Source: Tardiphaga robiniae
GTDB lineage: Bacteria > Pseudomonadota > Alphaproteobacteria > Rhizobiales > Xanthobacteraceae
DNA: 64,000 nt
Assembly: GCF_001618955.1 (NCBI RefSeq)
Contig: NZ_LVYV01000045.1
Coordinates: forward strand, 124,001 to 188,000
Direction: 5' to 3'
Shown: positions 1 to 64,000 of the stretch, piece by piece
How the letters are laid out: each line of letters starts with the position of its first letter
Position numbering within the stretch: the stretch's first letter is position 1
The notes under the pieces: model-generated
Database searches by the model: none
What the model saw: only the letters and a program-made list of their open reading frames with translations
Told to the model about the DNA's origin: nothing
Translations under genes and position numbers: made by a program

Positions 1-282
1 CCGGCCGAAAGCACGCTGACACTGACATTCGTGGTTGGCGTCTATTTCCTCGCCGAGGGCGTCGCGACCATCATGTACGCGCTCCAGCATCGCAAGGAAC
101 TGTCCGAGCGCTGGAGCTGGATGGCCTTCTCCGGCCTGATGGATATCGTGATCGCCTTCATCATCATCTCGGGCCTGCCCGGCACTGCAGCATGGGCCAT
201 CGGCCTGATGGTCGGCATCAATCTCGTGATCGGCGGCGCGTCGCTGATCGGCCTCGCGATGGCCGCGCGCAACAAGGCCTGA
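1..282 (+). CDS. HdeD-like (DUF308) membrane protein, 3' part only
   Basis: The reading frame is open from the first base of the window, so the 5' end lies outside. The visible 93 residues contain about three hydrophobic segments separated by short loops, ending in a small Ala/Asn/Lys tail. The pattern of a GVYFLAEG segment, a charged helix with ERWSW, and an alternating Gly/Ile helix resembles the C-terminal half of HdeD/DUF308 family inner-membrane proteins, which are linked to acid resistance in enterobacteria but have no settled role in alphaproteobacteria. The family call is from sequence feel only; membrane location is clear. A GTG at position 31 is an internal Val codon, not a start. 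Confidence 0.7.
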   Translation, partial: PAESTLTLTFVVGVYFLAEGVATIMYALQHRKELSERWSWMAFSGLMDIVIAFIIISGLPGTAAWAIGLMVGINLVIGGASLIGLAMAARNKA

Positions 283-305
283 TCCGGCCGATAATCTGCA
301 GGGGC

Positions 306-584
306 TCAGCAGCCCTTGCAGATATTCTTGATCATGCGATCAAGTTCGCGATCCTGCGCGTCGATGCGGGACGGATCGTTCTTGCCGGTCTCCGGCGGCA
401 GATCACCCGGGCGCGGCTGGCGATGGCCGACGGGAGCCTCGGGCAGAGCGCCGCCGCTGTTAGTCTGTGTGGTCGGCTGCGAGCGCAGGCCCTTGGGTGG
501 CAGGTTGCGGGACGAATCCTGCGCCAGAGCCAGCGAATGGCCGAGAACGAACAGGCCTGCCGTCATCACGAACAATGTTTTCAT
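306..584 (-). CDS. Small secreted hypothetical protein
   Basis: A 92-residue protein begins at the ATG ending at 584. Its N-terminus is Lys plus a hydrophobic run ending in LALAQ, a clear Sec signal peptide cut near residue 22. The mature part is short, polar and rich in Pro, Arg and Gln, with a C-terminal ICKGC that could carry a disulfide or a ligand. A longer upstream reading in the same frame overlaps epmB and lacks protein character, so the later ATG was chosen. It sits 40 bases downstream of epmB on the same strand and could share its transcript. No family recognised. Confidence 0.65.
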   Translation of the reverse strand: MKTLFVMTAGLFVLGHSLALAQDSSRNLPPKGLRSQPTTQTNSGGALPEAPVGHRQPRPGDLPPETGKNDPSRIDAQDRELDRMIKNICKGC

Positions 585-624
585 TTTTTGTCTCCGACAC
601 CAGGTGGCGCGTGTAAGCCGATCG

Positions 625-1725
625 CTACGGCTTCGGTGGATAGATATGAACGTCGCCGCAGTAATCCACCACACGATAGACCGATTCCGCAGAAGCTTCA
701 CCGTCAGGCTTGAGGCTGATTGAAGAATTCTCGGACAAATATTCGGGACCGATCGGCGCCTTGCCATAACCGCCGGGAATGTCGAGCACATAATCCGGCT
801 GGCACAATCCGGAAACATTGCCTCGAATGGCGCGCATCAAGGCCTGTCCCTCCGCGATGCTGGTACGCAAATGTGCGGTGCCGGGCGCAAGGTCGCCGTG
901 ATGCAGATAATACGGCTTGATGCGGCACTCGACGAAACCGCGCATCAGCGCCGTCAGCGTCGCCGCATCGTCATTGACGCCGCGCAGCAGCACGGACTGG
1001 CTGACCATGGGAATGCCGGCATCCACCATCAGCGCGCACGACGCACGTGCAGCATCCGTCAGCTCGCGCGGATGATTGGCATGCAGGGCCACCCATGTGC
1101 TCGCGCCCGTGACTTTCAATGCAGCCACCATCTCCGCGCTGACGCGGCCGGGATCAGCCACTGGGACCCGCGTGTGCAATCGAATGATCTTCACATGCGC
1201 AACGGCAGCGAGATCCGTCATGATCTCGCTCAATCGTCGCGGCGACAGCATCAGCGGATCGCCGCCGGTGAGGATCACCTCCCAGATCTCGTCATGGCTG
1301 CGGATGTAATCCAGCGCCGCTGCATAAGCCTCGCGCGACAGCGTGGTCTCCTTGCCGGGGCCTACCATCTCGCGGCGGAAGCAGAACCGGCAATACACCG
1401 CACAGACATGCACCAGCTTCAACAGCACGCGGTCGGGATAGCGATGCACGATGCCGTCGATTGGCGCGTGGGCGTGATCACCGATCGGATCGGCGTTCTC
1501 TTCGGGCTGCGCGTTCAGTTCATCCACACTTGGAATGTATTGACGCGCGATCGGATCGTCGGGATCGCTGCTGTCGATCAGTGCAGCAACGGCTGGCGTC
1601 ACCGCGACGGCATAGCGTGCGGCGACTTTCTCCAGATCGGCCAGTGTCGACGCCGGCGCGAGGCCGTTTTCAATGAGCTCAGCGGGTTGCCGCAGGGTCG
1701 TCGCAACTTTCACGTGACGGTTCAT
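625..1725 (-). CDS. epmB: EF-P lysine 2,3-aminomutase (KamA-family radical SAM enzyme)
   Basis: This 366-residue protein is a lysine 2,3-aminomutase-type radical SAM enzyme. It has the CxxxCxxC cluster motif at Cys108, Cys112 and Cys115, and the C-terminal DIPGGYGK segment that supplies the PLP lysine in this family. EpmB isomerises (S)-alpha-lysine to (R)-beta-lysine, which EpmA then attaches to elongation factor P. The ATG at 1725 overlaps the epmA stop as ATGA, which supports this start over an ATG eight codons upstream and indicates translational coupling. Location next to epmA and efp makes an EF-P role much more likely than lysine catabolism. Confidence 0.9.
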   Translation of the reverse strand: MNRHVKVATTLRQPAELIENGLAPASTLADLEKVAARYAVAVTPAVAALIDSSDPDDPIARQYIPSVDELNAQPEENADPIGDHAHAPIDGIVHRYPDRVLLKLVHVCAVYCRFCFRREMVGPGKETTLSREAYAAALDYIRSHDEIWEVILTGGDPLMLSPRRLSEIMTDLAAVAHVKIIRLHTRVPVADPGRVSAEMVAALKVTGASTWVALHANHPRELTDAARASCALMVDAGIPMVSQSVLLRGVNDDAATLTALMRGFVECRIKPYYLHHGDLAPGTAHLRTSIAEGQALMRAIRGNVSGLCQPDYVLDIPGGYGKAPIGPEYLSENSSISLKPDGEASAESVYRVVDYCGDVHIYPPKP

Positions 1726-2774
1726 GACGCACCTGCTGGCGGCGTCCACACCACCTGATCGATCCGCGTCGCGCCGGACGCCAGCAACACCAGCCGGTCG
1801 AAGCCGAGGGCCACGCCGGACGCTGCCGGCATCGCCGCAACGGCTTCCAGAAACTCCTCGTCGAGCGGATAGCGCTCGCCATAGCGACTCTCTTTCTCGT
1901 CCATCGCTTCTGTGAAGCGTCGGCGCTGCTCGTCGACGTCGGTCAACTCGCCAAAGCCGTTGGCAAGTTCGACGCCGCAGGCATAGATCTCGAAGCGTTC
2001 AGCCACCCGCGGATCGCCTTCTTTGGTGCGCGCCAATGCAGCTTCCGGCGATGGGTATTCGAACAGCACAGTCATCCGCCCCTGCCCGAGACGCGGCTCG
2101 ACATGTTCGACCAGGATCTTGCTGAAAATATCCGACCAGGTGTCGTCGTCGCTGATCCGCACCTTACCGGTCGCGGCAGCCGCCAGCGCAGCGCGATTGC
2201 CCTCGGCACCATCGATGCTCGCAAGCAGATCGATGCCAGCAAAGCGCGTGAACGCCGCTGCCACAGTCAACATCTCCGGCGCGGCAAACGGATCGGCAAC
2301 CTGACCGCGAAACGTGAATTGTCTGACGCCCGTCGCCTGCGCCGCGCATGCAATGATCGCCACGCAATCGGCGATCACAGCCTCATAGCGCTCCTCGGCA
2401 CGATACCATTCCAGCATCGTGAATTCAGGCAGGTGCTTGTCGCCGCGCTCCCGGTCGCGGAACACCCGCGCGAATTCGAAGATTTTCGTCTCCCCCGCCG
2501 CCAGCAGCTTCTTGCAGGCGAATTCCGGCGATGTCCGCAGATACCGCGAGAGCCGCTCGCCGTCGCGGTCGATCAATGTCGTCTTTGGCGCGTGCAGATG
2601 GATCTCATTGCCCGGTGAGACCTGCAGGACGCCAGTCTCGACCTCCAGGAACCTCTGAGCCTCGAACCACGTCCGAATACTCTTCGTGATCGCGGCCCGC
2701 GCCAGCAGGAAGCCCCGGCGGTCCTGGTGTCGCGCCGGGCTCCACCAGGGCGACGGACGGTCGGTTCCAGTCAT
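1722..2774 (-). CDS. epmA: EF-P--(R)-beta-lysine ligase (GenX/PoxA)
   Basis: A 350-residue class II aminoacyl-tRNA synthetase-like protein resembling the catalytic core of lysyl-tRNA synthetase without its anticodon-binding domain, the hallmark of EpmA. Motif 2 is visible around FARVFRDRERGDKHLPEFTM and motif 3 as GVALGFDRLVLLASG near the C-terminus. It activates (R)-beta-lysine with ATP and transfers it to the conserved lysine of EF-P. The ATG ending at 2774 was chosen; a further 31 codons upstream are open but unlike the family. Divergent from efp (about 140 bases apart) and overlapping epmB by four bases. Confidence 0.93.
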   Translation of the reverse strand: MTGTDRPSPWWSPARHQDRRGFLLARAAITKSIRTWFEAQRFLEVETGVLQVSPGNEIHLHAPKTTLIDRDGERLSRYLRTSPEFACKKLLAAGETKIFEFARVFRDRERGDKHLPEFTMLEWYRAEERYEAVIADCVAIIACAAQATGVRQFTFRGQVADPFAAPEMLTVAAAFTRFAGIDLLASIDGAEGNRAALAAAATGKVRISDDDTWSDIFSKILVEHVEPRLGQGRMTVLFEYPSPEAALARTKEGDPRVAERFEIYACGVELANGFGELTDVDEQRRRFTEAMDEKESRYGERYPLDEEFLEAVAAMPAASGVALGFDRLVLLASGATRIDQVVWTPPAGAS

Positions 2775-2912
2775 CGGCAAACGGCCCTTTTGGGTTGCAA
2801 AACGCTGGCATCGCCGCGTGAAATCAGTATGTTGCCCCCCGAAACCGCTTCGCTGGCCACGGGACACACACGTCCGGATCGGTCCCGGGCCTGAAATCTA
2901 GGAAATATATCT

Positions 2913-3479
2913 GTGAAAGTCATCGCCAGTTCTATTCGCAAGGGCAACGTCATCGAGCAGGAAGGCAAGCTCTACGTGGTTCTGTCCGCGGAGAACATCC
3001 ACCCCGGCAAGGGAACCCCGGTCAGCCAGATCGAAATGCGCCGAATCAGCGACGGTGTGAAGATCTCGGAGCGCTACAAGACCACTGACCAGGTGGAAAA
3101 GGCGACGATCGAGGACCAAAACTTCAATTACCTCTACAAGGATGCCGACGGCTTCCACTTCATGAACAACGACAATTACGATCAGGTTCAGGTGCAGAAG
3201 GACGTCATCGGCGATGCCGAGCCCTATCTGCAGGAGAACATGACCGTGAAGCTGTCGCTACATGGTCTGGTTCCGGTGGCGATCCAGATGCCGCAGCGTG
3301 CAACGCTCGAAGTGGTCGACACCGAACCGGTGACCAAGGGCCAGACCGCATCGTCGTCCTACAAGCCTGCCATGCTGTCCAACGGCGTCCGCACCAACGT
3401 GCCGCCGCATGTCGGCACCGGCACCCGCATTGTGGTGCTGATCGAGGACGGCTCGTATATCGAGCGCGCCAAGGACTAA
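2913..3479 (+). CDS. efp: Elongation factor P
   Basis: A 188-residue protein with the three beta-barrel layout of EF-P. It binds the ribosome between the P and E sites and relieves stalling at consecutive prolines. The tip loop reads HPGKGTP, placing the modifiable lysine at residue 33, which matches the lysine (not arginine) type modified by EpmA and EpmB encoded next door. The C-terminus has the usual [13 protein letters not shown] barrel strand. Start is a GTG; the N-terminal [12 protein letters not shown] is typical for the family, and no better ATG exists. A strong terminator follows at 3519-3559. Confidence 0.97.
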
Positions 3480-3518
3480 AGGATCCCGGCTATCGCAAGA
3501 TTGCCGCTAGTTTTTCGC

Positions 3519-3559
3519 AAGACCGCCGGAAGCCCGAAAATGGCTTTCGGCGGTCTTTT
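3519..3559 (+). terminator. Intrinsic terminator of efp
   Basis: Sixteen-base arms (3519-3534 and 3542-3557) pair with one mismatch around a seven-base loop. The right arm ends in CTTTT, giving a short U tract. It lies 40 bases after the efp stop. Confidence 0.85.
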
Positions 3560-3646
3560 CATGTGAGGCTTCAGTATCTTGGCCGCCTTGTCGTAGCGCG
3601 ACGCATTGCCCCTGCCGCGGCGCAAGTCATGCGGCTACAATGGGGC

Positions 3647-4876
3647 ATGACCACGCGCGATTCCCTGATCGACCGACGCCGCCTGCTCCGCTCCGGCCTG
3701 GGTGCCGGCGCGCTGTTGGCGCTGCCCGGGACGGCCTTTGCGGCGCCCGCGGGCTTCGACGCGTGGCGCGACGGCTTTCGTGCAAAGGCAACTGCCAAAG
3801 GCGTCTCCGACGCGACCTATTCGCGCGTGATGGGCCGTATCGAGCCGGACATGTCCGTGTTCACCAAGATGCAGAAGCAGCCGGAATTTCACGAGCAGCT
3901 CTGGCAATACATCAACCGCCGCGCCTCTGACTGGCGCATCGCCGCCGGCAAGGACGCGCTGCGCAAGAACGAAGCCGTGTTCGACCGTATCGAGCGCGAC
4001 TTCGGCGTCGAGCGCGGCACGCTGCTGGCGCTATGGGGCGTTGAGTCCGCCTATGGCGATCCGATCGTGCAGCAGAACCACATGCGTCCGGTGTTTCCAT
4101 CGCTCGCGGCGCTCGCCTGGAACGAGCCGCGCCGCCGCGCCTATTGGGAAACCGAACTGATCAATGCGCTGAAGATCGTCGACAAGGGCTGGGGCACGCC
4201 CGACGAGATGCGCGGCTCATGGGCCGGCGCGATGGGGCATACGCAATGGATGCCTGAGGTGTGGCTCAATGTCGGCATCGACTATGACCGCGACGGCCGC
4301 GTCTCGCCGTTCGGCAAGCCCGACGATGCACTCGGCTCCAGCGCACGCTTCCTCGTCAATCGCGGCAAATATCCACGCGGCGAACATTGGGGCTACGAGG
4401 TCCGCGCCAACGGCGCCGGCTCATCGGATAGCAATCGCAGTTTTGCAGCTTGGTCCGCAGCCGGCGTGACCCGCGCCGACGGCCAGCCGTTCCCGCAGCC
4501 GAATGCCAATGCCAAGCTCTGGGTGCCTGTGCAGGGCGGTCCGGCCTTCCTGCTCGGCCAGGGCTTCTACGCCGTGCGCAGCTATAACCCGTCGATGAAT
4601 TATGCGCTCGCGATCTGCCATCTCGGCGATCGCATTCTCGGCGCGCCGCCTTTCATCCAGCCATTCCCCGGCTCGGAACGGGCGCTCACACTCGCCGAAG
4701 TGCAGGAAGTACAAACTCGCCTCACCCGCGCCGGCTTCGACACCGGCGGCACGGATGGACGCGTCGGCAACGACACGATGAAAGCGGTGAAGGACTATCA
4801 AACGAAGATGGGTCTGCTTCCGGCGGATGGCTATGGCGGGCTGAAGGTGCTCGCGCGGTTGCGGCAAGGCGGCTGA
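3647..4876 (+). CDS. Lytic murein transglycosylase (MltB family) with peptidoglycan-binding domain
   Basis: A 409-residue exported enzyme that cleaves the MurNAc-GlcNAc bond of peptidoglycan, forming 1,6-anhydroMurNAc ends. The N-terminus carries RRRLLRSG followed by a hydrophobic stretch and AFAAPAG, a probable Tat signal. The SLT/MltB domain (about 40-330) has the catalytic glutamate in WGVESAYGDP (Glu133) and the MGHTQWMP segment. A C-terminal PG_binding_1 domain (about 345-405) has the VQTRLTRAGFDTGGTDG pattern. The ATG at 3647 was taken because it begins directly before the signal; ATGs at 3563-3629 are possible but would bury it. anmK, a recycler of the anhydro product, lies at 54.4 kb. 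Confidence 0.9.
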   Translation: MTTRDSLIDRRRLLRSGLGAGALLALPGTAFAAPAGFDAWRDGFRAKATAKGVSDATYSRVMGRIEPDMSVFTKMQKQPEFHEQLWQYINRRASDWRIAAGKDALRKNEAVFDRIERDFGVERGTLLALWGVESAYGDPIVQQNHMRPVFPSLAALAWNEPRRRAYWETELINALKIVDKGWGTPDEMRGSWAGAMGHTQWMPEVWLNVGIDYDRDGRVSPFGKPDDALGSSARFLVNRGKYPRGEHWGYEVRANGAGSSDSNRSFAAWSAAGVTRADGQPFPQPNANAKLWVPVQGGPAFLLGQGFYAVRSYNPSMNYALAICHLGDRILGAPPFIQPFPGSERALTLAEVQEVQTRLTRAGFDTGGTDGRVGNDTMKAVKDYQTKMGLLPADGYGGLKVLARLRQGG

Positions 4877-4885
4877 GCCGTTCCG

Positions 4886-6274
4886 TCAAATGCCCGCCAT
4901 CCGCTGCGGATCGACGTAACGATCATAGTCTTCACCCGAGAGCAGTCCCAGTGCGATCGCGGCTTCGCGCGGTGTGATGCCTTCATCCAAAGCTCTGGCT
5001 GTGATGAGCGCGACCTTGTCATAGCCGATCACCGGATTGAGGGCTGTCGCGAGCAGCGGTGCATTGGCGACATTCGCAGCGAGCTGTCGCCGATCGACGT
5101 CGAGATCGCGGATCAATCGGGACGTAAAGACATCGATGCCGTCGGCGAGGATGCGGATCGACTGCAAGACGTTGTAGATGATCACCGGCTTGGCAACGTT
5201 GAGCTCGAAATTGCCGGACGCGCTCGCCGCGGTGACGACAGCATTGTTGCCGGTCACCTGAAAGCAGACCTGCGCGAGCATTTCGGCAATCGTCGGGTTG
5301 CGCTTGCCGGGCATGATCGACGACGTCAGCCCGTCATGCGGGATGACGAGCTCGCCGAGTCCGCAGCGCGGACCCGAGCCGAGGAAGCGCACGTCGTTCG
5401 CGATTTTTAGAAGCGTGACGGCAAGGCCGTTCAGCGCGCCGGACACTTCGACAAGCGAGTCATGTGCGCCGATGCCTTCGAACTTGCTCGGGTTCGGGAC
5501 GAACGCAACGCCGGTCAGTGCGTTCAGGTGCCCGCAAAAGGCGCTGTCGAATCCCGCGGGTGCGTTGAGCCCTGAGCCGACGGCTGTGCCGCCCTGCGGC
5601 AGCATCAGCAGGCGCGGGAACACGGCTTCGATGCGGTCGAGCGCATGGCCGATCTGACGGGCGAACGCATCGAACGCCTGCCCCATTGTCATCGGCACGG
5701 CATCCATCAGATGCGTGCGTCCGATCTTCACGACGTCGGAGAACGCGTCCGCCTTGGCGCGGAGATCGTCGCGCAGCGTCTGCAAGGCCGGGAGCAAACG
5801 CCTGCGCAACTCCAGCGCCGTTGCCACATGCATTACGGTCGGAAAGCTGTCGTTCGATGACTGCGAACAATTGACGTGATCGTTGGGATGAACGGGTGAT
5901 TTGGTCCCGAGCGGCTGACCCAGCAATTCATTGGCGCGGTTCGCGATCACCTCATTGGCGTTCATGTTGGTCTGGGTGCCGGAGCCGGTCTGCCAGATCG
6001 GCAACGGGAAATGATCGTCGAAACGGCCCTGATGAAGTTCGAGTGCCGCTGTTTCGATCGGCGCCGCGATCTCCGGCGCGATCGTCCCGAGTTGCAGATT
6101 GGCGCGAACGGCCGCGATCTTCTGCAGGGCGAATGCACGGATCAGCGCAACCGGGAAACGCTCATCGCTGACCTGAAAGACCTCAAGCGCGCGTTGGGTC
6201 TGTGCACCCCAATAGCGATCCTGCGGCACCGCGATAGTGCCGAAGGCGTCGTGATCGGTGCGAACGTTACTCAC
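4886..6274 (-). CDS. fumC: Class II fumarate hydratase-like enzyme (FumC family), divergent active-site loop
   Basis: A 462-residue member of the fumarase/aspartase superfamily. FumC-like blocks are TGSGTQTNMNANEVIANRA near 96-114, HPNDHVN at 129-135 (the second dicarboxylate site of FumC), and SSIMPGK at 318-324. The loop before the catalytic serines reads IPHDGLTSS rather than the usual LPENEPGSS, and KRNP replaces KVNP; KIGRTHLMDAVP differs from the usual THLQDATP. It probably hydrates fumarate to malate, but a substituted fumarate is possible. It is last in a row with the receptor gene (nine-base gap) and the lyase gene, so it looks like a pathway enzyme, not the housekeeping fumarase. 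Confidence 0.85.
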   Translation of the reverse strand: MSNVRTDHDAFGTIAVPQDRYWGAQTQRALEVFQVSDERFPVALIRAFALQKIAAVRANLQLGTIAPEIAAPIETAALELHQGRFDDHFPLPIWQTGSGTQTNMNANEVIANRANELLGQPLGTKSPVHPNDHVNCSQSSNDSFPTVMHVATALELRRRLLPALQTLRDDLRAKADAFSDVVKIGRTHLMDAVPMTMGQAFDAFARQIGHALDRIEAVFPRLLMLPQGGTAVGSGLNAPAGFDSAFCGHLNALTGVAFVPNPSKFEGIGAHDSLVEVSGALNGLAVTLLKIANDVRFLGSGPRCGLGELVIPHDGLTSSIMPGKRNPTIAEMLAQVCFQVTGNNAVVTAASASGNFELNVAKPVIIYNVLQSIRILADGIDVFTSRLIRDLDVDRRQLAANVANAPLLATALNPVIGYDKVALITARALDEGITPREAAIALGLLSGEDYDRYVDPQRMAGI

Positions 6275-6283
6275 GAATCTCGC

Positions 6284-7264
6284 TCACTGCGCGCCGACAA
6301 CGCCCGCCGCCTTAATGATCGGCGTCCACTTGTCGATCTCGGATTTCAGATGCGCGGCCAGCGCATCGGGCGTCGCCCGTTCCGGCGCCACCGGCTGCAC
6401 GCCGAGGCCGGCAAGCCGGCTCTTCACGGTCTCGTCCTTCAGCGCCACGTTCAGCGCGGCAACGAGTTTGTCGATGATCGGCTTGGGCGTGCCCTTGGGC
6501 GCGAACAGGCCGTACCAGACGGTGTAGGTAAACCCCGGCAAGCCGGCTTCGGCTGTCGTGGGCAGTTTTGGCAGCGCCGGCGCCTTCTCGGTGCTGGTGA
6601 CGGCGTAGCCCTTGATCGTGCCACCGTCGACATTGCCGACCACGTTGACGATCTGGTCGCACATGACGTCGACCTGCCCGCTCATCATGTCGTTCATCGC
6701 CGGACCAGCGCCGCGATAGGCGATCTGGGTCGGCTGCGTACCGGTCGCTGCATTGAGCAGCAGGCCGCACAGATGCGAGGCCGATCCGATGCCGGCATGC
6801 GCATAGTTCACTTTCTCCTTGTTCGTCTTCATCCAGGCGATCAGCTCGGCGAGATTGGCTGCCGGGAGATCCTTGCGTGCCACGAACACTGATGGCAGAT
6901 CGACAGCGAGACCGATCGGCTCGTAGTCCTTGATCGGATCGTATTTGAGCTTGGGATACAGCGCCGGATTGGTCGCGTGGCTGATATGGATCAGCAGCAG
7001 ATTGTAGCCATCCGGCGGCGAGGCAGCGACCTTGGCGCTGCCGATCGAGCCGCCGGCACCCGTCGTGTTCTCGACGATGACCTGCTGCTTCAGCGGGCCG
7101 CTCATGCCCTGGGCCAGCAGCCGCGCGATGGTATCGCCGGGGCCGCCTGCCGAATAGGGCATGTTCATGGTGATGGTGCGTGTCGGAAAGTCCTGGGCCG
7201 AGGCCGGAACGGCAAGGAGCGCACCGGCGAGCACGAATGCGGTCGTCAAAATGTTCTTCATCAT
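6284..7264 (-). CDS. Tripartite tricarboxylate-type periplasmic receptor (TctC/Bug family)
   Basis: A 326-residue periplasmic binding protein. The N-terminus is a Sec signal peptide ending in VPASAQ (about residues 1-24), followed by DFPTRTITMNMPYSAGGPGD, the typical opening of Bug receptors, and the RYDPIKDYEPI-like segment further on. Bug proteins bind carboxylates and hand them to TctAB membrane subunits, which are not encoded here, as is common for orphan Bug genes. The ATG at 7264 has a GGGGAGG ribosome site seven bases upstream. It lies 29 bases after the lyase gene and 9 before the FumC-like gene, so all three are probably co-transcribed. Confidence 0.92.
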   Translation of the reverse strand: MMKNILTTAFVLAGALLAVPASAQDFPTRTITMNMPYSAGGPGDTIARLLAQGMSGPLKQQVIVENTTGAGGSIGSAKVAASPPDGYNLLLIHISHATNPALYPKLKYDPIKDYEPIGLAVDLPSVFVARKDLPAANLAELIAWMKTNKEKVNYAHAGIGSASHLCGLLLNAATGTQPTQIAYRGAGPAMNDMMSGQVDVMCDQIVNVVGNVDGGTIKGYAVTSTEKAPALPKLPTTAEAGLPGFTYTVWYGLFAPKGTPKPIIDKLVAALNVALKDETVKSRLAGLGVQPVAPERATPDALAAHLKSEIDKWTPIIKAAGVVGAQ

Positions 7265-7293
7265 CGAAATCCTCCCCTGTTGTGTCTGTTGTC

Positions 7294-8643
7294 TCAGCGT
7301 CCGCTCATGCTCAGCACGCGATCCACCATCGGACCGCACAGGCCGAGATAGTTGGCCGGGTCGCAGTGACGACGGATGGCTTCCTTGCCGCCAAGCGCTT
7401 CGGTGATTTCCGGGACCTCGGCGAGGATATCCGCGAGCTGTCCGCCGCCTTCGATCGCCTTGCGGCAGGCGTCGTAGACAACGTCATGCGCATGCTGGCG
7501 TCCGAGTTGCGGCGCGGCGGCCATCATCACCGCTTCGGCGACGATAAGGCCGTGGGTGAGATCGAGATTTTCCAGCATCCGCTTCTCGTGCACAACAAGA
7601 CCGGCGAGCATGAATTTGGCATTGGCCAGCGACGACGCCGTGAGCAGGAAACTCTCAGGCAACGACACCCATTCGAGATGCCACGGGCCGGTGGCGCGTT
7701 CGAAGTCGTGGATCATGCCGTCCAGCATGGCGGCCACGTGCTGGCGTACAGACTTGGCGGCGGCCAGCATCAATTCACTCGAGATCGGATTGCGCTTCTG
7801 CGGCATCGTCGAGGATGCACCGCGGCCAGGCACGAAAGGTTCGGAGACCTCGCCGAATTCGGTGGCCGACAGCATCATGACATCGGTGGCGATCTTGCCG
7901 AGGGTGCCGGTGATCAGGCCGAGCAGCGTGACCGCTTCGGCGATACCGTCGCGGGCGACATGCCAGGTGATCGAGGGCTGATGCAGGCCGAGCTCCTCAC
8001 AGAACAGCCTCTGCATCTCCAGCCCGCCCTCGCCCACAGATGCGAGCGTGCCCGCGGCACCGGAGAACTCGCCGAACAGGATGCGCGGCAGTGCCTGATC
8101 GACGCGTTCGATGTGGCGATCGATGGAAGACAGCCAGACGGCGGCCTTGTAGCCGAAGGTGACCGGCAGCGCCTGCTGCAGATGGGTGCGCCCCGCCATC
8201 GGCGTGTCGCGATATTTGCGCGCCATCGCGACCAAGATGTCGCGGACCTCGCGCAGATCGCGTGCAACGATCTGCAGGGCCGCGCGGATCTGCAGGACGT
8301 TGGCGGTGTCCATGATGTCCTGGGTGGTCGCGCCCCAGTGGACGTAGCGGCCCGCCTCTCCGGCGGCCTCAGACAGTTGATGGACGAGCGGCAGGATCGG
8401 GTAGCCGACGATTTCGGTTTCGTGGCGGAGCTTGTCGAAATCGATCTTGATGGACTTGGCGGCAGCCTCGATGGTTTCTGCAGCGTTCTTCGGCACGACA
8501 CCGAGACGGGCCTGGGCGCGGGCCAGCGCGACTTCGGCCTCGATGTAGCGGCCGACCAGGGCTTCGTCGGTGAAGACCGCCCGCATTTCCGCGGTGCCAA
8601 ACATGTCGCGAAACAGCACTGAGTCGAAAACCGTGCTCCCCAT
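7294..8643 (-). CDS. Adenylosuccinate lyase/CMLE-family lyase (PurB/PcaB-like)
   Basis: A 449-residue enzyme of the argininosuccinase/fumarase superfamily. Visible motifs are GATTQDIMDTA near 104-114, GRTHLQQALP (His154), the superfamily signature ASSTMPQKRNP at 276-286, and ERATGPWHLEW, which is common in 3-carboxy-cis,cis-muconate cycloisomerases. Length also fits PcaB. There are no other protocatechuate genes here, and family members elsewhere eliminate fumarate from substituted succinates, so the substrate cannot be named. First gene of the lyase-receptor-FumC-like operon; the ATG at 8643 lies just after two operator-like palindromes. Longer in-frame extension upstream overlaps the regulator gene and is not real. 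Confidence 0.85.
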   Translation of the reverse strand: MGSTVFDSVLFRDMFGTAEMRAVFTDEALVGRYIEAEVALARAQARLGVVPKNAAETIEAAAKSIKIDFDKLRHETEIVGYPILPLVHQLSEAAGEAGRYVHWGATTQDIMDTANVLQIRAALQIVARDLREVRDILVAMARKYRDTPMAGRTHLQQALPVTFGYKAAVWLSSIDRHIERVDQALPRILFGEFSGAAGTLASVGEGGLEMQRLFCEELGLHQPSITWHVARDGIAEAVTLLGLITGTLGKIATDVMMLSATEFGEVSEPFVPGRGASSTMPQKRNPISSELMLAAAKSVRQHVAAMLDGMIHDFERATGPWHLEWVSLPESFLLTASSLANAKFMLAGLVVHEKRMLENLDLTHGLIVAEAVMMAAAPQLGRQHAHDVVYDACRKAIEGGGQLADILAEVPEITEALGGKEAIRRHCDPANYLGLCGPMVDRVLSMSGR

Positions 8644-8658
8644 AACGCTTCCTCTTAT

Positions 8659-8690
8659 TATGTTCGTACATATTAAATTGTCCGAACATA
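8659..8690. promoter_or_regulatory. Paired GntR-type operator between regulator and lyase operon
   Basis: Two short palindromes lie in the divergent intergenic region: TGTTCGTACA (8661-8670) and TGTCCGAACA (8680-8689), with centres 19 bases apart. They are also inverted copies of one another within TATGTTCG...CGAACATA (8659-8666 and 8683-8690). A repeated TGT-N4-ACA operator next to a GntR gene is the expected autoregulatory arrangement. Confidence 0.6.
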
Positions 8691-8723
8691 AACTGTGTGT
8701 CAACCTCCTTCCTTGACGAATTG

Positions 8724-9524
8724 ATGGGCAATCAGGCTTGCATGCGCGTAATCGGAAACATTCGAGGGACGGTGGTGGAGAAGCGATACGCGTTTGTGGC
8801 CCGTGCGCTGACCGAGGCCATCGCAGACGGACGGCATCCGGTCGGGTCCGTGCTGCCGACAGAGTTCGAGCTGGCGGACCAGTTCGCCGTGAGCCGATCC
8901 ACCGTCCGCGCGGCGATGCAGGAGCTTCAGGCATCCGGCCTGGTGAGCCGCAAACGCAATGCCGGGACGCGTGTCGAGGCGGCCTCGCCGGCCAAGGGCC
9001 GCGATGGCTTTACGCAGGCACTCAATACGATCGAGGCGGTGCAGCAGTTCGGCACCGAGACCGAGCGCCACGTGCAGCGTGTCGCCGACATCGTCGCGGA
9101 CAGCGAGTTGGCCAGCCAGCTCGGATGCCGGCCCGGCCGGCGCTGGTTGTGCATCTCAAGTCTGCGCACGATTCCGGGCGACGTCACACAGACACCGATC
9201 TGCTGGACCGATGTCTATATCGACGGCGCCTTCGCCGACGAGGTGCGCGCGAAGATGGGTGGGCATCACGAGATCTTCGGCACCCTCGTCGAGAAAATCT
9301 CGGGACGACGCTTTGTCGAGATCCGTCAGGACATCTCTGCGGTTGGCGTGTCGGACGCGATGGCGGAGCCACTGAAGGCAATGACTGGCGCACATGCGCT
9401 GTCCATTCGGCGGCAGTATCTGTTCGCCTCAAACGAGCTGGCTGAAGTCTCGCTCAGCATTCATCCGGCGGACCGCTATCGATACTCGACCAGACTGCTC
9501 CGCCGGCAGGACACAAATGGATGA
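8724..9524 (+). CDS. GntR-family transcriptional regulator with UTRA effector domain
   Basis: A 266-residue regulator. The N-terminal winged helix-turn-helix (about residues 15-75) has LPTEFELADQFAVSRSTVRAA and the wing SRKRNAGTRV. The rest (about 95-260) has the length and layout of the UTRA ligand domain of the HutC subfamily, ending in a strand-rich segment RRQYLFASNELAEVSLSIHP. It is divergent from the lyase-receptor-FumC-like operon and very likely its repressor, with the operon substrate or a product as effector. The start is uncertain: GTG at 8697, ATG at 8724 or ATG at 8742; none has a strong ribosome site. Confidence 0.88.
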   Translation: MGNQACMRVIGNIRGTVVEKRYAFVARALTEAIADGRHPVGSVLPTEFELADQFAVSRSTVRAAMQELQASGLVSRKRNAGTRVEAASPAKGRDGFTQALNTIEAVQQFGTETERHVQRVADIVADSELASQLGCRPGRRWLCISSLRTIPGDVTQTPICWTDVYIDGAFADEVRAKMGGHHEIFGTLVEKISGRRFVEIRQDISAVGVSDAMAEPLKAMTGAHALSIRRQYLFASNELAEVSLSIHPADRYRYSTRLLRRQDTNG

Positions 9525-9565
9525 GTGCGCCGGTCAAGCCGGGTGGCGACAGACTGAGATTGATA

Positions 9566-11404
9566 TCATCTGATCATCTTCGGCCCGGGATCCGGCGCCG
9601 CCACATCGATCACGCGCATCTGCACGCGCTCGGCACCTTGCCAGCGATCGACGGTCAGCGAGCCTGCTACATGGACGGGCTGACCGCGCAACTCCTGCAA
9701 CGCGTTGCCGAGCTTCTGTCCGACCGAGCGAAACGCGATGCCGTTGACCATGGCGCCATCGGACGCCTTGAAGCGTAGCCGCAGATGCGCCTGCCCGACT
9801 TCATCGACATAAGCGAGCTGATGCGCCGGCAGCGCAATCACCGGCTCGGGATTGGCCTGCCCGAACGGGCCGGCGCGATTGAGCGTGTTCACGAGATCCG
9901 TCGTCACGCCGCGCGCAGTGACAGCGCCATCGATGAATAGTTCTTTCTCGTTGCGTGACTTGCCGACATCCGCGGCCAGCGCGCTTTCGATATAGGCGCG
10001 GAATTCACCAAGACGCTCCTTGCGCAGCGTGACACCGGCGGCCATCGCATGACCGCCGCCCTTCATCAGAAGACCATCGGCGACGGCCTGCCGCACGGCC
10101 TTGCCGAGATCGACGCCGGAGATTGAACGGCCAGACCCCGTGCCGATGCCGCCGGGCTCCAGCGCAATAGCAAAAGCCGGCCGCGCGAATTTCTCCTTGA
10201 GCCGGGATGCGACGAGCCCGACCACGCCCGGATGCCAGCCTTCGCTGGCCGTCACGATCACGGAGCCTTTGTCTTCGAGCCCGAGTGACGCCAGCGCCTC
10301 GGCCTCGGCCTGCGCTTCCGCGGCCTGTTCGATCACGCGGCGTTCGATGTTCAGCCGATCGAGTTCGGCAGCGATCTTCGCAGCCTCGGAAATATCGCCT
10401 TCGAGCAGGAGCCGCACGCCAAGGTCTGCGCGCCCGATACGGCCGCCGGCATTGATGCGCGGTCCCAGCATGAAGCCGAGATGCCATGCTTCCGGCGGAC
10501 CGTTCAAACGCGCCACATCCATCAGCGCGGTGTGCCCGATGTGATCGCGGCGGCGCAATGCGATGAGACCCTTGGCGACGAAGGCGCGGTTCAGGCCGAT
10601 CAGCGGCGCGACATCGGCCACAGTGCCCAATGCCACGTGATGCAGCATGCCAAGCAGATCCGGCTCCGGCATCTCTGCGGTCCAGAAGCCGCGCTTGCGC
10701 AATTCGCGATTGACAGCGACCAGCGTGATCAGCACGAGGCCGACGGCCGCGAGATGACCGAGGCCGGAAATATCGTCGAGCCGGTTCGGATTCACGACCG
10801 CATCGACGTCAGGCAACTCCTCGCCGGTCTGATGGTGATCGATGACGACCACGGACATGCCGAGCTTCTTCGCTTCAGCCAGCGGTTCGAAACTCGTCGT
10901 GCCGCAATCCACGGTGACGAGCAGCGTGGCGCCCTTGCCGGCCAGCGTCTTGATGGCATCCACATTGGGGCCGTAGCCCTCGAAGATGCGATCGGGAATA
11001 TGGATCTGCGGATCGAGCCCGCAATGGCGCAAATGCCAGGCCAGCAGCGCGGACGACGTCGCGCCATCGACGTCGTAGTCGCCGAAGATCGCCACTTTCT
11101 CGCGGCGCTGCGCGGCGTCTGCAATGCGATTGGCCGCCGCTTCCATCTGCGTGATGGTGAACGGATCAGGCATCAGCTTGCGGATAGTGGGATCGAGAAA
11201 GTCTTCGACCGCGTCAAGCTCGATATTGCGGCCGGCGATGACCCGCGCCAGCATTTCCGGCAATTGAAAACGCTGCACCATGGCCAGCGCCCGCGCCGCG
11301 CCGCGCTGATCGACCCGGTCGCGCCAGATCCGCCCGGTGGCGGATTCGGTGACGCCGAGAAAGGCCTGCTGGGATTCGACGGGAATGATGGTCGGTGGCG
11401 TCAT
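9566..11404 (-). CDS. recJ: Single-stranded-DNA-specific 5'-3' exonuclease RecJ
   Basis: A 612-residue DHH-family nuclease used in recombination and mismatch or base-excision repair. The DHH domain shows GDYDVDGATS and DCGTTS, then the eponymous IDHHQTGEE. DHHA1 and OB-fold regions follow, with the GGGHAMAAGVT motif of the DHHA1 domain. The ATG at 11404 (MTPPTIIPVES) was preferred to one 12 codons upstream. It is the last gene of the minus-strand run containing hom and glpX, a grouping that recurs in alphaproteobacteria. It converges on the GntR gene with 41 bases between them and no evident terminator. Confidence 0.95.
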   Translation of the reverse strand: MTPPTIIPVESQQAFLGVTESATGRIWRDRVDQRGAARALAMVQRFQLPEMLARVIAGRNIELDAVEDFLDPTIRKLMPDPFTITQMEAAANRIADAAQRREKVAIFGDYDVDGATSSALLAWHLRHCGLDPQIHIPDRIFEGYGPNVDAIKTLAGKGATLLVTVDCGTTSFEPLAEAKKLGMSVVVIDHHQTGEELPDVDAVVNPNRLDDISGLGHLAAVGLVLITLVAVNRELRKRGFWTAEMPEPDLLGMLHHVALGTVADVAPLIGLNRAFVAKGLIALRRRDHIGHTALMDVARLNGPPEAWHLGFMLGPRINAGGRIGRADLGVRLLLEGDISEAAKIAAELDRLNIERRVIEQAAEAQAEAEALASLGLEDKGSVIVTASEGWHPGVVGLVASRLKEKFARPAFAIALEPGGIGTGSGRSISGVDLGKAVRQAVADGLLMKGGGHAMAAGVTLRKERLGEFRAYIESALAADVGKSRNEKELFIDGAVTARGVTTDLVNTLNRAGPFGQANPEPVIALPAHQLAYVDEVGQAHLRLRFKASDGAMVNGIAFRSVGQKLGNALQELRGQPVHVAGSLTVDRWQGAERVQMRVIDVAAPDPGPKMIR

Positions 11405-11451
11405 GGGATCAGCAATAGGCCGCGCAGCCGCTTTCGGCAAATCTCAGGCCG

Positions 11452-12171
11452 TCAGCAGCCCATCCGCCTGGCCAGATCGTTGAAGTCGGCGGCGACCACG
11501 TCCCACGCACCCTCCGCCTTGAAATCGCGGTTCTGGTGCGGCCCGTATTCGGTGATGCGCGGCACGAAGGCGGTCTTCAGGCCGAACTTCTGCGCGGCGT
11601 CAAGATCGCTGTTATGGGCGGCGACCATCATGACTTCAGCAGGCTTCAGATTGAGCAGTGCGGCCGCGCCGAGATAGGCCTGCGGATCTGGCTTGTAGTG
11701 TTCGAACAGTTCCGCGCTCATGATCAGGTCCCATGGCAGGCCGGCGAACTTCGCCATGTTGGTTAGCAGCGCGACATTGCCGTTCGACAACGGGCCGATG
11801 ACGTATTTGGTCTTCAGCCTGGTCAGGCCACTTACCGAGTCGGCCCACGGATGCAGCCGGTGCCAGCCTAGTGTCAGGTGATGCAGATCGTCGTCGGACA
11901 GCCCATTGATGCCGAACTTCGCGACCAGCACATCGAGGGATTGCCGATGCAGCGTATCGAGCTTGACGAAACCGCGCTCGGGATGATGACGCACCACGTC
12001 CATCGACGGCATGTAGGCCTGCCGCCAGGCGTCGACGAGCGCAGTCCAGTCCGCGGTAATGCCGCGCGCTTTGCCGAACGCGGTACAGTCAGCAATCAGG
12101 CTGGAACGCCAGTCAACCACGGTGCCGAACACGTCGAACACCAGAGCCTTGACGTTATCGGTCTCGCTCAT
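11452..12171 (-). CDS. HAD-family hydrolase, (S)-2-haloacid dehalogenase type
   Basis: A 239-residue HAD-superfamily protein. The catalytic aspartate is Asp13 in VFDVFGTVVDW; motif II is PLSNGN; the lysine is in EHYKPDPQAY; motif III is the VAAHNSDLDAA segment typical of type II haloacid dehalogenases. These enzymes hydrolyse 2-haloalkanoic acids with inversion at C2, though many genome relatives have unknown substrates. It lies between the acetyltransferase and recJ on the same strand, with 47 bases to recJ. Assignment to the dehalogenase subfamily is good; actual dehalogenation is inference. Confidence 0.88.
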   Translation of the reverse strand: MSETDNVKALVFDVFGTVVDWRSSLIADCTAFGKARGITADWTALVDAWRQAYMPSMDVVRHHPERGFVKLDTLHRQSLDVLVAKFGINGLSDDDLHHLTLGWHRLHPWADSVSGLTRLKTKYVIGPLSNGNVALLTNMAKFAGLPWDLIMSAELFEHYKPDPQAYLGAAALLNLKPAEVMMVAAHNSDLDAAQKFGLKTAFVPRITEYGPHQNRDFKAEGAWDVVAADFNDLARRMGC

Positions 12172-12250
12172 GGTCTCATCCCCGTTTTGTTTTCTTGGTT
12201 TTTAGTTCGATTAATCCGAGCGCATGTTGGCGCGCTCGGATTGCCTTTAT

Positions 12251-12703
12251 TTAGAGTATCTTCCGATACTGCATAAATCCGGAATTGTCGGCGACCTGAT
12301 CATACAGAATGCGCGCCTGCGCATTCTCGTTCTGGGTCAGCCAATGCACGCGGCTGCAGCCATCGGCCTTGGCCTTTGCATAAACCGCTTCGATCAAAGC
12401 GCGACCGACGCCATGTCCCCGCGCGTTGTTGTCGACGAACAGGTCCTGCAGGTAGCAGTAGTTGCCAGGCGTCCAGGATGAGCGGTGATACAGGAACTGC
12501 ACGATGCCGGTGAGCTTGCCGTCCACATAGGCGCCGAGCAGAAACATCTGCTCGTTGGCGTCATGGAAACGCTTCCACGCCGTGTCCGTCGCGACCTGTG
12601 GCAGCGTCGCCTTGTAGAACGTCAAATAGCCCTGCCAGAGCGGCTCCCAGGCAGCCCGCTCGTCGGGGCCGACCGGGCGGATGTCAACATTCGCCTTCGC
12701 CAT
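12251..12703 (-). CDS. GNAT-family N-acetyltransferase
   Basis: A 150-residue protein of the GNAT fold. The acetyl-CoA pyrophosphate loop is visible as NNARGHGVGRALIEAV near 98-113, preceded by a YLQDLFVD strand and followed by VHWLTQNENAQARILYDQV, as in the small acetyltransferases annotated as RimI- or aminoglycoside/spermidine-type. The substrate is unknown. The ATG at 12703 (MAKANVDIRPV) was taken; a longer frame begins upstream. It starts nine bases after the glpX stop, so it is probably transcribed with glpX. Confidence 0.87.
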   Translation of the reverse strand: MAKANVDIRPVGPDERAAWEPLWQGYLTFYKATLPQVATDTAWKRFHDANEQMFLLGAYVDGKLTGIVQFLYHRSSWTPGNYCYLQDLFVDNNARGHGVGRALIEAVYAKAKADGCSRVHWLTQNENAQARILYDQVADNSGFMQYRKIL

Positions 12704-12713
12704 GTGACCGAAC

Positions 12714-13712
12714 TCAATCCAGGTGGAATTTTTCGAGCTGGCGATGCTCACCCTTGATGATGCGCACGGTGCCGGTCACCGAACGCATCACGATGGTCTC
12801 GGTCTCGATGACGTCGCCGCGGAACTTGACGCCCGACAGCAAGGCGCCGTCGGTGACACCGGTGGCGGCAAACAGGCAGTCGCCCTTCGCCATGTCCTCG
12901 ATGCCATAGATCATCTTCGGATCGGTGACACCCATCTTCAGCGCGCGCTCGCGCTTCTCGTCGGTATCGAGGATCAATCGGGTCTGCATCTGGCCGCCGA
13001 TGCAGCGCAGTGCTGCGGCCGCCAGCACGCCTTCCGGTGCGCCGCCAATGCCAAGATAGATGTCGATGCCAGATTTGGCGGGATCGGTGGTGTGGATGAC
13101 GCCGGCAACGTCGCCGTCCGGAATGAGACGCAGCGCCGCCCCGGTCGAGCGGATCGCTGCGATCAGTGCTTCGTGCCGCGGCCGCTCAAGCACGAGGGCG
13201 GTAATCGCCGACACCGGCACGCCCTTGGCCTTGGCAAGGCGCTTGATGTTCTCTTCCGGCGATGCGTCGATGTCGATCACGTTCTTGGCGTAGCCCGGGC
13301 CAATCGCGATCTTGTCCATATAGACGTCGGGGGCGTGCAGCAGCGTGCCGCCGTCGGCCATCGCCATGGTGGCGATCGAGCCCGGCATGTCCTTGGCGCA
13401 TAGTGTCGTGCCTTCGAGCGGATCGACGGCAATATCGACCTTCGGGCCGGCATTGATGCCGACCTTCTCGCCGATATAGAGCATCGGCGCTTCGTCGCGC
13501 TCGCCCTCGCCGATCACGATGGTGCCGTCGATCGGCATCTTGTTGAGCTCGCGGCGCATCGCATCTACCGCTGCCTGATCCGCCGCCTTCTCCTGCCCAT
13601 GACCACGCAGCCGCGCAGCCGACACTGCCGCGCGCTCGGTCACGCGAACGATCTCCAGCGTCAGAATGCGCTCGAGCAGTTGCTGCGGCGGGACGGTAAT
13701 ATGGGTCGACAT
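12714..13712 (-). CDS. glpX: Class II fructose-1,6-bisphosphatase
   Basis: A 332-residue GlpX phosphatase, a metal-dependent enzyme of gluconeogenesis (and of the Calvin cycle in autotrophs). The lithium-sensitive phosphatase-type motifs are present: GEGERDEAPMLYIGE near 67-81 and VDPLEGTTLCA near 92-102. The ATG at 13712 gives the usual N-terminus MSTHITVPPQQLLER. It follows hom by 57 bases on the same strand, and an acetyltransferase gene follows closely. Confidence 0.95.
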   Translation of the reverse strand: MSTHITVPPQQLLERILTLEIVRVTERAAVSAARLRGHGQEKAADQAAVDAMRRELNKMPIDGTIVIGEGERDEAPMLYIGEKVGINAGPKVDIAVDPLEGTTLCAKDMPGSIATMAMADGGTLLHAPDVYMDKIAIGPGYAKNVIDIDASPEENIKRLAKAKGVPVSAITALVLERPRHEALIAAIRSTGAALRLIPDGDVAGVIHTTDPAKSGIDIYLGIGGAPEGVLAAAALRCIGGQMQTRLILDTDEKRERALKMGVTDPKMIYGIEDMAKGDCLFAATGVTDGALLSGVKFRGDVIETETIVMRSVTGTVRIIKGEHRQLEKFHLD

Positions 13713-13769
13713 TGGCGGGCTCCTTCTACGGTGGGACGAATGTCCCCGTACAACTCTCAACGCGTGGAT

Positions 13770-15092
13770 TTAGTTCTTCTCGATCCGGATAACTTGCGGC
13801 TTGCCTGATATCACCTTGTCGCTCTGCACCGCCTGCAGGGCGCGACGCATCGCGTCCTCGGTGGTGGCGTAGGTGATCAGGATAACAGGCACCGGTGACG
13901 ATTTCGTGCTCTTGCCGACCGGCTCGATGCCGCCATTGGGATGGCGCTGCACGATCGACTCCAGCGAAATTTTCTGCTCGGCCAGACGCGTTGCGATACG
14001 CGCCGCCGTACCGGCGAGATCGCGTGCCATCAGGCGGATGTAATAGCCACCTTCGTGGCGCTCCATCGGAGCCTTGGTGGTGGTCTTGAGCTTCTCAACC
14101 GGCCGCCCGAAAGGCAGCGCGCGAACGTTGCGCGCGACATCGGCGATATCAGCCAGAACGGCAGACGCCGTCGCGGCGCCACCAGCGCCGGGACCGACCA
14201 GCGTGATCGGCGCAATGCCGGCACCGTCGACGGTGACAGCGTTGGTGACGCCCATGACCTGCGCAATGGAGGATGACAGCGGCACCATGGTTGGATGCAC
14301 ACGTTGTTCGATGCCAGTTGCGGTGCGCATGGCAACGCCCAGCAGCTTCACACGATAGCCAAGCTCTGCAGCAGCGCGCAGATCTTCAGCGGCGATGGAC
14401 GAAATGCCCTCGACCGAAACAGCGCTCTGCGCGACCTTGGTCCCGAATGCGAGGCTGGCGAGAATGGCCAGCTTCTGCGCGGTGTCGTGGCCATCGACGT
14501 CGAAGGACGGCTCGGCCTCGGCGTAGCCAAGCCGCTGCGCGTCTTTAAGGCATTCCTCGAAGGACAGGCCCTCCAGCTCCATCCGGGTCAGGATGTAGTT
14601 GCAGGTGCCGTTGAGAATACCGTAGACGCGATTGATATCGGTGCCGGCAAGGCCCTCGCGGATGGTCTTGATGATCGGAATGGCGCCGGCGACGGCAGCC
14701 TCGTAGTTCAGCGCGCCGCCGTTCTTCTCGGCCGATGCCGCAAGCTTCAAACCATGCTTGGCGATCAGTGCCTTGTTCGCGGTCACGACCGACTTGCCAG
14801 CGCCCAGCGCCGCCTCGATCGACGACAGCGCGGGATCACCGACACCGCCCATCAATTCGACGAAACACTCGACTTCCGGATGCTGGGCAACCGCGAGCGG
14901 ATCCTTCATCCAGTCGATGCCGCGCAGATCGACTCCGCGCTTCTTGGTCTTGGAGCGCGCGGTGACAGCAACCACCTTGACGCCACGACCGCAGCGCGCG
15001 GCCAAAATCGAGTTTTGCTGTTCGATGAGACGGACGACTTCGGCACCAACGGTGCCGAGTCCCGCGATACCCACTTTGAGGGGTGCGACCAT
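13770..15092 (-). CDS. hom: Homoserine dehydrogenase
   Basis: A 440-residue NAD(P)-dependent enzyme reducing aspartate semialdehyde to homoserine, leading to threonine, methionine and isoleucine. The Rossmann motif GLGTVGAEVV is near 10-19. The catalytic core shows NGTCNYILTRME and the GYAEAEPSFDVDGHDTAQK segment with the catalytic Asp/Lys pair. A C-terminal ACT domain (about 360-430) with RHPNGG suggests feedback control by threonine. It lies downstream of an aminotransferase gene and upstream of glpX on the same strand. Confidence 0.96.
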   Translation of the reverse strand: MVAPLKVGIAGLGTVGAEVVRLIEQQNSILAARCGRGVKVVAVTARSKTKKRGVDLRGIDWMKDPLAVAQHPEVECFVELMGGVGDPALSSIEAALGAGKSVVTANKALIAKHGLKLAASAEKNGGALNYEAAVAGAIPIIKTIREGLAGTDINRVYGILNGTCNYILTRMELEGLSFEECLKDAQRLGYAEAEPSFDVDGHDTAQKLAILASLAFGTKVAQSAVSVEGISSIAAEDLRAAAELGYRVKLLGVAMRTATGIEQRVHPTMVPLSSSIAQVMGVTNAVTVDGAGIAPITLVGPGAGGAATASAVLADIADVARNVRALPFGRPVEKLKTTTKAPMERHEGGYYIRLMARDLAGTAARIATRLAEQKISLESIVQRHPNGGIEPVGKSTKSSPVPVILITYATTEDAMRRALQAVQSDKVISGKPQVIRIEKN

Positions 15093-15135
15093 TAAGCTTC
15101 AGACCTGTCGGAATTCTTGTTGAGCGATGACCGGT

Positions 15136-15160
15136 CCGAAAACCGGTTGCCGGTTTTCGG
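15136..15160. repeat. Palindromic hairpin between hom and aminotransferase gene
   Basis: Perfect eleven-base arms, CCGAAAACCGG (15136-15146) and CCGGTTTTCGG (15150-15160), with a three-base loop. It resembles the short palindromic elements found repeatedly between genes in Nitrobacteraceae. It lies in the 77-base gap upstream of hom and has no U tract, so it is more likely a repeat or processing site than a terminator. Confidence 0.6.
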
Positions 15161-15169
15161 GGATCACGC

Positions 15170-16390
15170 CTATCGCCGGTTGGCGAGAGGAACCACGTTG
15201 TGCAACGTTTCGAGACCGCTTTCAAGGAAGCGGCGAATGCCGCGGGCAGCCTGGCGAATGCGCTGTTCGTTCTCGACCATCGCGATGCGGACGTAACCTT
15301 CGCCATGCTCGCCGAAAGCAACGCCGGGAGATACCACCACACCAGACTTTTCAACGAGAAGCGTTGCAAACTGCATGCTGCCGACCTCACGGAATTTCTC
15401 CGGCAGCGGCGCCCAGGCGAACATCGACGCCGACGGCGGCGGAATGTCCCAGCCGGCGCGGCCGAAAGACTCCACCATCGCATCACGACGCTTGCGATAG
15501 GTGTCGCGCATTTCGCGGATGCAGTCATCCGGACCGTTCAGCGCGGCAGTGGCCGCGACCTGCACGGGCGTGAAAGCGCCGTAGTCGAGATAGGATTTCA
15601 CCCGCGTCAGCGCGGCAATGATGCGCTCGTTGCCGACCGCAAAGCCCATGCGCCAGCCGGCCATCGAGAAGGTCTTCGACATCGAGGTGAATTCGACGGT
15701 GAGGTCCATCGCGCCCGGCACCTGCAGCACCGATGGCGGCGGGTTCTTGTCGTCGAAATAGACCTCGGCATAAGCGAGATCGGAAAGGATGTAGATCTCG
15801 TGCTTCTTCGCGAAGGCGACGAGGTCCTTGTAGAAATCGAGCGTCGCCACCTGCGCCGTCGGATTCGACGGATAGCAGACGATCAGCGCGATCGGCTTCG
15901 GGATCGAATGGATGATGGCACGCTCGACGGCCGCGAAGAAATCAGGCGTCGGCTCGGACGGCACCGAGCGGATCACGCCGCCAGCCATCAGGAAGCCGAA
16001 GGCATGGATGGGGTAGCTCGGATTCGGGCACAGCACGACATCGCCGGGCGCGGTGATCGCCTGGGCGACGTTGGCGAAGCCTTCCTTGGAGCCCAGCGTC
16101 GCCACCACCTGGGTGTCGGGATTGAGCTTCACGCCAAAGCGGCGCTCGTAATAGCCGGCCTGGGCCTTGCGCAGGCCAGTGATGCCCTTCGAAGCCGAAT
16201 AGCGGTCAGTGCGCGGCTTGCCCAGGGTCTCCTTGAGCTTCTCGATCACATGCGGCGGGGTCGCCAGATCCGGATTGCCCATGCCCAGGTCGATGATATC
16301 GGCGCCAGCGTTCCGCGCGGCGGCCTTGGCCCGGTTGACCTGTTCGAACACATAGGGCGGCAATCGGCGGATGCGGTAGAATTCTTCCAT
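15170..16390 (-). CDS. Class I/II aminotransferase (AlaC / LL-diaminopimelate aminotransferase-like)
   Basis: A 406-residue fold type I PLP enzyme. The PLP lysine lies in SMSKTFSMAGWRMGF, and PSNPTAQ and the C-terminal GEHGEGYVRIA (with the substrate-carboxylate arginine) are present. The N-terminus MEEFYRIRRLPPYVF is characteristic of the AlaC/DapL-like group, which make alanine from pyruvate or act on LL-diaminopimelate or aspartate. Its position directly upstream of hom suggests a role in aspartate-family amino acid metabolism. Exact substrate is not determined by the sequence. Confidence 0.9.
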   Translation of the reverse strand: MEEFYRIRRLPPYVFEQVNRAKAAARNAGADIIDLGMGNPDLATPPHVIEKLKETLGKPRTDRYSASKGITGLRKAQAGYYERRFGVKLNPDTQVVATLGSKEGFANVAQAITAPGDVVLCPNPSYPIHAFGFLMAGGVIRSVPSEPTPDFFAAVERAIIHSIPKPIALIVCYPSNPTAQVATLDFYKDLVAFAKKHEIYILSDLAYAEVYFDDKNPPPSVLQVPGAMDLTVEFTSMSKTFSMAGWRMGFAVGNERIIAALTRVKSYLDYGAFTPVQVAATAALNGPDDCIREMRDTYRKRRDAMVESFGRAGWDIPPPSASMFAWAPLPEKFREVGSMQFATLLVEKSGVVVSPGVAFGEHGEGYVRIAMVENEQRIRQAARGIRRFLESGLETLHNVVPLANRR

Positions 16391-16483
16391 GGGATCGGGC
16401 TCCAGAACCGCTTCAGCATGCGGTTGAATCGTTTCTTTTTATCACGGAAGCCCGGTGACACCAGTCACGACGGGCAGTTTTGA

Positions 16484-16798
16484 CTATTTGGCCGGCGGTT
16501 TGGCCGGCAGCACGACGGCCTGGCGATCGCGGGCGGCAGTCAGTTCGGCCTGCATCTTGGCCTGGTCCGCCGGCGCCATCGCGGCGCCTTCGCGGGTGGT
16601 CGGGAGGTCGTGAACCGGCAAATAGGTGCCCACCTCGGCCGGACGCGCCGGAGCGCCTGCGGGTGTGCCCACCATGGGCATGTCGGCGATGGTCGAGGCG
16701 CAGCCGCCAAGAGGCAAGCCAAGGCCCAGCGCCAACAGGGCGGCGGTTGCCGCTGCCCGTGCGCTGCGACCATCGATGAATGTGCCTCTACGCGTCAC
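16484..16798 (-). CDS. Small putative lipoprotein
   Basis: A 104-residue protein with a long positive n-region, a hydrophobic stretch and the lipobox-like LPLGGC, so the mature protein probably begins at the Cys near residue 33. The mature chain is Ala/Pro-rich, with a possible helix in the second half (PADQAKMQAELTAARDRQ). No family recognised; similar small lipoproteins are common in Bradyrhizobium relatives. It lies 93 bases upstream of the aminotransferase gene on the same strand. Confidence 0.72.
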   Translation of the reverse strand: MTRRGTFIDGRSARAAATAALLALGLGLPLGGCASTIADMPMVGTPAGAPARPAEVGTYLPVHDLPTTREGAAMAPADQAKMQAELTAARDRQAVVLPAKPPAK

Positions 16799-17041
16799 AC
16801 CACAACCCTACATCGCATTAGAATCGATTTTATCCCTATCGCAGCGCACCATCCAACCAATCTGGTCACAAACGATTAACGCCGGGAGAACAGGATGTAG
16901 GCTTGGATCTTCAATATGACGGAAGCAAGACCTTTGACGCGGTGCAGCACATCGAATCCTGCGGCAATCCGCGAACTGTGCCATCATCGATTTGCGTGGC
17001 GACGTACCGTTGCCCGACTGGAATGAAGCTGTTGTTGCGCC
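16799..17041. promoter_or_regulatory. Divergent promoter region between lipoprotein gene and phaC
   Basis: 243 bases that must contain the starts of both transcripts. No clear -35/-10 pair, operator or small gene could be made out with confidence. Confidence 0.4.
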
Positions 17042-18877
17042 ATGACCGAAGTTGCCACCGACGCCAAAGCTGCTAACGACAAAATCTCGGGCGACACGTC
17101 CGCCAAACCGTTCAATCCCGAAGCTTTTGCGCTCAACATGGCCAAGGCGATGGAGAATGGCGGCAAGGCCTTGGCCGCGTATCTGCAGCCGCGCCAGACC
17201 GGCGAGACGGTCGACAAGCCGCCGAACGAGCTGACGGAGCTGATCAAGACCTTCAGCATCGTCGCCAATTACTGGCTGTCCGACGACAAGCGCGCCGCCG
17301 AATTGCAGATGAAACTCGGCAAGGCCTATCTCGACCTCTGGGGCTCGGCGATGCGCCGGATGGTCGGCGAAGCCACCTCGCCCGCCATCGAGGCACCGCC
17401 GCGCGACAAGCGCTTCAGCGATCCCGAATGGAAATCGAACCAGTTCTTCGACTTCGTCATGCAGGCCTATCTGCTGACCACGCAATGGGCCCACGACCTC
17501 GTCAAGAATGCCGAAGGTCTGGATCCGCATACCCGCAAGAAGGCGGAATTCTACGTCCAGCAGATCACCAATGCGATGGCGCCGTCGAACTTCGTGCTGA
17601 CCAATCCGGAAGTGCTGCGCGAGACCGTGATGTCGAACGGCAGTAACCTGATGCGCGGCATGACCATGCTCGCCGAAGATATCGAGGCCGGCCATGGCTC
17701 GATCCGCATCCGTCAGTCCGACCCGAAGAATCTCGAAGTCGGCGTCAACATGGCGACGACGCCTGGCAAGGTGATCTTCCAGAACGAGGTGATGCAGCTG
17801 ATCCAGTATCAGCCGGCAACCGAGAACGTGCTGCGCACCCCGCTTTTGATCGTGCCGCCCTGGATCAACAAGTTCTACATCCTCGATCTCAAGCCCGAGA
17901 AATCCTTCATCAAGTGGGCCGTCGATCAAGGCGTTTCGGTGTTCGTGATCTCCTGGGTCAACCCCGACAAGCGCCTCGGCACCAAGACCTTCGATGACTA
18001 CATGAAGGAAGGCCCGCTGACCGCGATGGATGTGATCGAGAAGGTCACCGGCGAGATGACCATGCATACCATCGGCTATTGCGTCGGCGGCACCCTGCTC
18101 GCCTCGACGCTGGCCTGGCTCGCCGAGAAGCGCCGCGTCCGCGTGGCATCGGCAACGTTCCTGGCAGCCCAGGTCGATTTCACCCATGCCGGCGACCTCA
18201 TGGTGTTCGTCGACGAGGATCAGATCTCGGCGCTGGAAAAGGACATGCAGGCGGCGGGCGTGCTGGAAGGCAGCAAGATGGCCATGGCCTTCAACATGCT
18301 GCGCTCCAACGACCTGATCTGGTCCTACGTGGTCAACAACTACCTCAAGGGCAAGCCGCCTTCGGCCTTCGATCTGCTGCACTGGAATTCGGATGCGACG
18401 CGGATGCCGGCGGCGAACCACTCATTCTATCTGCGCAACTGCTATCTCGAGAACAAGCTCTCGACCGGCAACATGATCCTCGACAACACCCGGCTCGATC
18501 TCTCCAAGGTCAAGGTGCCCGTCTACAATCTCGCCACCCGCGAGGATCACATCGCGCCGGCGCAATCGGTGCTGTACGGCTCGCAATTCTTCGGCGGCCC
18601 GGTGAAATACGTGTTGTCCGGCTCCGGTCATATCGCCGGCGTGGTCAATCCGCCGGCCTCCGGCAAGTACCAGTACTGGACCAACGACAACGCCCACGTC
18701 ACCGATCTCGCCGACTGGATGAAAACCGCGCAGGAACATGCTGGCTCGTGGTGGCCCAATTGGCGTGAATGGCTCGCTGGCATCGATGGTGAGGAAGTTC
18801 CTGCCCGCCATGTCGGCACCGACGCATTCCCCGCGCTGGAAGACGCCCCCGGCAGTTATGTGCGGGTGCGGGCGTAA
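17042..18877 (+). CDS. phaC: Class I poly(3-hydroxyalkanoate) synthase
   Basis: A 611-residue enzyme polymerising 3-hydroxyacyl-CoA into storage polyester on granules. The lipase-box variant GYCVGG gives the nucleophile Cys347; the catalytic aspartate is in REDHIAP and the histidine in SGSGHIAGVVNPP. The N-terminal PhaC_N domain (about 100-270) includes the conserved VPPWINKFYILDL block. Length fits class I, which act alone, without PhaE. No phaA, phaB, phaP or phaR is adjacent, so the synthase is unlinked from its partners. Confidence 0.96.
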   Translation: MTEVATDAKAANDKISGDTSAKPFNPEAFALNMAKAMENGGKALAAYLQPRQTGETVDKPPNELTELIKTFSIVANYWLSDDKRAAELQMKLGKAYLDLWGSAMRRMVGEATSPAIEAPPRDKRFSDPEWKSNQFFDFVMQAYLLTTQWAHDLVKNAEGLDPHTRKKAEFYVQQITNAMAPSNFVLTNPEVLRETVMSNGSNLMRGMTMLAEDIEAGHGSIRIRQSDPKNLEVGVNMATTPGKVIFQNEVMQLIQYQPATENVLRTPLLIVPPWINKFYILDLKPEKSFIKWAVDQGVSVFVISWVNPDKRLGTKTFDDYMKEGPLTAMDVIEKVTGEMTMHTIGYCVGGTLLASTLAWLAEKRRVRVASATFLAAQVDFTHAGDLMVFVDEDQISALEKDMQAAGVLEGSKMAMAFNMLRSNDLIWSYVVNNYLKGKPPSAFDLLHWNSDATRMPAANHSFYLRNCYLENKLSTGNMILDNTRLDLSKVKVPVYNLATREDHIAPAQSVLYGSQFFGGPVKYVLSGSGHIAGVVNPPASGKYQYWTNDNAHVTDLADWMKTAQEHAGSWWPNWREWLAGIDGEEVPARHVGTDAFPALEDAPGSYVRVRA

Positions 18878-18900
18878 CGGCCCGCCTCCTCCGCGCTTGC

Positions 18901-18929
18901 TTGGCGTCGTCACAGCAAACGTCTATGAT
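18901..18929 (+). promoter_or_regulatory. Sigma-70-like promoter upstream of the MAPEG gene
   Basis: TTGGCG (18901-18906), a 17-base spacer and TATGAT (18924-18929) lie in the 147-base gap after phaC, about 95 bases before the MAPEG start. The fit to a housekeeping promoter is good but untested. Confidence 0.4.
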
Positions 18930-19024
18930 TTCAGCCAGGACGCGTCGCATCCGCTTGCGGCGCGTGTGTTTTGCATGACCATCTCCGCGTTTTCCGCGGG
19001 AATTTCGACTGAAAGGATACCCGG

Positions 19025-19426
19025 ATGACGCGCGAATTGTTCTGGCTGACGCTGACCGTGATTCTCACCGGCCTGCTCTGGGTGCCCTATATCATCAACC
19101 GCATTATGGTCCGCGGTGTTTCCGGCGCCCTGGCTAATCCGTCACGCAACGACAAGCCGCAGGCCGAATGGGCGAACCGCCTGATGTTCGCCCATGACAA
19201 CGCCGTCGAGAATCTCATCGTCTTCGCGCCGCTGGTGCTGATCCTGAATGCTGCGGACGTTTCGACCCCGACCACTGTTCTGGCCTGCGCGGTCTATTTC
19301 TGGTCGCGCGTGGTGCATCTGATCGTCTATACGCTCGGCCTGCCAATTTTCCGCACGCTGGCCTTCGTGGTCGGCTTCATCGCCCAGGCGGTCCTCGCCG
19401 TCGCGATCCTGCGTATTCCGGTCTGA
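19025..19426 (+). CDS. MAPEG-family membrane protein
   Basis: A 133-residue integral membrane protein with about four transmembrane helices (roughly 5-25, 55-75, 80-100 and 108-130). The motif HDNAVENLIVFAPLVL between helices 1 and 2 matches the MAPEG superfamily (microsomal glutathione transferase and FLAP relatives), where the conserved ENxxxF region contributes to glutathione binding. The bacterial members may use glutathione for detoxification, but the substrate is unknown. The ATG follows an AAAGGA ribosome site. Confidence 0.85.
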   Translation: MTRELFWLTLTVILTGLLWVPYIINRIMVRGVSGALANPSRNDKPQAEWANRLMFAHDNAVENLIVFAPLVLILNAADVSTPTTVLACAVYFWSRVVHLIVYTLGLPIFRTLAFVVGFIAQAVLAVAILRIPV

Positions 19427-19450
19427 GGCCGGATACGCTAGTCCAGCGCA

Positions 19451-20392
19451 ATGAGTCACCCCGCGCCAGACCTGCAAAGGATCGTCACCGAAATCGCCGA
19501 CGAGATGGCGCAGCGAACGGATCGCGGCGACGTCGCAAGCTATATTCCGGAACTGGCCGGTATCGACCCCAACCAGTTCGGGCTTGTGGTCATCGATGCC
19601 GATGGCCAGGTTGCGGCTGGCGGCGATGCCGATGTGCCGTTCTCGATCCAGAGCATCTCGAAAGTCTTCACGCTGACGCTGGCGCTCGGCATGGTCGGCG
19701 ACCGACTCTGGAAACATGTCGGCCGCGAGCCGTCAGGCAATCCGTTCAACTCCATCGTCCAGCTCGAACGCGAGCGCGGCGTGCCGCGTAACCCCTTCAT
19801 CAATGCCGGCGCTATCGCCGTGACCGATGTCATCCTTTCTGGCCATCAGCCGCGCGAGGCGATCGGCGAAATCCTGCGCTTCATGCAGTTTCTGTCCGGC
19901 GATAGCTCCATCGTGATCGATGAGACTGTCGCCGCGTCCGAGAAACGCACCGGCTTTCGCAACACCGCGCTGGCCAATTACATGAAGTCGTTCGGCGTCG
20001 TCGAAAACCCCGTGGACTTCACGCTCGGCGTCTATTTCCATCACTGCGCCATCGCGATGTCGTGCCGCCAACTGGCAATGGCCACGCGCTATCTCGCTTA
20101 CTCCGGCCGCAATCCCTCGACCGGTCTGTCGGTCGTCTCCTCGGAGCGCGCGCGCCGTATCAACGCGCTGATGTTGATGTGCGGCCATTATGACGGCTCG
20201 GGCGAATTCGCCTATCGCGTCGGCCTGCCCGGCAAAAGCGGCGTCGGCGGCGGCATCATCGCGGTGGCGCCCGGCAAGGCGTCGATCGCGGTCTGGGCAC
20301 CAGGTCTCGACAAGCACGGCAATTCGCATCTCGGCCGCATTGCGCTCGAGGCGCTGACCAAGCGTCTGGGCTGGTCGATCTTCGGCGTCTGA
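19451..20392 (+). CDS. glsA: Glutaminase
   Basis: A 313-residue serine-dependent beta-lactamase-like glutaminase, converting glutamine to glutamate and ammonia. The catalytic Ser-x-x-Lys lies in [11 protein letters not shown] (about 73-83); the conserved [14 protein letters not shown] and NPFINAGAI blocks follow, and [15 protein letters not shown] near the C-terminus completes the active site. It begins 24 bases after the MAPEG stop. With glnII and DUF2735 downstream it forms a small nitrogen-metabolism group, although glnII has its own promoter. Confidence 0.95.
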
Positions 20393-20410
20393 TGCCCGTC
20401 AAAGCAGCCA

Positions 20411-20446
20411 TAAAAAGAGGGCCGAAACATCGTTGTTTCGACCCTC
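20411..20446 (-). terminator. Intrinsic terminator of the DUF2735 gene
   Basis: On the minus strand a hairpin with arms at 20417-20428 and 20435-20446 (GAGGG and CGAAACA blocks, one mismatch) is followed directly by TTTTT. It lies in the 107-base convergent gap between glsA and the DUF2735 gene, and may also slow transcription from glsA. Confidence 0.75.
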
Positions 20447-20499
20447 AATCACTTCAAATCTCCCGCGCGCTGCGCGGCGTCTCTGCCTGATGCCTACCA

Positions 20500-20697
20500 T
20501 CAGTGTTCGGTGGTCCGCTTGGCGTCCTGGATGGCAGCCTCGTGGTACCAGCCGTCGACTGCAACAGCCGGGGCCGTCTGCGGCATTCGGAACAGGCTCG
20601 GCCTGGTGTCTAGCCGCCGCGGACCGACCGAGGCACGGCCGCCCACCGGAAACCGGTAGATCTTGGCAGTATGTTGATGCGGAATATTCGTCGTCAT
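20500..20697 (-). CDS. DUF2735-family small protein
   Basis: A 65-residue protein. The opening AKIYRFPVGGRASVG matches the conserved core of DUF2735, a family of short uncharacterised proteins of Hyphomicrobiales. The ATG at 20697 is preceded by AGGAAGG, and the longer in-frame extension upstream lacks protein character. It is divergent from glnII across a 516-base region with NtrC/sigma-54-like sites, so a role in nitrogen-status response is possible but unproven. It ends in a good terminator. Confidence 0.78.
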   Translation of the reverse strand: MTTNIPHQHTAKIYRFPVGGRASVGPRRLDTRPSLFRMPQTAPAVAVDGWYHEAAIQDAKRTTEH

Positions 20698-20935
20698 AGC
20701 TCTCACTTTTCCTTCCTGATCAGCTTTTCGCTCTGCGTTTTTCACGTCAGGGTCGGATTGTAACATCGGCGCACTTCTTTTGTGCCGAATGCCCCTTAAA
20801 AAGCAGATGATTGCCGACAATATGCGCACGAAGAGCCAATGCGCCTTTGGCACGCAGGTTTTGGTCGCGACATACTGGCCGCTCAGCTGTCAAATGAGCG
20901 CTTGAAGGGCAGAAAAGTTCCGGAGAAAGATCGCG

Positions 20936-20952
20936 TGCACCGGGATTGTGCA
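20936..20952. promoter_or_regulatory. NtrC-binding-site-like element
   Basis: TGCAC-N7-GTGCA, matching 11 of 12 fixed bases of the enterobacterial NtrC consensus TGCACC-N5-GGTGCA. Its centre lies about 185 bases upstream of the predicted glnII transcription start, an ordinary enhancer distance. Confidence 0.6.
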
Positions 20953-20978
20953 TGGCGCTCTGGAGCGACTGAGCGCCA
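20953..20978. repeat. Inverted repeat next to the NtrC-like box
   Basis: Perfect eight-base arms TGGCGCTC and GAGCGCCA flank a ten-base spacer, starting immediately after the NtrC-like box. A nested CGCTC-TG-GAGCG palindrome overlaps the left arm. It may be a second protein-binding site or a hairpin in a transcript; function is unknown. Confidence 0.4.
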
Positions 20979-21103
20979 TTGGGCTAAAAATCGCGAAATT
21001 ACCGCCGATTCGAGCAGGCGACAGCGCTGGTTTTGGCCGTGTCAGATCGGCATTCCATGCGACATGACCTTTTTACGACCTGGACGGTTGCGCCGCGGCA
21101 AAT

Positions 21104-21119
21104 TGGCATATTACGTGCT
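21104..21119 (+). promoter_or_regulatory. Sigma-54 (RpoN) promoter of glnII
   Basis: TTGGCA...GTGCTT carries the essential GG at 21105-21106 and GC at 21117-21118, exactly 12 bases apart as required for -24/-12 promoters. Predicted start is near 21130, leaving an 84-base leader. glnII of Bradyrhizobium is known to need RpoN and NtrC, which agrees. Confidence 0.7.
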
Positions 21120-21213
21120 TTATAAGCTGTGCCGCTGGGGGCGGATTTTGCGTCCGCTCGCCGGCAAGCTCAGGGCTCACGCCCTACGCATCGCCAACTC
21201 ATGAGAGACCCGC

Positions 21214-22248
21214 ATGACAAAGTATAAGCTCGAGTACATTTGGCTCGACGGTTACACGCCGGTTCCGAACCTGCGTGGCAAGACGCAGATCAAGGAATTC
21301 GAAGATTTCCCGACCCTCGAACAGCTCCCGCTGTGGGGCTTCGACGGTTCGTCGACCATGCAGGCCGAAGGCCACAGCTCCGATTGCGTGCTGAAGCCGG
21401 TTGCGATCTATCCGGATGCGGCCCGTGAGAACGGCGCTCTGGTGATGTGCGAAGTCATGATGCCGGATGGCGTCACTCCGCACTCGACCAACAAGCGCGC
21501 CACCATTCTTGACGATGCCGGCGCCTGGTTCGGTTTCGAGCAGGAGTACTTCTTCTACGAGAACGGCCGTCCGCTCGGCTTCCCCGAGGCCGGTTACCCG
21601 GCTCCGCAGGGTCCGTATTACACCGGCGTCGGTTTCAAGAACGTCGGCTCGATCGCCCGTGAGATCGTCGAAGAACATCTCGACCTCTGCCTCGAAGCCG
21701 GCATCAACCACGAAGGCATCAACGCCGAAGTGGCGAAGGGCCAGTGGGAATTCCAGATCTTCGGCAAGGGCTCCAAGAAGGCCGCTGACGAAATGTGGAT
21801 CGCGCGTTACCTGCTGCTCCGTCTGACGGAGAAGTACGGCATCGACATCGAATTCCACTGCAAGCCGCTCGGCGATACCGACTGGAACGGCTCGGGCATG
21901 CACGCCAACTTCTCGACCGAATATATGCGTACGGTCGGCGGCAAGGCTTACTTCGAAGCTTTGATGGCCCAGTTCGACAAGAACCTGATGGACCACATCA
22001 ACGTGTACGGCCCGGACAACGACAAGCGTCTGACCGGCAAGCACGAAACGGCTCCGTGGAACAAGTTCAGCTACGGCATCGCGGACCGCGGCGCCTCGAT
22101 CCGCGTCCCGCACTCCTTCGTCAAGAACGAGTACAAGGGCTATCTGGAAGACCGTCGTCCGAACTCCCAGGGCGACCCCTACCAGATCGCTTCGCAGATC
22201 CTGAAGACCATCTCGGAAGTCCCGACCGCCAAGTCGGCTGCCGCGTAA
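21214..22248 (+). CDS. glnII: Glutamine synthetase type II (eukaryotic-type)
   Basis: A 344-residue GSII enzyme making glutamine from glutamate, ammonia and ATP. It is shorter than GSI (about 470) and opens with KLEYIWLDGYTPVPNLRGKT, typical of GSII. The glutamate/metal loop FEQEYFFYENGRPLGFP, the INHEGINAEVAKGQWEFQI block and DRGASIRVP arginine region are all intact. GSII lacks the adenylylation control of GSI and is set mostly by transcription through NtrC and RpoN. It is monocistronic, with its own promoter and terminator. Such genes are found in rhizobia and relatives alongside GSI. Confidence 0.97.
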   Translation: MTKYKLEYIWLDGYTPVPNLRGKTQIKEFEDFPTLEQLPLWGFDGSSTMQAEGHSSDCVLKPVAIYPDAARENGALVMCEVMMPDGVTPHSTNKRATILDDAGAWFGFEQEYFFYENGRPLGFPEAGYPAPQGPYYTGVGFKNVGSIAREIVEEHLDLCLEAGINHEGINAEVAKGQWEFQIFGKGSKKAADEMWIARYLLLRLTEKYGIDIEFHCKPLGDTDWNGSGMHANFSTEYMRTVGGKAYFEALMAQFDKNLMDHINVYGPDNDKRLTGKHETAPWNKFSYGIADRGASIRVPHSFVKNEYKGYLEDRRPNSQGDPYQIASQILKTISEVPTAKSAAA

Positions 22249-22271
22249 GCGTCACTTACAGATCAAGAACG

Positions 22272-22302
22272 AACGGCCCGAACTTGTGTTCGGGCCGTTT
22301 TT
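22272..22302 (+). terminator. Intrinsic terminator of glnII
   Basis: Perfect twelve-base arms (22272-22283 and 22288-22299) around TTGT, followed by a run of T. It starts 24 bases after the glnII stop. Confidence 0.92.
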
Positions 22303-22315
22303 CGTTGTTGACCCG

Positions 22316-22939
22316 ATGACGCTCAATCTTGTGTTAGCCGCAGCCACCAAAGGCATGCGAGAGATGTATTCGGCGTCGAGAACTGCGCCCCACCCCATCG
22401 AGTTTCAAATGCCTTCCGAACTACACGCGCCGCAGTCTTTTCAAATCGGCTGGTGCCGCGATCCCGACCTGGCCGACACGATCAGTGCGATGCTGCTCGC
22501 GATCGGTGACCCGGCCTATATCTCGCATGCCGAACTGCAATACGGCATCGCGGACAATCTGGGCCGCTGGGCCGACAACCGAGAGGCTCGGACCAGACAG
22601 TATGTCGCATCCATGCTGTCAGCATCGCCCGACAACGCAGAGGAAAGGCGCGTGGCCACGATCACGATCAACGCAACGATCGTCGGCTTCGCCCTGGTGG
22701 AAATCACACGAACAAATCCGGCAAACCCCTTTGCGATCTTGCATGATGTTGTGTTTTCCCCGTCGGTGCAGGGCCTGGGATTGGGCAACGCATTGTTTGA
22801 TTGGCTTGCCGAACAATGCCGCGCGGAAGGCGTGCAACGCTTCTTTCTGGAGAGCGGCGTGGATAACCACCGCGCTCACGCCTTCTTCAAGCGCCAGGGC
22901 TTTCTCCAGACGTCGATCGTCATGATGCGCGATCTGTGA
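22316..22939 (+). CDS. GNAT-family N-acetyltransferase
   Basis: About 207 residues. A GNAT domain covers the C-terminal 150 residues: FALVEITRTN strand, LHDVVFSPSVQGLGLGNALFDWLAEQ with the acetyl-CoA loop (Q/R-x-x-G-x-G/A variant QGLGLG), and ESGVDNHRAHAFFKRQGF. The first 30 or so residues look poorly conserved, so the start could instead be ATG 22355 or 22409. A still earlier GTG lies inside the glnII terminator and was rejected. Substrate unknown. Confidence 0.8.
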   Translation: MTLNLVLAAATKGMREMYSASRTAPHPIEFQMPSELHAPQSFQIGWCRDPDLADTISAMLLAIGDPAYISHAELQYGIADNLGRWADNREARTRQYVASMLSASPDNAEERRVATITINATIVGFALVEITRTNPANPFAILHDVVFSPSVQGLGLGNALFDWLAEQCRAEGVQRFFLESGVDNHRAHAFFKRQGFLQTSIVMMRDL

Positions 22940-22949
22940 GAGCCGACGT

Positions 22950-22990
22950 TTTACAGCCCGGACTTCGCTTCGCTCCATCCGGGCTGTAAA
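22950..22990. repeat. Palindromic hairpin between converging genes
   Basis: Perfect thirteen-base arms, TTTACAGCCCGGA (22950-22962) and its complement (22978-22990), around a CTTCGCTTCGCTCCA loop. It looks like a member of a CCCGGAT...ATCCGGG repeat family seen between genes in Bradyrhizobium relatives. Lying between the converging acetyltransferase and argC genes, it could terminate both transcripts. Confidence 0.65.
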
Positions 22991-22999
22991 CGCATTCCT

Positions 23000-24058
23000 T
23001 TACGGGAACATCGCCGGCTGGTCGATGCCGAGCGTTTCCGCAAAACCCAGTACCAGATTCATGTTCTGCACCGCCTGCCCCGACGCGCCCTTGGTAAGAT
23101 TGTCGAGCGTCGAGACGATGATCGCACGGCCCGGAATACGGTCAGCGGCGACGCCGATGAAGGTCATGTTGGAGCCGCGCACATGCCGCGAATGCGGCGT
23201 TTTGCCGAATGGCAGGATGTGCACGAATGGCTCCTTCTCATACTGCTTCACCAGCACCTCGTGGAGATCCTGCGCGGTCTTGCCGCGTCGGCCCCGCACA
23301 TAGATGGTCGAGAAAATGCCGCGGTTCTGCGGCAGCAGATGCGGCGTAAAACTCACGACTACCTCCTTGCCGGCAGCCTTGGAAAATTCCTGATCGAGCT
23401 CCGCCATGTGCCGGTGATGACCGACGCCGTAGGCGTTGAAGCCTTCGGACACTTCCGAAAACAGCATCTCTTCCTTTGCCGACCGCCCTGCTCCGGTCAT
23501 GCCGGATTTGGCGTCGATCACGATCTCGTCGGTCTCGATGGCGCGCGCCTTCAGCAGCGGCACCAGCGGCAGGATCGCGCATGACGTGTAGCAGCCGGGA
23601 TTGGCGATCAGCCGCGCCTTCTTGATATCGCGCCGATAGATTTCGACGAGCCCGTAGACGGCTTCCTTCTGCAGTTCGAGCGCATGATGCTCGTGGCCGT
23701 ACCACTTCGCATAGGCGGCCGCGTCCTCGAGCCGGAAGTCGGCTGACAGATCGACCACCTTGGTCTCCGGCGCCTTGGCCAGCACCTCCTGCAGCACCTT
23801 CTGCGTGGTCGCATGCGGCAGCGCGCAGAACACCAGATCGAGGCCGATGGTCGTCCAGTCGACCGAGTCGATGCTCACCAGCGTCGGCAGCTCATAGGGC
23901 GCGAATTGCGGGAACACATCGCCCATCGCCTGCCCGGCGCGTCGATCGGCCGTCAGCAGCACGAGATCAACCTTGGGATGACGCAGCAGCAGCCGCACCA
24001 GTTCGGCGCCGGTGTAACCAGACGCGCCGAGAATGCCGATTTTCTTCTTCGTGCTCAT
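23000..24058 (-). CDS. argC: N-acetyl-gamma-glutamyl-phosphate reductase
   Basis: A 352-residue NADPH-dependent enzyme of arginine synthesis that reduces N-acetylglutamyl phosphate to the semialdehyde. GASGYTGAELVRLL is the nucleotide-binding loop (about 9-22). The catalytic cysteine is in ANPGCYTSCAILP, and the later histidine lies in the GVGHHRHMAELD region. The ATG at 24058 overlaps the paiB stop by one base (TGATG), so the two genes are coupled. A GTG one codon upstream is less likely. Confidence 0.96.
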   Translation of the reverse strand: MSTKKKIGILGASGYTGAELVRLLLRHPKVDLVLLTADRRAGQAMGDVFPQFAPYELPTLVSIDSVDWTTIGLDLVFCALPHATTQKVLQEVLAKAPETKVVDLSADFRLEDAAAYAKWYGHEHHALELQKEAVYGLVEIYRRDIKKARLIANPGCYTSCAILPLVPLLKARAIETDEIVIDAKSGMTGAGRSAKEEMLFSEVSEGFNAYGVGHHRHMAELDQEFSKAAGKEVVVSFTPHLLPQNRGIFSTIYVRGRRGKTAQDLHEVLVKQYEKEPFVHILPFGKTPHSRHVRGSNMTFIGVAADRIPGRAIIVSTLDNLTKGASGQAVQNMNLVLGFAETLGIDQPAMFP

Positions 24059-24741
24059 CACATCGTTCCTTCGAGACTCGCCATAACATTCAATTGTGAC
24101 ACGTCATCCGCGAACAGGTGCGGACGCAGTGCTTGCATCTCTTTGGCCAGCAACCGGGCGCCAGCATCGGGCTGCTGCCCCAACGCACTCGCGACAGCCA
24201 CGTGATCCACATCGGACTTGTGCTGATTCAGCTTGAAGCTGCCTTCAACCTCTTCCACCGACATCACCAGACCGACAATCGCCTTCTTCATCGCCTCCAG
24301 CCGTCCGGACGTCATTTTCGCCGACGTCCATATCGGCTTGGGCGCGAGCCAGCTTTCGAACCTTGTGCTCAGCGCGTCAAGGTGGGAGCCGAGTTCGGCA
24401 TCCGACAACAGGCGTACGGTCCCCGTCAGATGCACCGCCTGATAGAGCCAGGTGGGCACCTGGTCCGGCGAGGCATACCAATCGGCCGACACATAGGCAT
24501 CCGCGCCATTGACCGCCATGACCCATGGCGACGCGCCGTCAGCCAGCCCCACTAGGAGATTATGCCGCGCCACGTGAAAGGCCACACGCGGCGTGCCGTC
24601 ATTGCCATAATCGAGACAGAACGGCAGTGCCGAGGCAATCGGCTTGCGGCCGTTCCACGCACAGGCCGTGCCGAATCCACGCGACTCGGCGAATGCCAGA
24701 GCCTTGGCACGATCGGGCTGGAATTTGGGCGGCGTATACAT
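24058..24741 (-). CDS. PaiB-family FMN-binding protein
   Basis: A 227-residue protein with the MYTPPKF opening and flavin-reductase-like split-barrel layout of PaiB (FMN-binding negative transcriptional regulator family). The blocks VSADWYASPDQVPTWLYQAVHLTG and SGSF-like GSFKLNQHKSDVDH are characteristic. In Bacillus PaiB affects sporulation and protease genes; in proteobacteria the role is unknown and flavin or heme handling is possible. Its stop overlaps the argC start. Confidence 0.88.
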   Translation of the reverse strand: MYTPPKFQPDRAKALAFAESRGFGTACAWNGRKPIASALPFCLDYGNDGTPRVAFHVARHNLLVGLADGASPWVMAVNGADAYVSADWYASPDQVPTWLYQAVHLTGTVRLLSDAELGSHLDALSTRFESWLAPKPIWTSAKMTSGRLEAMKKAIVGLVMSVEEVEGSFKLNQHKSDVDHVAVASALGQQPDAGARLLAKEMQALRPHLFADDVSQLNVMASLEGTM

Positions 24742-24956
24742 GACAGGCTCCTGCTCTGGTGAGGGGCCGTCGGATCAGATCGCGCTTCAGGGAAAGACTG
24801 CCGCGGACCGGATCCGGCGGCAGTGAGAGATCAAAAACGCTTAAGCGCGCATATCTCCACCTGCCGCGAGAATGCGGTGGCGGCGGGCGATGATGCTGGT
24901 CGCAAGGTTGATCATGAGCGCGGTCATAGGGCCGCGCCCATGATCCGTCAAGATCA

Positions 24957-25946
24957 TCAGAGCACCGGGCTCCAAGGCGCCGGCACCACGCGGTAGCCAT
25001 TGCCATCCTTCTCGATGAAACCGTTGGCCGGGAACGGATAGTGGAAGCCCTGCACGCGCATCCTGTCGGCGACCAGCATGTCATAGACCTTGTGCCGGGT
25101 GGCTGCAGCCTGGGCCGGATCCTGATCGAACATGATCTGCCAGTCCGGATGGGTGGCGAACAGCGCCGGATGGTTGGTGACGTCCGACTGGATGAAGACC
25201 TTGTCCGATCCCGACGACAGCACATAGGACGTGTGGCCAGGCGTGTGCCCGATTGAGGCGACAGCCAGCAGCCCCGGCGCGACGTCCTTGCCCCATTCAT
25301 AGGGCGTGACCTTCTTCTTCAGCCCGGCCTCGAACACCCGCCGATTGTTCTTGAACAGGCCGGTCATGCGATCGCCGGTGGCGCGGCTCATCTCGCCGTC
25401 GTCCATCCAGAACTTCCACTCGGTCGCCGGCACCAGCACTTCGGCATTGGGAAATGCCAGCACGCCGTCCGCTGTGAGCAGGCCGTTCACATGATCGCCG
25501 TGGAAGTGCGAGATCACGACCATGTCGATCATCTTGGGATCGATCCCCGCCGCCATCATGTTGGTGGCGAACTGACCGACATTGCCCTTCGTCGCCGCAA
25601 AGGCGCCGGGACCGTTGCCGGTGTCGATCACCACCAGCTTGCCACCGGTGTTGATCACCAGCGGCGCGTAGAAATTGGTGATCTGGTCCTTGGGCAGAAA
25701 TGCCTTGGCCAGTGCGGCGTTGATATCATCGCGCTTGGCGTTGGGGATATAGGTGTCGGCCAGCGGAAACGTGGCCGCGCCATCGGATATCGCGTTCACC
25801 TGAATATCGCCGACCTTGTAGCGATAGAAGCTGGGCGCCTGCTTGTCGGCCAGTGGCGCGGCGGCCTTTGCCGGAGCCGAAGAAAGCAGTGGCGTCGCTG
25901 CGAGCGCGGCGGCGCCGGCCAGTGCATGCCGTCGTGACAGATCCAT
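24957..25946 (-). CDS. Tat-exported metallo-beta-lactamase-fold hydrolase (copy A)
   Basis: A 329-residue protein with a twin-arginine signal (LSRRHALAG, hydrophobic run, then KAAAPLAD). The MBL fold carries HFHGDH at 147-152; further metal ligands are in SIGHTPGHTSYVL and the IQSDVTNHP segment. This class covers quorum-quenching lactonases, phosphotriesterase-like and unknown hydrolases, so the substrate cannot be given. The ATG at 25946 places the twin arginines near residue 5; the 21 codons upstream were rejected. It is about 80% identical to copy B over the first 150 residues by hand count, with no gap. Confidence 0.88.
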   Translation of the reverse strand: MDLSRRHALAGAAALAATPLLSSAPAKAAAPLADKQAPSFYRYKVGDIQVNAISDGAATFPLADTYIPNAKRDDINAALAKAFLPKDQITNFYAPLVINTGGKLVVIDTGNGPGAFAATKGNVGQFATNMMAAGIDPKMIDMVVISHFHGDHVNGLLTADGVLAFPNAEVLVPATEWKFWMDDGEMSRATGDRMTGLFKNNRRVFEAGLKKKVTPYEWGKDVAPGLLAVASIGHTPGHTSYVLSSGSDKVFIQSDVTNHPALFATHPDWQIMFDQDPAQAAATRHKVYDMLVADRMRVQGFHYPFPANGFIEKDGNGYRVVPAPWSPVL

Positions 25947-26047
25947 GAGGTCTTCTCCCATTGCTTTGCATGATCGCTGTTGGCGCGACTCCGGCACAGA
26001 GACTGGCACGGCGCGATGACGGAGGCGATGGATTTTCGCGGGAGTAG

Positions 26048-26073
26048 CCGGCCTGCGCAGCAGCGCAGGCCGG
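26048..26073. terminator. Hairpin between the two MBL genes
   Basis: Perfect eleven-base arms (26048-26058 and 26063-26073) around AGCA, 19 bases after the stop of copy B. The stem is GC-rich but no proper U tract follows on either strand, so it may only attenuate transcription into copy A. Confidence 0.5.
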
Positions 26074-26091
26074 GAATGGTCAGGGTCTCGT

Positions 26092-27081
26092 TTAGATCAC
26101 GGGGCTCCACGGCGCCGGCACCAGCCGATAACCACTGCCATCCTTCTCGACATAGCCATTCGCCGGGAACGGATAGTGGAAGCCCTGCACCCGCATCTTG
26201 TCGGCCACCAGCATGTCATAGACCTTGCGGCGGGTTGTTTCGGCCTGTGCCGGATCCTGATCGAACATCAGGTGCCAGCCGGGATTGGCGACGAACAGCG
26301 ACGGATGGTTGGTGACGTCTGACTGAATGAACAGCTTGTCGCTGCCGGACGACAGCACGAACGACGTGTGGCCCGGCGTATGGCCGACCGACTCCACGGC
26401 GAGCAGGCCCGGCGCCACGTCCTTGCCCCACTCATAGGGCGTGACCTTCTTCTTCAGCCCATCGTTGAAGAGCTTGCGGTTGCTGGCGAACAGACCCTTC
26501 ATGCGGTCGCTGGCGGCCTTGGCCATCTCGCCATCGTCGTTCCAGTACTTCCACTCAGCGGCGGGCACCAGAATCTCGGCATTCGGAAAAGCCGGCGTGC
26601 CATCGGCGGCCAGAAGCCCGTTCACGTGATCGCCGTGGAAGTGCGAGATCATGACCATATCGACGTTCTTGGCGTCGATGCCGGCGGCGGCCATGTTGTT
26701 GGCGAACTGGCCGACATTGCCCTTGGTGGCAGCGAGGGCGCCGGGGCCGTTACCAGTATCGATCACCACCAGCTTGCCGCCAGTGTTAATCACGAGCGGC
26801 GCGAAATGGATGGTCATCTTGTCCTTCGGCAGGAAGGCCTTGTCGAGCGCGGCGTTGACCTCATCTTTCTTGGCGTTGAGCACGAAAGTGTCAGCCAGCG
26901 GAAAGGTGTTGGCGCCGTCGGAGATCGCATTCACCTGCGCATCGCCGACCTTGTAGCGATAGAAGCTCGGCGCCTGTTTGTCGGCAGGTGGAGCAGAGGC
27001 CCGGGCGGAGCCGGTGGTCAGCAATGGAGATGCGGCGAGCGCGGCGGCTCCGGCAAGGGCGTGGCGGCGTGACAGGTCCAT
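26092..27081 (-). CDS. Tat-exported metallo-beta-lactamase-fold hydrolase (copy B)
   Basis: A 329-residue paralogue of copy A, colinear along its whole length. It has the same signal peptide start (MDLSRRHALAG), the same HFHGDH at 147-152 and the same SVGHTPGHTSFVL, and differs mainly in the signal cleavage region and at scattered surface positions. Periplasmic, Zn-dependent hydrolase by family; substrate unknown. The gene lies 145 bases upstream of copy A on the same strand. It is more likely a tandem duplicate than a functional pair of different origin. Confidence 0.88.
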   Translation of the reverse strand: MDLSRRHALAGAAALAASPLLTTGSARASAPPADKQAPSFYRYKVGDAQVNAISDGANTFPLADTFVLNAKKDEVNAALDKAFLPKDKMTIHFAPLVINTGGKLVVIDTGNGPGALAATKGNVGQFANNMAAAGIDAKNVDMVMISHFHGDHVNGLLAADGTPAFPNAEILVPAAEWKYWNDDGEMAKAASDRMKGLFASNRKLFNDGLKKKVTPYEWGKDVAPGLLAVESVGHTPGHTSFVLSSGSDKLFIQSDVTNHPSLFVANPGWHLMFDQDPAQAETTRRKVYDMLVADKMRVQGFHYPFPANGYVEKDGSGYRLVPAPWSPVI

Positions 27082-27228
27082 GATGTTCTCCTGGGTGAAG
27101 CAGTGAGAGGCGGGGGCTGGCGGAACTATCTACCAGCGTTCGATGACTTCTGCGAGTTGTCGCGGCATGCAGACACCGCGACATGTCAGCCCGTTCAACA
27201 CCCGGACACGGCGGTTATTCCCGCCGGA

Positions 27229-27759
27229 CTACTTCAGTTTCCAGAGCCATTCCACGGTCATCGACAGGCCGTCGCCGAACAGCAAAAGAACGCCCGCCCA
27301 GATAAAGGCCGAGGTGAAGTTGGCGACCTGGAAACGCCAATACGGCATTTCGAAAATGCCGGCAGCCAGCGGCACCGAGGCCCGCAATGGGCCGAAGAAG
27401 CGGCCGATATAAATGCTGGGCACGCCCCATTTCTTGACGAAGGCTTCGCCGCGCGGAAGCAACTCGGGGAATTTGGACAGCGGCCAGATCTGGGCAACCT
27501 GGTCCTTGTATTTGAAGCCGAACCAGTAAGAGAGCCAGTCGCCGAGCGCCGCACCGATGGCTCCGGCAATCAGCACCGGCCAGAAGCTGATGCCGCTCGC
27601 GCCGACAAGTGCGCCGATGGCCACCAGCGCGCCCCAGGCCGGCAGCAGCAGGGAGATGAAAGCGAGCGATTCCCCGAAGGCCAGCAGCAGAACGATCGGC
27701 GCCGCCCAGACCTGGTTCTGGCGCACGAATTCGATCAGCCCGTGCATCCAGCCTTCCAT
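27229..27759 (-). CDS. DedA-family inner-membrane protein
   Basis: A 176-residue SNARE-associated/DedA protein. It has four or five hydrophobic segments, an FGESLAFISLLLPAW start with the family's acidic residue in helix 1, and the hallmark GRFFGPLRASVPLAAGIFEMPYWRF block with its two arginines. DedA proteins act in membrane lipid homeostasis, some as undecaprenyl-phosphate or phosphatidylethanolamine flippases. Divergent from the small membrane protein gene at 28039. Confidence 0.9.
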   Translation of the reverse strand: MEGWMHGLIEFVRQNQVWAAPIVLLLAFGESLAFISLLLPAWGALVAIGALVGASGISFWPVLIAGAIGAALGDWLSYWFGFKYKDQVAQIWPLSKFPELLPRGEAFVKKWGVPSIYIGRFFGPLRASVPLAAGIFEMPYWRFQVANFTSAFIWAGVLLLFGDGLSMTVEWLWKLK

Positions 27760-28038
27760 ATGGAGAGTGTCCCTTTACGGCTCTGGCGCCGGCCTGATTG
27801 GCCGCGAACCGCTTTAACCTTCAAACGCCCGCGACAGGTAATCCGGCGGCACCGATCACATCAAGTCACAACATCTGAGGGGCCGATAGCCGCGGTGCGG
27901 ATGCCCACCGGTAAATTTGAACCTTTTCCCGACTGCTCTGACCAAGGTCACAGACCGGCTTACCCAATGGCAATTCTGTACCGCCGTTGGGCTCGCTTCC
28001 CGCCCGGCTGTCAAAATCAAGAACGTAAAGGACTGAAG

Positions 28039-28419
28039 ATGATCGGATCGCTGATGATGTGCGTGAGTGCGCTGGTATTGCTGATCGGCATGGTCGCCGG
28101 CATCGTGATGGGCATTCGCCAGGACTTCCTGCTGAGCCCCGCGCATGCGCATCTCAACCTCGTCGGCGGCGTGCTGCTGTTCCTGTTCGGGGTGTATTAC
28201 CGCCTGATTCCCGCGGCTGGACGCTCGCTACTGGCCAAGGTCCAGGGCGCGATGCACATCGTCGGCGGCATCATGTTCCCCGTCGGCATCGGCATCACCC
28301 TGCTCGCCAACCACGCCTATATGGCCATTCCGATCATCGGTTCACTGATCATGCTCGCGGCCATGGCCCTGTTCGTTGTGATTGTGCTACGCACCGAGCG
28401 CTCTGGCGCGGCCGCATGA
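28039..28419 (+). CDS. Small four-helix membrane protein with conserved histidines
   Basis: A 126-residue integral membrane protein with hydrophobic segments near 3-24, 38-56, 68-90 and 94-116. The second carries HAHLNLVGG and the third AMHIVGG, with another His in the following loop (ANHAYM). This HAHxNxxGG pattern recalls one helix of heme-copper oxidase or nitric oxide reductase large subunits, but the protein is too short for the fold. A GTG/ATG upstream extends the frame by hundreds of codons without protein character, so the ATG at 28039 after AAGGACTGAAG was chosen. Function unknown. Confidence 0.75.
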   Translation: MIGSLMMCVSALVLLIGMVAGIVMGIRQDFLLSPAHAHLNLVGGVLLFLFGVYYRLIPAAGRSLLAKVQGAMHIVGGIMFPVGIGITLLANHAYMAIPIIGSLIMLAAMALFVVIVLRTERSGAAA

Positions 28420-28521
28420 GCCCCGAGGTCGCAGCCACATTGCCAACCTGAACGTGGCATAGTCACAGCAACGATTCGCCGCGCTTCGCGCGACGCCACC
28501 CGAGACAAGACTTTAAGACAT

Positions 28522-30570
28522 ATGGCCAAGGCACAGAAATCAAACGCGAAAGCTGATCTTTTCGGCAGCGCCAACGCACCAAAATCGGCTGCAGCGCCGA
28601 ATGCGTCCACCCGCTCCGCCAATGCCGAAGACGGCTATACGGCCGCCGATATCGAGGTCCTCGAAGGCCTCGAGCCGGTGCGACGTCGCCCGGGCATGTA
28701 TATCGGCGGCACCGACGAAAAGGCGCTGCATCACCTGTTCGCCGAAGTGATCGACAACTCGATGGACGAGGCGCTGGCCGGCCACGCGACCTTCATCGAG
28801 GTGGAACTCACCGCCGACGGCTTCCTCTCGGTGTCGGACAACGGCCGCGGCATCCCGGTCGATCCGCATCCGAAGCATCCAAAGAAGTCCGCCCTCGAAG
28901 TCATCATGTGCACACTGCATGCCGGCGGCAAATTCGACTCCAAGGTCTATGAGACCTCGGGTGGTCTGCACGGCGTCGGCGTCTCCGTGGTCAACGCTCT
29001 CTCCTCGCTGCTTGAGGTCGAGGTCGCGCGTAACCAGCAGCTCTACAAGATGACGTTCGCCCGCGGCATTCCCCAAGGCAAGCTTGAGGATCTCGGCAAG
29101 GTTCATAACCGCCGCGGCACCCGCGTGCGCTTCAAGCCGGATACCGACATCTTCGGCGCCAAGGCAGCCTTCAAGCCGCAGCGTCTGTTCAAGATGGCGC
29201 GCTCCAAGGCCTATCTGTTTGGCGGCGTGAAGATCCGCTGGAAGTGCGATCCGGAACTGCTCAAGGGCCTCGAAGACACTCCGGCCGAGGACGAATTCCA
29301 CTTCCCCGGCGGCCTCAAGGACTATCTCGCCGCGGCGATCCATGCCGATACGCTGGTCCATCCGGAGATCTTCTCCGGCAAGTCCGGCCGCAACGGCGCC
29401 CATGGCGCCTGCGAATGGGCTGTGGCCTGGACCGCGGATGCCGACGGCTTCATGTCGTCCTACACCAACACGGTTCCAACGCCAGACGGCGGCACCCATG
29501 AAGCCGGCATGCGCAGCGCCATGCTGCGCGGGTTGAAGGACCACGCCGAACGCGTCGGCCAGGGCAAGCGCTCCGGCACCATCACTTCGGAAGACGTGAT
29601 GGTCGGCGCCGCCGTGATGCTCTCGGTGTTCGTGCGCGAGCCGGAATTCCAGGGCCAGACCAAGGATCGTCTCGCCACCGCCGAAGCCCAGAAGATCGTC
29701 GAACAGGCCATCAAGGACCCGTTCGATCACTGGCTGTCCGGCAATCCGGTGCAGGCCAACAAGCTGCTTGAATTCGTGCTGGAACGCGCCGACGAGCGTC
29801 TGCGCCGCCGCGCCGAGAAGGAAACCTCGCGCAAGACCGCGGTGAAGAAGCTGCGCCTGCCCGGCAAGCTCGCCGACTGCACCAATACCGCGACCGAAGG
29901 CTCGGAACTGTTCATCGTCGAGGGCGACTCGGCAGGCGGCAGCGCCAAACAGGCGCGCGATCGCAAGACCCAGGCCATCCTGCCGCTGCGCGGCAAGATC
30001 CTCAACGTCGCCTCGGCGACCAAGGAAAAGCTGACGGCCAACGCGCAGATATCAGACCTCATGCAGGCAATCGGCGCTGGCACCGGCGCGCATTACCGCG
30101 AAGAAGACCTGCGCTATTCGCGCATCATCATCATGACCGACGCCGATGTCGACGGCGCCCACATCGCGTCACTGCTGATCACGTTCTTCTACCGGCAGAT
30201 GCCAAAGATGATCGATGAAGGACATCTCTATCTCGCGGTCCCGCCGCTCTATCGCCTCACCCATGGCAGCAAGACCGTCTATGCACGCGACGACGCACAC
30301 AAGGATGCGTTGCTGAAGAGCGAATTCAACGCCAATGCCAAGGTCGATGTCGGCCGCTTCAAAGGCCTCGGCGAAATGATGCCGGCGCAGCTGAAGGAAA
30401 CCACCATGGACCCGGCGCGCCGGACCTTGCTGCGCGTACAGCTGCTGCCGGAAGACCGCGACGGCACTGCTGACTCCGTTGAGCGCCTGATGGGCACCAA
30501 GGCCGAAGCGCGATTTGCCTTCATCTCGGACAAGGCCGAGTTCGCCAACGAGGAATTGCTGGACGTCTAA
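28522..30570 (+). CDS. parE: DNA topoisomerase IV subunit B
   Basis: A 682-residue type IIA topoisomerase ATPase subunit used to unlink daughter chromosomes with ParC. The GHKL ATPase part shows [19 protein letters not shown] and [15 protein letters not shown] (about 85-160); the transducer lysine region follows; TOPRIM motifs are [14 protein letters not shown] and [11 protein letters not shown] near 470-545. The C-terminus is short, as in ParE. The first 40 residues are a low-complexity Lys/Ala/Asn tail often seen in relatives. GyrB would be longer, so ParE is preferred. Confidence 0.94.
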
Positions 30571-30714
30571 AAGCTCGTTTCTCGGATGCGCTTTACGCTC
30601 CGGTATCCGCCGAAGTCGAGCGCCAGGCGATTGGTGCCGAGTTTGCGAGCGTCGAGCTCACGCTTCAGCAATCATCCGGCGCGTGCCGGGAGCGATCTTT
30701 TGTTCCCTGCGTAG

Positions 30715-31311
30715 TCACCGTCCCTCGCGGCCCGGCGTGCGCACGCCGGCGATCAGGATATCGACGAGCCGCTTCGCGCTGGCTTCCCAGTTCGGGCCGG
30801 CGCTGACATTGGCCACGCCAGCCAGCGCACGCAACATATCGAGCGGATCGAGATCAAGGCGGATGTCGCCATCGGCAACGGCGCGGTCGACCAGCATGGC
30901 CATCGCAGTTTTGATCTGCGTACCAGCATCCGCATAGAGGTCCGACGTACCGCCGACGATCGAGCCCAGCACACCCGCCATCAATTGCTTCGTTGCGATG
31001 TGATCGACGAAGATTCGCATCCAGGCGCGCAAGGCCTCCACCGGGGGATGCGTGGCCGCAAGTTCCGCGGCAGCCTCAGCAAGTCGTTGTGTCTCGTTGC
31101 GGTAGACCGCCTCGACCAGCGCGTCGCGGGTCGGGAAGTGGCGATAGAGCGTCCCGATCCCAACGCCCGCGAGCCGCGCGATCTCCTCGAGGCTGGCGGC
31201 CTCCCCCTTTTCAGCGAACGTCACCTTTGCCGTTTCCAGCAGCCGTTGCCGGTTGCGCTGCGCATCGATCCGAGGTCCGCGAACGGCTTTCGGTTTGGCC
31301 TCCCGTGCCAT
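30715..31311 (-). CDS. TetR-family transcriptional regulator
   Basis: A 198-residue repressor-type regulator. The N-terminal helix-turn-helix (about 20-65) reads ASLEEIARLAGVGIGTLYRHF; the C-terminal ligand domain is all-helical and shows no further motif. It is divergent from the SDR gene at 31446, and the 134-base intergenic region contains two related palindromes, so it probably represses both genes. Many TetR/SDR pairs of this kind respond to small hydrophobic ligands; the ligand here is unknown. Confidence 0.9.
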   Translation of the reverse strand: MAREAKPKAVRGPRIDAQRNRQRLLETAKVTFAEKGEAASLEEIARLAGVGIGTLYRHFPTRDALVEAVYRNETQRLAEAAAELAATHPPVEALRAWMRIFVDHIATKQLMAGVLGSIVGGTSDLYADAGTQIKTAMAMLVDRAVADGDIRLDLDPLDMLRALAGVANVSAGPNWEASAKRLVDILIAGVRTPGREGR

Positions 31312-31331
31312 TTGCGGTCACCCCTTGATAA

Positions 31332-31371
31332 ACGGAGGAAGCCTCCGTATTTAACCGGAGACAGCCTCCAC
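31332..31371. promoter_or_regulatory. Paired TetR operator-like palindromes
   Basis: ACGGAGG-AAG-CCTCCGT (31332-31348) is a perfect seven-base-arm palindrome. A second copy, CCGGAGACAGCCTCCAC (31355-31371), matches it at 12 of 17 positions. Centres are 23 bases apart, about two helical turns. They lie 74-113 bases before the SDR gene and close to the TetR start. Confidence 0.65.
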
Positions 31372-31445
31372 TTATACCCCCAAAGTGCCGTTCGACAAAG
31401 CTCGATCGGCTCGGAGGCGCGTCGCGCCCAACACAAGGAGCTATC

Positions 31446-32414
31446 ATGGCTGGACCTTTCAGTGCCACTTCCACCACCGACGACGTGCTCGCTGGCGTCG
31501 ACCTCCGCGGCAAGCGTATTCTGGTCACCGGCGTCTCGGCCGGGCTCGGCGTTGAGACGGCGCGCAGTCTGACCGCCCGGGGCGCGCAGGTGGTCGGAGC
31601 CGCCCGCGATCTCGCCAAGGCGGAAGCGGCGACCGCGCAAGTGCGCGCCGATGCCGCTGGCGGCGGTGGCCTCGAACTGATCGCACTCGATCTCGGTTCG
31701 CTGGCAAGCGTCCGTGCCTGCGCCGATGCGCTGGTCGCGGCGGGCCGTCCGTTCGACCTGGTGATCGCCAATGCAGGCGTGATGGCACCGCCGTTCGGCC
31801 TCACCGCGGACGGCTTCGAGACCCAGTTCGGCACGAACCATCTCGGTCACTTCGTATTGGTCAACCGTATCGCGTCACTGCTGTCGCCCACCGCGCGGCT
31901 GGTCAACGTCGCCTCGTCCGGCCATCGCTTCGCCGACGTCGATCTCGAAGATCCCAACTTCACCAAGGGGTCCTATGAGCCGTTCATCGGCTATGGCCGC
32001 TCGAAGACCGCCAACATCCTGTTCGCCGTCGAGTTCGACCGGCGGCACCGGGCGCGTGGCGTGCGTGCCACCGCGCTGCATCCCGGCGGCATCAAGACAG
32101 AACTCGGCCGCCATATGGGCGAGGCGACGATCGATGCCATGATTGACGGCATCAATGCCGAACTCGCCACCGAGGGCAAACCGCTGTTTCAATGGAAGAC
32201 CATTCCGCAGGGCGCTGCGACTTCCGTGTGGGCTGGCGTGGTCGCCAGTGCCGACGAGGTCGGCGGCCGCTATTGCGAGAACTGCCACGTCTCGGAAATC
32301 ACCGAGGGGCTGATCAGCCCGATAAGCGAAGGCGTGCGCGCCTACGCGCTCGATGCCGAACGCGCCAAGGCGCTATGGGCCAAGAGCGAGGAAATGGTTG
32401 GCGAGCACTTCTGA
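31446..32414 (+). CDS. Short-chain dehydrogenase/reductase (WWOX/retinol dehydrogenase-like)
   Basis: A 322-residue SDR enzyme. The nucleotide loop is TGVSAGLG at 28-35, the NAG motif at 109-111, and the catalytic pair YGRSK is Tyr183-Lys187. The long form with GTNHLGHFVLVN and LHPGGIKTELGRHM is typical of the retinol dehydrogenase/light-dependent protochlorophyllide reductase-like branch. Substrate unknown. A clear AAGGAG ribosome site precedes the ATG. Controlled presumably by the divergent TetR. Confidence 0.9.
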   Translation: MAGPFSATSTTDDVLAGVDLRGKRILVTGVSAGLGVETARSLTARGAQVVGAARDLAKAEAATAQVRADAAGGGGLELIALDLGSLASVRACADALVAAGRPFDLVIANAGVMAPPFGLTADGFETQFGTNHLGHFVLVNRIASLLSPTARLVNVASSGHRFADVDLEDPNFTKGSYEPFIGYGRSKTANILFAVEFDRRHRARGVRATALHPGGIKTELGRHMGEATIDAMIDGINAELATEGKPLFQWKTIPQGAATSVWAGVVASADEVGGRYCENCHVSEITEGLISPISEGVRAYALDAERAKALWAKSEEMVGEHF

Positions 32415-32436
32415 TCGCACCTATCGAAATGAAACT

Positions 32437-32470
32437 GCGGTGACGAGCCAAACAGTTGGCTCGTCACCGC
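32437..32470. terminator. Strong hairpin after the SDR gene
   Basis: Perfect fifteen-base arms (32437-32451 and 32456-32470) around ACAG, 22 bases after the SDR stop. No U tract follows, so it is a stable 3' hairpin or a weak terminator. Confidence 0.6.
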
Positions 32471-32517
32471 CACACCGGGCGCCTGAAACTCTCGGCTCCG
32501 CTCACCGTATCTCCCCC

Positions 32518-32709
32518 ATGCGCGCGCCATTGCTCACCCTCGGCATCCTCGCTTTCCTGATCGGCACGCTCTGGATCGGCCAGGGCACCGGCCTCGTGAA
32601 CTGGCCGAAATCCAGTTTCATGATCAGCCAGATGCAGTGGGCCTATTACGGCGCGGCTCTCGCCGCGCTCGGCGTCGGCCTGATGGGACTGGCGCTCGCA
32701 AGGCGCTGA
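32518..32709 (+). CDS. Small two-helix membrane protein
   Basis: A 63-residue hydrophobic protein with two predicted transmembrane helices (about 4-21 and 40-60) and a short loop LVNWPKSSFMISQMQW between them. The C-terminus ends in LARR. The ATG at 32518 gives the compact form; a much longer upstream reading is not protein-like. Similar tiny membrane proteins are common in Bradyrhizobium relatives but have no known role. Confidence 0.65.
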   Translation: MRAPLLTLGILAFLIGTLWIGQGTGLVNWPKSSFMISQMQWAYYGAALAALGVGLMGLALARR

Positions 32710-32803
32710 CGCCCCTCTTCCATCTTCCCGCCAGTCTTGCGATGATCCGTCCCAGACGCGCCGTAGAACGCGTCGGACATAACGCAATGCGGGACGGACA
32801 CCT

Positions 32804-33574
32804 TTGACCAGCAATCTCTTCGACCTCACCGGCAGGGTCGCCATCGTCACCGGCGGCAACACCGGAATTGGCCTCGGTATGGCGCGTGGGCTCGCGAATG
32901 CCGGTGCCACCCTCGCGATCGCCGATCGCAACAGCGATAATGCCGCTCAGGCAAAAGCCGAACTCGAGAAGTTCGGACATTCCGTACTCGCGCTGACGAC
33001 TGACGTCACCGACACCAAGTCTGTCGCACAGATGGTCGTCGCGACATTGGGCGCGTTCGGCCGCATCGATATCCTCGTCAACAATGCCGGCATCAGCATC
33101 TCCGCGCCGATCGAAGAAATGGCACTGGCCGACTGGCAGAAGGTCATCGACGTCAACATGACCGCGCCTTTCATCTGCGCGCAGGCTGTCTACCCGGCGA
33201 TGAAAGCCGCAGGCCGCGGCAAGATCATCAATATCGCCTCGGTGTTGGCCACGCTCGGCGCCGGCGGCGCGGCGAACTACGCATCAAGCAAAGGTGGCAT
33301 CCTGCAATTCACCCGCGCGCTGGCGACGGCATGGGCTGCGGACAACATCCAGTCCAACGCGATCCTGCCGGGCTGGATCGATACCGATCTGACCAAGCGC
33401 GCCAAAGAAATCCGACCCGAACTGCATGACCGCATTATCGGGCGCGTACCGGCGCAGCGCTGGGGCACGCCCAATGATCTTGCGGGCGCGGCTGTGTTTC
33501 TGGCCAGCGCGGCTTCGGATTTCGTGAACGGAGCCGCCCTCACCGTCGATGGCGGCTTTTCGATTCAAGGCTGA
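32804..33574 (+). CDS. Short-chain dehydrogenase/reductase (tandem copy 1)
   Basis: A 256-residue classical SDR. TGGNTGIG at 16-23, NNAG at 93-96, Ser146, Tyr159 and Lys163 form the complete cofactor and catalytic set. The residue after the second beta strand is Asp41 (ADRN), suggesting NAD(H) preference. The start is a TTG, as no in-frame ATG stands near. The C-terminal DGGFSIQG matches copy 2. Relatives are annotated gluconate 5-dehydrogenase or glucose 1-dehydrogenase; the substrate is open. Confidence 0.9.
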   Translation: MTSNLFDLTGRVAIVTGGNTGIGLGMARGLANAGATLAIADRNSDNAAQAKAELEKFGHSVLALTTDVTDTKSVAQMVVATLGAFGRIDILVNNAGISISAPIEEMALADWQKVIDVNMTAPFICAQAVYPAMKAAGRGKIINIASVLATLGAGGAANYASSKGGILQFTRALATAWAADNIQSNAILPGWIDTDLTKRAKEIRPELHDRIIGRVPAQRWGTPNDLAGAAVFLASAASDFVNGAALTVDGGFSIQG

Positions 33575-33592
33575 TGCAATGAGGACAAAACC

Positions 33593-34363
33593 ATGACTGC
33601 AGGACTGTTCGACCTCTCCGGCAAAGTGGCCGTCGTCACCGGCGGCAATGGCGGCATCGGGCTCGGCATGGCGCGCGGCCTCGCGCAGGCTGGCGCGACC
33701 ATCGCCGTGGTCGGGCGCAACCAGACCAAGTCCGAGGACGCCGTTGCGGAATTAACCAAAAGTGGCGCCAAAGCCGTCGCGATTGCGGCCGATGTCACCG
33801 ACAAGACCGCTGTCGATGGAATGATCACACGCGTGCTGAAAGAACTCGGCCGCATCGATATCCTCGTCAACAATGCCGGCATCAATATCCGCAAGCCGCC
33901 GCATGAGATCGCGCTCGATGAATGGGACAGTGTGATCAAGACCAATCTCACCAGCGCCTTCGTCTGTTCGCAAGCGGCGCATCCGGCGATGAAGGCCGCG
34001 GGCGGTGGCAAGATCATCAATATCGGCTCGATGCTGTCGATCTTCGGCGCGTCTTTCGCGCCGGCCTATGCCGCCAGCAAAGGCGGCATCGTGCAGTTCA
34101 CCCGCTCCTGCGCCGTCGCCTGGGCGCCTCACAATATTCAATGCAACGCCGTTCTGCCCGGCTGGATCGATACCGAACTGACACAGAATGCACGCCGTGA
34201 AGTCGACGGCCTGCATGACAAGGTACTGGCACGAACGCCCGCCGGCCGCTGGGGCGCATCGGGTGATTTCGCGGGCATTGCGGTGTTCCTGTCATCGCGC
34301 GCTTCGGACTTCGTCACCGGCACAGCGATCCCCGTGGACGGAGGCTTCTCGGTGCAGGGATAG
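33593..34363 (+). CDS. Short-chain dehydrogenase/reductase (tandem copy 2)
   Basis: A 256-residue paralogue of the preceding gene, colinear without gaps: TGGNGGIG at 16-23, NNAG at 93-96, Ser146, Tyr159, Lys163. Here the residue at the end of beta 2 is Gly41-Arg42 (VGRN) rather than an acidic residue, which may favour NADP(H). It begins 18 bases after copy 1 with a GAGGA ribosome site, so both are co-transcribed. A tandem duplication with altered cofactor choice is a reasonable reading. Confidence 0.9.
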   Translation: MTAGLFDLSGKVAVVTGGNGGIGLGMARGLAQAGATIAVVGRNQTKSEDAVAELTKSGAKAVAIAADVTDKTAVDGMITRVLKELGRIDILVNNAGINIRKPPHEIALDEWDSVIKTNLTSAFVCSQAAHPAMKAAGGGKIINIGSMLSIFGASFAPAYAASKGGIVQFTRSCAVAWAPHNIQCNAVLPGWIDTELTQNARREVDGLHDKVLARTPAGRWGASGDFAGIAVFLSSRASDFVTGTAIPVDGGFSVQG

Positions 34364-34369
34364 TCTGTC

Positions 34370-35602
34370 CTAGGCTTCCGGCGACTGCACGTGCTCCGGT
34401 CGTACACCAACAGCCAGGAAGCGCGCGGTTAATCCCTGCAGCGGTGGAAACGCACTGACCAGTCGCATGATCAGCGGCGGCGTCAGCGGCTCGCCGCCCT
34501 CGGCCAGTGCGCGGCTGATGATGTTGTTCTGCATCACGACCTGCATGCCTTGTGTTACGCGCATCGGGAATTCGCGGCGGCGACGCACCGCGCCGAGGTC
34601 GTCCTCGGTCACCGATCCCTTCGCCAGCTTCGCCGCCAGCAGGTTGGCAGTCGCGACGGCGTCCTGCACCGCGATGTTCACACCGACGCCGCCGACCGGT
34701 GACATCGCGTGTGCGGCGTCGCCAATGCACAACAGCCCCGGCCGGGTCCAGCGCTTCAGCCGATTGATCGCGACGGTCAGTAGCTTGACGTCGTCCCAGC
34801 TTTGCAGGTCCCCGATATGCGCGCTCAGGATCGGCGCCAACCGCGATGCCTCGGCGCGAAAAGCTTCAAGTCCACGCGCCTTGATCTCTTCATAGTGCCC
34901 CTTCGCGATCACATAGGCGCACTGCCAGTAGTCGCCGCGGTCGATGGTCACCATCATCTTGCCGGGCTCGAGCCGCGCGAACACACTTTCGGTCTCCGGG
35001 CCCTTGGCAACGCGAAACCACAAGATATCCATCGGCGCACCGATATCTTCGACCTCCAGCTTTGCCGCCGGTCGCACGATCGAATGCCGGCCATCGCAGG
35101 CCACGGTCAGATCGGCATGGATCTCGACCGGCCCCTGCTCCGTGATGGCCTTGACGCCGACCACCTGCTCGCCCGACCAGATGAGATCGGTCGCCTCGGT
35201 GTTCATCATCACCTTGAGATGCGGATAGCGCTGCGCTTTGTCGCGCAGGAAATTGAGGAAATCCCACTGCGGCATGAAGGCGATAAACGGATATTTCGCG
35301 CTGGTGCGGCTGATATCCGCAATGCGCAGCTTATGCGTTCCGAAGAAGCCATCCATCTTCTGGATACGATCGTGCTTGATCTTCAGGAAGTCGTCGATCA
35401 GGCCAAGCTCGTCCATCACCTGCAGCGTCGATGGATGCACGGTGTCGCCGCGGAAATCGCGGAAGAAGTCGGCGTGTTTCTCGATAACGATCGTATCGAC
35501 GCCGGCGCGGCCGAGCAGATAGCCGAGCATCATTCCGGCAGGGCCGCCTCCAACGATGCAGCAGCGCGCGGTCAGCGAGTTCTCATTCGCGCCTGCAGCC
35601 AT
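34370..35602 (-). CDS. FAD-dependent aromatic hydroxylase-like monooxygenase (UbiH/PHBH family)
   Basis: A 410-residue flavoprotein. The dinucleotide-binding GGGPAGMMLGYLLGRAG (about 17-33), the DG motif VACDGRHSIVR and the GD motif LLCIGDAAHAMSPVGGVGVN are all present, defining group A flavin monooxygenases that hydroxylate aromatic rings with NAD(P)H. Substrate unknown. The ATG at 35602 starts directly before the flavin domain; 42 upstream codons were dropped. It converges with the SDR pair (seven bases between stops). Confidence 0.9.
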   Translation of the reverse strand: MAAGANENSLTARCCIVGGGPAGMMLGYLLGRAGVDTIVIEKHADFFRDFRGDTVHPSTLQVMDELGLIDDFLKIKHDRIQKMDGFFGTHKLRIADISRTSAKYPFIAFMPQWDFLNFLRDKAQRYPHLKVMMNTEATDLIWSGEQVVGVKAITEQGPVEIHADLTVACDGRHSIVRPAAKLEVEDIGAPMDILWFRVAKGPETESVFARLEPGKMMVTIDRGDYWQCAYVIAKGHYEEIKARGLEAFRAEASRLAPILSAHIGDLQSWDDVKLLTVAINRLKRWTRPGLLCIGDAAHAMSPVGGVGVNIAVQDAVATANLLAAKLAKGSVTEDDLGAVRRRREFPMRVTQGMQVVMQNNIISRALAEGGEPLTPPLIMRLVSAFPPLQGLTARFLAVGVRPEHVQSPEA

Positions 35603-35675
35603 TCGCTTCTCCTCAAGCTCCAAATTACAACTTGAGCGAGACTGCGGGTTTCCGTCAACGGAAAACGCAGCGGCT

Positions 35676-36077
35676 CTAGACTGCGGGGATCGGCGTGCTC
35701 TGGAAAGCCAGCAACTGCCAGCCAGCATCCTGCTTGATCCATACCACCGTCGTCTGGCCGTTCAGCTTTCTCAAGGCCCCGGCAATGACCACCTCACCGG
35801 TCATGCGGCCCGTCACCAGTGCCGCGTCACCCGCGAGCCGGATGTCCTGATCAAGGAATGCGAGTTCGCGATAGTCGAAATGCCGTTGGCCAAGCTTGTC
35901 GAGATACTCTGCCTTGTTGTCGGTCGCCGCATTGGAATGCGTGTAAACCATCTGCTCGGCGAACAGCTTGTCCAGCGTCGCGACATCTGCTGCGAGCATC
36001 GCGACGCGGCGGCGTTCTTCGAGCTCTTTGATGTCCTGCGCAGTCTTGGCGTCGCGGGTCGTGTCAGTCATATTCAT
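35676..36077 (-). CDS. SnoaL/NTF2-like small protein (DUF4440 type)
   Basis: A 133-residue protein with an NTF2-like alpha+beta layout: an N-terminal helix with ELEERRRVAML, DKLFAEQMVYTHSNA, then a beta-rich half ending in GWQLLAFQSTPIP. The family includes enzymes such as ketosteroid isomerases and many binders of unknown ligand. Its start overlaps the stop of the caspase-fold gene as ATGA, so it is translated from the same message. Confidence 0.82.
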   Translation of the reverse strand: MNMTDTTRDAKTAQDIKELEERRRVAMLAADVATLDKLFAEQMVYTHSNAATDNKAEYLDKLGQRHFDYRELAFLDQDIRLAGDAALVTGRMTGEVVIAGALRKLNGQTTVVWIKQDAGWQLLAFQSTPIPAV

Positions 36078-37573
36078 CGATTTCCCGAACGTCGGAAGCT
36101 CTTGGTTTCGGAGATGCTGCCGTCCCGGAACGTCAATTCGACCGACACGAACTTCGTCGAGGCCGGGATTTTGATGTAGGTCTCGGCGTCCGATGGCGTC
36201 GCAATGGGATCGCGCAGATCGCAGGGCGGGAGTTTCAGCAGCTTGTCCGGCACGGCACTATCGATTCCGACGCGGGCTTCACGAATGGCACAGCGATACG
36301 ACATCAGGTGCGTATAGTACATCAGGGGCGTGTTGTAGCCGCCGAAAGCAAGCCAGCTCCCCGCCGTCATGTCGAGAATCTTGCGCTGATCGCGAACCAG
36401 CGCAGCCTCCGGATCGAAGCGGATCGGAAACGGCCCCTGCATCTCGCCGTTCGCGTCGACATAACGCAGATAGATCGTCGCCGCCGCCGCATCAGCATCG
36501 AGCTGGATCGCCGGATTCGGCATCCGCTTGCGCGTACGCGGATCGAGTGTGTCCATGAAGCCGGTCTCGCGGAAGCTACCCGCCTCGCCCATCCGCCAGG
36601 AGATTCCCAGCGTCGGATCGGCGATCGAGAACATCACGGTCCAGCCGCCGTTGTGGCGCGAGAAGCTGGCGATCGGTGCATTCACCGCATCGTTGGCCGG
36701 CGGCAGTTGCAGAACGTTGACAGGCGGTAGCGCAGCGAGCTGCTGCAGCGGTTCGGCCGGCCGAGCATCGGCCTGCTTGAGCGCCACACCATTGAGAAAG
36801 ACGTCATCGACCATCTGGTCGAAATACACCGGCACCTGGCGGTGTTTCACGGTCTCTGCCATCTCGCTGACAGTCCGCCGGGTGCGCTGCGCGACCTGCA
36901 CGAGGTTCAGCGATGGCTCCTGCAACTCCCTGATGAATGCGCGCGTAAAAACCGAGTTCGGGTCGGTGTCGTTGTTCGACAAACGATCCAGCGCGGTCTG
37001 CCGCGGCCCGGCCGAGAAGATCGAAAACACGCCTTCCGGGAGCGTCGTCATCGGGGCGAGGCCACCGCTGCCGGCCACAGCGCGGGTGCCAGCGCGCTCG
37101 AACGGATTGTTGCGACAGGCATCGAACACCAGAATCGATGTCCGCGCGCCGCGCATCTGCAGCCGCGTTACAATCCGGTCGGCGAGAATCGCTGAGTCGC
37201 GCACCAGCTCTTCCTGCCCTTCCGTGGCGGCAGGGACATCCGTCGGCAGCAGGAAATTCTGGCCGGCGATCTCGAAGCCGTGGCCTGCAAAAAAGAAAAA
37301 GGCCGTGTCGCCTTTTTCAATCGTCGAATCGAAAGCGAGCAACGACTGACTGAAGGCCTGCCGGGTCTGGTTCTCGGCGACCATGACGCTGAAGCCGAGA
37401 TTCTTCAGTGCGTCCCCTATGCTGCGGGCGTCATTCACGGCCTTCTGCAGCTTCGGCACATTGCGATAGTCGTTATTGCCGATTACCAGCGCCACGCGTT
37501 TTGCAGCAAAAGCCGGCGCTGTCGAAAGTGCCGCCGCTGCCAGCGTTGCCAGCAGAATCAAAAGCCGTCGCAT
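36074..37573 (-). CDS. Secreted caspase-fold (peptidase C14) protein
   Basis: A 499-residue protein. Residues 1-23 form a Sec signal ending in APAFA. The caspase-fold domain (about 25-260) begins KRVALVIGNNDY and has the catalytic His98 (FFAGHGF) and Cys153 (FDACRNNPF). The remainder (about 270-499) is a beta-rich region of unknown type. Such periplasmic or surface caspase-like proteins are common in Hyphomicrobiales, but substrates are unknown. It is the first gene of a pair with the NTF2-like protein. The ATG at 37573 was preferred to a start nine codons upstream. Confidence 0.9.
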   Translation of the reverse strand: MRRLLILLATLAAAALSTAPAFAAKRVALVIGNNDYRNVPKLQKAVNDARSIGDALKNLGFSVMVAENQTRQAFSQSLLAFDSTIEKGDTAFFFFAGHGFEIAGQNFLLPTDVPAATEGQEELVRDSAILADRIVTRLQMRGARTSILVFDACRNNPFERAGTRAVAGSGGLAPMTTLPEGVFSIFSAGPRQTALDRLSNNDTDPNSVFTRAFIRELQEPSLNLVQVAQRTRRTVSEMAETVKHRQVPVYFDQMVDDVFLNGVALKQADARPAEPLQQLAALPPVNVLQLPPANDAVNAPIASFSRHNGGWTVMFSIADPTLGISWRMGEAGSFRETGFMDTLDPRTRKRMPNPAIQLDADAAAATIYLRYVDANGEMQGPFPIRFDPEAALVRDQRKILDMTAGSWLAFGGYNTPLMYYTHLMSYRCAIREARVGIDSAVPDKLLKLPPCDLRDPIATPSDAETYIKIPASTKFVSVELTFRDGSISETKSFRRSGNR

Positions 37574-37805
37574 TGTTCTACCCCCGCCCCGCCAGCACAT
37601 GTATCCGTGTGGTGGCTCGACCGCGTCATTGTCTGCCTTGGTCGAGGCAGAACTGCGGCCGGTTCAAACCGAGGTCTAGCCGTTACCACCCATTATTGTC
37701 CTGCCTGCTCAGGCAGATCATCTGCCCGCCGATTGCAGCCCCGCTGCCACATTTTCCGCCTTAATCTCCGCTAGCCCGAGCCCCAATCAGAGTCAGGAGA
37801 TCGTC

Positions 37806-38114
37806 GTGAAATCACTCGTCCTCGCAGCCGCGCTGCTGCTTCCCACCATGGCACTCGCGCAGGATGCGGCCCCCGCCACTGCGGCGAAGCCCCCGGCTGC
37901 CGCCGCCAAACCGAAGCGCGCCCCGGTAGCCGCTAAGCCTGCACAGACCACCCCGGAAGCGCTGGATATCACCCAGATCATCGGGATCCGCCAGGTCGAT
38001 CCGGCGACGTATGAGGTCGATGCCCGTCTACAGAGCGGCAGCGAGGTGCATCTGCGCATGAATGCTTTCGTGATGCAGAATCTCGGGATGCAGCTGGGCA
38101 CTTACGGCAAATAA
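37806..38114 (+). CDS. Small secreted Ala/Pro/Lys-rich protein
   Basis: A 102-residue protein starting at GTG with a good CAGGAG ribosome site. The signal peptide ends at TMALAQ (about residue 19). The next 30 residues are a low-complexity Ala/Pro/Lys linker; the last 50 (LDITQIIGIRQVDPATYEVDARLQ) form a compact polar domain. No family recognised. Divergent from the caspase-fold gene. Confidence 0.7.
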   Translation: MKSLVLAAALLLPTMALAQDAAPATAAKPPAAAAKPKRAPVAAKPAQTTPEALDITQIIGIRQVDPATYEVDARLQSGSEVHLRMNAFVMQNLGMQLGTYGK

Positions 38115-38483
38115 TCAGCTTGCGGTATCCCTCTCACGCGCGCCGGAATAAGTCGGCTTCCGGACGCCTTGGCGTGCGCCCTCGATCAGGGGTGATGAGG
38201 TACCACACGTCGCGAAGTCCTGTGGATAAGGGTTACGCGGCAAATCATCGACATGATTGCCCTGACATGTGCTATGTGACAATTCATGAGGTCCGGAGCC
38301 AATCCGGGGAGCAATTGCTAAGATCGGCTCCTGCTACAGGCAACCAACATCAGGAAGCACGCCTGAGGAACTTTGCGTTCCTCCGTAGTTCGGCGATCCG
38401 AGGATGGGATTTTTAGACTGTAAGATTTCAGGCAGTTTTAATCACCCGCCCGAAGCCTGCTACGACTGGATACCTGACGACCA
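38115..38483. other. Gene-free region before the second TetR gene
   Basis: 369 bases with no credible gene. A seven-base inverted repeat GAGGAAC...GTTCCTC (38365-38383) and an A/T-rich stretch (about 38408-38445) that may hold the promoter of the downstream regulator are the only structures noticed. Confidence 0.55.
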
Positions 38484-39098
38484 ATGGCAAAGAAGATGAT
38501 TACGCCCGGGCACGAGTTGCTGCTTCGGGTCAACCAGGCTTTCCTCGATCACGGCTATGCCGGTCTATCGATGGTCGGTCTCGCCAGAGAATGCGGCTTC
38601 ACACAGCGCGCGCTCTATTACTATTTCAGCAATAAGGAAGAAGCATTTCGTGCGAGCGTCGCCCATCGCAACGAGGTTGCGATCTCGCAGGCGCTTGAGG
38701 CCGGCCAGAAGATCCGGGAAAGCGGCGGCAGCGCACTCGACATCTTTGCGACGATCATCGACCTGAGATACGGCGAGACGCGCCGGATGCTGACGTTCTC
38801 GCCGCACACTGTCGAACTCAATGCGGAGGCCTTTCGGCGCTGCCGCGATCTCATGATCGAGTCCGCCATCACCTTCCAGGCCGAGCTGGAAAAGCTGATC
38901 ATCGATTTCCACTACAGCAAGCTGCTGATCCTGACCGGCCGTTTCACAGCCGCACAGATCGCGCAGGCGCTGGCCGACGGCGGACGGGCTGTCAATCAGG
39001 CACTCCCTCCGATCGCAGCGAATGACTTCTCGGCACGCTATCGCCAGACCTGCGAGATGATCCTGTATGGCTGCGCGGCGACGCCGACGCAGATTTAA
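38484..39098 (+). CDS. TetR-family transcriptional regulator
   Basis: A 204-residue regulator. The helix-turn-helix (about 15-60) reads GLSMVGLARECGFTQRALYYYF followed by NKEEAF, the standard TetR pattern. The C-terminal part is helical with no specific motif. It lies 120 bases upstream of an MFS transporter gene on the same strand, so control of efflux or uptake by that carrier is a fair guess. Confidence 0.88.
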   Translation: MAKKMITPGHELLLRVNQAFLDHGYAGLSMVGLARECGFTQRALYYYFSNKEEAFRASVAHRNEVAISQALEAGQKIRESGGSALDIFATIIDLRYGETRRMLTFSPHTVELNAEAFRRCRDLMIESAITFQAELEKLIIDFHYSKLLILTGRFTAAQIAQALADGGRAVNQALPPIAANDFSARYRQTCEMILYGCAATPTQI

Positions 39099-39218
39099 GA
39101 CGCTGCGGTTCGCCGCCACATACCCTCCTCTCGACTCATCGTGTTGCATCGACATATGGTCCGCGTGGGCTGCGGATGACGCGCATCGCGTTGCCGCCAT
39201 GGGCTGTGGGGCTTTCAC

Positions 39219-40595
39219 ATGACCGACCAGATGCAAGCGCATAGTGCGCCGGCGAATTCTGCTGCGCTGACGGTCGCAGCGCGCCTCGACCGACTGCCGG
39301 TTTCCCCGCTTCATCTCGGGATTTTTGCGCTCTGTGCCTTCGGCCTGTTCGCTGACATTGCCGAAGTGGCGCTCAGCAACGCCTTTTCCGGCATCTTCCT
39401 CGCACCGCCCTACAGCATCTCGCGCGGCGAGCTCTCGCTGTTATTGGCATCGGTCTTTGCCGGCGGCGCCGTTGGTGCGCCTGTGTTCGGCTGGATTGCG
39501 GATCGCTATGGCCGCCAGATCGCGCTGCAGAGCGCGCTTGCCGTCCTGGCGCTAAGTTCGCTGGCCGTCGCCGCCAGTCGCGATTTGGCAACCATGACGG
39601 CCTTCCGCTTCATCTCCGGCCTCGCCATCGGCGGCTATCCGCCTTTGACATCGGCCTATCTGTCAGACCTGCTGCCGCCCCGGCGCCGCGGCCTCTTGAT
39701 GATGCTGTGCGGCGCGCTCGCCTTTCTCGGCGCACCGGCGATCATCCTGATGATCCGCTGGCTGACGCCCATCGCGCCATGGGGCATCGAAGGCTGGCGC
39801 TGGGCTTTGATCTTCGGCAGCGCGTGCTCGACCCTGACAGCCCTGCTGTTCTTCCTGGTGCCGGAATCGCCGCGCTGGCTCGCATCGGTCGGACGCAATG
39901 CCGAGGCTGATGCCGCGTGCCGCCGCTTCGAGGCGTCTGCTCGCCATCCATCGCCTCTGGTGACCTCCGCTCCTGAAACCGTAGCTGCGGGATCCAGCGG
40001 TTTCCGGGCACTCGCCCGCGACCGGACAAGCCTGCGTCGCACGGCGCTCCTCGCCGCGCTCTACGTGCTGGGACCTTGGGCCACGATCGGCTTCCCGCTA
40101 CTCAGCGCCGCGGTGATGGTGCAGAAGGGATTCCATGTCAGCGAGTCCCTACTGTTCGCGGGACTCACAATGTTCGGCCCATCGATCGGCATCGCTGCCG
40201 CGTCCGCCTTCGTCGATCGCATCCCGCGGCGCCTCGCTCTGATCGCCTGTGCCGCGGTGATGATCGTAACCGGCCTCACTTTCGCTGTCAGCACGGTACT
40301 GACACCGCTCATCGTTACCGGCATCGTGTTCAATCTCGCCAGCGCGGTCTACAGCGCCGTGCTTAGTCTCTATGCGGTCGAATTGCTGCCGACGCATCTG
40401 CGGGCATCGGCAACGGCGGGCGCATGGGGCCTCGGCCGCGTCGTATCGGCGCTGGTACCGATCGCGCTGCTGCCGCTGCTCGGCAGCCACGGTGCGATTG
40501 CGATGTTCACGGTCATCTCGACGGCGCTGTTGCTGAGCGCGGCGCTGATCGGCATTGCCGGTCCGCCCGGCCGCGAGCGCAGACCGGTCGACTAG
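39219..40595 (+). CDS. MFS transporter
   Basis: A 458-residue major facilitator protein with about 12 transmembrane helices. The signature between helices 2 and 3 is GWIADRYGRQIALQ, and its echo in helices 8-9 is VDRIPRRLALI. The LVPESPRWLASVGR segment after helix 6 is typical of the sugar/aromatic acid (SP/AAHS) carriers. Substrate unknown; the upstream TetR gene may regulate it. The ATG follows a possible GGGGC spacer with no strong ribosome site. Confidence 0.88.
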   Translation: MTDQMQAHSAPANSAALTVAARLDRLPVSPLHLGIFALCAFGLFADIAEVALSNAFSGIFLAPPYSISRGELSLLLASVFAGGAVGAPVFGWIADRYGRQIALQSALAVLALSSLAVAASRDLATMTAFRFISGLAIGGYPPLTSAYLSDLLPPRRRGLLMMLCGALAFLGAPAIILMIRWLTPIAPWGIEGWRWALIFGSACSTLTALLFFLVPESPRWLASVGRNAEADAACRRFEASARHPSPLVTSAPETVAAGSSGFRALARDRTSLRRTALLAALYVLGPWATIGFPLLSAAVMVQKGFHVSESLLFAGLTMFGPSIGIAAASAFVDRIPRRLALIACAAVMIVTGLTFAVSTVLTPLIVTGIVFNLASAVYSAVLSLYAVELLPTHLRASATAGAWGLGRVVSALVPIALLPLLGSHGAIAMFTVISTALLLSAALIGIAGPPGRERRPVD

Positions 40596-40943
40596 ATATC
40601 CCCCGGGACCTCCGCGCGCGGTGCCGCGGGAGACCGTCAAAACGAGCTTTTATGGCCATTTCCGCGAAAACATTAAGCTTTTTGGGGTGTTCCAAGGTGT
40701 GGCGGATTGACTTTGGCCGATTCCGGCCTATGTTCCGGCTCGACGCGGCCCGGTATCGAAACGCGATATCTTGAGTAAGCCGCCTGTCAGCGCCCAGCGT
40801 CTCCGTGCATGTTTGCGTGCCGCTCCGGGGATAAGCGCTGCAGTATTTCCCGAGAATCCAAGCGGCGGTTTCGACCTGAGGCGTGATTCCGAACGGTGAT
40901 CATCCGGATACCGGATCAGATCATGCCCCCATACAGAGGCTCA
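40596..40943. other. Long leader region of rhlE
   Basis: 348 bases without a convincing gene. They hold the promoter candidate listed next and about 200 bases of likely untranslated leader. Direct copies of CCGGAT lie just before the rhlE start (40905-40918). Confidence 0.5.
40707..40734 (+). promoter_or_regulatory. Sigma-70-like promoter of rhlE
   Basis: TTGACT (40707-40712), a 16-base spacer and TATGTT (40729-40734). Transcription would begin near 40741, about 200 bases before the rhlE start. Confidence 0.5.
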
Positions 40944-42461
40944 ATGTCCTTCTCCAATCTCGGCTTGTCCGACAAGGTTCTCGCCGCCGTTGCGGCCACC
41001 GGTTACACCACCCCGACCCCCATTCAGGAACAGGCGATTCCTCATGTGCTGGCGCGCAAAGACGTGCTCGGCATCGCCCAGACCGGCACCGGCAAAACCG
41101 CTGCCTTCGTTCTCCCGATGATGACCATGCTGGAAAAGGGCCGAGCCCGCGCCCGCATGCCCCGCACGCTCATTCTCGAACCGACCCGCGAACTGGCCGC
41201 ACAGGTCAAAGAGCAGTTCGACAAATACGGCGTCGGCCAGAAGCTCAACGTGGCGCTACTGATCGGCGGAGTCTCGTTCGGTGATCAGGACAGCAAACTC
41301 ACCCGCGGCGTCGACGTGTTGATCGCCACGCCGGGGCGCCTGCTCGACCATACCGAACGCGGCGGACTGCTTCTCACCGGCGTCGAATTGCTGGTCATCG
41401 ACGAAGCCGACCGCATGCTGGACATGGGCTTCATCCCCGACATCGAACGCATCTGCAAGCTGGTGCCGTTCACCCGTCAGACGCTCTTTTTTACGGCGAC
41501 CATGCCCGCCGAAATCCGCCGTATCACCGAGACCTTCCTGCATAATCCGGTGAAGATCGAAGTCTCCAAGCCCGCCTCCACCGCCGTCACCGTGACCCAG
41601 TCGCAAGTGGCCGTCGGCCGCGAGCCGCACGAGAAGCGCGAAGTGCTCCGGGCCCTTCTCCGCGAAGCCACCGACCTCAAGAATGCGATCATCTTCTGCA
41701 ACCGCAAGCGTGAAGTCGCGCTGCTCGCCAAGTCGCTTCAGAAGCACGGCTTCAGTGTCGGCGCCCTGCATGGCGACATGGAGCAGTCGGCTCGCACGGC
41801 CGCGCTGGACCAGTTCCGCAAGGGCGAGCTGCCGATCCTGGTGGCTTCCGATGTCGCGGCCCGCGGCCTTGATATTCCCGCCGTCAGCCACGTCTATAAT
41901 TTCGACGTACCGCATCATTCTGACGACTACGTGCACCGCATCGGCCGTACCGGCCGCGCCGGCCGCACCGGCTCCGCGATCTCGCTGGTGTGCCCGTCCG
42001 ACCAGAAGTCCATGCTGGCGATCGAAAAACTGATCGGCCAGTCGATCCCCAAGGTCGAAACCGCCATAGCGATCTCCGAGCCTGTCGAAGGCGAAACCGC
42101 TGAGGCGCCGCGCCAGTCGCGCAACCGCACCGGCAACCGCGAAGCCAATGCCGAACATCCGCGCGGCAGCCGCGACGGTCATCGCAAAGATCAGCCCCGT
42201 GAAGGTGGACGGGATCGCAAGCCGCGCCGTGAGCGTGGCCCGCGCAGTGAAGGTGGTCGTTCGGAAGGCGGCGAGCGCAGCCCGCAGCCGCAACCCGCGG
42301 AAGCCGCCTTCGCAGCACCGGTGGCCGCCGCTCCGCAGCCGCAGCGTCCGCCCTCGATCGGCCGTGCCGAAGCCCCGCGCCCACGCCGCGAAGACAACGA
42401 GCCGGCGGATCATTCGCACCTGCCGGCCTTCCTGTTGCGCCCGGTCCGGGCACGCGCATAG
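40944..42461 (+). CDS. rhlE: DEAD-box RNA helicase (RhlE-type)
   Basis: A 505-residue ATP-dependent RNA helicase. Domain 1 (about 1-205) has the Q motif, AQTGTGKTAAF (motif I), PTRELAAQ (Ia) and VIDEADRMLDMGF (II), with TAT in place of SAT (motif III). Domain 2 (about 215-360) has HGDMEQ, SDVAARGLDIP and the arginine-finger HRIGRTGRAGR. The last 120 residues are an Arg/Gly/Glu/Pro-rich disordered tail that binds RNA non-specifically. Likely in ribosome assembly and mRNA turnover, and often cold-induced. The ATG at 40944 was chosen over the one 16 codons earlier. Confidence 0.94.
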   Translation: MSFSNLGLSDKVLAAVAATGYTTPTPIQEQAIPHVLARKDVLGIAQTGTGKTAAFVLPMMTMLEKGRARARMPRTLILEPTRELAAQVKEQFDKYGVGQKLNVALLIGGVSFGDQDSKLTRGVDVLIATPGRLLDHTERGGLLLTGVELLVIDEADRMLDMGFIPDIERICKLVPFTRQTLFFTATMPAEIRRITETFLHNPVKIEVSKPASTAVTVTQSQVAVGREPHEKREVLRALLREATDLKNAIIFCNRKREVALLAKSLQKHGFSVGALHGDMEQSARTAALDQFRKGELPILVASDVAARGLDIPAVSHVYNFDVPHHSDDYVHRIGRTGRAGRTGSAISLVCPSDQKSMLAIEKLIGQSIPKVETAIAISEPVEGETAEAPRQSRNRTGNREANAEHPRGSRDGHRKDQPREGGRDRKPRRERGPRSEGGRSEGGERSPQPQPAEAAFAAPVAAAPQPQRPPSIGRAEAPRPRREDNEPADHSHLPAFLLRPVRARA

Positions 42462-42584
42462 GTAGTATCGCGCCAGGAACGTTTACTTGCCGTTCACTCT
42501 CGTCCCCTAATCTGAATGCGATATTTTTAACGAATTTGCATTTCAGAGGACCGCGTATACCCGCTGTCCACGAGGGCACAGAAC

Positions 42585-43652
42585 GTGACCGGCATCCTGG
42601 ACGAACAAGAGCGGACTTTGGCCTTTGCCGAAGTCGCGCTGGGCCAAATCCGATCGCTGCGCCAGACGGCGATTCCGCGTAACTATGAGATCTGGTACGT
42701 CTACGCGACGGGCTACAATTCGGCGCTCAACAAGGTCATCAATGAGACTCTGGCACGCAATGGCCGCCTGACCGAAGCCGACCTCGACCAGATCCACGAC
42801 ACTTATCTCTCACAGATTCGCACCACTGATCGCATCGATCAGGTCGGCGCCCGCGTCATCGGCGAGATCGACGACGTGATGACGCTGATCACCGATGCGC
42901 TCGGCATGACGACGAACTTCAATGCCAGCCTCGATGGTGCCAGCAAGGATTTGTCGCGCGCGCGCGATCCTGCTGCAGTGAAAGCCGTGATCGAGAGTCT
43001 CGTCAAATCCACCCGTGAAGTACACGACACGAACAAGGCGCTGGAAGAGCGGCTACTGTCCTCGAAGAGCGAGGTCTACACGCTGCAACAGAGCCTTGAG
43101 GCGATCCGCGCCGAGAGCCTGACCGATCCCCTCACCGCGCTCGGCAACCGCAAATATTTCGACCGTGCGCTGATGGCGGCAATCGATACCGCGGTGAAAC
43201 GCGGCGAGCCGTTGTCGCTCCTGATGCTCGACATCGATCACTTCAAGTCCTTCAACGACAATTACGGCCATCTCACCGGCGACCAGGTGCTGCGTCTTGT
43301 CGGCCAGTCGCTGAAGCAGACCATCAAGGGCCAGGATATCACCGCGCGCTATGGCGGCGAGGAATTCGGCGTGGTGTTGCCGAACACGCCGCTGCGTCAG
43401 GCGCTCACCGTTGCCGATCACATCCGCCGCGCCGTGATGTCAAAGGAGCTGAAGAAAAAATCGACTGGCGAGATCCTGGGACGCGTTACGGTTTCCGTCG
43501 GCGTCTCGATGCTACAGATCGGCGACGATATGGAATCGCTCATCGGCCGTGCCGATGCCTGTCTCTATGCCGCGAAGCGCAACGGCCGCAACCGCGTGAT
43601 CTGCGAAGTCGATCCGGAATATTCGGCGGAGCTGCAGTTTCAGGTGGCGTGA
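42585..43652 (+). CDS. Diguanylate cyclase (GGDEF)
   Basis: A 355-residue cytosolic protein making cyclic di-GMP. The N-terminal 160 residues are helical with a probable coiled coil (about 130-170: EERLLSSKSEVYTLQQSLEAIRA); the GGDEF domain (about 175-345) has DPLTALGNRKYFD and GGEEF at 257-261, compatible with activity. The usual inhibitory RxxD upstream is KGQD, so product inhibition is probably weakened. No transmembrane segment. Start is a GTG. Confidence 0.92.
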   Translation: MTGILDEQERTLAFAEVALGQIRSLRQTAIPRNYEIWYVYATGYNSALNKVINETLARNGRLTEADLDQIHDTYLSQIRTTDRIDQVGARVIGEIDDVMTLITDALGMTTNFNASLDGASKDLSRARDPAAVKAVIESLVKSTREVHDTNKALEERLLSSKSEVYTLQQSLEAIRAESLTDPLTALGNRKYFDRALMAAIDTAVKRGEPLSLLMLDIDHFKSFNDNYGHLTGDQVLRLVGQSLKQTIKGQDITARYGGEEFGVVLPNTPLRQALTVADHIRRAVMSKELKKKSTGEILGRVTVSVGVSMLQIGDDMESLIGRADACLYAAKRNGRNRVICEVDPEYSAELQFQVA

Positions 43653-43663
43653 TGCCCCACACT

Positions 43664-43770
43664 CTGTCCTCATGGTGGGGAGCGCATCTCGAACCATGAG
43701 CTGGCGCGCCCGCGCCTGTGGCTGAGCCTTCGAGACACCGCGCAAGCGCGCGGCTCCTCAGGATGAGGAC
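43664..43770. repeat. Dispersed palindromic repeat at the end of the TfoX gene
   Basis: Two nested inverted parts: CCTCATGG...CCATGAG (about 43669-43700) and GAGCC...GGCTCCTCAGGATGAGG (about 43724-43769), with CGCGCAAGCGCG in the second loop. It is of the kind repeated many times between Bradyrhizobium and Rhodopseudomonas genes. Its right end overlaps the last codons and stop of the TfoX-like gene. Confidence 0.7.
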
Positions 43771-44204
43771 TTGCGCTTCTTTGCGGCTTTACTCACTGTC
43801 TTGCTGGCGACCTTCTTGACCGCAACCTTCTTCACGACCTTCACGGTCGTCGCTTTCTTCGCCGTCCGCTTCTTGCTTGCCTTCGCCAGCGATGCACGGA
43901 TCGCTGCGGCATGGGCGACCCTCGCCCATTCGGTGACTTCATCGGGATCGTCATAGAGCCGCTCCGGCAGTTGCCAGTAAGATCCGATCATCCGCAGCTT
44001 GCCGCGCATCTCATATTGAAAACACTGCGAGCCCTCGCTTTCGAAGCGCGGGATCGAGTTCTCATCGGCACGCAGATAGACCGCGCCGCGCAGCACCAGC
44101 GCGAAGTTGATGCCATCGGCGGAAATGCCGAAGCCGGAAAACATCCGGCGGATCGTCACCGGGCCAAAGCCGGCGAAAAGTTCGGAGAGAAATTCGCGGT
44201 CCAT
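43758..44204 (-). CDS. TfoX N-terminal domain protein with histone-H1-like tail
   Basis: A 148-residue protein in two parts. Residues 1-95 form a TfoX N-terminal domain (FGPVTIRRMFSGFGIS, then RMIGSYWQLPERLYDDPDEVTEWARVA). From about residue 107 the chain becomes a Lys/Ala/Val-rich tail (KKVAVKKVASKTVSKAAKK) like bacterial H1 homologues, ending in Ser-Ser-Ser. The tail should bind DNA or RNA through charge. The TfoX domain is a competence regulator module in Haemophilus, but single-domain versions are of unknown role. The stop codon lies in a dispersed repeat. Confidence 0.8.
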   Translation of the reverse strand: MDREFLSELFAGFGPVTIRRMFSGFGISADGINFALVLRGAVYLRADENSIPRFESEGSQCFQYEMRGKLRMIGSYWQLPERLYDDPDEVTEWARVAHAAAIRASLAKASKKRTAKKATTVKVVKKVAVKKVASKTVSKAAKKRKSSS

Positions 44205-44271
44205 GGACGAAGTGTAGGATGGTCGCGAACCGGGTCAACACGGAAGCGGCTTGCACACCGACCTCTCCCCA

Positions 44272-44384
44272 CGTCATGGCCGGGCTTGACCCGGCCATCC
44301 AACTTCGCTCCGTGCAACACCAAAAGATGGATGCCCGGGTCGTCTAGGCGAAGCCGCGCTTCGCGCTTTGCCCGGGCACGACAG
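44272..44384. repeat. Dispersed palindromic repeat
   Basis: GTCATGGCCGGGCTT...CCCGGCC and GATGCCCGGGT...CCCGGGCACGAC palindromes separated by about 45 bases. This CGGGCTTGACCCGG/CCCGGGC arrangement is a well-known type of intergenic repeat in Bradyrhizobiaceae. It lies between the TfoX-like gene and sufA; no gene is seen in these 200 bases. Confidence 0.65.
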
Positions 44385-44417
44385 CGTTTTAAATTGAGAG
44401 ATCGAAGGCTAACGCCC

Positions 44418-44828
44418 TCAGCCGTCGATCTTCGCCGGCGTCAGTTGCACGGACTCGCCGCAGCCGCAGGCCGAGATCTGGTTCGGGTTGTTGAACACGA
44501 ACTGGGCTTGCATGCGGTCGGTCTTGTAATCCATCTCGGTGCCGAGCAGGAACAACACGGCCTTGGGATCGACCAGGATCTTGACGCCCTTATCCTCGAC
44601 GATTTCGTCGGTCGGCTTGATGTCGTGGGCATATTCGACAGTGTAGGACTGGCCGGCACAGCCGCCGTTCTTGATACCGACGCGCAGGCCGACGATTTCG
44701 GAATCGGCGCGCTGGGTCAGATCCCGGATCCGCGTTGCGGCAGCCTCGGTCAGGCGCATCACCTGCGGACGGGGGCGCGGCTTCGGCTTGGCAGCCGGTA
44801 TGGTCGGGTTCGGTATCATCTCAGTCAT
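44418..44828 (-). CDS. sufA: A-type iron-sulfur carrier (SufA/ErpA/IscA family)
   Basis: A 136-residue HesB-like carrier passing [4Fe-4S] or [2Fe-2S] clusters from the SufBCD scaffold to apoproteins. The three ligand cysteines are in IKNGGCAGQSY and SACGCGESV. The N-terminal Pro/Lys-rich tail (about 22 residues) precedes the domain at VMRLTEAAATRI. Last gene of the suf operon, 63 bases after sufT. Confidence 0.93.
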   Translation of the reverse strand: MTEMIPNPTIPAAKPKPRPRPQVMRLTEAAATRIRDLTQRADSEIVGLRVGIKNGGCAGQSYTVEYAHDIKPTDEIVEDKGVKILVDPKAVLFLLGTEMDYKTDRMQAQFVFNNPNQISACGCGESVQLTPAKIDG

Positions 44829-44891
44829 GTGTTCAGTCCCTTCGGCGGTTCAAGGCCGCCATCGGCGTATTCAGCAAACCAGACGCAACCA

Positions 44892-45293
44892 TCACCACAT
44901 ATTCAGAACGAGACGAGCCTCGTCGGTCATCCGATCCGGTGTCCAGGTCGGCTCCCAGACGATCTCGACCTTGACCAGACCGACGCCGGGTACGCTGGCC
45001 ACGGCGTTCTCCACCATGGTCGGAAGCTCTTCGGCCGCCGGACAGTTCGGCGTCGTCAGCGTCATCTCGACCTGGACGGAGCGATCGTCCTTGATGTCCA
45101 CCTTGTAAATCAGGCCGAGCTCGTAGATATCCGCGGGGATTTCCGGGTCGAACACGGTCTTCAATGCAGCGACGATCTCGGTGCCCAGGCGTTCGGTTTC
45201 GGCGGGATCGAGCGCCGAAGTGGTCTGTATGTGAGCGGGCTTCTCAGCCTCGGGGGTGGCGTCCGGCGTTTTGGCTTCTGCAATGTCACTCAT
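44892..45293 (-). CDS. sufT: SUF-system Fe-S assembly protein SufT (MIP18 family)
   Basis: A 133-residue MIP18/DUF59 protein. The core (about 30-130) has FDPEIPADIYELGLIY and LTTPNCPAAEELP with the conserved Cys. SufT helps maturation of Fe-S enzymes downstream of SufBCD. Its ATGA overlap with sufS (45290-45293) shows translational coupling. Confidence 0.92.
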   Translation of the reverse strand: MSDIAEAKTPDATPEAEKPAHIQTTSALDPAETERLGTEIVAALKTVFDPEIPADIYELGLIYKVDIKDDRSVQVEMTLTTPNCPAAEELPTMVENAVASVPGVGLVKVEIVWEPTWTPDRMTDEARLVLNMW

Positions 45294-46537
45294 GCAAACA
45301 ACTCCCGTGCCTTGATCAGCGCCTGTGCGAGGTGGTCGACCTCCTCGCGGGTATTATACATTCCGAATGATGCACGGCACGTGGCCGTGACATTGAATCG
45401 CTCCAGAAGCGGCATCACGCAGTGGGTTCCCGCGCGGACAGCGACGCCCTGCCGGTCGATCACGGTCGCCACGTCATGGGCGTGAGCGCCTTTCAGTTCG
45501 AACGAAATCACCGGGCCCTTGTTCTTGGCAGTGCCGATGATACGCAGCGAATTGATCTCGCGCAGCCGGTCCTGTGCATAGGCCAACAGGTCGTGCTCAT
45601 GGGCGGCAATCCGCTCCTTGCCGATCGAATTGACGTAATCGATGGCAGCGCCGAGGCCGATGGCCTCGACGATGGCCGGCGTGCCGGCCTCGAACTTGTG
45701 CGGCGGATCGCCATAGGTGACCCACTCCTTAGCCACTTCGCGGATCATCTCGCCGCCGCCGGCATAGGGCCGCATCGCGACCAGGCGGTCATATTTGCCA
45801 TACAGCACGCCGATGCCGGTCGGTCCGTACAGCTTGTGGCCGGTGAAGATGTAGAAGTCGGCGTCGATGTCCTGCACGTCAACCGGCATGTGCACGGCGG
45901 CCTGGCTACCATCCACCACGACAGGAATGCCGCGCGCATGCGCGAGCTTCACCACGTCCTTGACCGGAACCAGCGTGCCCAGCGCATTGGACATCTGGGT
46001 GATGGCAACGATCTTGGTGCGGTCGGTCAGCAGTTTCTCGAACTCGTCGATCAGGAAGTTGCCTTCGTCATCGACCGGTGCCCACTTGATGACGGCGCCC
46101 TGGCGCTCGCGCAGGAAGTGCCACGGCACGATGTTGGAATGGTGCTCCATGATCGAGAGCACGATTTCATCGCCGGCCTTGATGTTCTCGCCACCCCATG
46201 CTGCCGCGACGGCATTCAGCGCATCGGTGGCATTGCGGGTGAAGATGATTTCCTCGGGGCGCCTGGCGTTGAGGAAATGCTGCACCTTGATGCGCGCGCC
46301 CTCATAGGCCTCGGTCGCCGCATTGGCGAGGTAATGCAGCCCGCGATGCACATTGGCATATTCGGACTTGTAAGCCTCGGTCATGCGATCCAGCACGGCA
46401 TACGGCTTCTGAGCCGATGCCGCGTTGTCGAGATAGACCAGCGGCTTGCCATAGACCTTCATCTCGAGCGCCGGAAAATCCTCGCGGACGCGAGCGACGT
46501 CGTATGACCCGTTCGAGACCGCGGGATGCAATTTCAT
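45290..46537 (-). CDS. sufS: Cysteine desulfurase SufS
   Basis: A 415-residue class V PLP enzyme taking sulfur from cysteine for cluster assembly. PLP lysine is in FTGHKLYGPTGIGVLYG; TRNATDALN and MEHHSNIVPW are typical group II features. The catalytic cysteine lies late in the chain (VMPLLERFNVTATCRASF). No SufE is encoded here, so its sulfur acceptor is unlinked or absent. Overlaps sufD by four bases. Confidence 0.95.
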   Translation of the reverse strand: MKLHPAVSNGSYDVARVREDFPALEMKVYGKPLVYLDNAASAQKPYAVLDRMTEAYKSEYANVHRGLHYLANAATEAYEGARIKVQHFLNARRPEEIIFTRNATDALNAVAAAWGGENIKAGDEIVLSIMEHHSNIVPWHFLRERQGAVIKWAPVDDEGNFLIDEFEKLLTDRTKIVAITQMSNALGTLVPVKDVVKLAHARGIPVVVDGSQAAVHMPVDVQDIDADFYIFTGHKLYGPTGIGVLYGKYDRLVAMRPYAGGGEMIREVAKEWVTYGDPPHKFEAGTPAIVEAIGLGAAIDYVNSIGKERIAAHEHDLLAYAQDRLREINSLRIIGTAKNKGPVISFELKGAHAHDVATVIDRQGVAVRAGTHCVMPLLERFNVTATCRASFGMYNTREEVDHLAQALIKARELFA

Positions 46538-47853
46538 GCGCGCGACTCCAACCAGCGCTCCGCAGCCGATATCGCGACGTCGCGCAGATCGTCATTCACG
46601 ATCGACTCCAGCGCTTCACCAACGAATGCCTGGATCAGCAGCGCCTGTGCCGCCTTCTCCGGCAGGCCGCGAGCCCGCAGATAGAACAGCAAGCTGTCAT
46701 CCAGCGCGCCGATGGTCGCGCCGTGGCCGCACTGCACGTCGTCAGCGAAGATCTCGAGCTCGGGCTTGTTGTCGATCTCGGCCTCGTCGGACAGCAGCAG
46801 CGCCCGCGACATCATCTTGCCGTCGGTCTTCTGCGCGATCTGATGGACGTTGATGCGGCCCTGGAACACCGAATGCGCGCGATCATCAAGCACGGCGCGG
46901 AACAGCTCACGGCTGAAGCAATTCGGCGCCGCATGATCGATCACGAAGGTGCAGTCGCCATGCTGCTTGTCGCGCAGCAGGTGGACGCTGTTGGTCGACA
47001 GCTCCGAATCCACGCCAGCCATCGTGATGAAGCTCTGATAGCGGCTGACACCACCGCCGGTAGTGAGGCTGAAGGTGTTGAACTTGGTGCGCGCACCGAC
47101 CGTGACGATAGCCGTTGCGATATTCGCGGCATCGCCGGCATCTTCCATCACGCGCACATGTTGCAGATCGGAATCGTCGCCGATCCAGATCACCACGGCA
47201 TCATGGGCCTGATACGCCTTCGCGGCCTCTGTTGCCACGAAGCTCTCCACCAGCGTCACACGCGCACGATTACCGATGCGCACCAGCGACCGCGTAAATG
47301 CGGCCACGCTCGGGCGCGTTGCGACATGAACGACGTGCAGCGGCCTGGCCGGAGCGGCATCGTCCGCGATATCGATCAGCATGCCATCGGTCGCAAAGGC
47401 GGCATTCAGCGCGATCATCGGATCGACAATACGCGAGCGCAGCAGGTCGGCGCGCGTCGCGCTGGTCGCGTCATCGAGCATGGCGCTGAGCGCATGCACC
47501 GTGACGCCGCCGCCCGATGTCAGATCGGAAAGGCCTGCCGCGAACACGCCGTCCACGATAACCAGCTTCTGCGTATCGCCCGTGCCAAGCCCCTCGACCA
47601 GTCTGGCGGCCTGGGCCAGCGCGGGCTGATCAGGCGCCGGCGCAAGCGGCGCCACGTCGCGCAGCAGATTGCGCAGGTCGGTATATTTCCATTCTTCGAT
47701 GCGCCGGGTCGGCAAACCCGTGCGCGCGAAATCGTCGAACGCCTGCTGGCGCGTTTCGGCCACCGTGCCGACGCCCGGCAGTCGGCCCCGTGCGGCGGCG
47801 AATGTGCCGTCCAGCGCCGCGCCCGTTGTCGTCTTTGCGAGAGCTACATTCAT
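46534..47853 (-). CDS. sufD: Fe-S cluster assembly scaffold component SufD
   Basis: A 439-residue member of the SufB/SufD beta-helix family, forming SufBC2D. The C-terminal region (about 310-420) has QINVHQIAQKTDGKMMSRALLLSDEAEIDNKPELEIFADDVQCGHGATIGALD, with the cysteine and histidine of the scaffold interface. Eleven bases separate it from sufC. Confidence 0.95.
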   Translation of the reverse strand: MNVALAKTTTGAALDGTFAAARGRLPGVGTVAETRQQAFDDFARTGLPTRRIEEWKYTDLRNLLRDVAPLAPAPDQPALAQAARLVEGLGTGDTQKLVIVDGVFAAGLSDLTSGGGVTVHALSAMLDDATSATRADLLRSRIVDPMIALNAAFATDGMLIDIADDAAPARPLHVVHVATRPSVAAFTRSLVRIGNRARVTLVESFVATEAAKAYQAHDAVVIWIGDDSDLQHVRVMEDAGDAANIATAIVTVGARTKFNTFSLTTGGGVSRYQSFITMAGVDSELSTNSVHLLRDKQHGDCTFVIDHAAPNCFSRELFRAVLDDRAHSVFQGRINVHQIAQKTDGKMMSRALLLSDEAEIDNKPELEIFADDVQCGHGATIGALDDSLLFYLRARGLPEKAAQALLIQAFVGEALESIVNDDLRDVAISAAERWLESRA

Positions 47854-47864
47854 GATTGTCTCAC

Positions 47865-48623
47865 TCAGGCCGCCACTTCTTCATACTGCGCGTAGCCGGT
47901 CGCCTCGAGTTCGAGCGCCAGTTCCTTGCCGCCCGATTTCACGACGCGGCCATTCGACATCACGTGGACGTGGTCCGGTATGATGTAGTTCAGCAAGCGC
48001 TGGTAATGGGTGATCACCACCATGGCGCGGTCCGGCGAACGCAACGCATTGACGCCGTCGGCGGCGATGCGCAGCGCGTCGATGTCCAGACCGGAGTCCA
48101 TCTCGTCGAGAATGCACAGGCTCGGCTGGAACAGCGCCATCTGCAGCACTTCGTTGCGCTTCTTCTCACCGCCGGAGAATCCGACATTGACGCCGCGCTT
48201 CAGCATATCCATCGGGATGTTCAGCGAAGCAGCAACTTCGCGAACCTTCCTGAGGAAGTCCGGCACCAGATATTCGGATTCGCCGCGCGCCTTGCGCTGC
48301 GCATTCACCGCTGTGCGTAGGAAGTTCATCGTGGTCACGCCGGGAATTTCCACGGGATACTGGAACGCCAGGAACACGCCCTTGGCGGCGCGCTCGTCGG
48401 GATCCATCTCCAGCAAGTCTTCGCCCTTGAACAGGATCTCGCCGCCGGTCACCTCATAACCGGGCTTGCCGGCGATGACGTGGCTAAGCGTGGATTTGCC
48501 CGAACCATTCGGTCCCATGATGGCATGCACTTCGCCGCCATTCACGGTCATCGTCAGCCCATGGAGAATCTCGCGATCCTCGACACGAACCTGCAGGTCT
48601 TTCACTTCAAGCAATGCGGTCAT
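47865..48623 (-). CDS. sufC: Fe-S cluster assembly ATPase SufC
   Basis: A 252-residue ABC-type ATPase powering SufB-SufD rearrangement. Walker A is GPNGSGKSTL (about 37-46), the signature FSGGEKKRNEVLQ, and Walker B ILDEMDSGLD, followed by the H-loop VITHY. No membrane domain; soluble. It lies 155 bases after sufB; that gap has a GCTCGCC...GGCGAGC hairpin (about 48688-48707) and no gene. Confidence 0.97.
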   Translation of the reverse strand: MTALLEVKDLQVRVEDREILHGLTMTVNGGEVHAIMGPNGSGKSTLSHVIAGKPGYEVTGGEILFKGEDLLEMDPDERAAKGVFLAFQYPVEIPGVTTMNFLRTAVNAQRKARGESEYLVPDFLRKVREVAASLNIPMDMLKRGVNVGFSGGEKKRNEVLQMALFQPSLCILDEMDSGLDIDALRIAADGVNALRSPDRAMVVITHYQRLLNYIIPDHVHVMSNGRVVKSGGKELALELEATGYAQYEEVAA

Positions 48624-48778
48624 CAGTCTCTATCCTTTGATCATCATCGTCACCCTCGCCTAAACGCACTCGGGTTCAGGCAGGAGTGCTCGCCATTCGC
48701 GGCGAGCCTCTAAGGATGGCTTTCAATTTTTCCGACATCCTGGAAGCGCCGCTGTGCGGGCATCCGCGATGGCGGGAC

Positions 48779-50260
48779 TTAGCCCACCGATCCCTCAAGC
48801 GAGATCGAAATCAGCTTCTGCGCTTCCACTGCGAATTCCATCGGCAGTTGCTGCAACACGTCCTTCACAAAACCATTGACCACGAGGCCAACAGCTTCTT
48901 CCTGTGACAGGCCACGCTGGACGCAATAGAACAGCACGTCTTCAGAGATCTTCGACGTCGTTGCTTCGTGCTCGAACAATGTCGAAGAATTCTTCGCCTC
49001 GATATACGGCACCGTATGCGCGCCGCACTGATCGCCGATCAGGAGCGAGTCACAGGCCGTGAAGTTACGGGCATTCGTCGCCTTGCGATGCGCGGTGACG
49101 AGGCCGCGATAGGTGTTCTGCGACTTGCCGGCCGCGATACCCTTGGAAATGATCCGGCTCGTCGTGTTCTTTCCGAGATGGATCATCTTGGTGCCGCTAT
49201 CGACCTGCTGATAGCCGTTCGAAATCGCGATCGAATAGAATTCACCGCGCGAATTGTCGCCGCGCAGGATGCAGCTCGGATATTTCCAGGTGATGGCGGA
49301 GCCGGTCTCGACCTGGGTCCAGGAAATCTTCGAGCGGTCGCCGCGGCAGTCACCACGCTTGGTGACGAAATTGTAGATGCCGCCCTTGCCTTCGGAATTG
49401 CCGGGGTACCAGTTCTGCACCGTCGAATACTTGATCTCGGCATCGTCATGGGTGACGAGCTCGACGACAGCCGCATGGAGCTGATTCTCGTCGCGCTGCG
49501 GCGCCGTGCAGCCTTCGAGATAGCTGACATAAGCGCCCTTGTCGGCAATGATCAGCGTTCGTTCGAACTGGCCGGTATTGCGCTCATTGATGCGGAAATA
49601 GGTCGACAGCTCCATCGGGCAACGCACGCCCGGCGGCACATAGACGAACGAGCCGTCGGAGAACACGGCCGAGTTCAGCGTGGCGTAGAAGTTGTCGGAG
49701 GTCGGCACGACCGTGCCGAGATACTGCTTCACCAGTTCGGGATGTTCGCGGATGGCTTCCGAGATCGGCATGAAGATCACGCCGGCCTGCTTCAGTTCCT
49801 TCTGGAACGTGGTTGCGACCGACACCGAATCGAACACGGCGTCGACGGCAATCCTGCGCTCACCCTCGGGACGCACGACGCCTTCCAGCGCCTCGATCTC
49901 GCGCAGGGGAATGCCGAGCTTCTTGTAGGTCTCGAGAATTTCGGGATCGATCTCGTCGATCGAGCCAATGGTCTTCTTCGGCTTCGGCGCCGAATAGTAA
50001 TAGAGATCCTGGAAGTCGATCTTCGGATATTCGACCCGCGCCCACTTCGGCTCTTCCATGGTCAGCCAGCGGCGATACGCCTCAAGACGCCATTCCAGCA
50101 TCCATGCCGGCTCGTTCTTCTTGGCGGAGATGTAACGGACGGTGTCTTCGGAAAGGCCCTTCGGGGCCTTCTCGGATTCGATGATGGTCTCGAATCCATA
50201 ACGATATTGATCAACGTCGATCTGGCGAACCCGATCGACGGTTTCTTGTACGGCAGCCAT
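48779..50260 (-). CDS. sufB: Fe-S cluster assembly scaffold SufB
   Basis: A 493-residue scaffold subunit on which clusters are built. The Pfam-type UPF0051 core (about 150-460) includes [41 protein letters not shown] and [17 protein letters not shown], the last with the cysteine implicated in cluster binding. The start ATG at 50260 ([11 protein letters not shown]) was preferred to one eight codons earlier; a GAGGATAA ribosome region precedes it. Confidence 0.97.
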
Positions 50261-50368
50261 TTTATCCTCCGCTCGCGGTTTCAAGGACCGCGGTGGATCA
50301 ATCCAGAAACGTGAAACTCAAAGCTTGTCGGGGTTCTTTACGATGTTCCCGCGGGGAAATCACCCCTC

Positions 50369-51577
50369 TTAGAACCGTTCAAGCTGTGTTTCGTCGCTAT
50401 GTTTAAGTAGTGTACCCGAGAGCTTTCGCCAAGCCTCCAGGCAACGATCGACGTCCGCTTCAGTGGTCGACCAGCCCAGACTGAGACGCACGGCACCCTG
50501 GGTCAGCTCCGGCCCGAAACCCATGGCTTCCAGCACGTGCGACGGCTGCACCTTACCAGAGGAACAGGCCGATCCCGACGATACCGCGATACCTTCGAGA
50601 TCAAATCCAATCACGGCGGTCTCCGCGCGCAATCCGGGGGCGCCGAACAGGACCGTATTGGGCAGACGTGGCACATCCTGGGCGAACACAAGTCCGTTGC
50701 TGGATTGCCGCAAGCCTGCCTCAAGCCGCTGACGCAGTTTTTCGACCCGTTTCATGCCATCAAGCGACGCCATGGCGGCCGTCACGGCGGCACCGAAGCC
50801 GGCGATTCCGGGCACATTCTCGGTTCCCGCCCGACGCCCCAGTTCCTGCCCGCCACCGCGAAGCAGTGGATCAAGCCCGGCGACACCATTGGCTAGGACC
50901 AGCGCGCCAATGCCCTTCGGGCCGCCGATCTTGTGCGCAGAAATTGATAGAAGATCAGCCTGTAATAATTTGATATCTATCGATATCTTTCCGAGCGCTT
51001 GTACCGCGTCGACATGCAGCAAGCCGCCGGCGTCATGCACGATGCCCGCAAGCTCAGGAATCGGTTGAAGGGCGCCGGTTTCATTATTGGCCAGCATCAC
51101 GGAAACCAGCACCGGTTCCCCACCCGCCAGGAGCACCCGCAACTCATCCGGTTTCACGACGCCATCGCGGTCCACGCCCAGCACCTGAAGGTCTCCCGCG
51201 GCGAAGCGTCCGCCCGCCAGCACCGAGGCGTGCTCCACCGCGGATACGATCAGCCGCCGCGCGGGCACGCCCGGCTTGCGCACCAACCCCGGCGTCAGCG
51301 CCAGCACATTGGCTTCGGTTCCGCCCGAGGTGAATACGACGTTTCGCGAATCTGCGCCCAAGGCGCCTGCGACCGCCGCACGGGCGTCCTCGACGATCCG
51401 GCGGGCCTGACGGCCCTCGGTATGAACCGATGACGGGTTACCAGCCAAATCCCATGCGGCCACCATCGCGGCTCGCGCTTCCGGGCGCAGCGGTGTTGTC
51501 GCATTCCAGTCGAGATAGACCCGGTCTTTTGCCAATTTTGCTGTACCTTGAAGGACTTGGAGCATCGATGGCAGCAT
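50369..51577 (-). CDS. iscS: Cysteine desulfurase (IscS/NifS type)
   Basis: A 402-residue class V aminotransferase-fold enzyme, the first gene of the suf operon. PLP lysine is in SAHKIGGPKGIGAL; the catalytic cysteine loop is SSGSACSSGKV, the longer mobile loop of group I (IscS/NifS) desulfurases, unlike SufS. A second start four codons later is possible. Two desulfurases of different groups in a single suf operon is the usual arrangement in Hyphomicrobiales. Confidence 0.93.
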   Translation of the reverse strand: MLPSMLQVLQGTAKLAKDRVYLDWNATTPLRPEARAAMVAAWDLAGNPSSVHTEGRQARRIVEDARAAVAGALGADSRNVVFTSGGTEANVLALTPGLVRKPGVPARRLIVSAVEHASVLAGGRFAAGDLQVLGVDRDGVVKPDELRVLLAGGEPVLVSVMLANNETGALQPIPELAGIVHDAGGLLHVDAVQALGKISIDIKLLQADLLSISAHKIGGPKGIGALVLANGVAGLDPLLRGGGQELGRRAGTENVPGIAGFGAAVTAAMASLDGMKRVEKLRQRLEAGLRQSSNGLVFAQDVPRLPNTVLFGAPGLRAETAVIGFDLEGIAVSSGSACSSGKVQPSHVLEAMGFGPELTQGAVRLSLGWSTTEADVDRCLEAWRKLSGTLLKHSDETQLERF

Positions 51578-51854
51578 CGAACATCATCCCAGTGCTGCGC
51601 GCCGTCACTCTTAGCCCAATTGCTCGTCGAATGCGCCCGCGGCAACGCATGTCACGGCCGCCGACACGTTCAATATGCTTGCTTTTCGCCCCTGCGCTCA
51701 TGGTAGAACGCGGCCTCAACTTCACCCGGTGCCGCCCGCCATCAACCTGACGGTGCCCGATCGCCCTTTTCCTCGCAGGGTCCCCTCCGAGCATTCTCGC
51801 CGAGCCCTGCGCAAAACCGGCTGATCACGCCAAGAACGGGACCTAAGGATCACT

Positions 51855-52502
51855 ATGCCCGAAGTCATTTTCACCGGTCCCGCAGGCCGTATCGAAGGCC
51901 GCTATCATCCGGCCAAGCAGAAGAACGCGCCAATCGCCATGGTGCTGCATCCGCATCCGCAATTCGCGGGCACGATGAACCACCAGATCGTTTACCAGTG
52001 CTATTACGCCTTCGTGCATCGCGGCTTCTCGGTGTTGCGCTTCAACTTCCGCGGCGTCGGCCGCAGCCAGGGCTCGTTCGACCACGGCACCGGCGAGTTG
52101 TCGGATGCGGCAGCCGCGCTCGACTGGGCACAGACCATCAATCCCGAAGCCCGCGCCTGCTGGGTCGCCGGCTTCTCGTTTGGCGCCTGGATCGGCATGC
52201 AGCTCCTGATGCGTCGCCCCGAAGTCGAAGGCTTCATCTCGATCGCGCCGCCGGCCAATCTCTATGATTTCTCGTTCCTTGCACCCTGCCCGTCGTCGGG
52301 TCTGATCGTGCACGGCGAGAAGGACGCGGTCGTGCCGCCGAAGGACGTCAACACACTGGTCGAGAAGCTGAAGACACAGAAGGGCATCGTGATCGATCAG
52401 CACATCATTCCGGGCGCCAACCACTTCTTCGACAACAAGCTCGAGCCGCTGATGGAATCGGTCACCGGCTATCTCGACATGCGCCTCGCCAACGTGCGCT
52501 GA
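51855..52502 (+). CDS. Alpha/beta hydrolase
   Basis: A 215-residue hydrolase-fold protein. The nucleophile elbow GFSFGA (about 113-118), the oxyanion region HPHPQFAGTM (about 33-42), an aspartate in GEKDAVVPP and the histidine in GANHFFD complete a Ser-Asp-His triad. HPHPQFAG is a conserved feature of this family in alphaproteobacteria (CocE/YfiC-type small hydrolases). Substrate unknown. Divergent from iscS. Confidence 0.88.
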   Translation: MPEVIFTGPAGRIEGRYHPAKQKNAPIAMVLHPHPQFAGTMNHQIVYQCYYAFVHRGFSVLRFNFRGVGRSQGSFDHGTGELSDAAAALDWAQTINPEARACWVAGFSFGAWIGMQLLMRRPEVEGFISIAPPANLYDFSFLAPCPSSGLIVHGEKDAVVPPKDVNTLVEKLKTQKGIVIDQHIIPGANHFFDNKLEPLMESVTGYLDMRLANVR

Positions 52503-52545
52503 AGCGTCGACCGGCCTCACGGCGGTCGCTTCATGTCTGCCAACA

Positions 52546-52579
52546 AAAAGCCCTCGGCCAGATCTGGCCGAGGGCTTTT
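52546..52579. terminator. Bidirectional intrinsic terminator
   Basis: A perfect palindrome AAAAGCCCTCGGCCAGA and its complement, seventeen-base arms without a loop gap. With A and T flanks it fits termination on both strands: the hydrolase gene on plus and the porin gene on minus. Confidence 0.92.
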
Positions 52580-52601
52580 CAATTTCAGGTTCTGATCGGG
52601 G

Positions 52602-54125
52602 TCAGAACGAGCGCAGGATCTGGACCGAGCCGTTATAGAGATTCTGATCCCTGATCTGGTAGGCCTGATTGGGCTTGCCGGTCACAGTAGCCGTATAAGT
52701 GCCACCGAGATTTTGATCGAGGCGGCTATAGGTGAACTCAGCCGACAGGGTCAGGTTCTTGACGGGGGTCCAGGCAGTTCGCGTACCGACCTGAGCTATC
52801 CCGAAATCGAAGTTGTTGGTCGTGCCAGTAATGCTGCCAGCCGTAGAGCCCGGGTTGGACGAACTGCTCGTTCCCAGGCGGCCGCCGGCCGGGCTGAATG
52901 CCGCAGCGAGCATCGCGTTGCCGGCATCGCCATAGGAGATATGGCTGTAGTTGCCGAACACCGAGGTGCGCCATGCCGTGTTCCAGTAGTGCTCATAGAA
53001 GGCACTGACTTCCCAGGCATCGCTCTGCTGGATCGAGCTTCCCGGCGAATACACACCGTCGAGCACGTAGCCAAAGCCAACCGTGTTGCCATCGAATTTG
53101 GCAAAACGACCGCCGCCGGACGTTTCGAGCGAGCCGCCGGTGAAGGCGTAGCGCGCAGCACCCTTGGCATAGGACGCTTCGATCTTCAGGCTGTCGTTCG
53201 CGCCTGTCGGCAGGACCTTGAATTCCACCGCGCCGCTGACCGCAAAACCGTAGGCGTCGTCGGGATGCCCAGTGGATTCATTTGCCCCGTAGAAACCCGC
53301 CGTCGATGTATGCATGGCCGCAGCGAAATGTAGCGAGCCCCACTTCTGATCGAGCCGGAGATTGCCCACGACATCGGGAATATGGTTGCCGCCCGTGGCG
53401 TTGCCGAAGAACGTGTTCGAATTGGTGCCGTAGAAGGCACCGGTGAACGACCCCGCGCCCGGCGCGACGATGAAGGTCGCGGTATTGTAGAGGCCGGCAT
53501 TGCGATAGGGCGATGCATTCTCGAGCGCGATGGTGCCCGAGAAGCCGTTGCCGAATTCAGCTGTGTAAGCGATTTGCGGAATGCCGGTCGTATTGCTCGA
53601 ACCGGCGAGGAAGCCCGACGAGATCCAGGGCTTGGTCAGCGCCCATTGCGGATCGAAGTTCGACACAGCCTTACCGAAGGTGAAGCCGGCGAACTGGATG
53701 AATGCAAAGTCCACTTCCGTGAAGCCGCCAGCGATGCTCTCACGGTTCTGCGTGAAGTCGAGCTGCATGTTCGCATAGGTACGAACCACACCATATTCCG
53801 ACGCCGTGCGTGTGTCGGTCGTAATGTTGATGCGCTCGCGGGTGAGGTAATAATCCTTGGTCCAGAGATTGTTGCCACCGGCGCCGCCCTGCCAGAACGG
53901 CGCGTCATACGGGCCGCCATTGAAGGTTGTATCGAGCCGGATGGCGCCACCGATCTTGATGCAGGTGTCGGTGCCCGGAATGTAGTAGAAGCCGGCACCG
54001 TAGAGCGAGCAGATCTTCACATATTCGACAGCCTTGGCCTTCACAGGAAGGTCCGCCGCCTGGGCAGTGCTCGCTGCGAGCAACGCCGCTGCCGAGCCAA
54101 GGATCATTTGCTTCATCATGGTCAT
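52602..54125 (-). CDS. Outer-membrane porin (Omp2-type alphaproteobacterial porin)
   Basis: A 507-residue exported beta-barrel protein. The signal peptide ends at STAQA-ADLP (about residue 23). The following VKAKAVEYVKICSLYGAGFYYIPGTDTCIKIGG is the hallmark of the alphaproteobacterial porin_2 family, with two conserved Cys. The C-terminus ends in SVQILRSF with the terminal Phe needed for barrel assembly. General diffusion channel; Asn/Gly/Ser-rich loops suggest surface variation. A GGAGGCGAC ribosome site precedes the ATG. Confidence 0.92.
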   Translation of the reverse strand: MTMMKQMILGSAAALLAASTAQAADLPVKAKAVEYVKICSLYGAGFYYIPGTDTCIKIGGAIRLDTTFNGGPYDAPFWQGGAGGNNLWTKDYYLTRERINITTDTRTASEYGVVRTYANMQLDFTQNRESIAGGFTEVDFAFIQFAGFTFGKAVSNFDPQWALTKPWISSGFLAGSSNTTGIPQIAYTAEFGNGFSGTIALENASPYRNAGLYNTATFIVAPGAGSFTGAFYGTNSNTFFGNATGGNHIPDVVGNLRLDQKWGSLHFAAAMHTSTAGFYGANESTGHPDDAYGFAVSGAVEFKVLPTGANDSLKIEASYAKGAARYAFTGGSLETSGGGRFAKFDGNTVGFGYVLDGVYSPGSSIQQSDAWEVSAFYEHYWNTAWRTSVFGNYSHISYGDAGNAMLAAAFSPAGGRLGTSSSSNPGSTAGSITGTTNNFDFGIAQVGTRTAWTPVKNLTLSAEFTYSRLDQNLGGTYTATVTGKPNQAYQIRDQNLYNGSVQILRSF

Positions 54126-54434
54126 GTCGCCTCCGTACCGATCGCATCGGCACGCGCGATTGCCCCGGGCGTGCCATTCATGAGGCAGAGTTGTGGAAGA
54201 TCATGTTGCGAAACAATGCGCGCGGTGGATTGTCGCAGCATCATTTTCCGGCTGTGTGCTTTCGGCAACATAATTGCCAAAGCCGCGGCATTTCCGTACC
54301 GAACTCATCACGAGATTTGATGATGTCCTCACGCATTCGTGCCCGCGGCGGCAATAACAAGCATAGACGCCGTTGTACGCGATCAACCTGATTCGTTGGG
54401 TGAGTCGAATCGCCCGAGCTACGGCAAACTCACA
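54126..54434. other. Gene-free region between anmK and porin
   Basis: 309 bases; the porin promoter must lie in its left part. I see no credible gene or clear operator in it. Confidence 0.5.
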
Positions 54435-55553
54435 CTAGCTCGCGAGATAGTCCGCTTTCACACCGCCCGTCATCGGCTCCGGCACACCGGTCGTCGCCGG
54501 ATAGCTCAACGGCAAGCCCGCGAGCGAACGCACTGCCAGAAATGCAAAAGCCTGCGCCTCCATCGCATCGGCCGACCAGCCCAGGTCATTAGCACTCTCA
54601 ACGCTAGCGGCCGGCAATCGCTCCCGCAGCATGCGCAGCATCGTCGGATTGCGTGCGCCGCCGCCGGTGATGATCCAGCTGCGCGGCGGCTTCGGCAACA
54701 GCGGCGCAATGCTGGCGATGGTCGCAGCGGTAAACGCCGTTAGTGTCGCTGCACCATCAGCCGGAGTCGTATCGCTCGGTTGCAATGCAGCGAAGTGATT
54801 GCGATCAAGCGACTTCGGCGGCGCTGCCGCAAAGAACGGATTCTGCAACCCCCTTGCGACCCACGCATCATCGACACGGCCCGGCGCCGCCAGTGCGCCA
54901 TCCGCATCGAACGGCTGCCCCGTTGCGCGCAACACGAAATCATCGAGCAGCGCATTGCCCGGACCGGTGTCGCAGGCAATCAACGCGATGTCGCCATCAA
55001 TGTAAGTCACATTGGACACGCCCCCGATATTGACCACGACAATGGGCCCGTCGCGATGCAGTCCCTGCGCCAAGGCACGGTGATAGACCGGCACCAGCGG
55101 CGCTCCCTGCCCGCCGGCAGCCACGTCAGCCGCGCGCAGATCGTGGATCACCGGCAGGCCGATCATCCCGGCAAGACTCGCCCCGTCGCCAATCTGCACG
55201 GTAAGTCGATCGGCGGGACGATGCAGCACGGTCTGGCCGTGAAAGCCGACGATGTCGATGCTGTCTCGTGCGATGCCATGATCAGTCAGAAACGCCTCGA
55301 CGGCCTCGGCATGGGCCGATGTCACCACCCGCTCCGCCTCGGCCAGACTGCCCGGCCTGATATCGCGCCGGCTCAGTTGCACGGCCTCAGCCAGCGCCTG
55401 GCGCAACACGGCACGCTCAGCCTCGCTATATGGCCGATACCCCGACGGGCCGAACGACCCGACCCGTTCGCCATCGGTCTCGATCAGGGCGACATCGACC
55501 CCGTCCAGCGAGGTTCCGCTCATTAGTCCGATCGCGGTCAGCATATCAGGCAC
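54435..55553 (-). CDS. anmK: Anhydro-N-acetylmuramic acid kinase
   Basis: A 372-residue kinase that cleaves the 1,6-anhydro ring and phosphorylates MurNAc to recycle cell wall sugar released by lytic transglycosylases. GLMSGTSLDGVD (about 9-20) is the ASKHA phosphate loop, with DTGPGNALLD and GGGARNPTMLR for the nucleotide. It is divergent from tyrS, a conserved pair in many alphaproteobacteria. Confidence 0.95.
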   Translation of the reverse strand: MPDMLTAIGLMSGTSLDGVDVALIETDGERVGSFGPSGYRPYSEAERAVLRQALAEAVQLSRRDIRPGSLAEAERVVTSAHAEAVEAFLTDHGIARDSIDIVGFHGQTVLHRPADRLTVQIGDGASLAGMIGLPVIHDLRAADVAAGGQGAPLVPVYHRALAQGLHRDGPIVVVNIGGVSNVTYIDGDIALIACDTGPGNALLDDFVLRATGQPFDADGALAAPGRVDDAWVARGLQNPFFAAAPPKSLDRNHFAALQPSDTTPADGAATLTAFTAATIASIAPLLPKPPRSWIITGGGARNPTMLRMLRERLPAASVESANDLGWSADAMEAQAFAFLAVRSLAGLPLSYPATTGVPEPMTGGVKADYLAS

Positions 55554-55701
55554 GCGGCAAAGCCCTCATTTCCGGTCAAAACTTGTGTCGAAGCGCCCAA
55601 TCTTATAATGCCACAAGCACTTTGGGGCGGCCAGCACGTCCCCCACCTTGCCGCCAATCCATTGAGACAGCGTAAAATTATCCGAACCGAGCCGTAAACC
55701 G

Positions 55702-56952
55702 ATGACCACCTACAAGTCCGATTTCCTCAACGTCCTGCAGAGCCGCGGCCTGATCCATCAGGTCTCCGATGCCGAGGCGCTGGACGCCGCCTGCTGCAAG
55801 GGACCGGTCACGGCTTATGTGGGCTATGACGCCACGGCAACCAGTCTGCATATCGGCAATCTGATCTCGGTGACCATGCTGTACTGGTTTCAGCAGACCG
55901 GCCATCGCCCGATCACCTTGATGGGCGGCGGCACCTCCATGGTCGGCGACCCGTCGTTCCGCGACGACCAGCGGCAATTGCTGACGGTCGAGAAGATCGC
56001 GGAGAACATCGAAGGCATCAAGAAGATATTCGGCAAGATGCTGAGCTATGGCGACGGCGCGACCGACGCACTGATGGTCAATAACGCGGACTGGCTGCTG
56101 AAGCTGAACTATGTCGAATTCCTGCGCGATGTCGGCCGACACTTCTCGGTCAACCGCATGCTGTCCTTCGACAGCGTGAAGCTGCGCCTCGACCGCGACC
56201 AGTCGCTGTCCTTCCTCGAATTCAACTACATGATCATGCAGGGCTACGACTTCGTCGAACTTAATCGCCGCTATGGCACGCTGCTGCAGATGGGCGGCTC
56301 CGATCAGTGGGGCAACATCATCAATGGCGTCGATCTCAGCCACCGCATGGGCGGCCCGCAACTCTACGCGCTGACCACGCCACTGCTCACCAAATCGTCG
56401 GGCGAGAAGATGGGCAAGTCGGCCTCGGGCGCTGTCTGGCTCAACGGCGATCTCTTCAGCCCCTATGACTTCTGGCAGTACTTCCGCAACACCGAAGACG
56501 CAGACGTCGGCCGTTTCCTCAAGGTCTTCACGCGCCTGCCGCTCGACGAGATCGCAAAGCTCGCTGCCTTGGGTGGTTCGGAGATCAACGAGGCGAAGAA
56601 GATACTCGCGACAGAAGCAACAGCCGTCGTGCACGGCCGCGATGCAGCAAATGCCGCTGCGGAGACGGCACGCAAGACCTTCGAGGAAGGCGCGCTCGCC
56701 GACAGCTTGCCGACTGTCAATATTCCGCAAGCTGAACTTGAAGCAGGCGTCGGTGTCCTCGCGGCCTTCGTCAATGCCGGTTTTGTCGCGTCGAACGGCG
56801 AAGCGCGGCGGCAGATCAAGGGCGGCGGCTTGCGCGTCAATGATGTTGCGGTGACCGACGAAAAGATGATGCTGACCTCCGCGCTGCTGACGGAAGGCGT
56901 CATCAAGCTCTCGCTCGGGAAGAAGCGGCACATCCTGCTCAAGCCTGCATAG
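55702..56952 (+). CDS. tyrS: Tyrosyl-tRNA synthetase
   Basis: A 416-residue class I synthetase charging tRNA-Tyr. HIGN is at 50-53 (HIGH-like) and KMGKS at 236-240 (KMSKS-like). The C-terminal S4 RNA-binding domain (about 350-410) has [19 protein letters not shown]. The start is the first ATG in frame. Confidence 0.97.
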
Positions 56953-57021
56953 CCACATTCGTCCAGCGCACTTGTTCATGCACTGCGAAACGCGCTCCAT
57001 GGCGTAGCTGTCGCAAACGCC

Positions 57022-58254
57022 ATGAAGATGAGCCAGATGGATTTGAAGACGTCCCAACGCACCGGACTGACTGTTCTCGGTGTCTGTTTCACGCTGTCCG
57101 TGCTGGGGCGCGGCCTGCAGGAGAGCTTCACGGTTTTCCTGCTTCCGATCTCGCAATCCTTCGGCTGGGACCGCGCCGAGGTCGTCTCGATCTACTCCCT
57201 CATCGCGCTCTGCGTCGGCCTTGCAGGACCGCTGGTCGGACGGCTGTTCGATCGCTCCGGTCCGCGCACCGTGTTCCTGACCGGCATCGCCCTGCTTGGT
57301 GGCTCACTACTCGCGGCAGCCTATGCAGAGAAACTCTGGCAATTTCAACTCGCGCTCGGCCTCTGTCTCGGTTTCGCAATCGCCTGTATCGGCAATGTGC
57401 CGAACTCGCTGCTGCTCGGACGCTGGTTCGGCAAGCGGCTACCGACCGCGATGTCCGTCGTGTATTCGGCAACCGGCGCCGGCGTGTTGTTGATGCTACC
57501 TATCGCCCAGTTGCTGATCGATCACGTCGAATGGCGTGGCGCCTATCGCATCTTCGGCTTTGGCGTCCTGGCCCTGCTGGTGCCCTTACTGTTCTTGCCG
57601 TGGAGCAGGTTCGGCGCGGGCTCACCACATCTCGAGAAGCCACAGGCGAGCGAGACGCTTATCGACGAAGGCTGGACTCTGATCGGCGCCATGCGCCATC
57701 ATGCGTTCTGGGCTTTGTTCGGGACTTTCTTCTTCACTGCCATCGGCATGTATGCGATCTCGCCGCAGGTGGTCGCCTACCTGATCGATGTCGGTTTCCC
57801 TCCGCTGCAGGCGGCGACCGCCTGGGGCTTCAGCGGCGTGGTGCTGCTGTTCGGCATGCTCGGTGTCAGTTGGCTCGACGGCGTGATCGGTCGACGGCCG
57901 TCCATTCTGTTCAGCTACAGCCTGTCGCTCCTCGGAATCGTCATGCTCTGGCTGCTGCAATGGTATCCGAACTATGCGCTGCTTACTGGCTTCGTTGTCT
58001 GCTTCGGCAGCATGATTGGCTCGCGCGGCCCGCTGCTGACCGCAACGGCGATGAAGATCTTTCGCGGCAAGCGGGTCGGCACGATCTATGGGACGATCAC
58101 CTTCGGCAGCGGGCTTGGATCCGCCCTCGGTTCATGGACCGGCGGCCTGCTGCATGACTGGACCCAGAGCTACAACTCGCTGCTCGCCTTTGCCTTGATC
58201 AGCGTCGTGATCGGCATGATCCCGTTTCTCGTCGTCCCCGCTTTGCGCCGATAA
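57022..58254 (+). CDS. MFS transporter (monocarboxylate porter-like)
   Basis: A 410-residue carrier with 12 predicted helices. Helix 1-2 includes GRGLQESFTVFLLPISQSFGW, like the MCT/OFA oxalate-formate and monocarboxylate branch, and GRLFDRSGPRTVFL is the loop 2-3 motif. Substrate unknown. The nearby MCP genes and tyrS lend no functional clue. Confidence 0.86.
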   Translation: MKMSQMDLKTSQRTGLTVLGVCFTLSVLGRGLQESFTVFLLPISQSFGWDRAEVVSIYSLIALCVGLAGPLVGRLFDRSGPRTVFLTGIALLGGSLLAAAYAEKLWQFQLALGLCLGFAIACIGNVPNSLLLGRWFGKRLPTAMSVVYSATGAGVLLMLPIAQLLIDHVEWRGAYRIFGFGVLALLVPLLFLPWSRFGAGSPHLEKPQASETLIDEGWTLIGAMRHHAFWALFGTFFFTAIGMYAISPQVVAYLIDVGFPPLQAATAWGFSGVVLLFGMLGVSWLDGVIGRRPSILFSYSLSLLGIVMLWLLQWYPNYALLTGFVVCFGSMIGSRGPLLTATAMKIFRGKRVGTIYGTITFGSGLGSALGSWTGGLLHDWTQSYNSLLAFALISVVIGMIPFLVVPALRR

Positions 58255-58364
58255 CTCGATATGCACGCGTTCGCACAGCGAACTCATTGAGCTAGTCAGG
58301 CTTCACGATTGGTAAGCGACTCGCTGGTAACTTCCTGCCAGTAGTGCTCCGATCAGAGGTCGAC

Positions 58365-60059
58365 ATGAGTTTGCTTAGCCGTTTCACCATTCGCACCAAG
58401 CTCACCAGCATGGTGCTGGTCTCTGCTGCGTCTATTTGCGCCATCATCGCGGTAGCCGCTTCGCTGAGCCAGAAGCGCATGCAGCAGGACCGTATGGAAC
58501 AGCTTCACACGGCGACCGACCTGATGCTCGGCATGGCCGAAAGCCTGCAGGAGGAAGTGGCGGCCGGGAAACTCAGTCTAGCCGACGCCCAGATGCAGTT
58601 TCGTATGCGCGCGCGCAACATGACGTTCGGCAACAAGCAGGGTTATCTCGTTGCCTATCGCCCCGACGGTGTCATCCTCGTCAATGCCGGCAATCCCAAA
58701 CTCGAAGACAAGAACACGGGCGCCAAAGACTCCAATGGCGTCCTGATCTCGAAAGCGATCATCGACGCCGGCAAGCTGAGCGCGACCGGCGGCATGACCT
58801 ATTATCTCTATCCACGGCCGGGCCAAACCGAGCCGACCGCCAAAATGGTCTATGCGCGTCACTTCGCACCGTGGGACGCTACGCTTAGCTCCGGCCTCTA
58901 TGTCGACGATCTTGATGCCGACGTGAACGCTTTGCTGGTCCGGCTGGGTTCGCTCGGCGCCGGCGTTCTCGCCATGATGGCACTGCTGTCCTTTCTGATC
59001 GCCAGTGACATTCTCAGCGCACTGCGCCGCCTGCAGGCACGCATGCACGCGATTGCCAATGGTGCGCTGGACGAGAAAGTCGGCGAAACCGATCGCGGCG
59101 ACGAAATCGGCCGCATGGCCGAAACGCTGGAAATGCTCCGCCAGACTTCGCTGACTGCCCGCTCCCTCGAAGCCGAACAGGCCAAGTTGAAGCAGATGAG
59201 CGAAGCCGAGAAGCGCGACGCGCTGATCGCCCTCGCCGATCGTTTCGACTCCTCGGTCGGCCAGTTGGTCGGCCTGATGGCATCTGGTTCGACCGAACTC
59301 GAAGCCACTGCGCAGTCGATGACCGGCACCGCCGCCCGCACCAACGATCAGGCGGGCATCGTCAGCACCGCCGCCTCCCATGCCAGCACCCGCGTACAGA
59401 CGGTTGCCGCCGCCGCCGAAGAACTGTCGTCGTCGATTGCCGAGATCGCGCGTCAGATGGCGCAGTCGGCCAAGATCACCACCCATGCCGTCGATAGCGC
59501 CCGCCGCACCGACACCATCGTTCGCGCCCTCGCCGACGGCGCGCAGCAGATCGAGCATGTCGTCGAACTGATCTCGACGATTGCCGGCCAGACCAACTTG
59601 CTCGCACTCAACGCCACGATCGAAGCCGCCCGCGCCGGCGATGCAGGCCGCGGCTTCGCCGTCGTGGCGACCGAAGTGAAGAGCCTTGCCGGCCAGACCG
59701 CCGACGCCACCAAGGAAATCAGCACCCGCATCGCGCAGATCCAGGCCGCGACCAAGGAAGCCGTCGACGCTATTCAGGGCATCACCGCCACCATTGAGGA
59801 GGTTAGCGCCATCGCCACCACGATTGGCTCTGCGATCGAGGAGCAAGGCGCTGCAACGGCCGAGATCGCCCGCAACGTCACCCAGACGGCGCAGGCTACG
59901 CAGGATGTCACCACCAATATTGGCGGCGTCAGCGCTGCCGCGCATGAGACCGGCGACGCTGCCGGCATGGTGCTCAACGCCGCTTCCGGTCTGTCGAAGC
60001 AGGCCGAGCAACTATCCGGCGAAGTCACGACGTTCCTCGCCGGCGTGCGTGCTGCCTAA
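58365..60059 (+). CDS. Methyl-accepting chemotaxis protein (copy 1)
   Basis: A 564-residue chemoreceptor. A first membrane helix (about 13-36) is followed by a periplasmic sCache-type sensor (about 40-180, with [18 protein letters not shown] and [18 protein letters not shown]), a second helix (about 190-212), a HAMP domain (about 210-270) and a signalling domain with the hairpin tip [28 protein letters not shown]. Carries small molecules to the CheA/CheW array; ligand unknown. The ATG at 58365 follows GAGGTCGAC. It ends in a terminator nearly identical to that of copy 2. Confidence 0.93.
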
Positions 60060-60080
60060 ACACAGCTACATTCTTGTATG

Positions 60081-60110
60081 AAAGGCGCGGTCAGCGATGA
60101 CCGCGCCTTT
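60081..60110 (+). terminator. Intrinsic terminator of MCP copy 1
   Basis: Thirteen-base perfect arms (60081-60093 and 60098-60110) around GCGA, with a TTT run. It starts 22 bases after the stop. Confidence 0.85.
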
Positions 60111-60236
60111 CTGCTTTAAGCGCCTGCCACCAAGCCGCACACACTGCCCCTTTTTAAGATGGTCGCAATCCGTGATTCACCATTGGTAAGCACGTTGACG
60201 GTATTATTGTCTGGTCACTCACATGTCGAGGTCCAG

Positions 60237-62564
60237 ATGAGTCTGCTCAGTAACTTCACGATCCGCACCAAGCTCGTCAGCATGGTTGCCGTCTCTGCCA
60301 TTGCGGTCTGCGCGGTCATCGCGGTCGCCGCCTCGCTTAGCCAGAAGCGGATGATGGAGGACCGGATCCTGCAGCTCCGGACCGCCGTCGATATCGTCAC
60401 CGGCCTCGCGCAATCGCTGCAGGACGAAGTGGAGGCCGGCAAGATGAAGCTGCCCGAGGCCGAAGATCAGCTCCGTCTGCGCAGCCGGCGCATGTTATTC
60501 GACAAGGGCCAGGGCTACGTGCTCGCCTATCGCGCCGACTCCACCGTGATGGTCCACGGCACGCTTCCGAAACTTGAAGGCACCATCACCAACGGAAAGG
60601 ATTCCAACGGCGTCCTGATCGCATCCGCCGTCATTGCAGCCGCCAACAGCAAGCCTGAAGGTGCGACCGCGACCTATCTGTATCCACGTCCTGGACAAGA
60701 TGAGCCCCGACCGAAAGTCGTGTTCGCCCGTAAATTCGCGCCGTGGAACGTTGTCATCAGCATCGGCGTCTATGTGGACGATCTCGATGCCGACATGAAC
60801 GCCCTGCTGATGCGCCTCGGCGCAATCGGCGCTGGCGTGCTCGCGCTGATGGCGCTGCTCTCCTGGCTGATTTCCAGCGACATCCTCGGTGCGCTTCGCC
60901 GGTTGCAGTCACGCATGCATGACATCGCCAATGGCGCGCTCGACGCCAAGGTCGAGGAAACCGATCGCGGCGACGAAATCGGTCGCATGGCGGAAACGCT
61001 GGAGATGCTGCGTCAGACATCGCTGACCGCGCGCTCCCTCGAGGCCGAGCAGACCAAAATGAAGAGCCTCAGCGAAGCTGAAAAGCGCGATGCGCTGATC
61101 GCTCTCGCCAATCGTTTCGACGCATCCGTCGGCCAACTGGTCGGACTGATGGCGTCGGGTTCGACCGAGCTCGAAGCCACCGCGCAATCCATGACGGGCA
61201 CAGCCGATCGGACCAACCAGCAGGCCACGATGGTTAGCTCGGCTGCGACCGAAGCCAGCACGCGCGTCCAGACGGTCGCATCTGCCGCCGAGGAGCTGTC
61301 GTCGTCGATCACCGAGATCGCACGTCAGATGGCCCAGTCCGCCAAGATCACAGCGCATGCCGTGGATAGTGCACGCCGTACCGACACCATCGTGCGTGCG
61401 CTGGCCGATGGCGCGCAACAGATAGAACATGTCGTCGAGCTGATTCAGACCATCGCCGCTCAAACCAACCTCCTCGCTCTGAACGCCACTATCGAAGCTG
61501 CACGCGCCGGCGATGCCGGCCGCGGCTTCGCTGTCGTTGCCACCGAAGTGAAGAGCCTCGCCGGCCAGACCGCCGATGCCACCAAGGAGATCAGCACCCG
61601 CATCGCCCAGATCCAGGGCGCGACCAAGGAGGCCGTCGACGCCATTCAGGGCATCACTGCCACCATCGAGGAAGTCAGCGCCATCGCCACCACGATCGGC
61701 TCGGCCATCGAGGAGCAAGGCGCGGCAACCGCCGAGATCGCCCGCAACGTGACACAGACGGCGCAGGCGACCCAGAACGTCACCACCAATATCGGCGGCG
61801 TCAGTTCGGCCGCGCACGAGACCGGCAACGCTGCGGGCATGGTGCTGAGTGCGGCAACCGGCCTGTCGAAACAGGCCGAGCAACTGTCCGGCGAAGTCAA
61901 AACCTTCCTCGCCGGCGTTCGCGCCGCCGGACGCAGATATCCCTCAAGCACAAAGGGCGCGGTCAGCAATGACCGCGCCCTTTGCTATTTGGGGAGTGAC
62001 TGCCGATCAACGCGCGGTGAAGCCGCCGTCCACCGGCAGCGCAACGCCCGTGATGAAGGAAGCATCGTCCGAACCAAGCCACAGCGCGGCATGCGCCACA
62101 TCCTTGGCCTTGCAGAGACGGCCCATGGGCACAGCCGCCAACAGCTTGGCCTCGTTGGCCGCAGCTTCCGCGGCGACGCCCGAGCGGCCGGTGAAGCCGA
62201 GCTTCATCGGCGTATCTGCAAGACCCGGGCAGATCACGTTGACGCGAACGCCTTCGGGCGCAAAGGTCTGTGCCAGCGACTTGGTGAGGCCGACAACCGC
62301 GAACTTCGCTGCCGAATAGATCGGGCTCATCATGGAGCCGACAATGCCCGACACCGACGAGGTGAAAATCACCGAGCCGCCGCCGCGCTTGCGCATGTGC
62401 TTGATCACTTCACCGGCAGCCAGCGTGGCGGAGGTGACGTTGAGCGACATCGCGAATTCATAGGCCGCGAGATCGAGATTCTCGACGCCGGCCGGACCCG
62501 GCGTGCCGGCATGAGCCCACAGGATGTCGATGCCGCCGAGCGCGACAGCCGCATCGTTGATTGA
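60237..62564 (+). CDS. Methyl-accepting chemotaxis protein (copy 2) with 211-residue stop-loss extension
   Basis: Codons 1-564 align along the whole length with copy 1, with the same two membrane helices, sCache sensor, HAMP and signalling hairpin ([24 protein letters not shown]). Copy 1 stops after VRAA with TAA; copy 2 has GGA at that exact codon (61929-61931) and stays open for 211 more codons to 62564. The extra part is basic and low in secondary structure, reads through a perfect hairpin (61952-61983), and runs antisense over the SDR gene. A change of TGA to GGA is the simplest explanation, natural or an assembly error. The functional receptor should be residues 1-564. Confidence 0.85.
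61952..61983. terminator. Terminator hairpin shared by MCP copy 2 and the SDR gene
   Basis: Perfect fourteen-base arms (61952-61965 and 61970-61983) around GCAA, matching the copy 1 terminator core. It sits 20 bases after the expected stop of copy 2, and 23 bases after the SDR stop on the other strand. Confidence 0.85.
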
Positions 62565-62777
62565 GCTCTTCATCTGTTCGGTCTTCGACAGATCGGCCTG
62601 GATGGTGGTGAGCTCATAACCCAGCTTCTTCATGTCGGATTTGAGCTGCGCCAGCGCGTCCGCATTGACGTCGATGGCGGCGACCTTGGCACCTTCCTTC
62701 AGGAACAGTTCGACGCCGGCGCGTCCCATGCCCGATGCAGCAGCGGTGACGGCGGCGAGTTTATTGGCGAGACGCAT
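62007..62777 (-). CDS. Short-chain dehydrogenase/reductase with altered cofactor motifs
   Basis: A 256-residue SDR enzyme. The catalytic set is Ser140/141, Tyr154 and Lys158 (SPIYSAAK). The nucleotide loop is TAAASGMG at 11-18, with Ala in place of the first Gly, and the NNAG motif is replaced by WAHAG at 87-91. The acidic residue at the end of beta 2 (AIDVN, Asp36) suggests NAD(H). Relatives are annotated as various 3-ketoacyl or cyclohexanol-type dehydrogenases; substrate unknown. The chemoreceptor copy 2 extension runs antisense over almost all of it. Confidence 0.87.
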
Positions 62778-62882
62778 TCTGTTGTCCTTGTGGTGGTTTT
62801 GAAATTGCAGTTCAGACGATGAAAAACGCGCAGCGCGGGGTCACCGACATCTGCGCGTTCTCATCGTTCTTTGTTGCAGCCG

Positions 62883-64000
62883 TTACTTGATCAGCGGGCA
62901 GCCGCCGTCCTTGAGCGGACGGAATGCGGTATCGGCCGGGATCGTCGCCAGCAAGTTGTAGTAATCGTACGGCTTCTTCGACTCCGCGGGCTTCTTGACC
63001 TGCAGCAGATACATGTCGTGCAGCACGCGGCCATCTTCACGCAGCGTGGTCTTGCCGAACAGTGGATCGTCGAACGTGCCCATCTCGCGGATCGCCTTCA
63101 CAACCGCCGCGCCATCCTTTGGCGAACCGACCTTGGCGACCGCCTTCAGATAGGTGAGCGACGCCGAATAGGCGCCGGCCTGGTTCATGCTGGGATAGCG
63201 GCCGTTGTTACGCTTGGCGAACCGCTCGCCGAAGGTGCGGGTCTGCTCGTTGAGATCCCAGTAGAAGCCCTCAGTGAGCTGCAGGCCCTGCGCGGTGTTG
63301 AGACCGAGCGAGTGGATGTCCGAAATGAACATCAGCATGCCGGCAAGCTTCTGGCCGCCCTGCACGATGCCGAACTCGGAGGCCTGCTTGATCGCCTTGA
63401 TGGTGTCGCCGCCGGCATTTGCCAGCGCGATGATGTCGGCCTTCGATGCCTGCGCCTGCAGCAGATAGGACGCGAAATCGTTCGAGTCTGTCGGATGCTT
63501 GATGCTGCCGAGCACCTTTCCGCCATTGGCATTGATCACGGCGGTGGCATCGCGCTCCAGCGACGCGCCGAGCGCGAAGTCGACGGTGAGGAAGAACCAA
63601 CTCTTGCCGCCGGCCTTGGTCATGGCATCGGCGGTGCCATGCGCCAGCGCCCAGGTATCATAGGTCCAGTGCACCGAGTTCGGGGTGCAAGCCTTGCCGG
63701 TCAGGTCCGATGTGCCGGATGCCGTGAACAGTGCGACCTTGTTGAGCTCCGCCGTTAGCGGCGCGACGGCCAGAGACGTGGCGCTGGTCGGAATGTCCAC
63801 GAGAACATCGACGCCTTCGGTCTCGTACCATTTGCGAGCAATGTTGCGCGCGATGTCCGGCTTGTTCTGCGGATCGCCCTGGATCACCTCGACCTTGAAC
63901 TTGTCAGCGCCCGGCAGCTTGTTGAAGTCCTCGACCGCCATCTTGGTGGCATCGAACGAGCCCATGCCGCCGATGTCCGAGAAGATGCCGGACATGTCGG
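62883..64000 (-). CDS. Branched-chain amino acid-type ABC transporter substrate-binding protein, 5' end missing
   Basis: The gene runs off the right edge; about 372 residues are visible. The segment DMSGIFSDIGG near the edge is the usual start of the mature domain in LivK-like (peripla_BP_6) receptors, so the signal peptide and a few residues are missing. An internal Met (63995) should not be taken as the start. Later blocks include GDPQNKPDIARNIARKWY, VLGSIKHPTDSNDFASYLLQAQASKADIIALA and PSMNQAGAYSASLTYLKAV. Ligand could be an aromatic or aliphatic acid rather than an amino acid. It lies upstream of the SDR gene on the same strand (105 bases). Confidence 0.9.
   Translation of the reverse strand, partial: DMSGIFSDIGGMGSFDATKMAVEDFNKLPGADKFKVEVIQGDPQNKPDIARNIARKWYETEGVDVLVDIPTSATSLAVAPLTAELNKVALFTASGTSDLTGKACTPNSVHWTYDTWALAHGTADAMTKAGGKSWFFLTVDFALGASLERDATAVINANGGKVLGSIKHPTDSNDFASYLLQAQASKADIIALANAGGDTIKAIKQASEFGIVQGGQKLAGMLMFISDIHSLGLNTAQGLQLTEGFYWDLNEQTRTFGERFAKRNNGRYPSMNQAGAYSASLTYLKAVAKVGSPKDGAAVVKAIREMGTFDDPLFGKTTLREDGRVLHDMYLLQVKKPAESKKPYDYYNLLATIPADTAFRPLKDGGCPLIK

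Follow-up and report, generated by a model that had tools for sequence, protein, structure and literature searches.

The closest described counterparts of the arrangement considered here are arfA and brfA, whose non-stop mRNAs are reported to be handled by trans-translation (PMC8012679 for arfA, PMC6881298 for brfA), together with an engineered gene carrying a terminator within its ORF, for whose non-stop mRNA the same handling is described (PMC3989581). Terminator hairpins lose strength when ribosomes run into them, according to Li et al. 2015 (PMC4824070): when an ORF was extended through the E. coli terminator tR2, efficiency fell to 40% of the control, and an in vitro study cited in the same paper is credited with complete loss of termination. 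For natural bacterial stop losses, a literature search of openly accessible papers gave no fitting survey among the matches listed.

The window, a stretch of 64,000 nucleotides (positions 124001-188000 of a 337,644-base contig in a genome of 6.36 Mb and 56 contigs), contains a chemoreceptor gene that appears to have come into such an arrangement through a single base change. The nearest named relatives of the genome are Tardiphaga robiniae LMG 26467 and Bradyrhizobium sp. NFR13. Two tandem receptors, copies 1 and 2, are 80% identical in sequence, and the second faces a short-chain dehydrogenase/reductase (SDR) gene (Table 1). The sCache_2, HAMP and MCP signalling domains of copy 2 all score above their Pfam cut-offs (PF17200, 98.8 bits against 25; PF00672, 33.1 against 25; PF00015, 112 against 34.6), as expected of an sCache_2 methyl-accepting chemotaxis protein. 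The sequence-only reading had started from two observations that hold at the level of coordinates: the cores of both copies are exactly 564 codons long, copy 1 then ending at TAA, and the frame of copy 2, after VRAA, continues with GGA for 211 codons, through a hairpin and antisense to the SDR gene. Copy 2 thus lacks the family's stop after the residue matching 564. This is the departure of one gene and gives no ground for removing it from the sCache_2 family.

Table 1. Features of the tandem receptor locus, in positions of the window
Feature	Position	Strand	Basis
Copy 1, intact 564-residue sCache_2/HAMP/MCP-signal chemoreceptor, ends VRAA-TAA	58365..60059	+	ORF + Pfam (Pfam start 58368, one codon short)
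Hairpin 3' of copy 1, core sequence the same as in the copy 2 hairpin	60080-60112, approximate middle 60090	+	Folding + pattern search
Copy 2, chemoreceptor core, 564 residues, ends AGVRAA	60237..61928	+	ORF + Pfam
GGA in copy 2, aligned with a stop codon in relatives (TGA for the nearest three)	61929..61931	+	Alignment
Remainder of the 211-codon run-on frame (count starts at 61929)	61932..62561	+	
First stop of the run-on frame, TGA, reverse-complementary to TCA (SDR codon 72)	62562..62564	+	
Hairpin of 15 pairs between the opposed genes; probable intrinsic terminator	61951..61984	.	Folding, covariation
Second T to G change, within the T-run that follows the hairpin; four relatives have T, and of the five genomes compared only this one differs	61991	+	Alignment
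SDR gene, PF13561/PF00106, opposed to the chemoreceptor	62007..62777	-	ORF + Pfam

Is the missing stop a peculiarity of this gene or a property of its relatives? Across 105 distinct homologous places (loci L001-L144, all with at least 66% identity and reaching residue 555), the stop falls exactly after the residue matching 564 in 103 (TAA in 45, TAG in 36 and TGA in 22). The remaining two are this locus and L128, which is cut by a contig end. An extension conserved in relatives, the finding by which the sequence-only reading would have given up a recent loss, is thereby ruled out. The relatives with the most similar downstream DNA, L040 (genome G016, 98.2% amino acid identity) and L069 (Bradyrhizobium sp. 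NFR13, 97.3%), both read TGA, after which 20 bases agree with the window (38 in L040), while Tardiphaga robiniae (L010/L068, 98.4%) has the TGA followed by bases that differ from those of the window. An indel or frameshift where copy 2 ends is ruled out as well, since the flanks match L040 and L069 base for base. The codon aligned with a stop in the relatives is thus a sense codon here, in flanks that align without an indel, and the change is best described as a one-base stop loss, T to G at 61929 (TGA to GGA), private to this genome among those compared. Both the proposed base change and its description as a fresh stop loss are therefore backed by the sequences of the relatives.

The rest of the gene shows no sign of relaxed selection. 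Private codons in the core of copy 2 comprise 5 nonsynonymous and 57 synonymous changes; the pooled figures for three relatives are 6 and 85 (Fisher p 0.76). Purifying selection thus still acts on the core, which fits a recent stop loss; a receptor that remains useful would likewise have an undecayed core. Close copies of the receptor are common in this array, with three each in G016 and G004 and two each in T. robiniae and this genome, and receptor matches in this genome number 27 at E 0.001 or better. At codons 277-278 of copy 2 (61065-61070), QM has been replaced by SL relative to three close relatives that agree with one another, a difference of about five bases that is perhaps a small conversion tract.

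The base change itself is very likely natural, and we infer that it is real in the cell. The alternative is a sequencing or assembly error, with one wrong base in the record and an intact stop at 61929-61931 in the cell. Such an error would fit the fact that a single base separates copy 2 from an intact gene, that G at 61929 occurs in none of the relatives or paralogues compared, that no decay is visible in the core and that a second private T to G change, at 61991, lies only 62 bases away. We nevertheless consider it unlikely from the behavior of other genes in the same assembly. Comparison of two stretches, 737,644 bases or about 12% of the genome, with the matching parts of the sisters G016 and G004 (the latter being NFR13) gave 292 orthologue triples, 184 in region 1 and 108 in region 2, based on simple ORF calls and with a 75% identity filter in region 2 only. 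Gene ends were alike in all three genomes in 278 triples. Private ends numbered one in this genome, namely the gene discussed here, seven in G016 and three in G004, and three could not be assigned to one lineage; one further pair with mismatched ends (A301/B284, tails of 215 and 36) lacked a counterpart in a third genome and was not among the triples. Nor was a marked excess of A:T>C:G seen among the private substitutions of this genome (5.8%, against 4.1% and 5.3%). An error-prone assembly is thus unsupported, since this genome has the fewest private gene-end changes and no such excess. Changes that look like stop losses also occur in both sisters: by-eye reading of the rows gave TGA to CGA in G004, which adds 3 residues, and TGA to TGG in G016, which adds 6 and whose direction was read without an outgroup. 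These cases argue against an error, and they also qualify the rarity that had been claimed for the event: stop-loss-like substitutions are found in each of the two sister genomes, and it is their tails, of only 3 and 6 residues, that set them apart from this one.

What lies beyond the lost stop is a strong hairpin, which starts 19 bases after the codon and closes its pairs over a loop of 4. The segment 61935-62000 folds at -38.9 kcal/mol (z -7.8), and none of 200 shuffles did as well. Of 25 tails retrieved from relatives and paralogues, four same-genome duplicates (two of L041, and L057 and L056) were dropped and 21 aligned; 93.9% of the cells in this alignment were paired, and 8 of the 15 pairs had changed on both sides. 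Shuffled alignments gave 85.0% paired and 4.0 two-sided changes, a control that ignores relatedness in a set of tails that includes duplicated copies, and versions slid along the sequence gave 35-50% paired. These figures point to pairing that has been conserved by covariation in relatives and paralogues. Elsewhere in this genome the exact pattern of the hairpin core is absent, occurring only after copies 1 and 2. The T-run that follows the hairpin is weak, with one T fewer than in four relatives because of the change at 61991, and the hairpin is not listed by a simple terminator scan. Given the weak T-run, this site may terminate poorly, and more of the long product may be made than supposed.

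Why is the run-on frame so long? Its codons lie exactly opposite those of the SDR gene on the other strand (opposed register), so that a stop in the run-on can arise only opposite a TTA, CTA or TCA codon of that gene. There is only one, the TCA at codon 72, which is the stop at 62562. Such codons are scarce on the contig (579 of 87,326, or 0.66%), and from this frequency the probability that 186 codons contain none is P = 0.29. Among 97 other gene ends on the contig that have an opposed neighbor, 9 would extend by at least 211 codons if the stop were lost, and all 9 fall among the 47 ends in the same register as copy 2 and the SDR gene. In four relatives, the same frame past the stop is open for 210, 142, 142 and 12 codons. 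The length of the tail is thus a by-product of codon usage in the SDR gene, without sign of selection and unremarkable in itself. More generally, in this GC-rich genome, opposed neighbors in matching register leave antisense frames open for at least 100 codons, and long run-on tails are to be expected wherever such a stop is lost; they are not in themselves evidence of a new protein.

The sequence-only reading had seen in this frame, provided that it is natural, a long de novo C-terminus. The 211-codon frame stands, but a stable receptor is probably not its main product, since the strong conserved hairpin lies about 20 nt past the lost stop. It could be supposed that transcription passes the hairpin, and that a stable 775-residue receptor is made and kept, with a tail that is tolerated or useful. 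The frame is indeed open to 62564, translation into a terminator is reported to weaken it (PMC4824070), the T-run is weak, weaker than in four relatives, and the core is conserved. The tail itself argues otherwise, being rich in arginine (17.5%), hydrophilic (GRAVY -0.96) and predicted to be disordered (mean pLDDT 42.9, in a fold made without an alignment). A Pfam search of the tail gave no family above the cut-off, the best being DUF6411 at E 0.041 (14.5 bits, against 25). Such a tail would, moreover, be unusual in a receptor family of fixed C-terminal length. The distance from a signalling-tip motif to the stop is exactly 149 residues in 109 of 112 distinct tails (loci L001-L254, from several genera), although the sample is biased, most of these loci having been picked as homologues. 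The length-locked tails mostly end in FLxxVRAA, also in paralogues and in other genera (the corresponding part of copy 2 is 61480-61928), and in a narrower motif search 102 of 108 ended in VRAA; a literature search for the term VRAA did not find it among the matches listed. The three exceptions to 149 are this gene (360), a copy in a metagenome-assembled genome (L072, 207) and a receptor of another kind (L223, 98). The L072 case is the second receptor copy of a Bradyrhizobium MAG, with a run-on tail of 207 residues rather than 149, and looks frameshifted. In Helicobacter pylori, loss of the last 45 residues of TlpD is reported to abolish polar localization and function (PMC13001251), which suggests that the C-terminus of a chemoreceptor can matter, although an added tail is a different change from this truncation. 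On balance, a kept fusion appears rather unlikely.

The reading that we prefer, and hold to be probable, is that the stop of copy 2 was lost recently by a natural T to G change and that the loss is damaging, by way of non-stop mRNA and a useless tail. The genome encodes an alpha-type tmRNA (157 bits) and SmpB (201 bits), and the terminator-like hairpin at 61951-61984 stands ahead of the first in-frame stop at 62562, as in arfA and brfA. From this layout and the precedents cited above, we infer the following course of events at the RNA and protein levels. The stop would have been lost in this lineage by the single change from TGA to GGA, after which ribosomes would pass residue 564 and enter the terminator hairpin about 20 nt downstream. 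Transcripts that end at the hairpin would carry no stop codon, because the hairpin precedes the first one in frame, and would therefore be expected to end up with tmRNA and SmpB: ribosomes would come to a halt some 20 codons beyond the original end, and the stalled receptor would be tagged for destruction. Other transcripts, aided by ribosomes invading the hairpin, would read through and yield a 775-residue protein with an arginine-rich tail that is predicted to be unfolded. These transcripts would run antisense into the SDR gene, and transcription opposing that gene, which the sequence-only reading had already proposed, is plausible, since terminator hairpins are weakened by incoming ribosomes. 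A mixture of non-stop and read-through mRNA is therefore expected. The net effect would probably be that the function of copy 2 is reduced or lost; with copy 1 and many further receptors still in place, this would be tolerated.

The same layout could also be a recruited switch of the arfA/brfA type, in which the level of the receptor would depend on how busy trans-translation is. In its favor stand the terminator hairpin in frame before the first stop and the presence of tmRNA and SmpB; on the other hand, no functional reason ties a chemoreceptor to ribosome rescue, and the layout occurs in no relative compared, none of the other places in the set of 105 having been seen without a stop (L128, again, is cut by a contig end). 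We regard recruitment as very improbable. A broader picture, in which one natural base change put a terminator inside a chemoreceptor gene, the level of the receptor came to be set by a race between ribosome, RNA polymerase and tmRNA, and the transcripts that escape run antisense through the SDR gene and encode a new 211-residue tail, is, taken as a whole, improbable. If true, the locus would amount to an experiment run by nature: a single substitution would tie two convergent genes together and set off the loss of a receptor or else the origin of a new C-terminus. Short of that, the damaging stop loss that we prefer belongs to an ordinary class of mutations, at a site that is unusually instructive, and it looks real and recent. 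As an apparently young and clean natural stop loss, its consequences should be measurable, and the intact sister sequences, at 92% DNA identity, provide close controls for the loss of a stop just ahead of a terminator.

How, then, does the locus compare with what is known? Like known stop-loss (nonstop extension) substitutions, it consists of a single-base change from stop to sense in a gene that is intact in other respects, with the next in-frame stop setting the tail. It differs from them in that the tail would be 211 residues long and antisense to a neighboring gene, and in that the lost stop and the next are separated by a hairpin. With the sCache_2 chemoreceptors of Tardiphaga and Bradyrhizobium, copy 2 shares the same domains and the 564-residue core, the nearest being 97-98% identical; among the 105 places, and leaving aside the one cut by a contig end, only copy 2 runs past the VRAA end. 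Finally, it resembles arfA and brfA as described (PMC8012679, PMC6881298) in that the reading frame contains a hairpin before its first stop and the genome also encodes tmRNA and SmpB. However, those genes encode ribosome rescue factors that use the layout for regulation, whereas here it is found in a chemoreceptor gene, is private to one genome and depends on putative termination at the hairpin.
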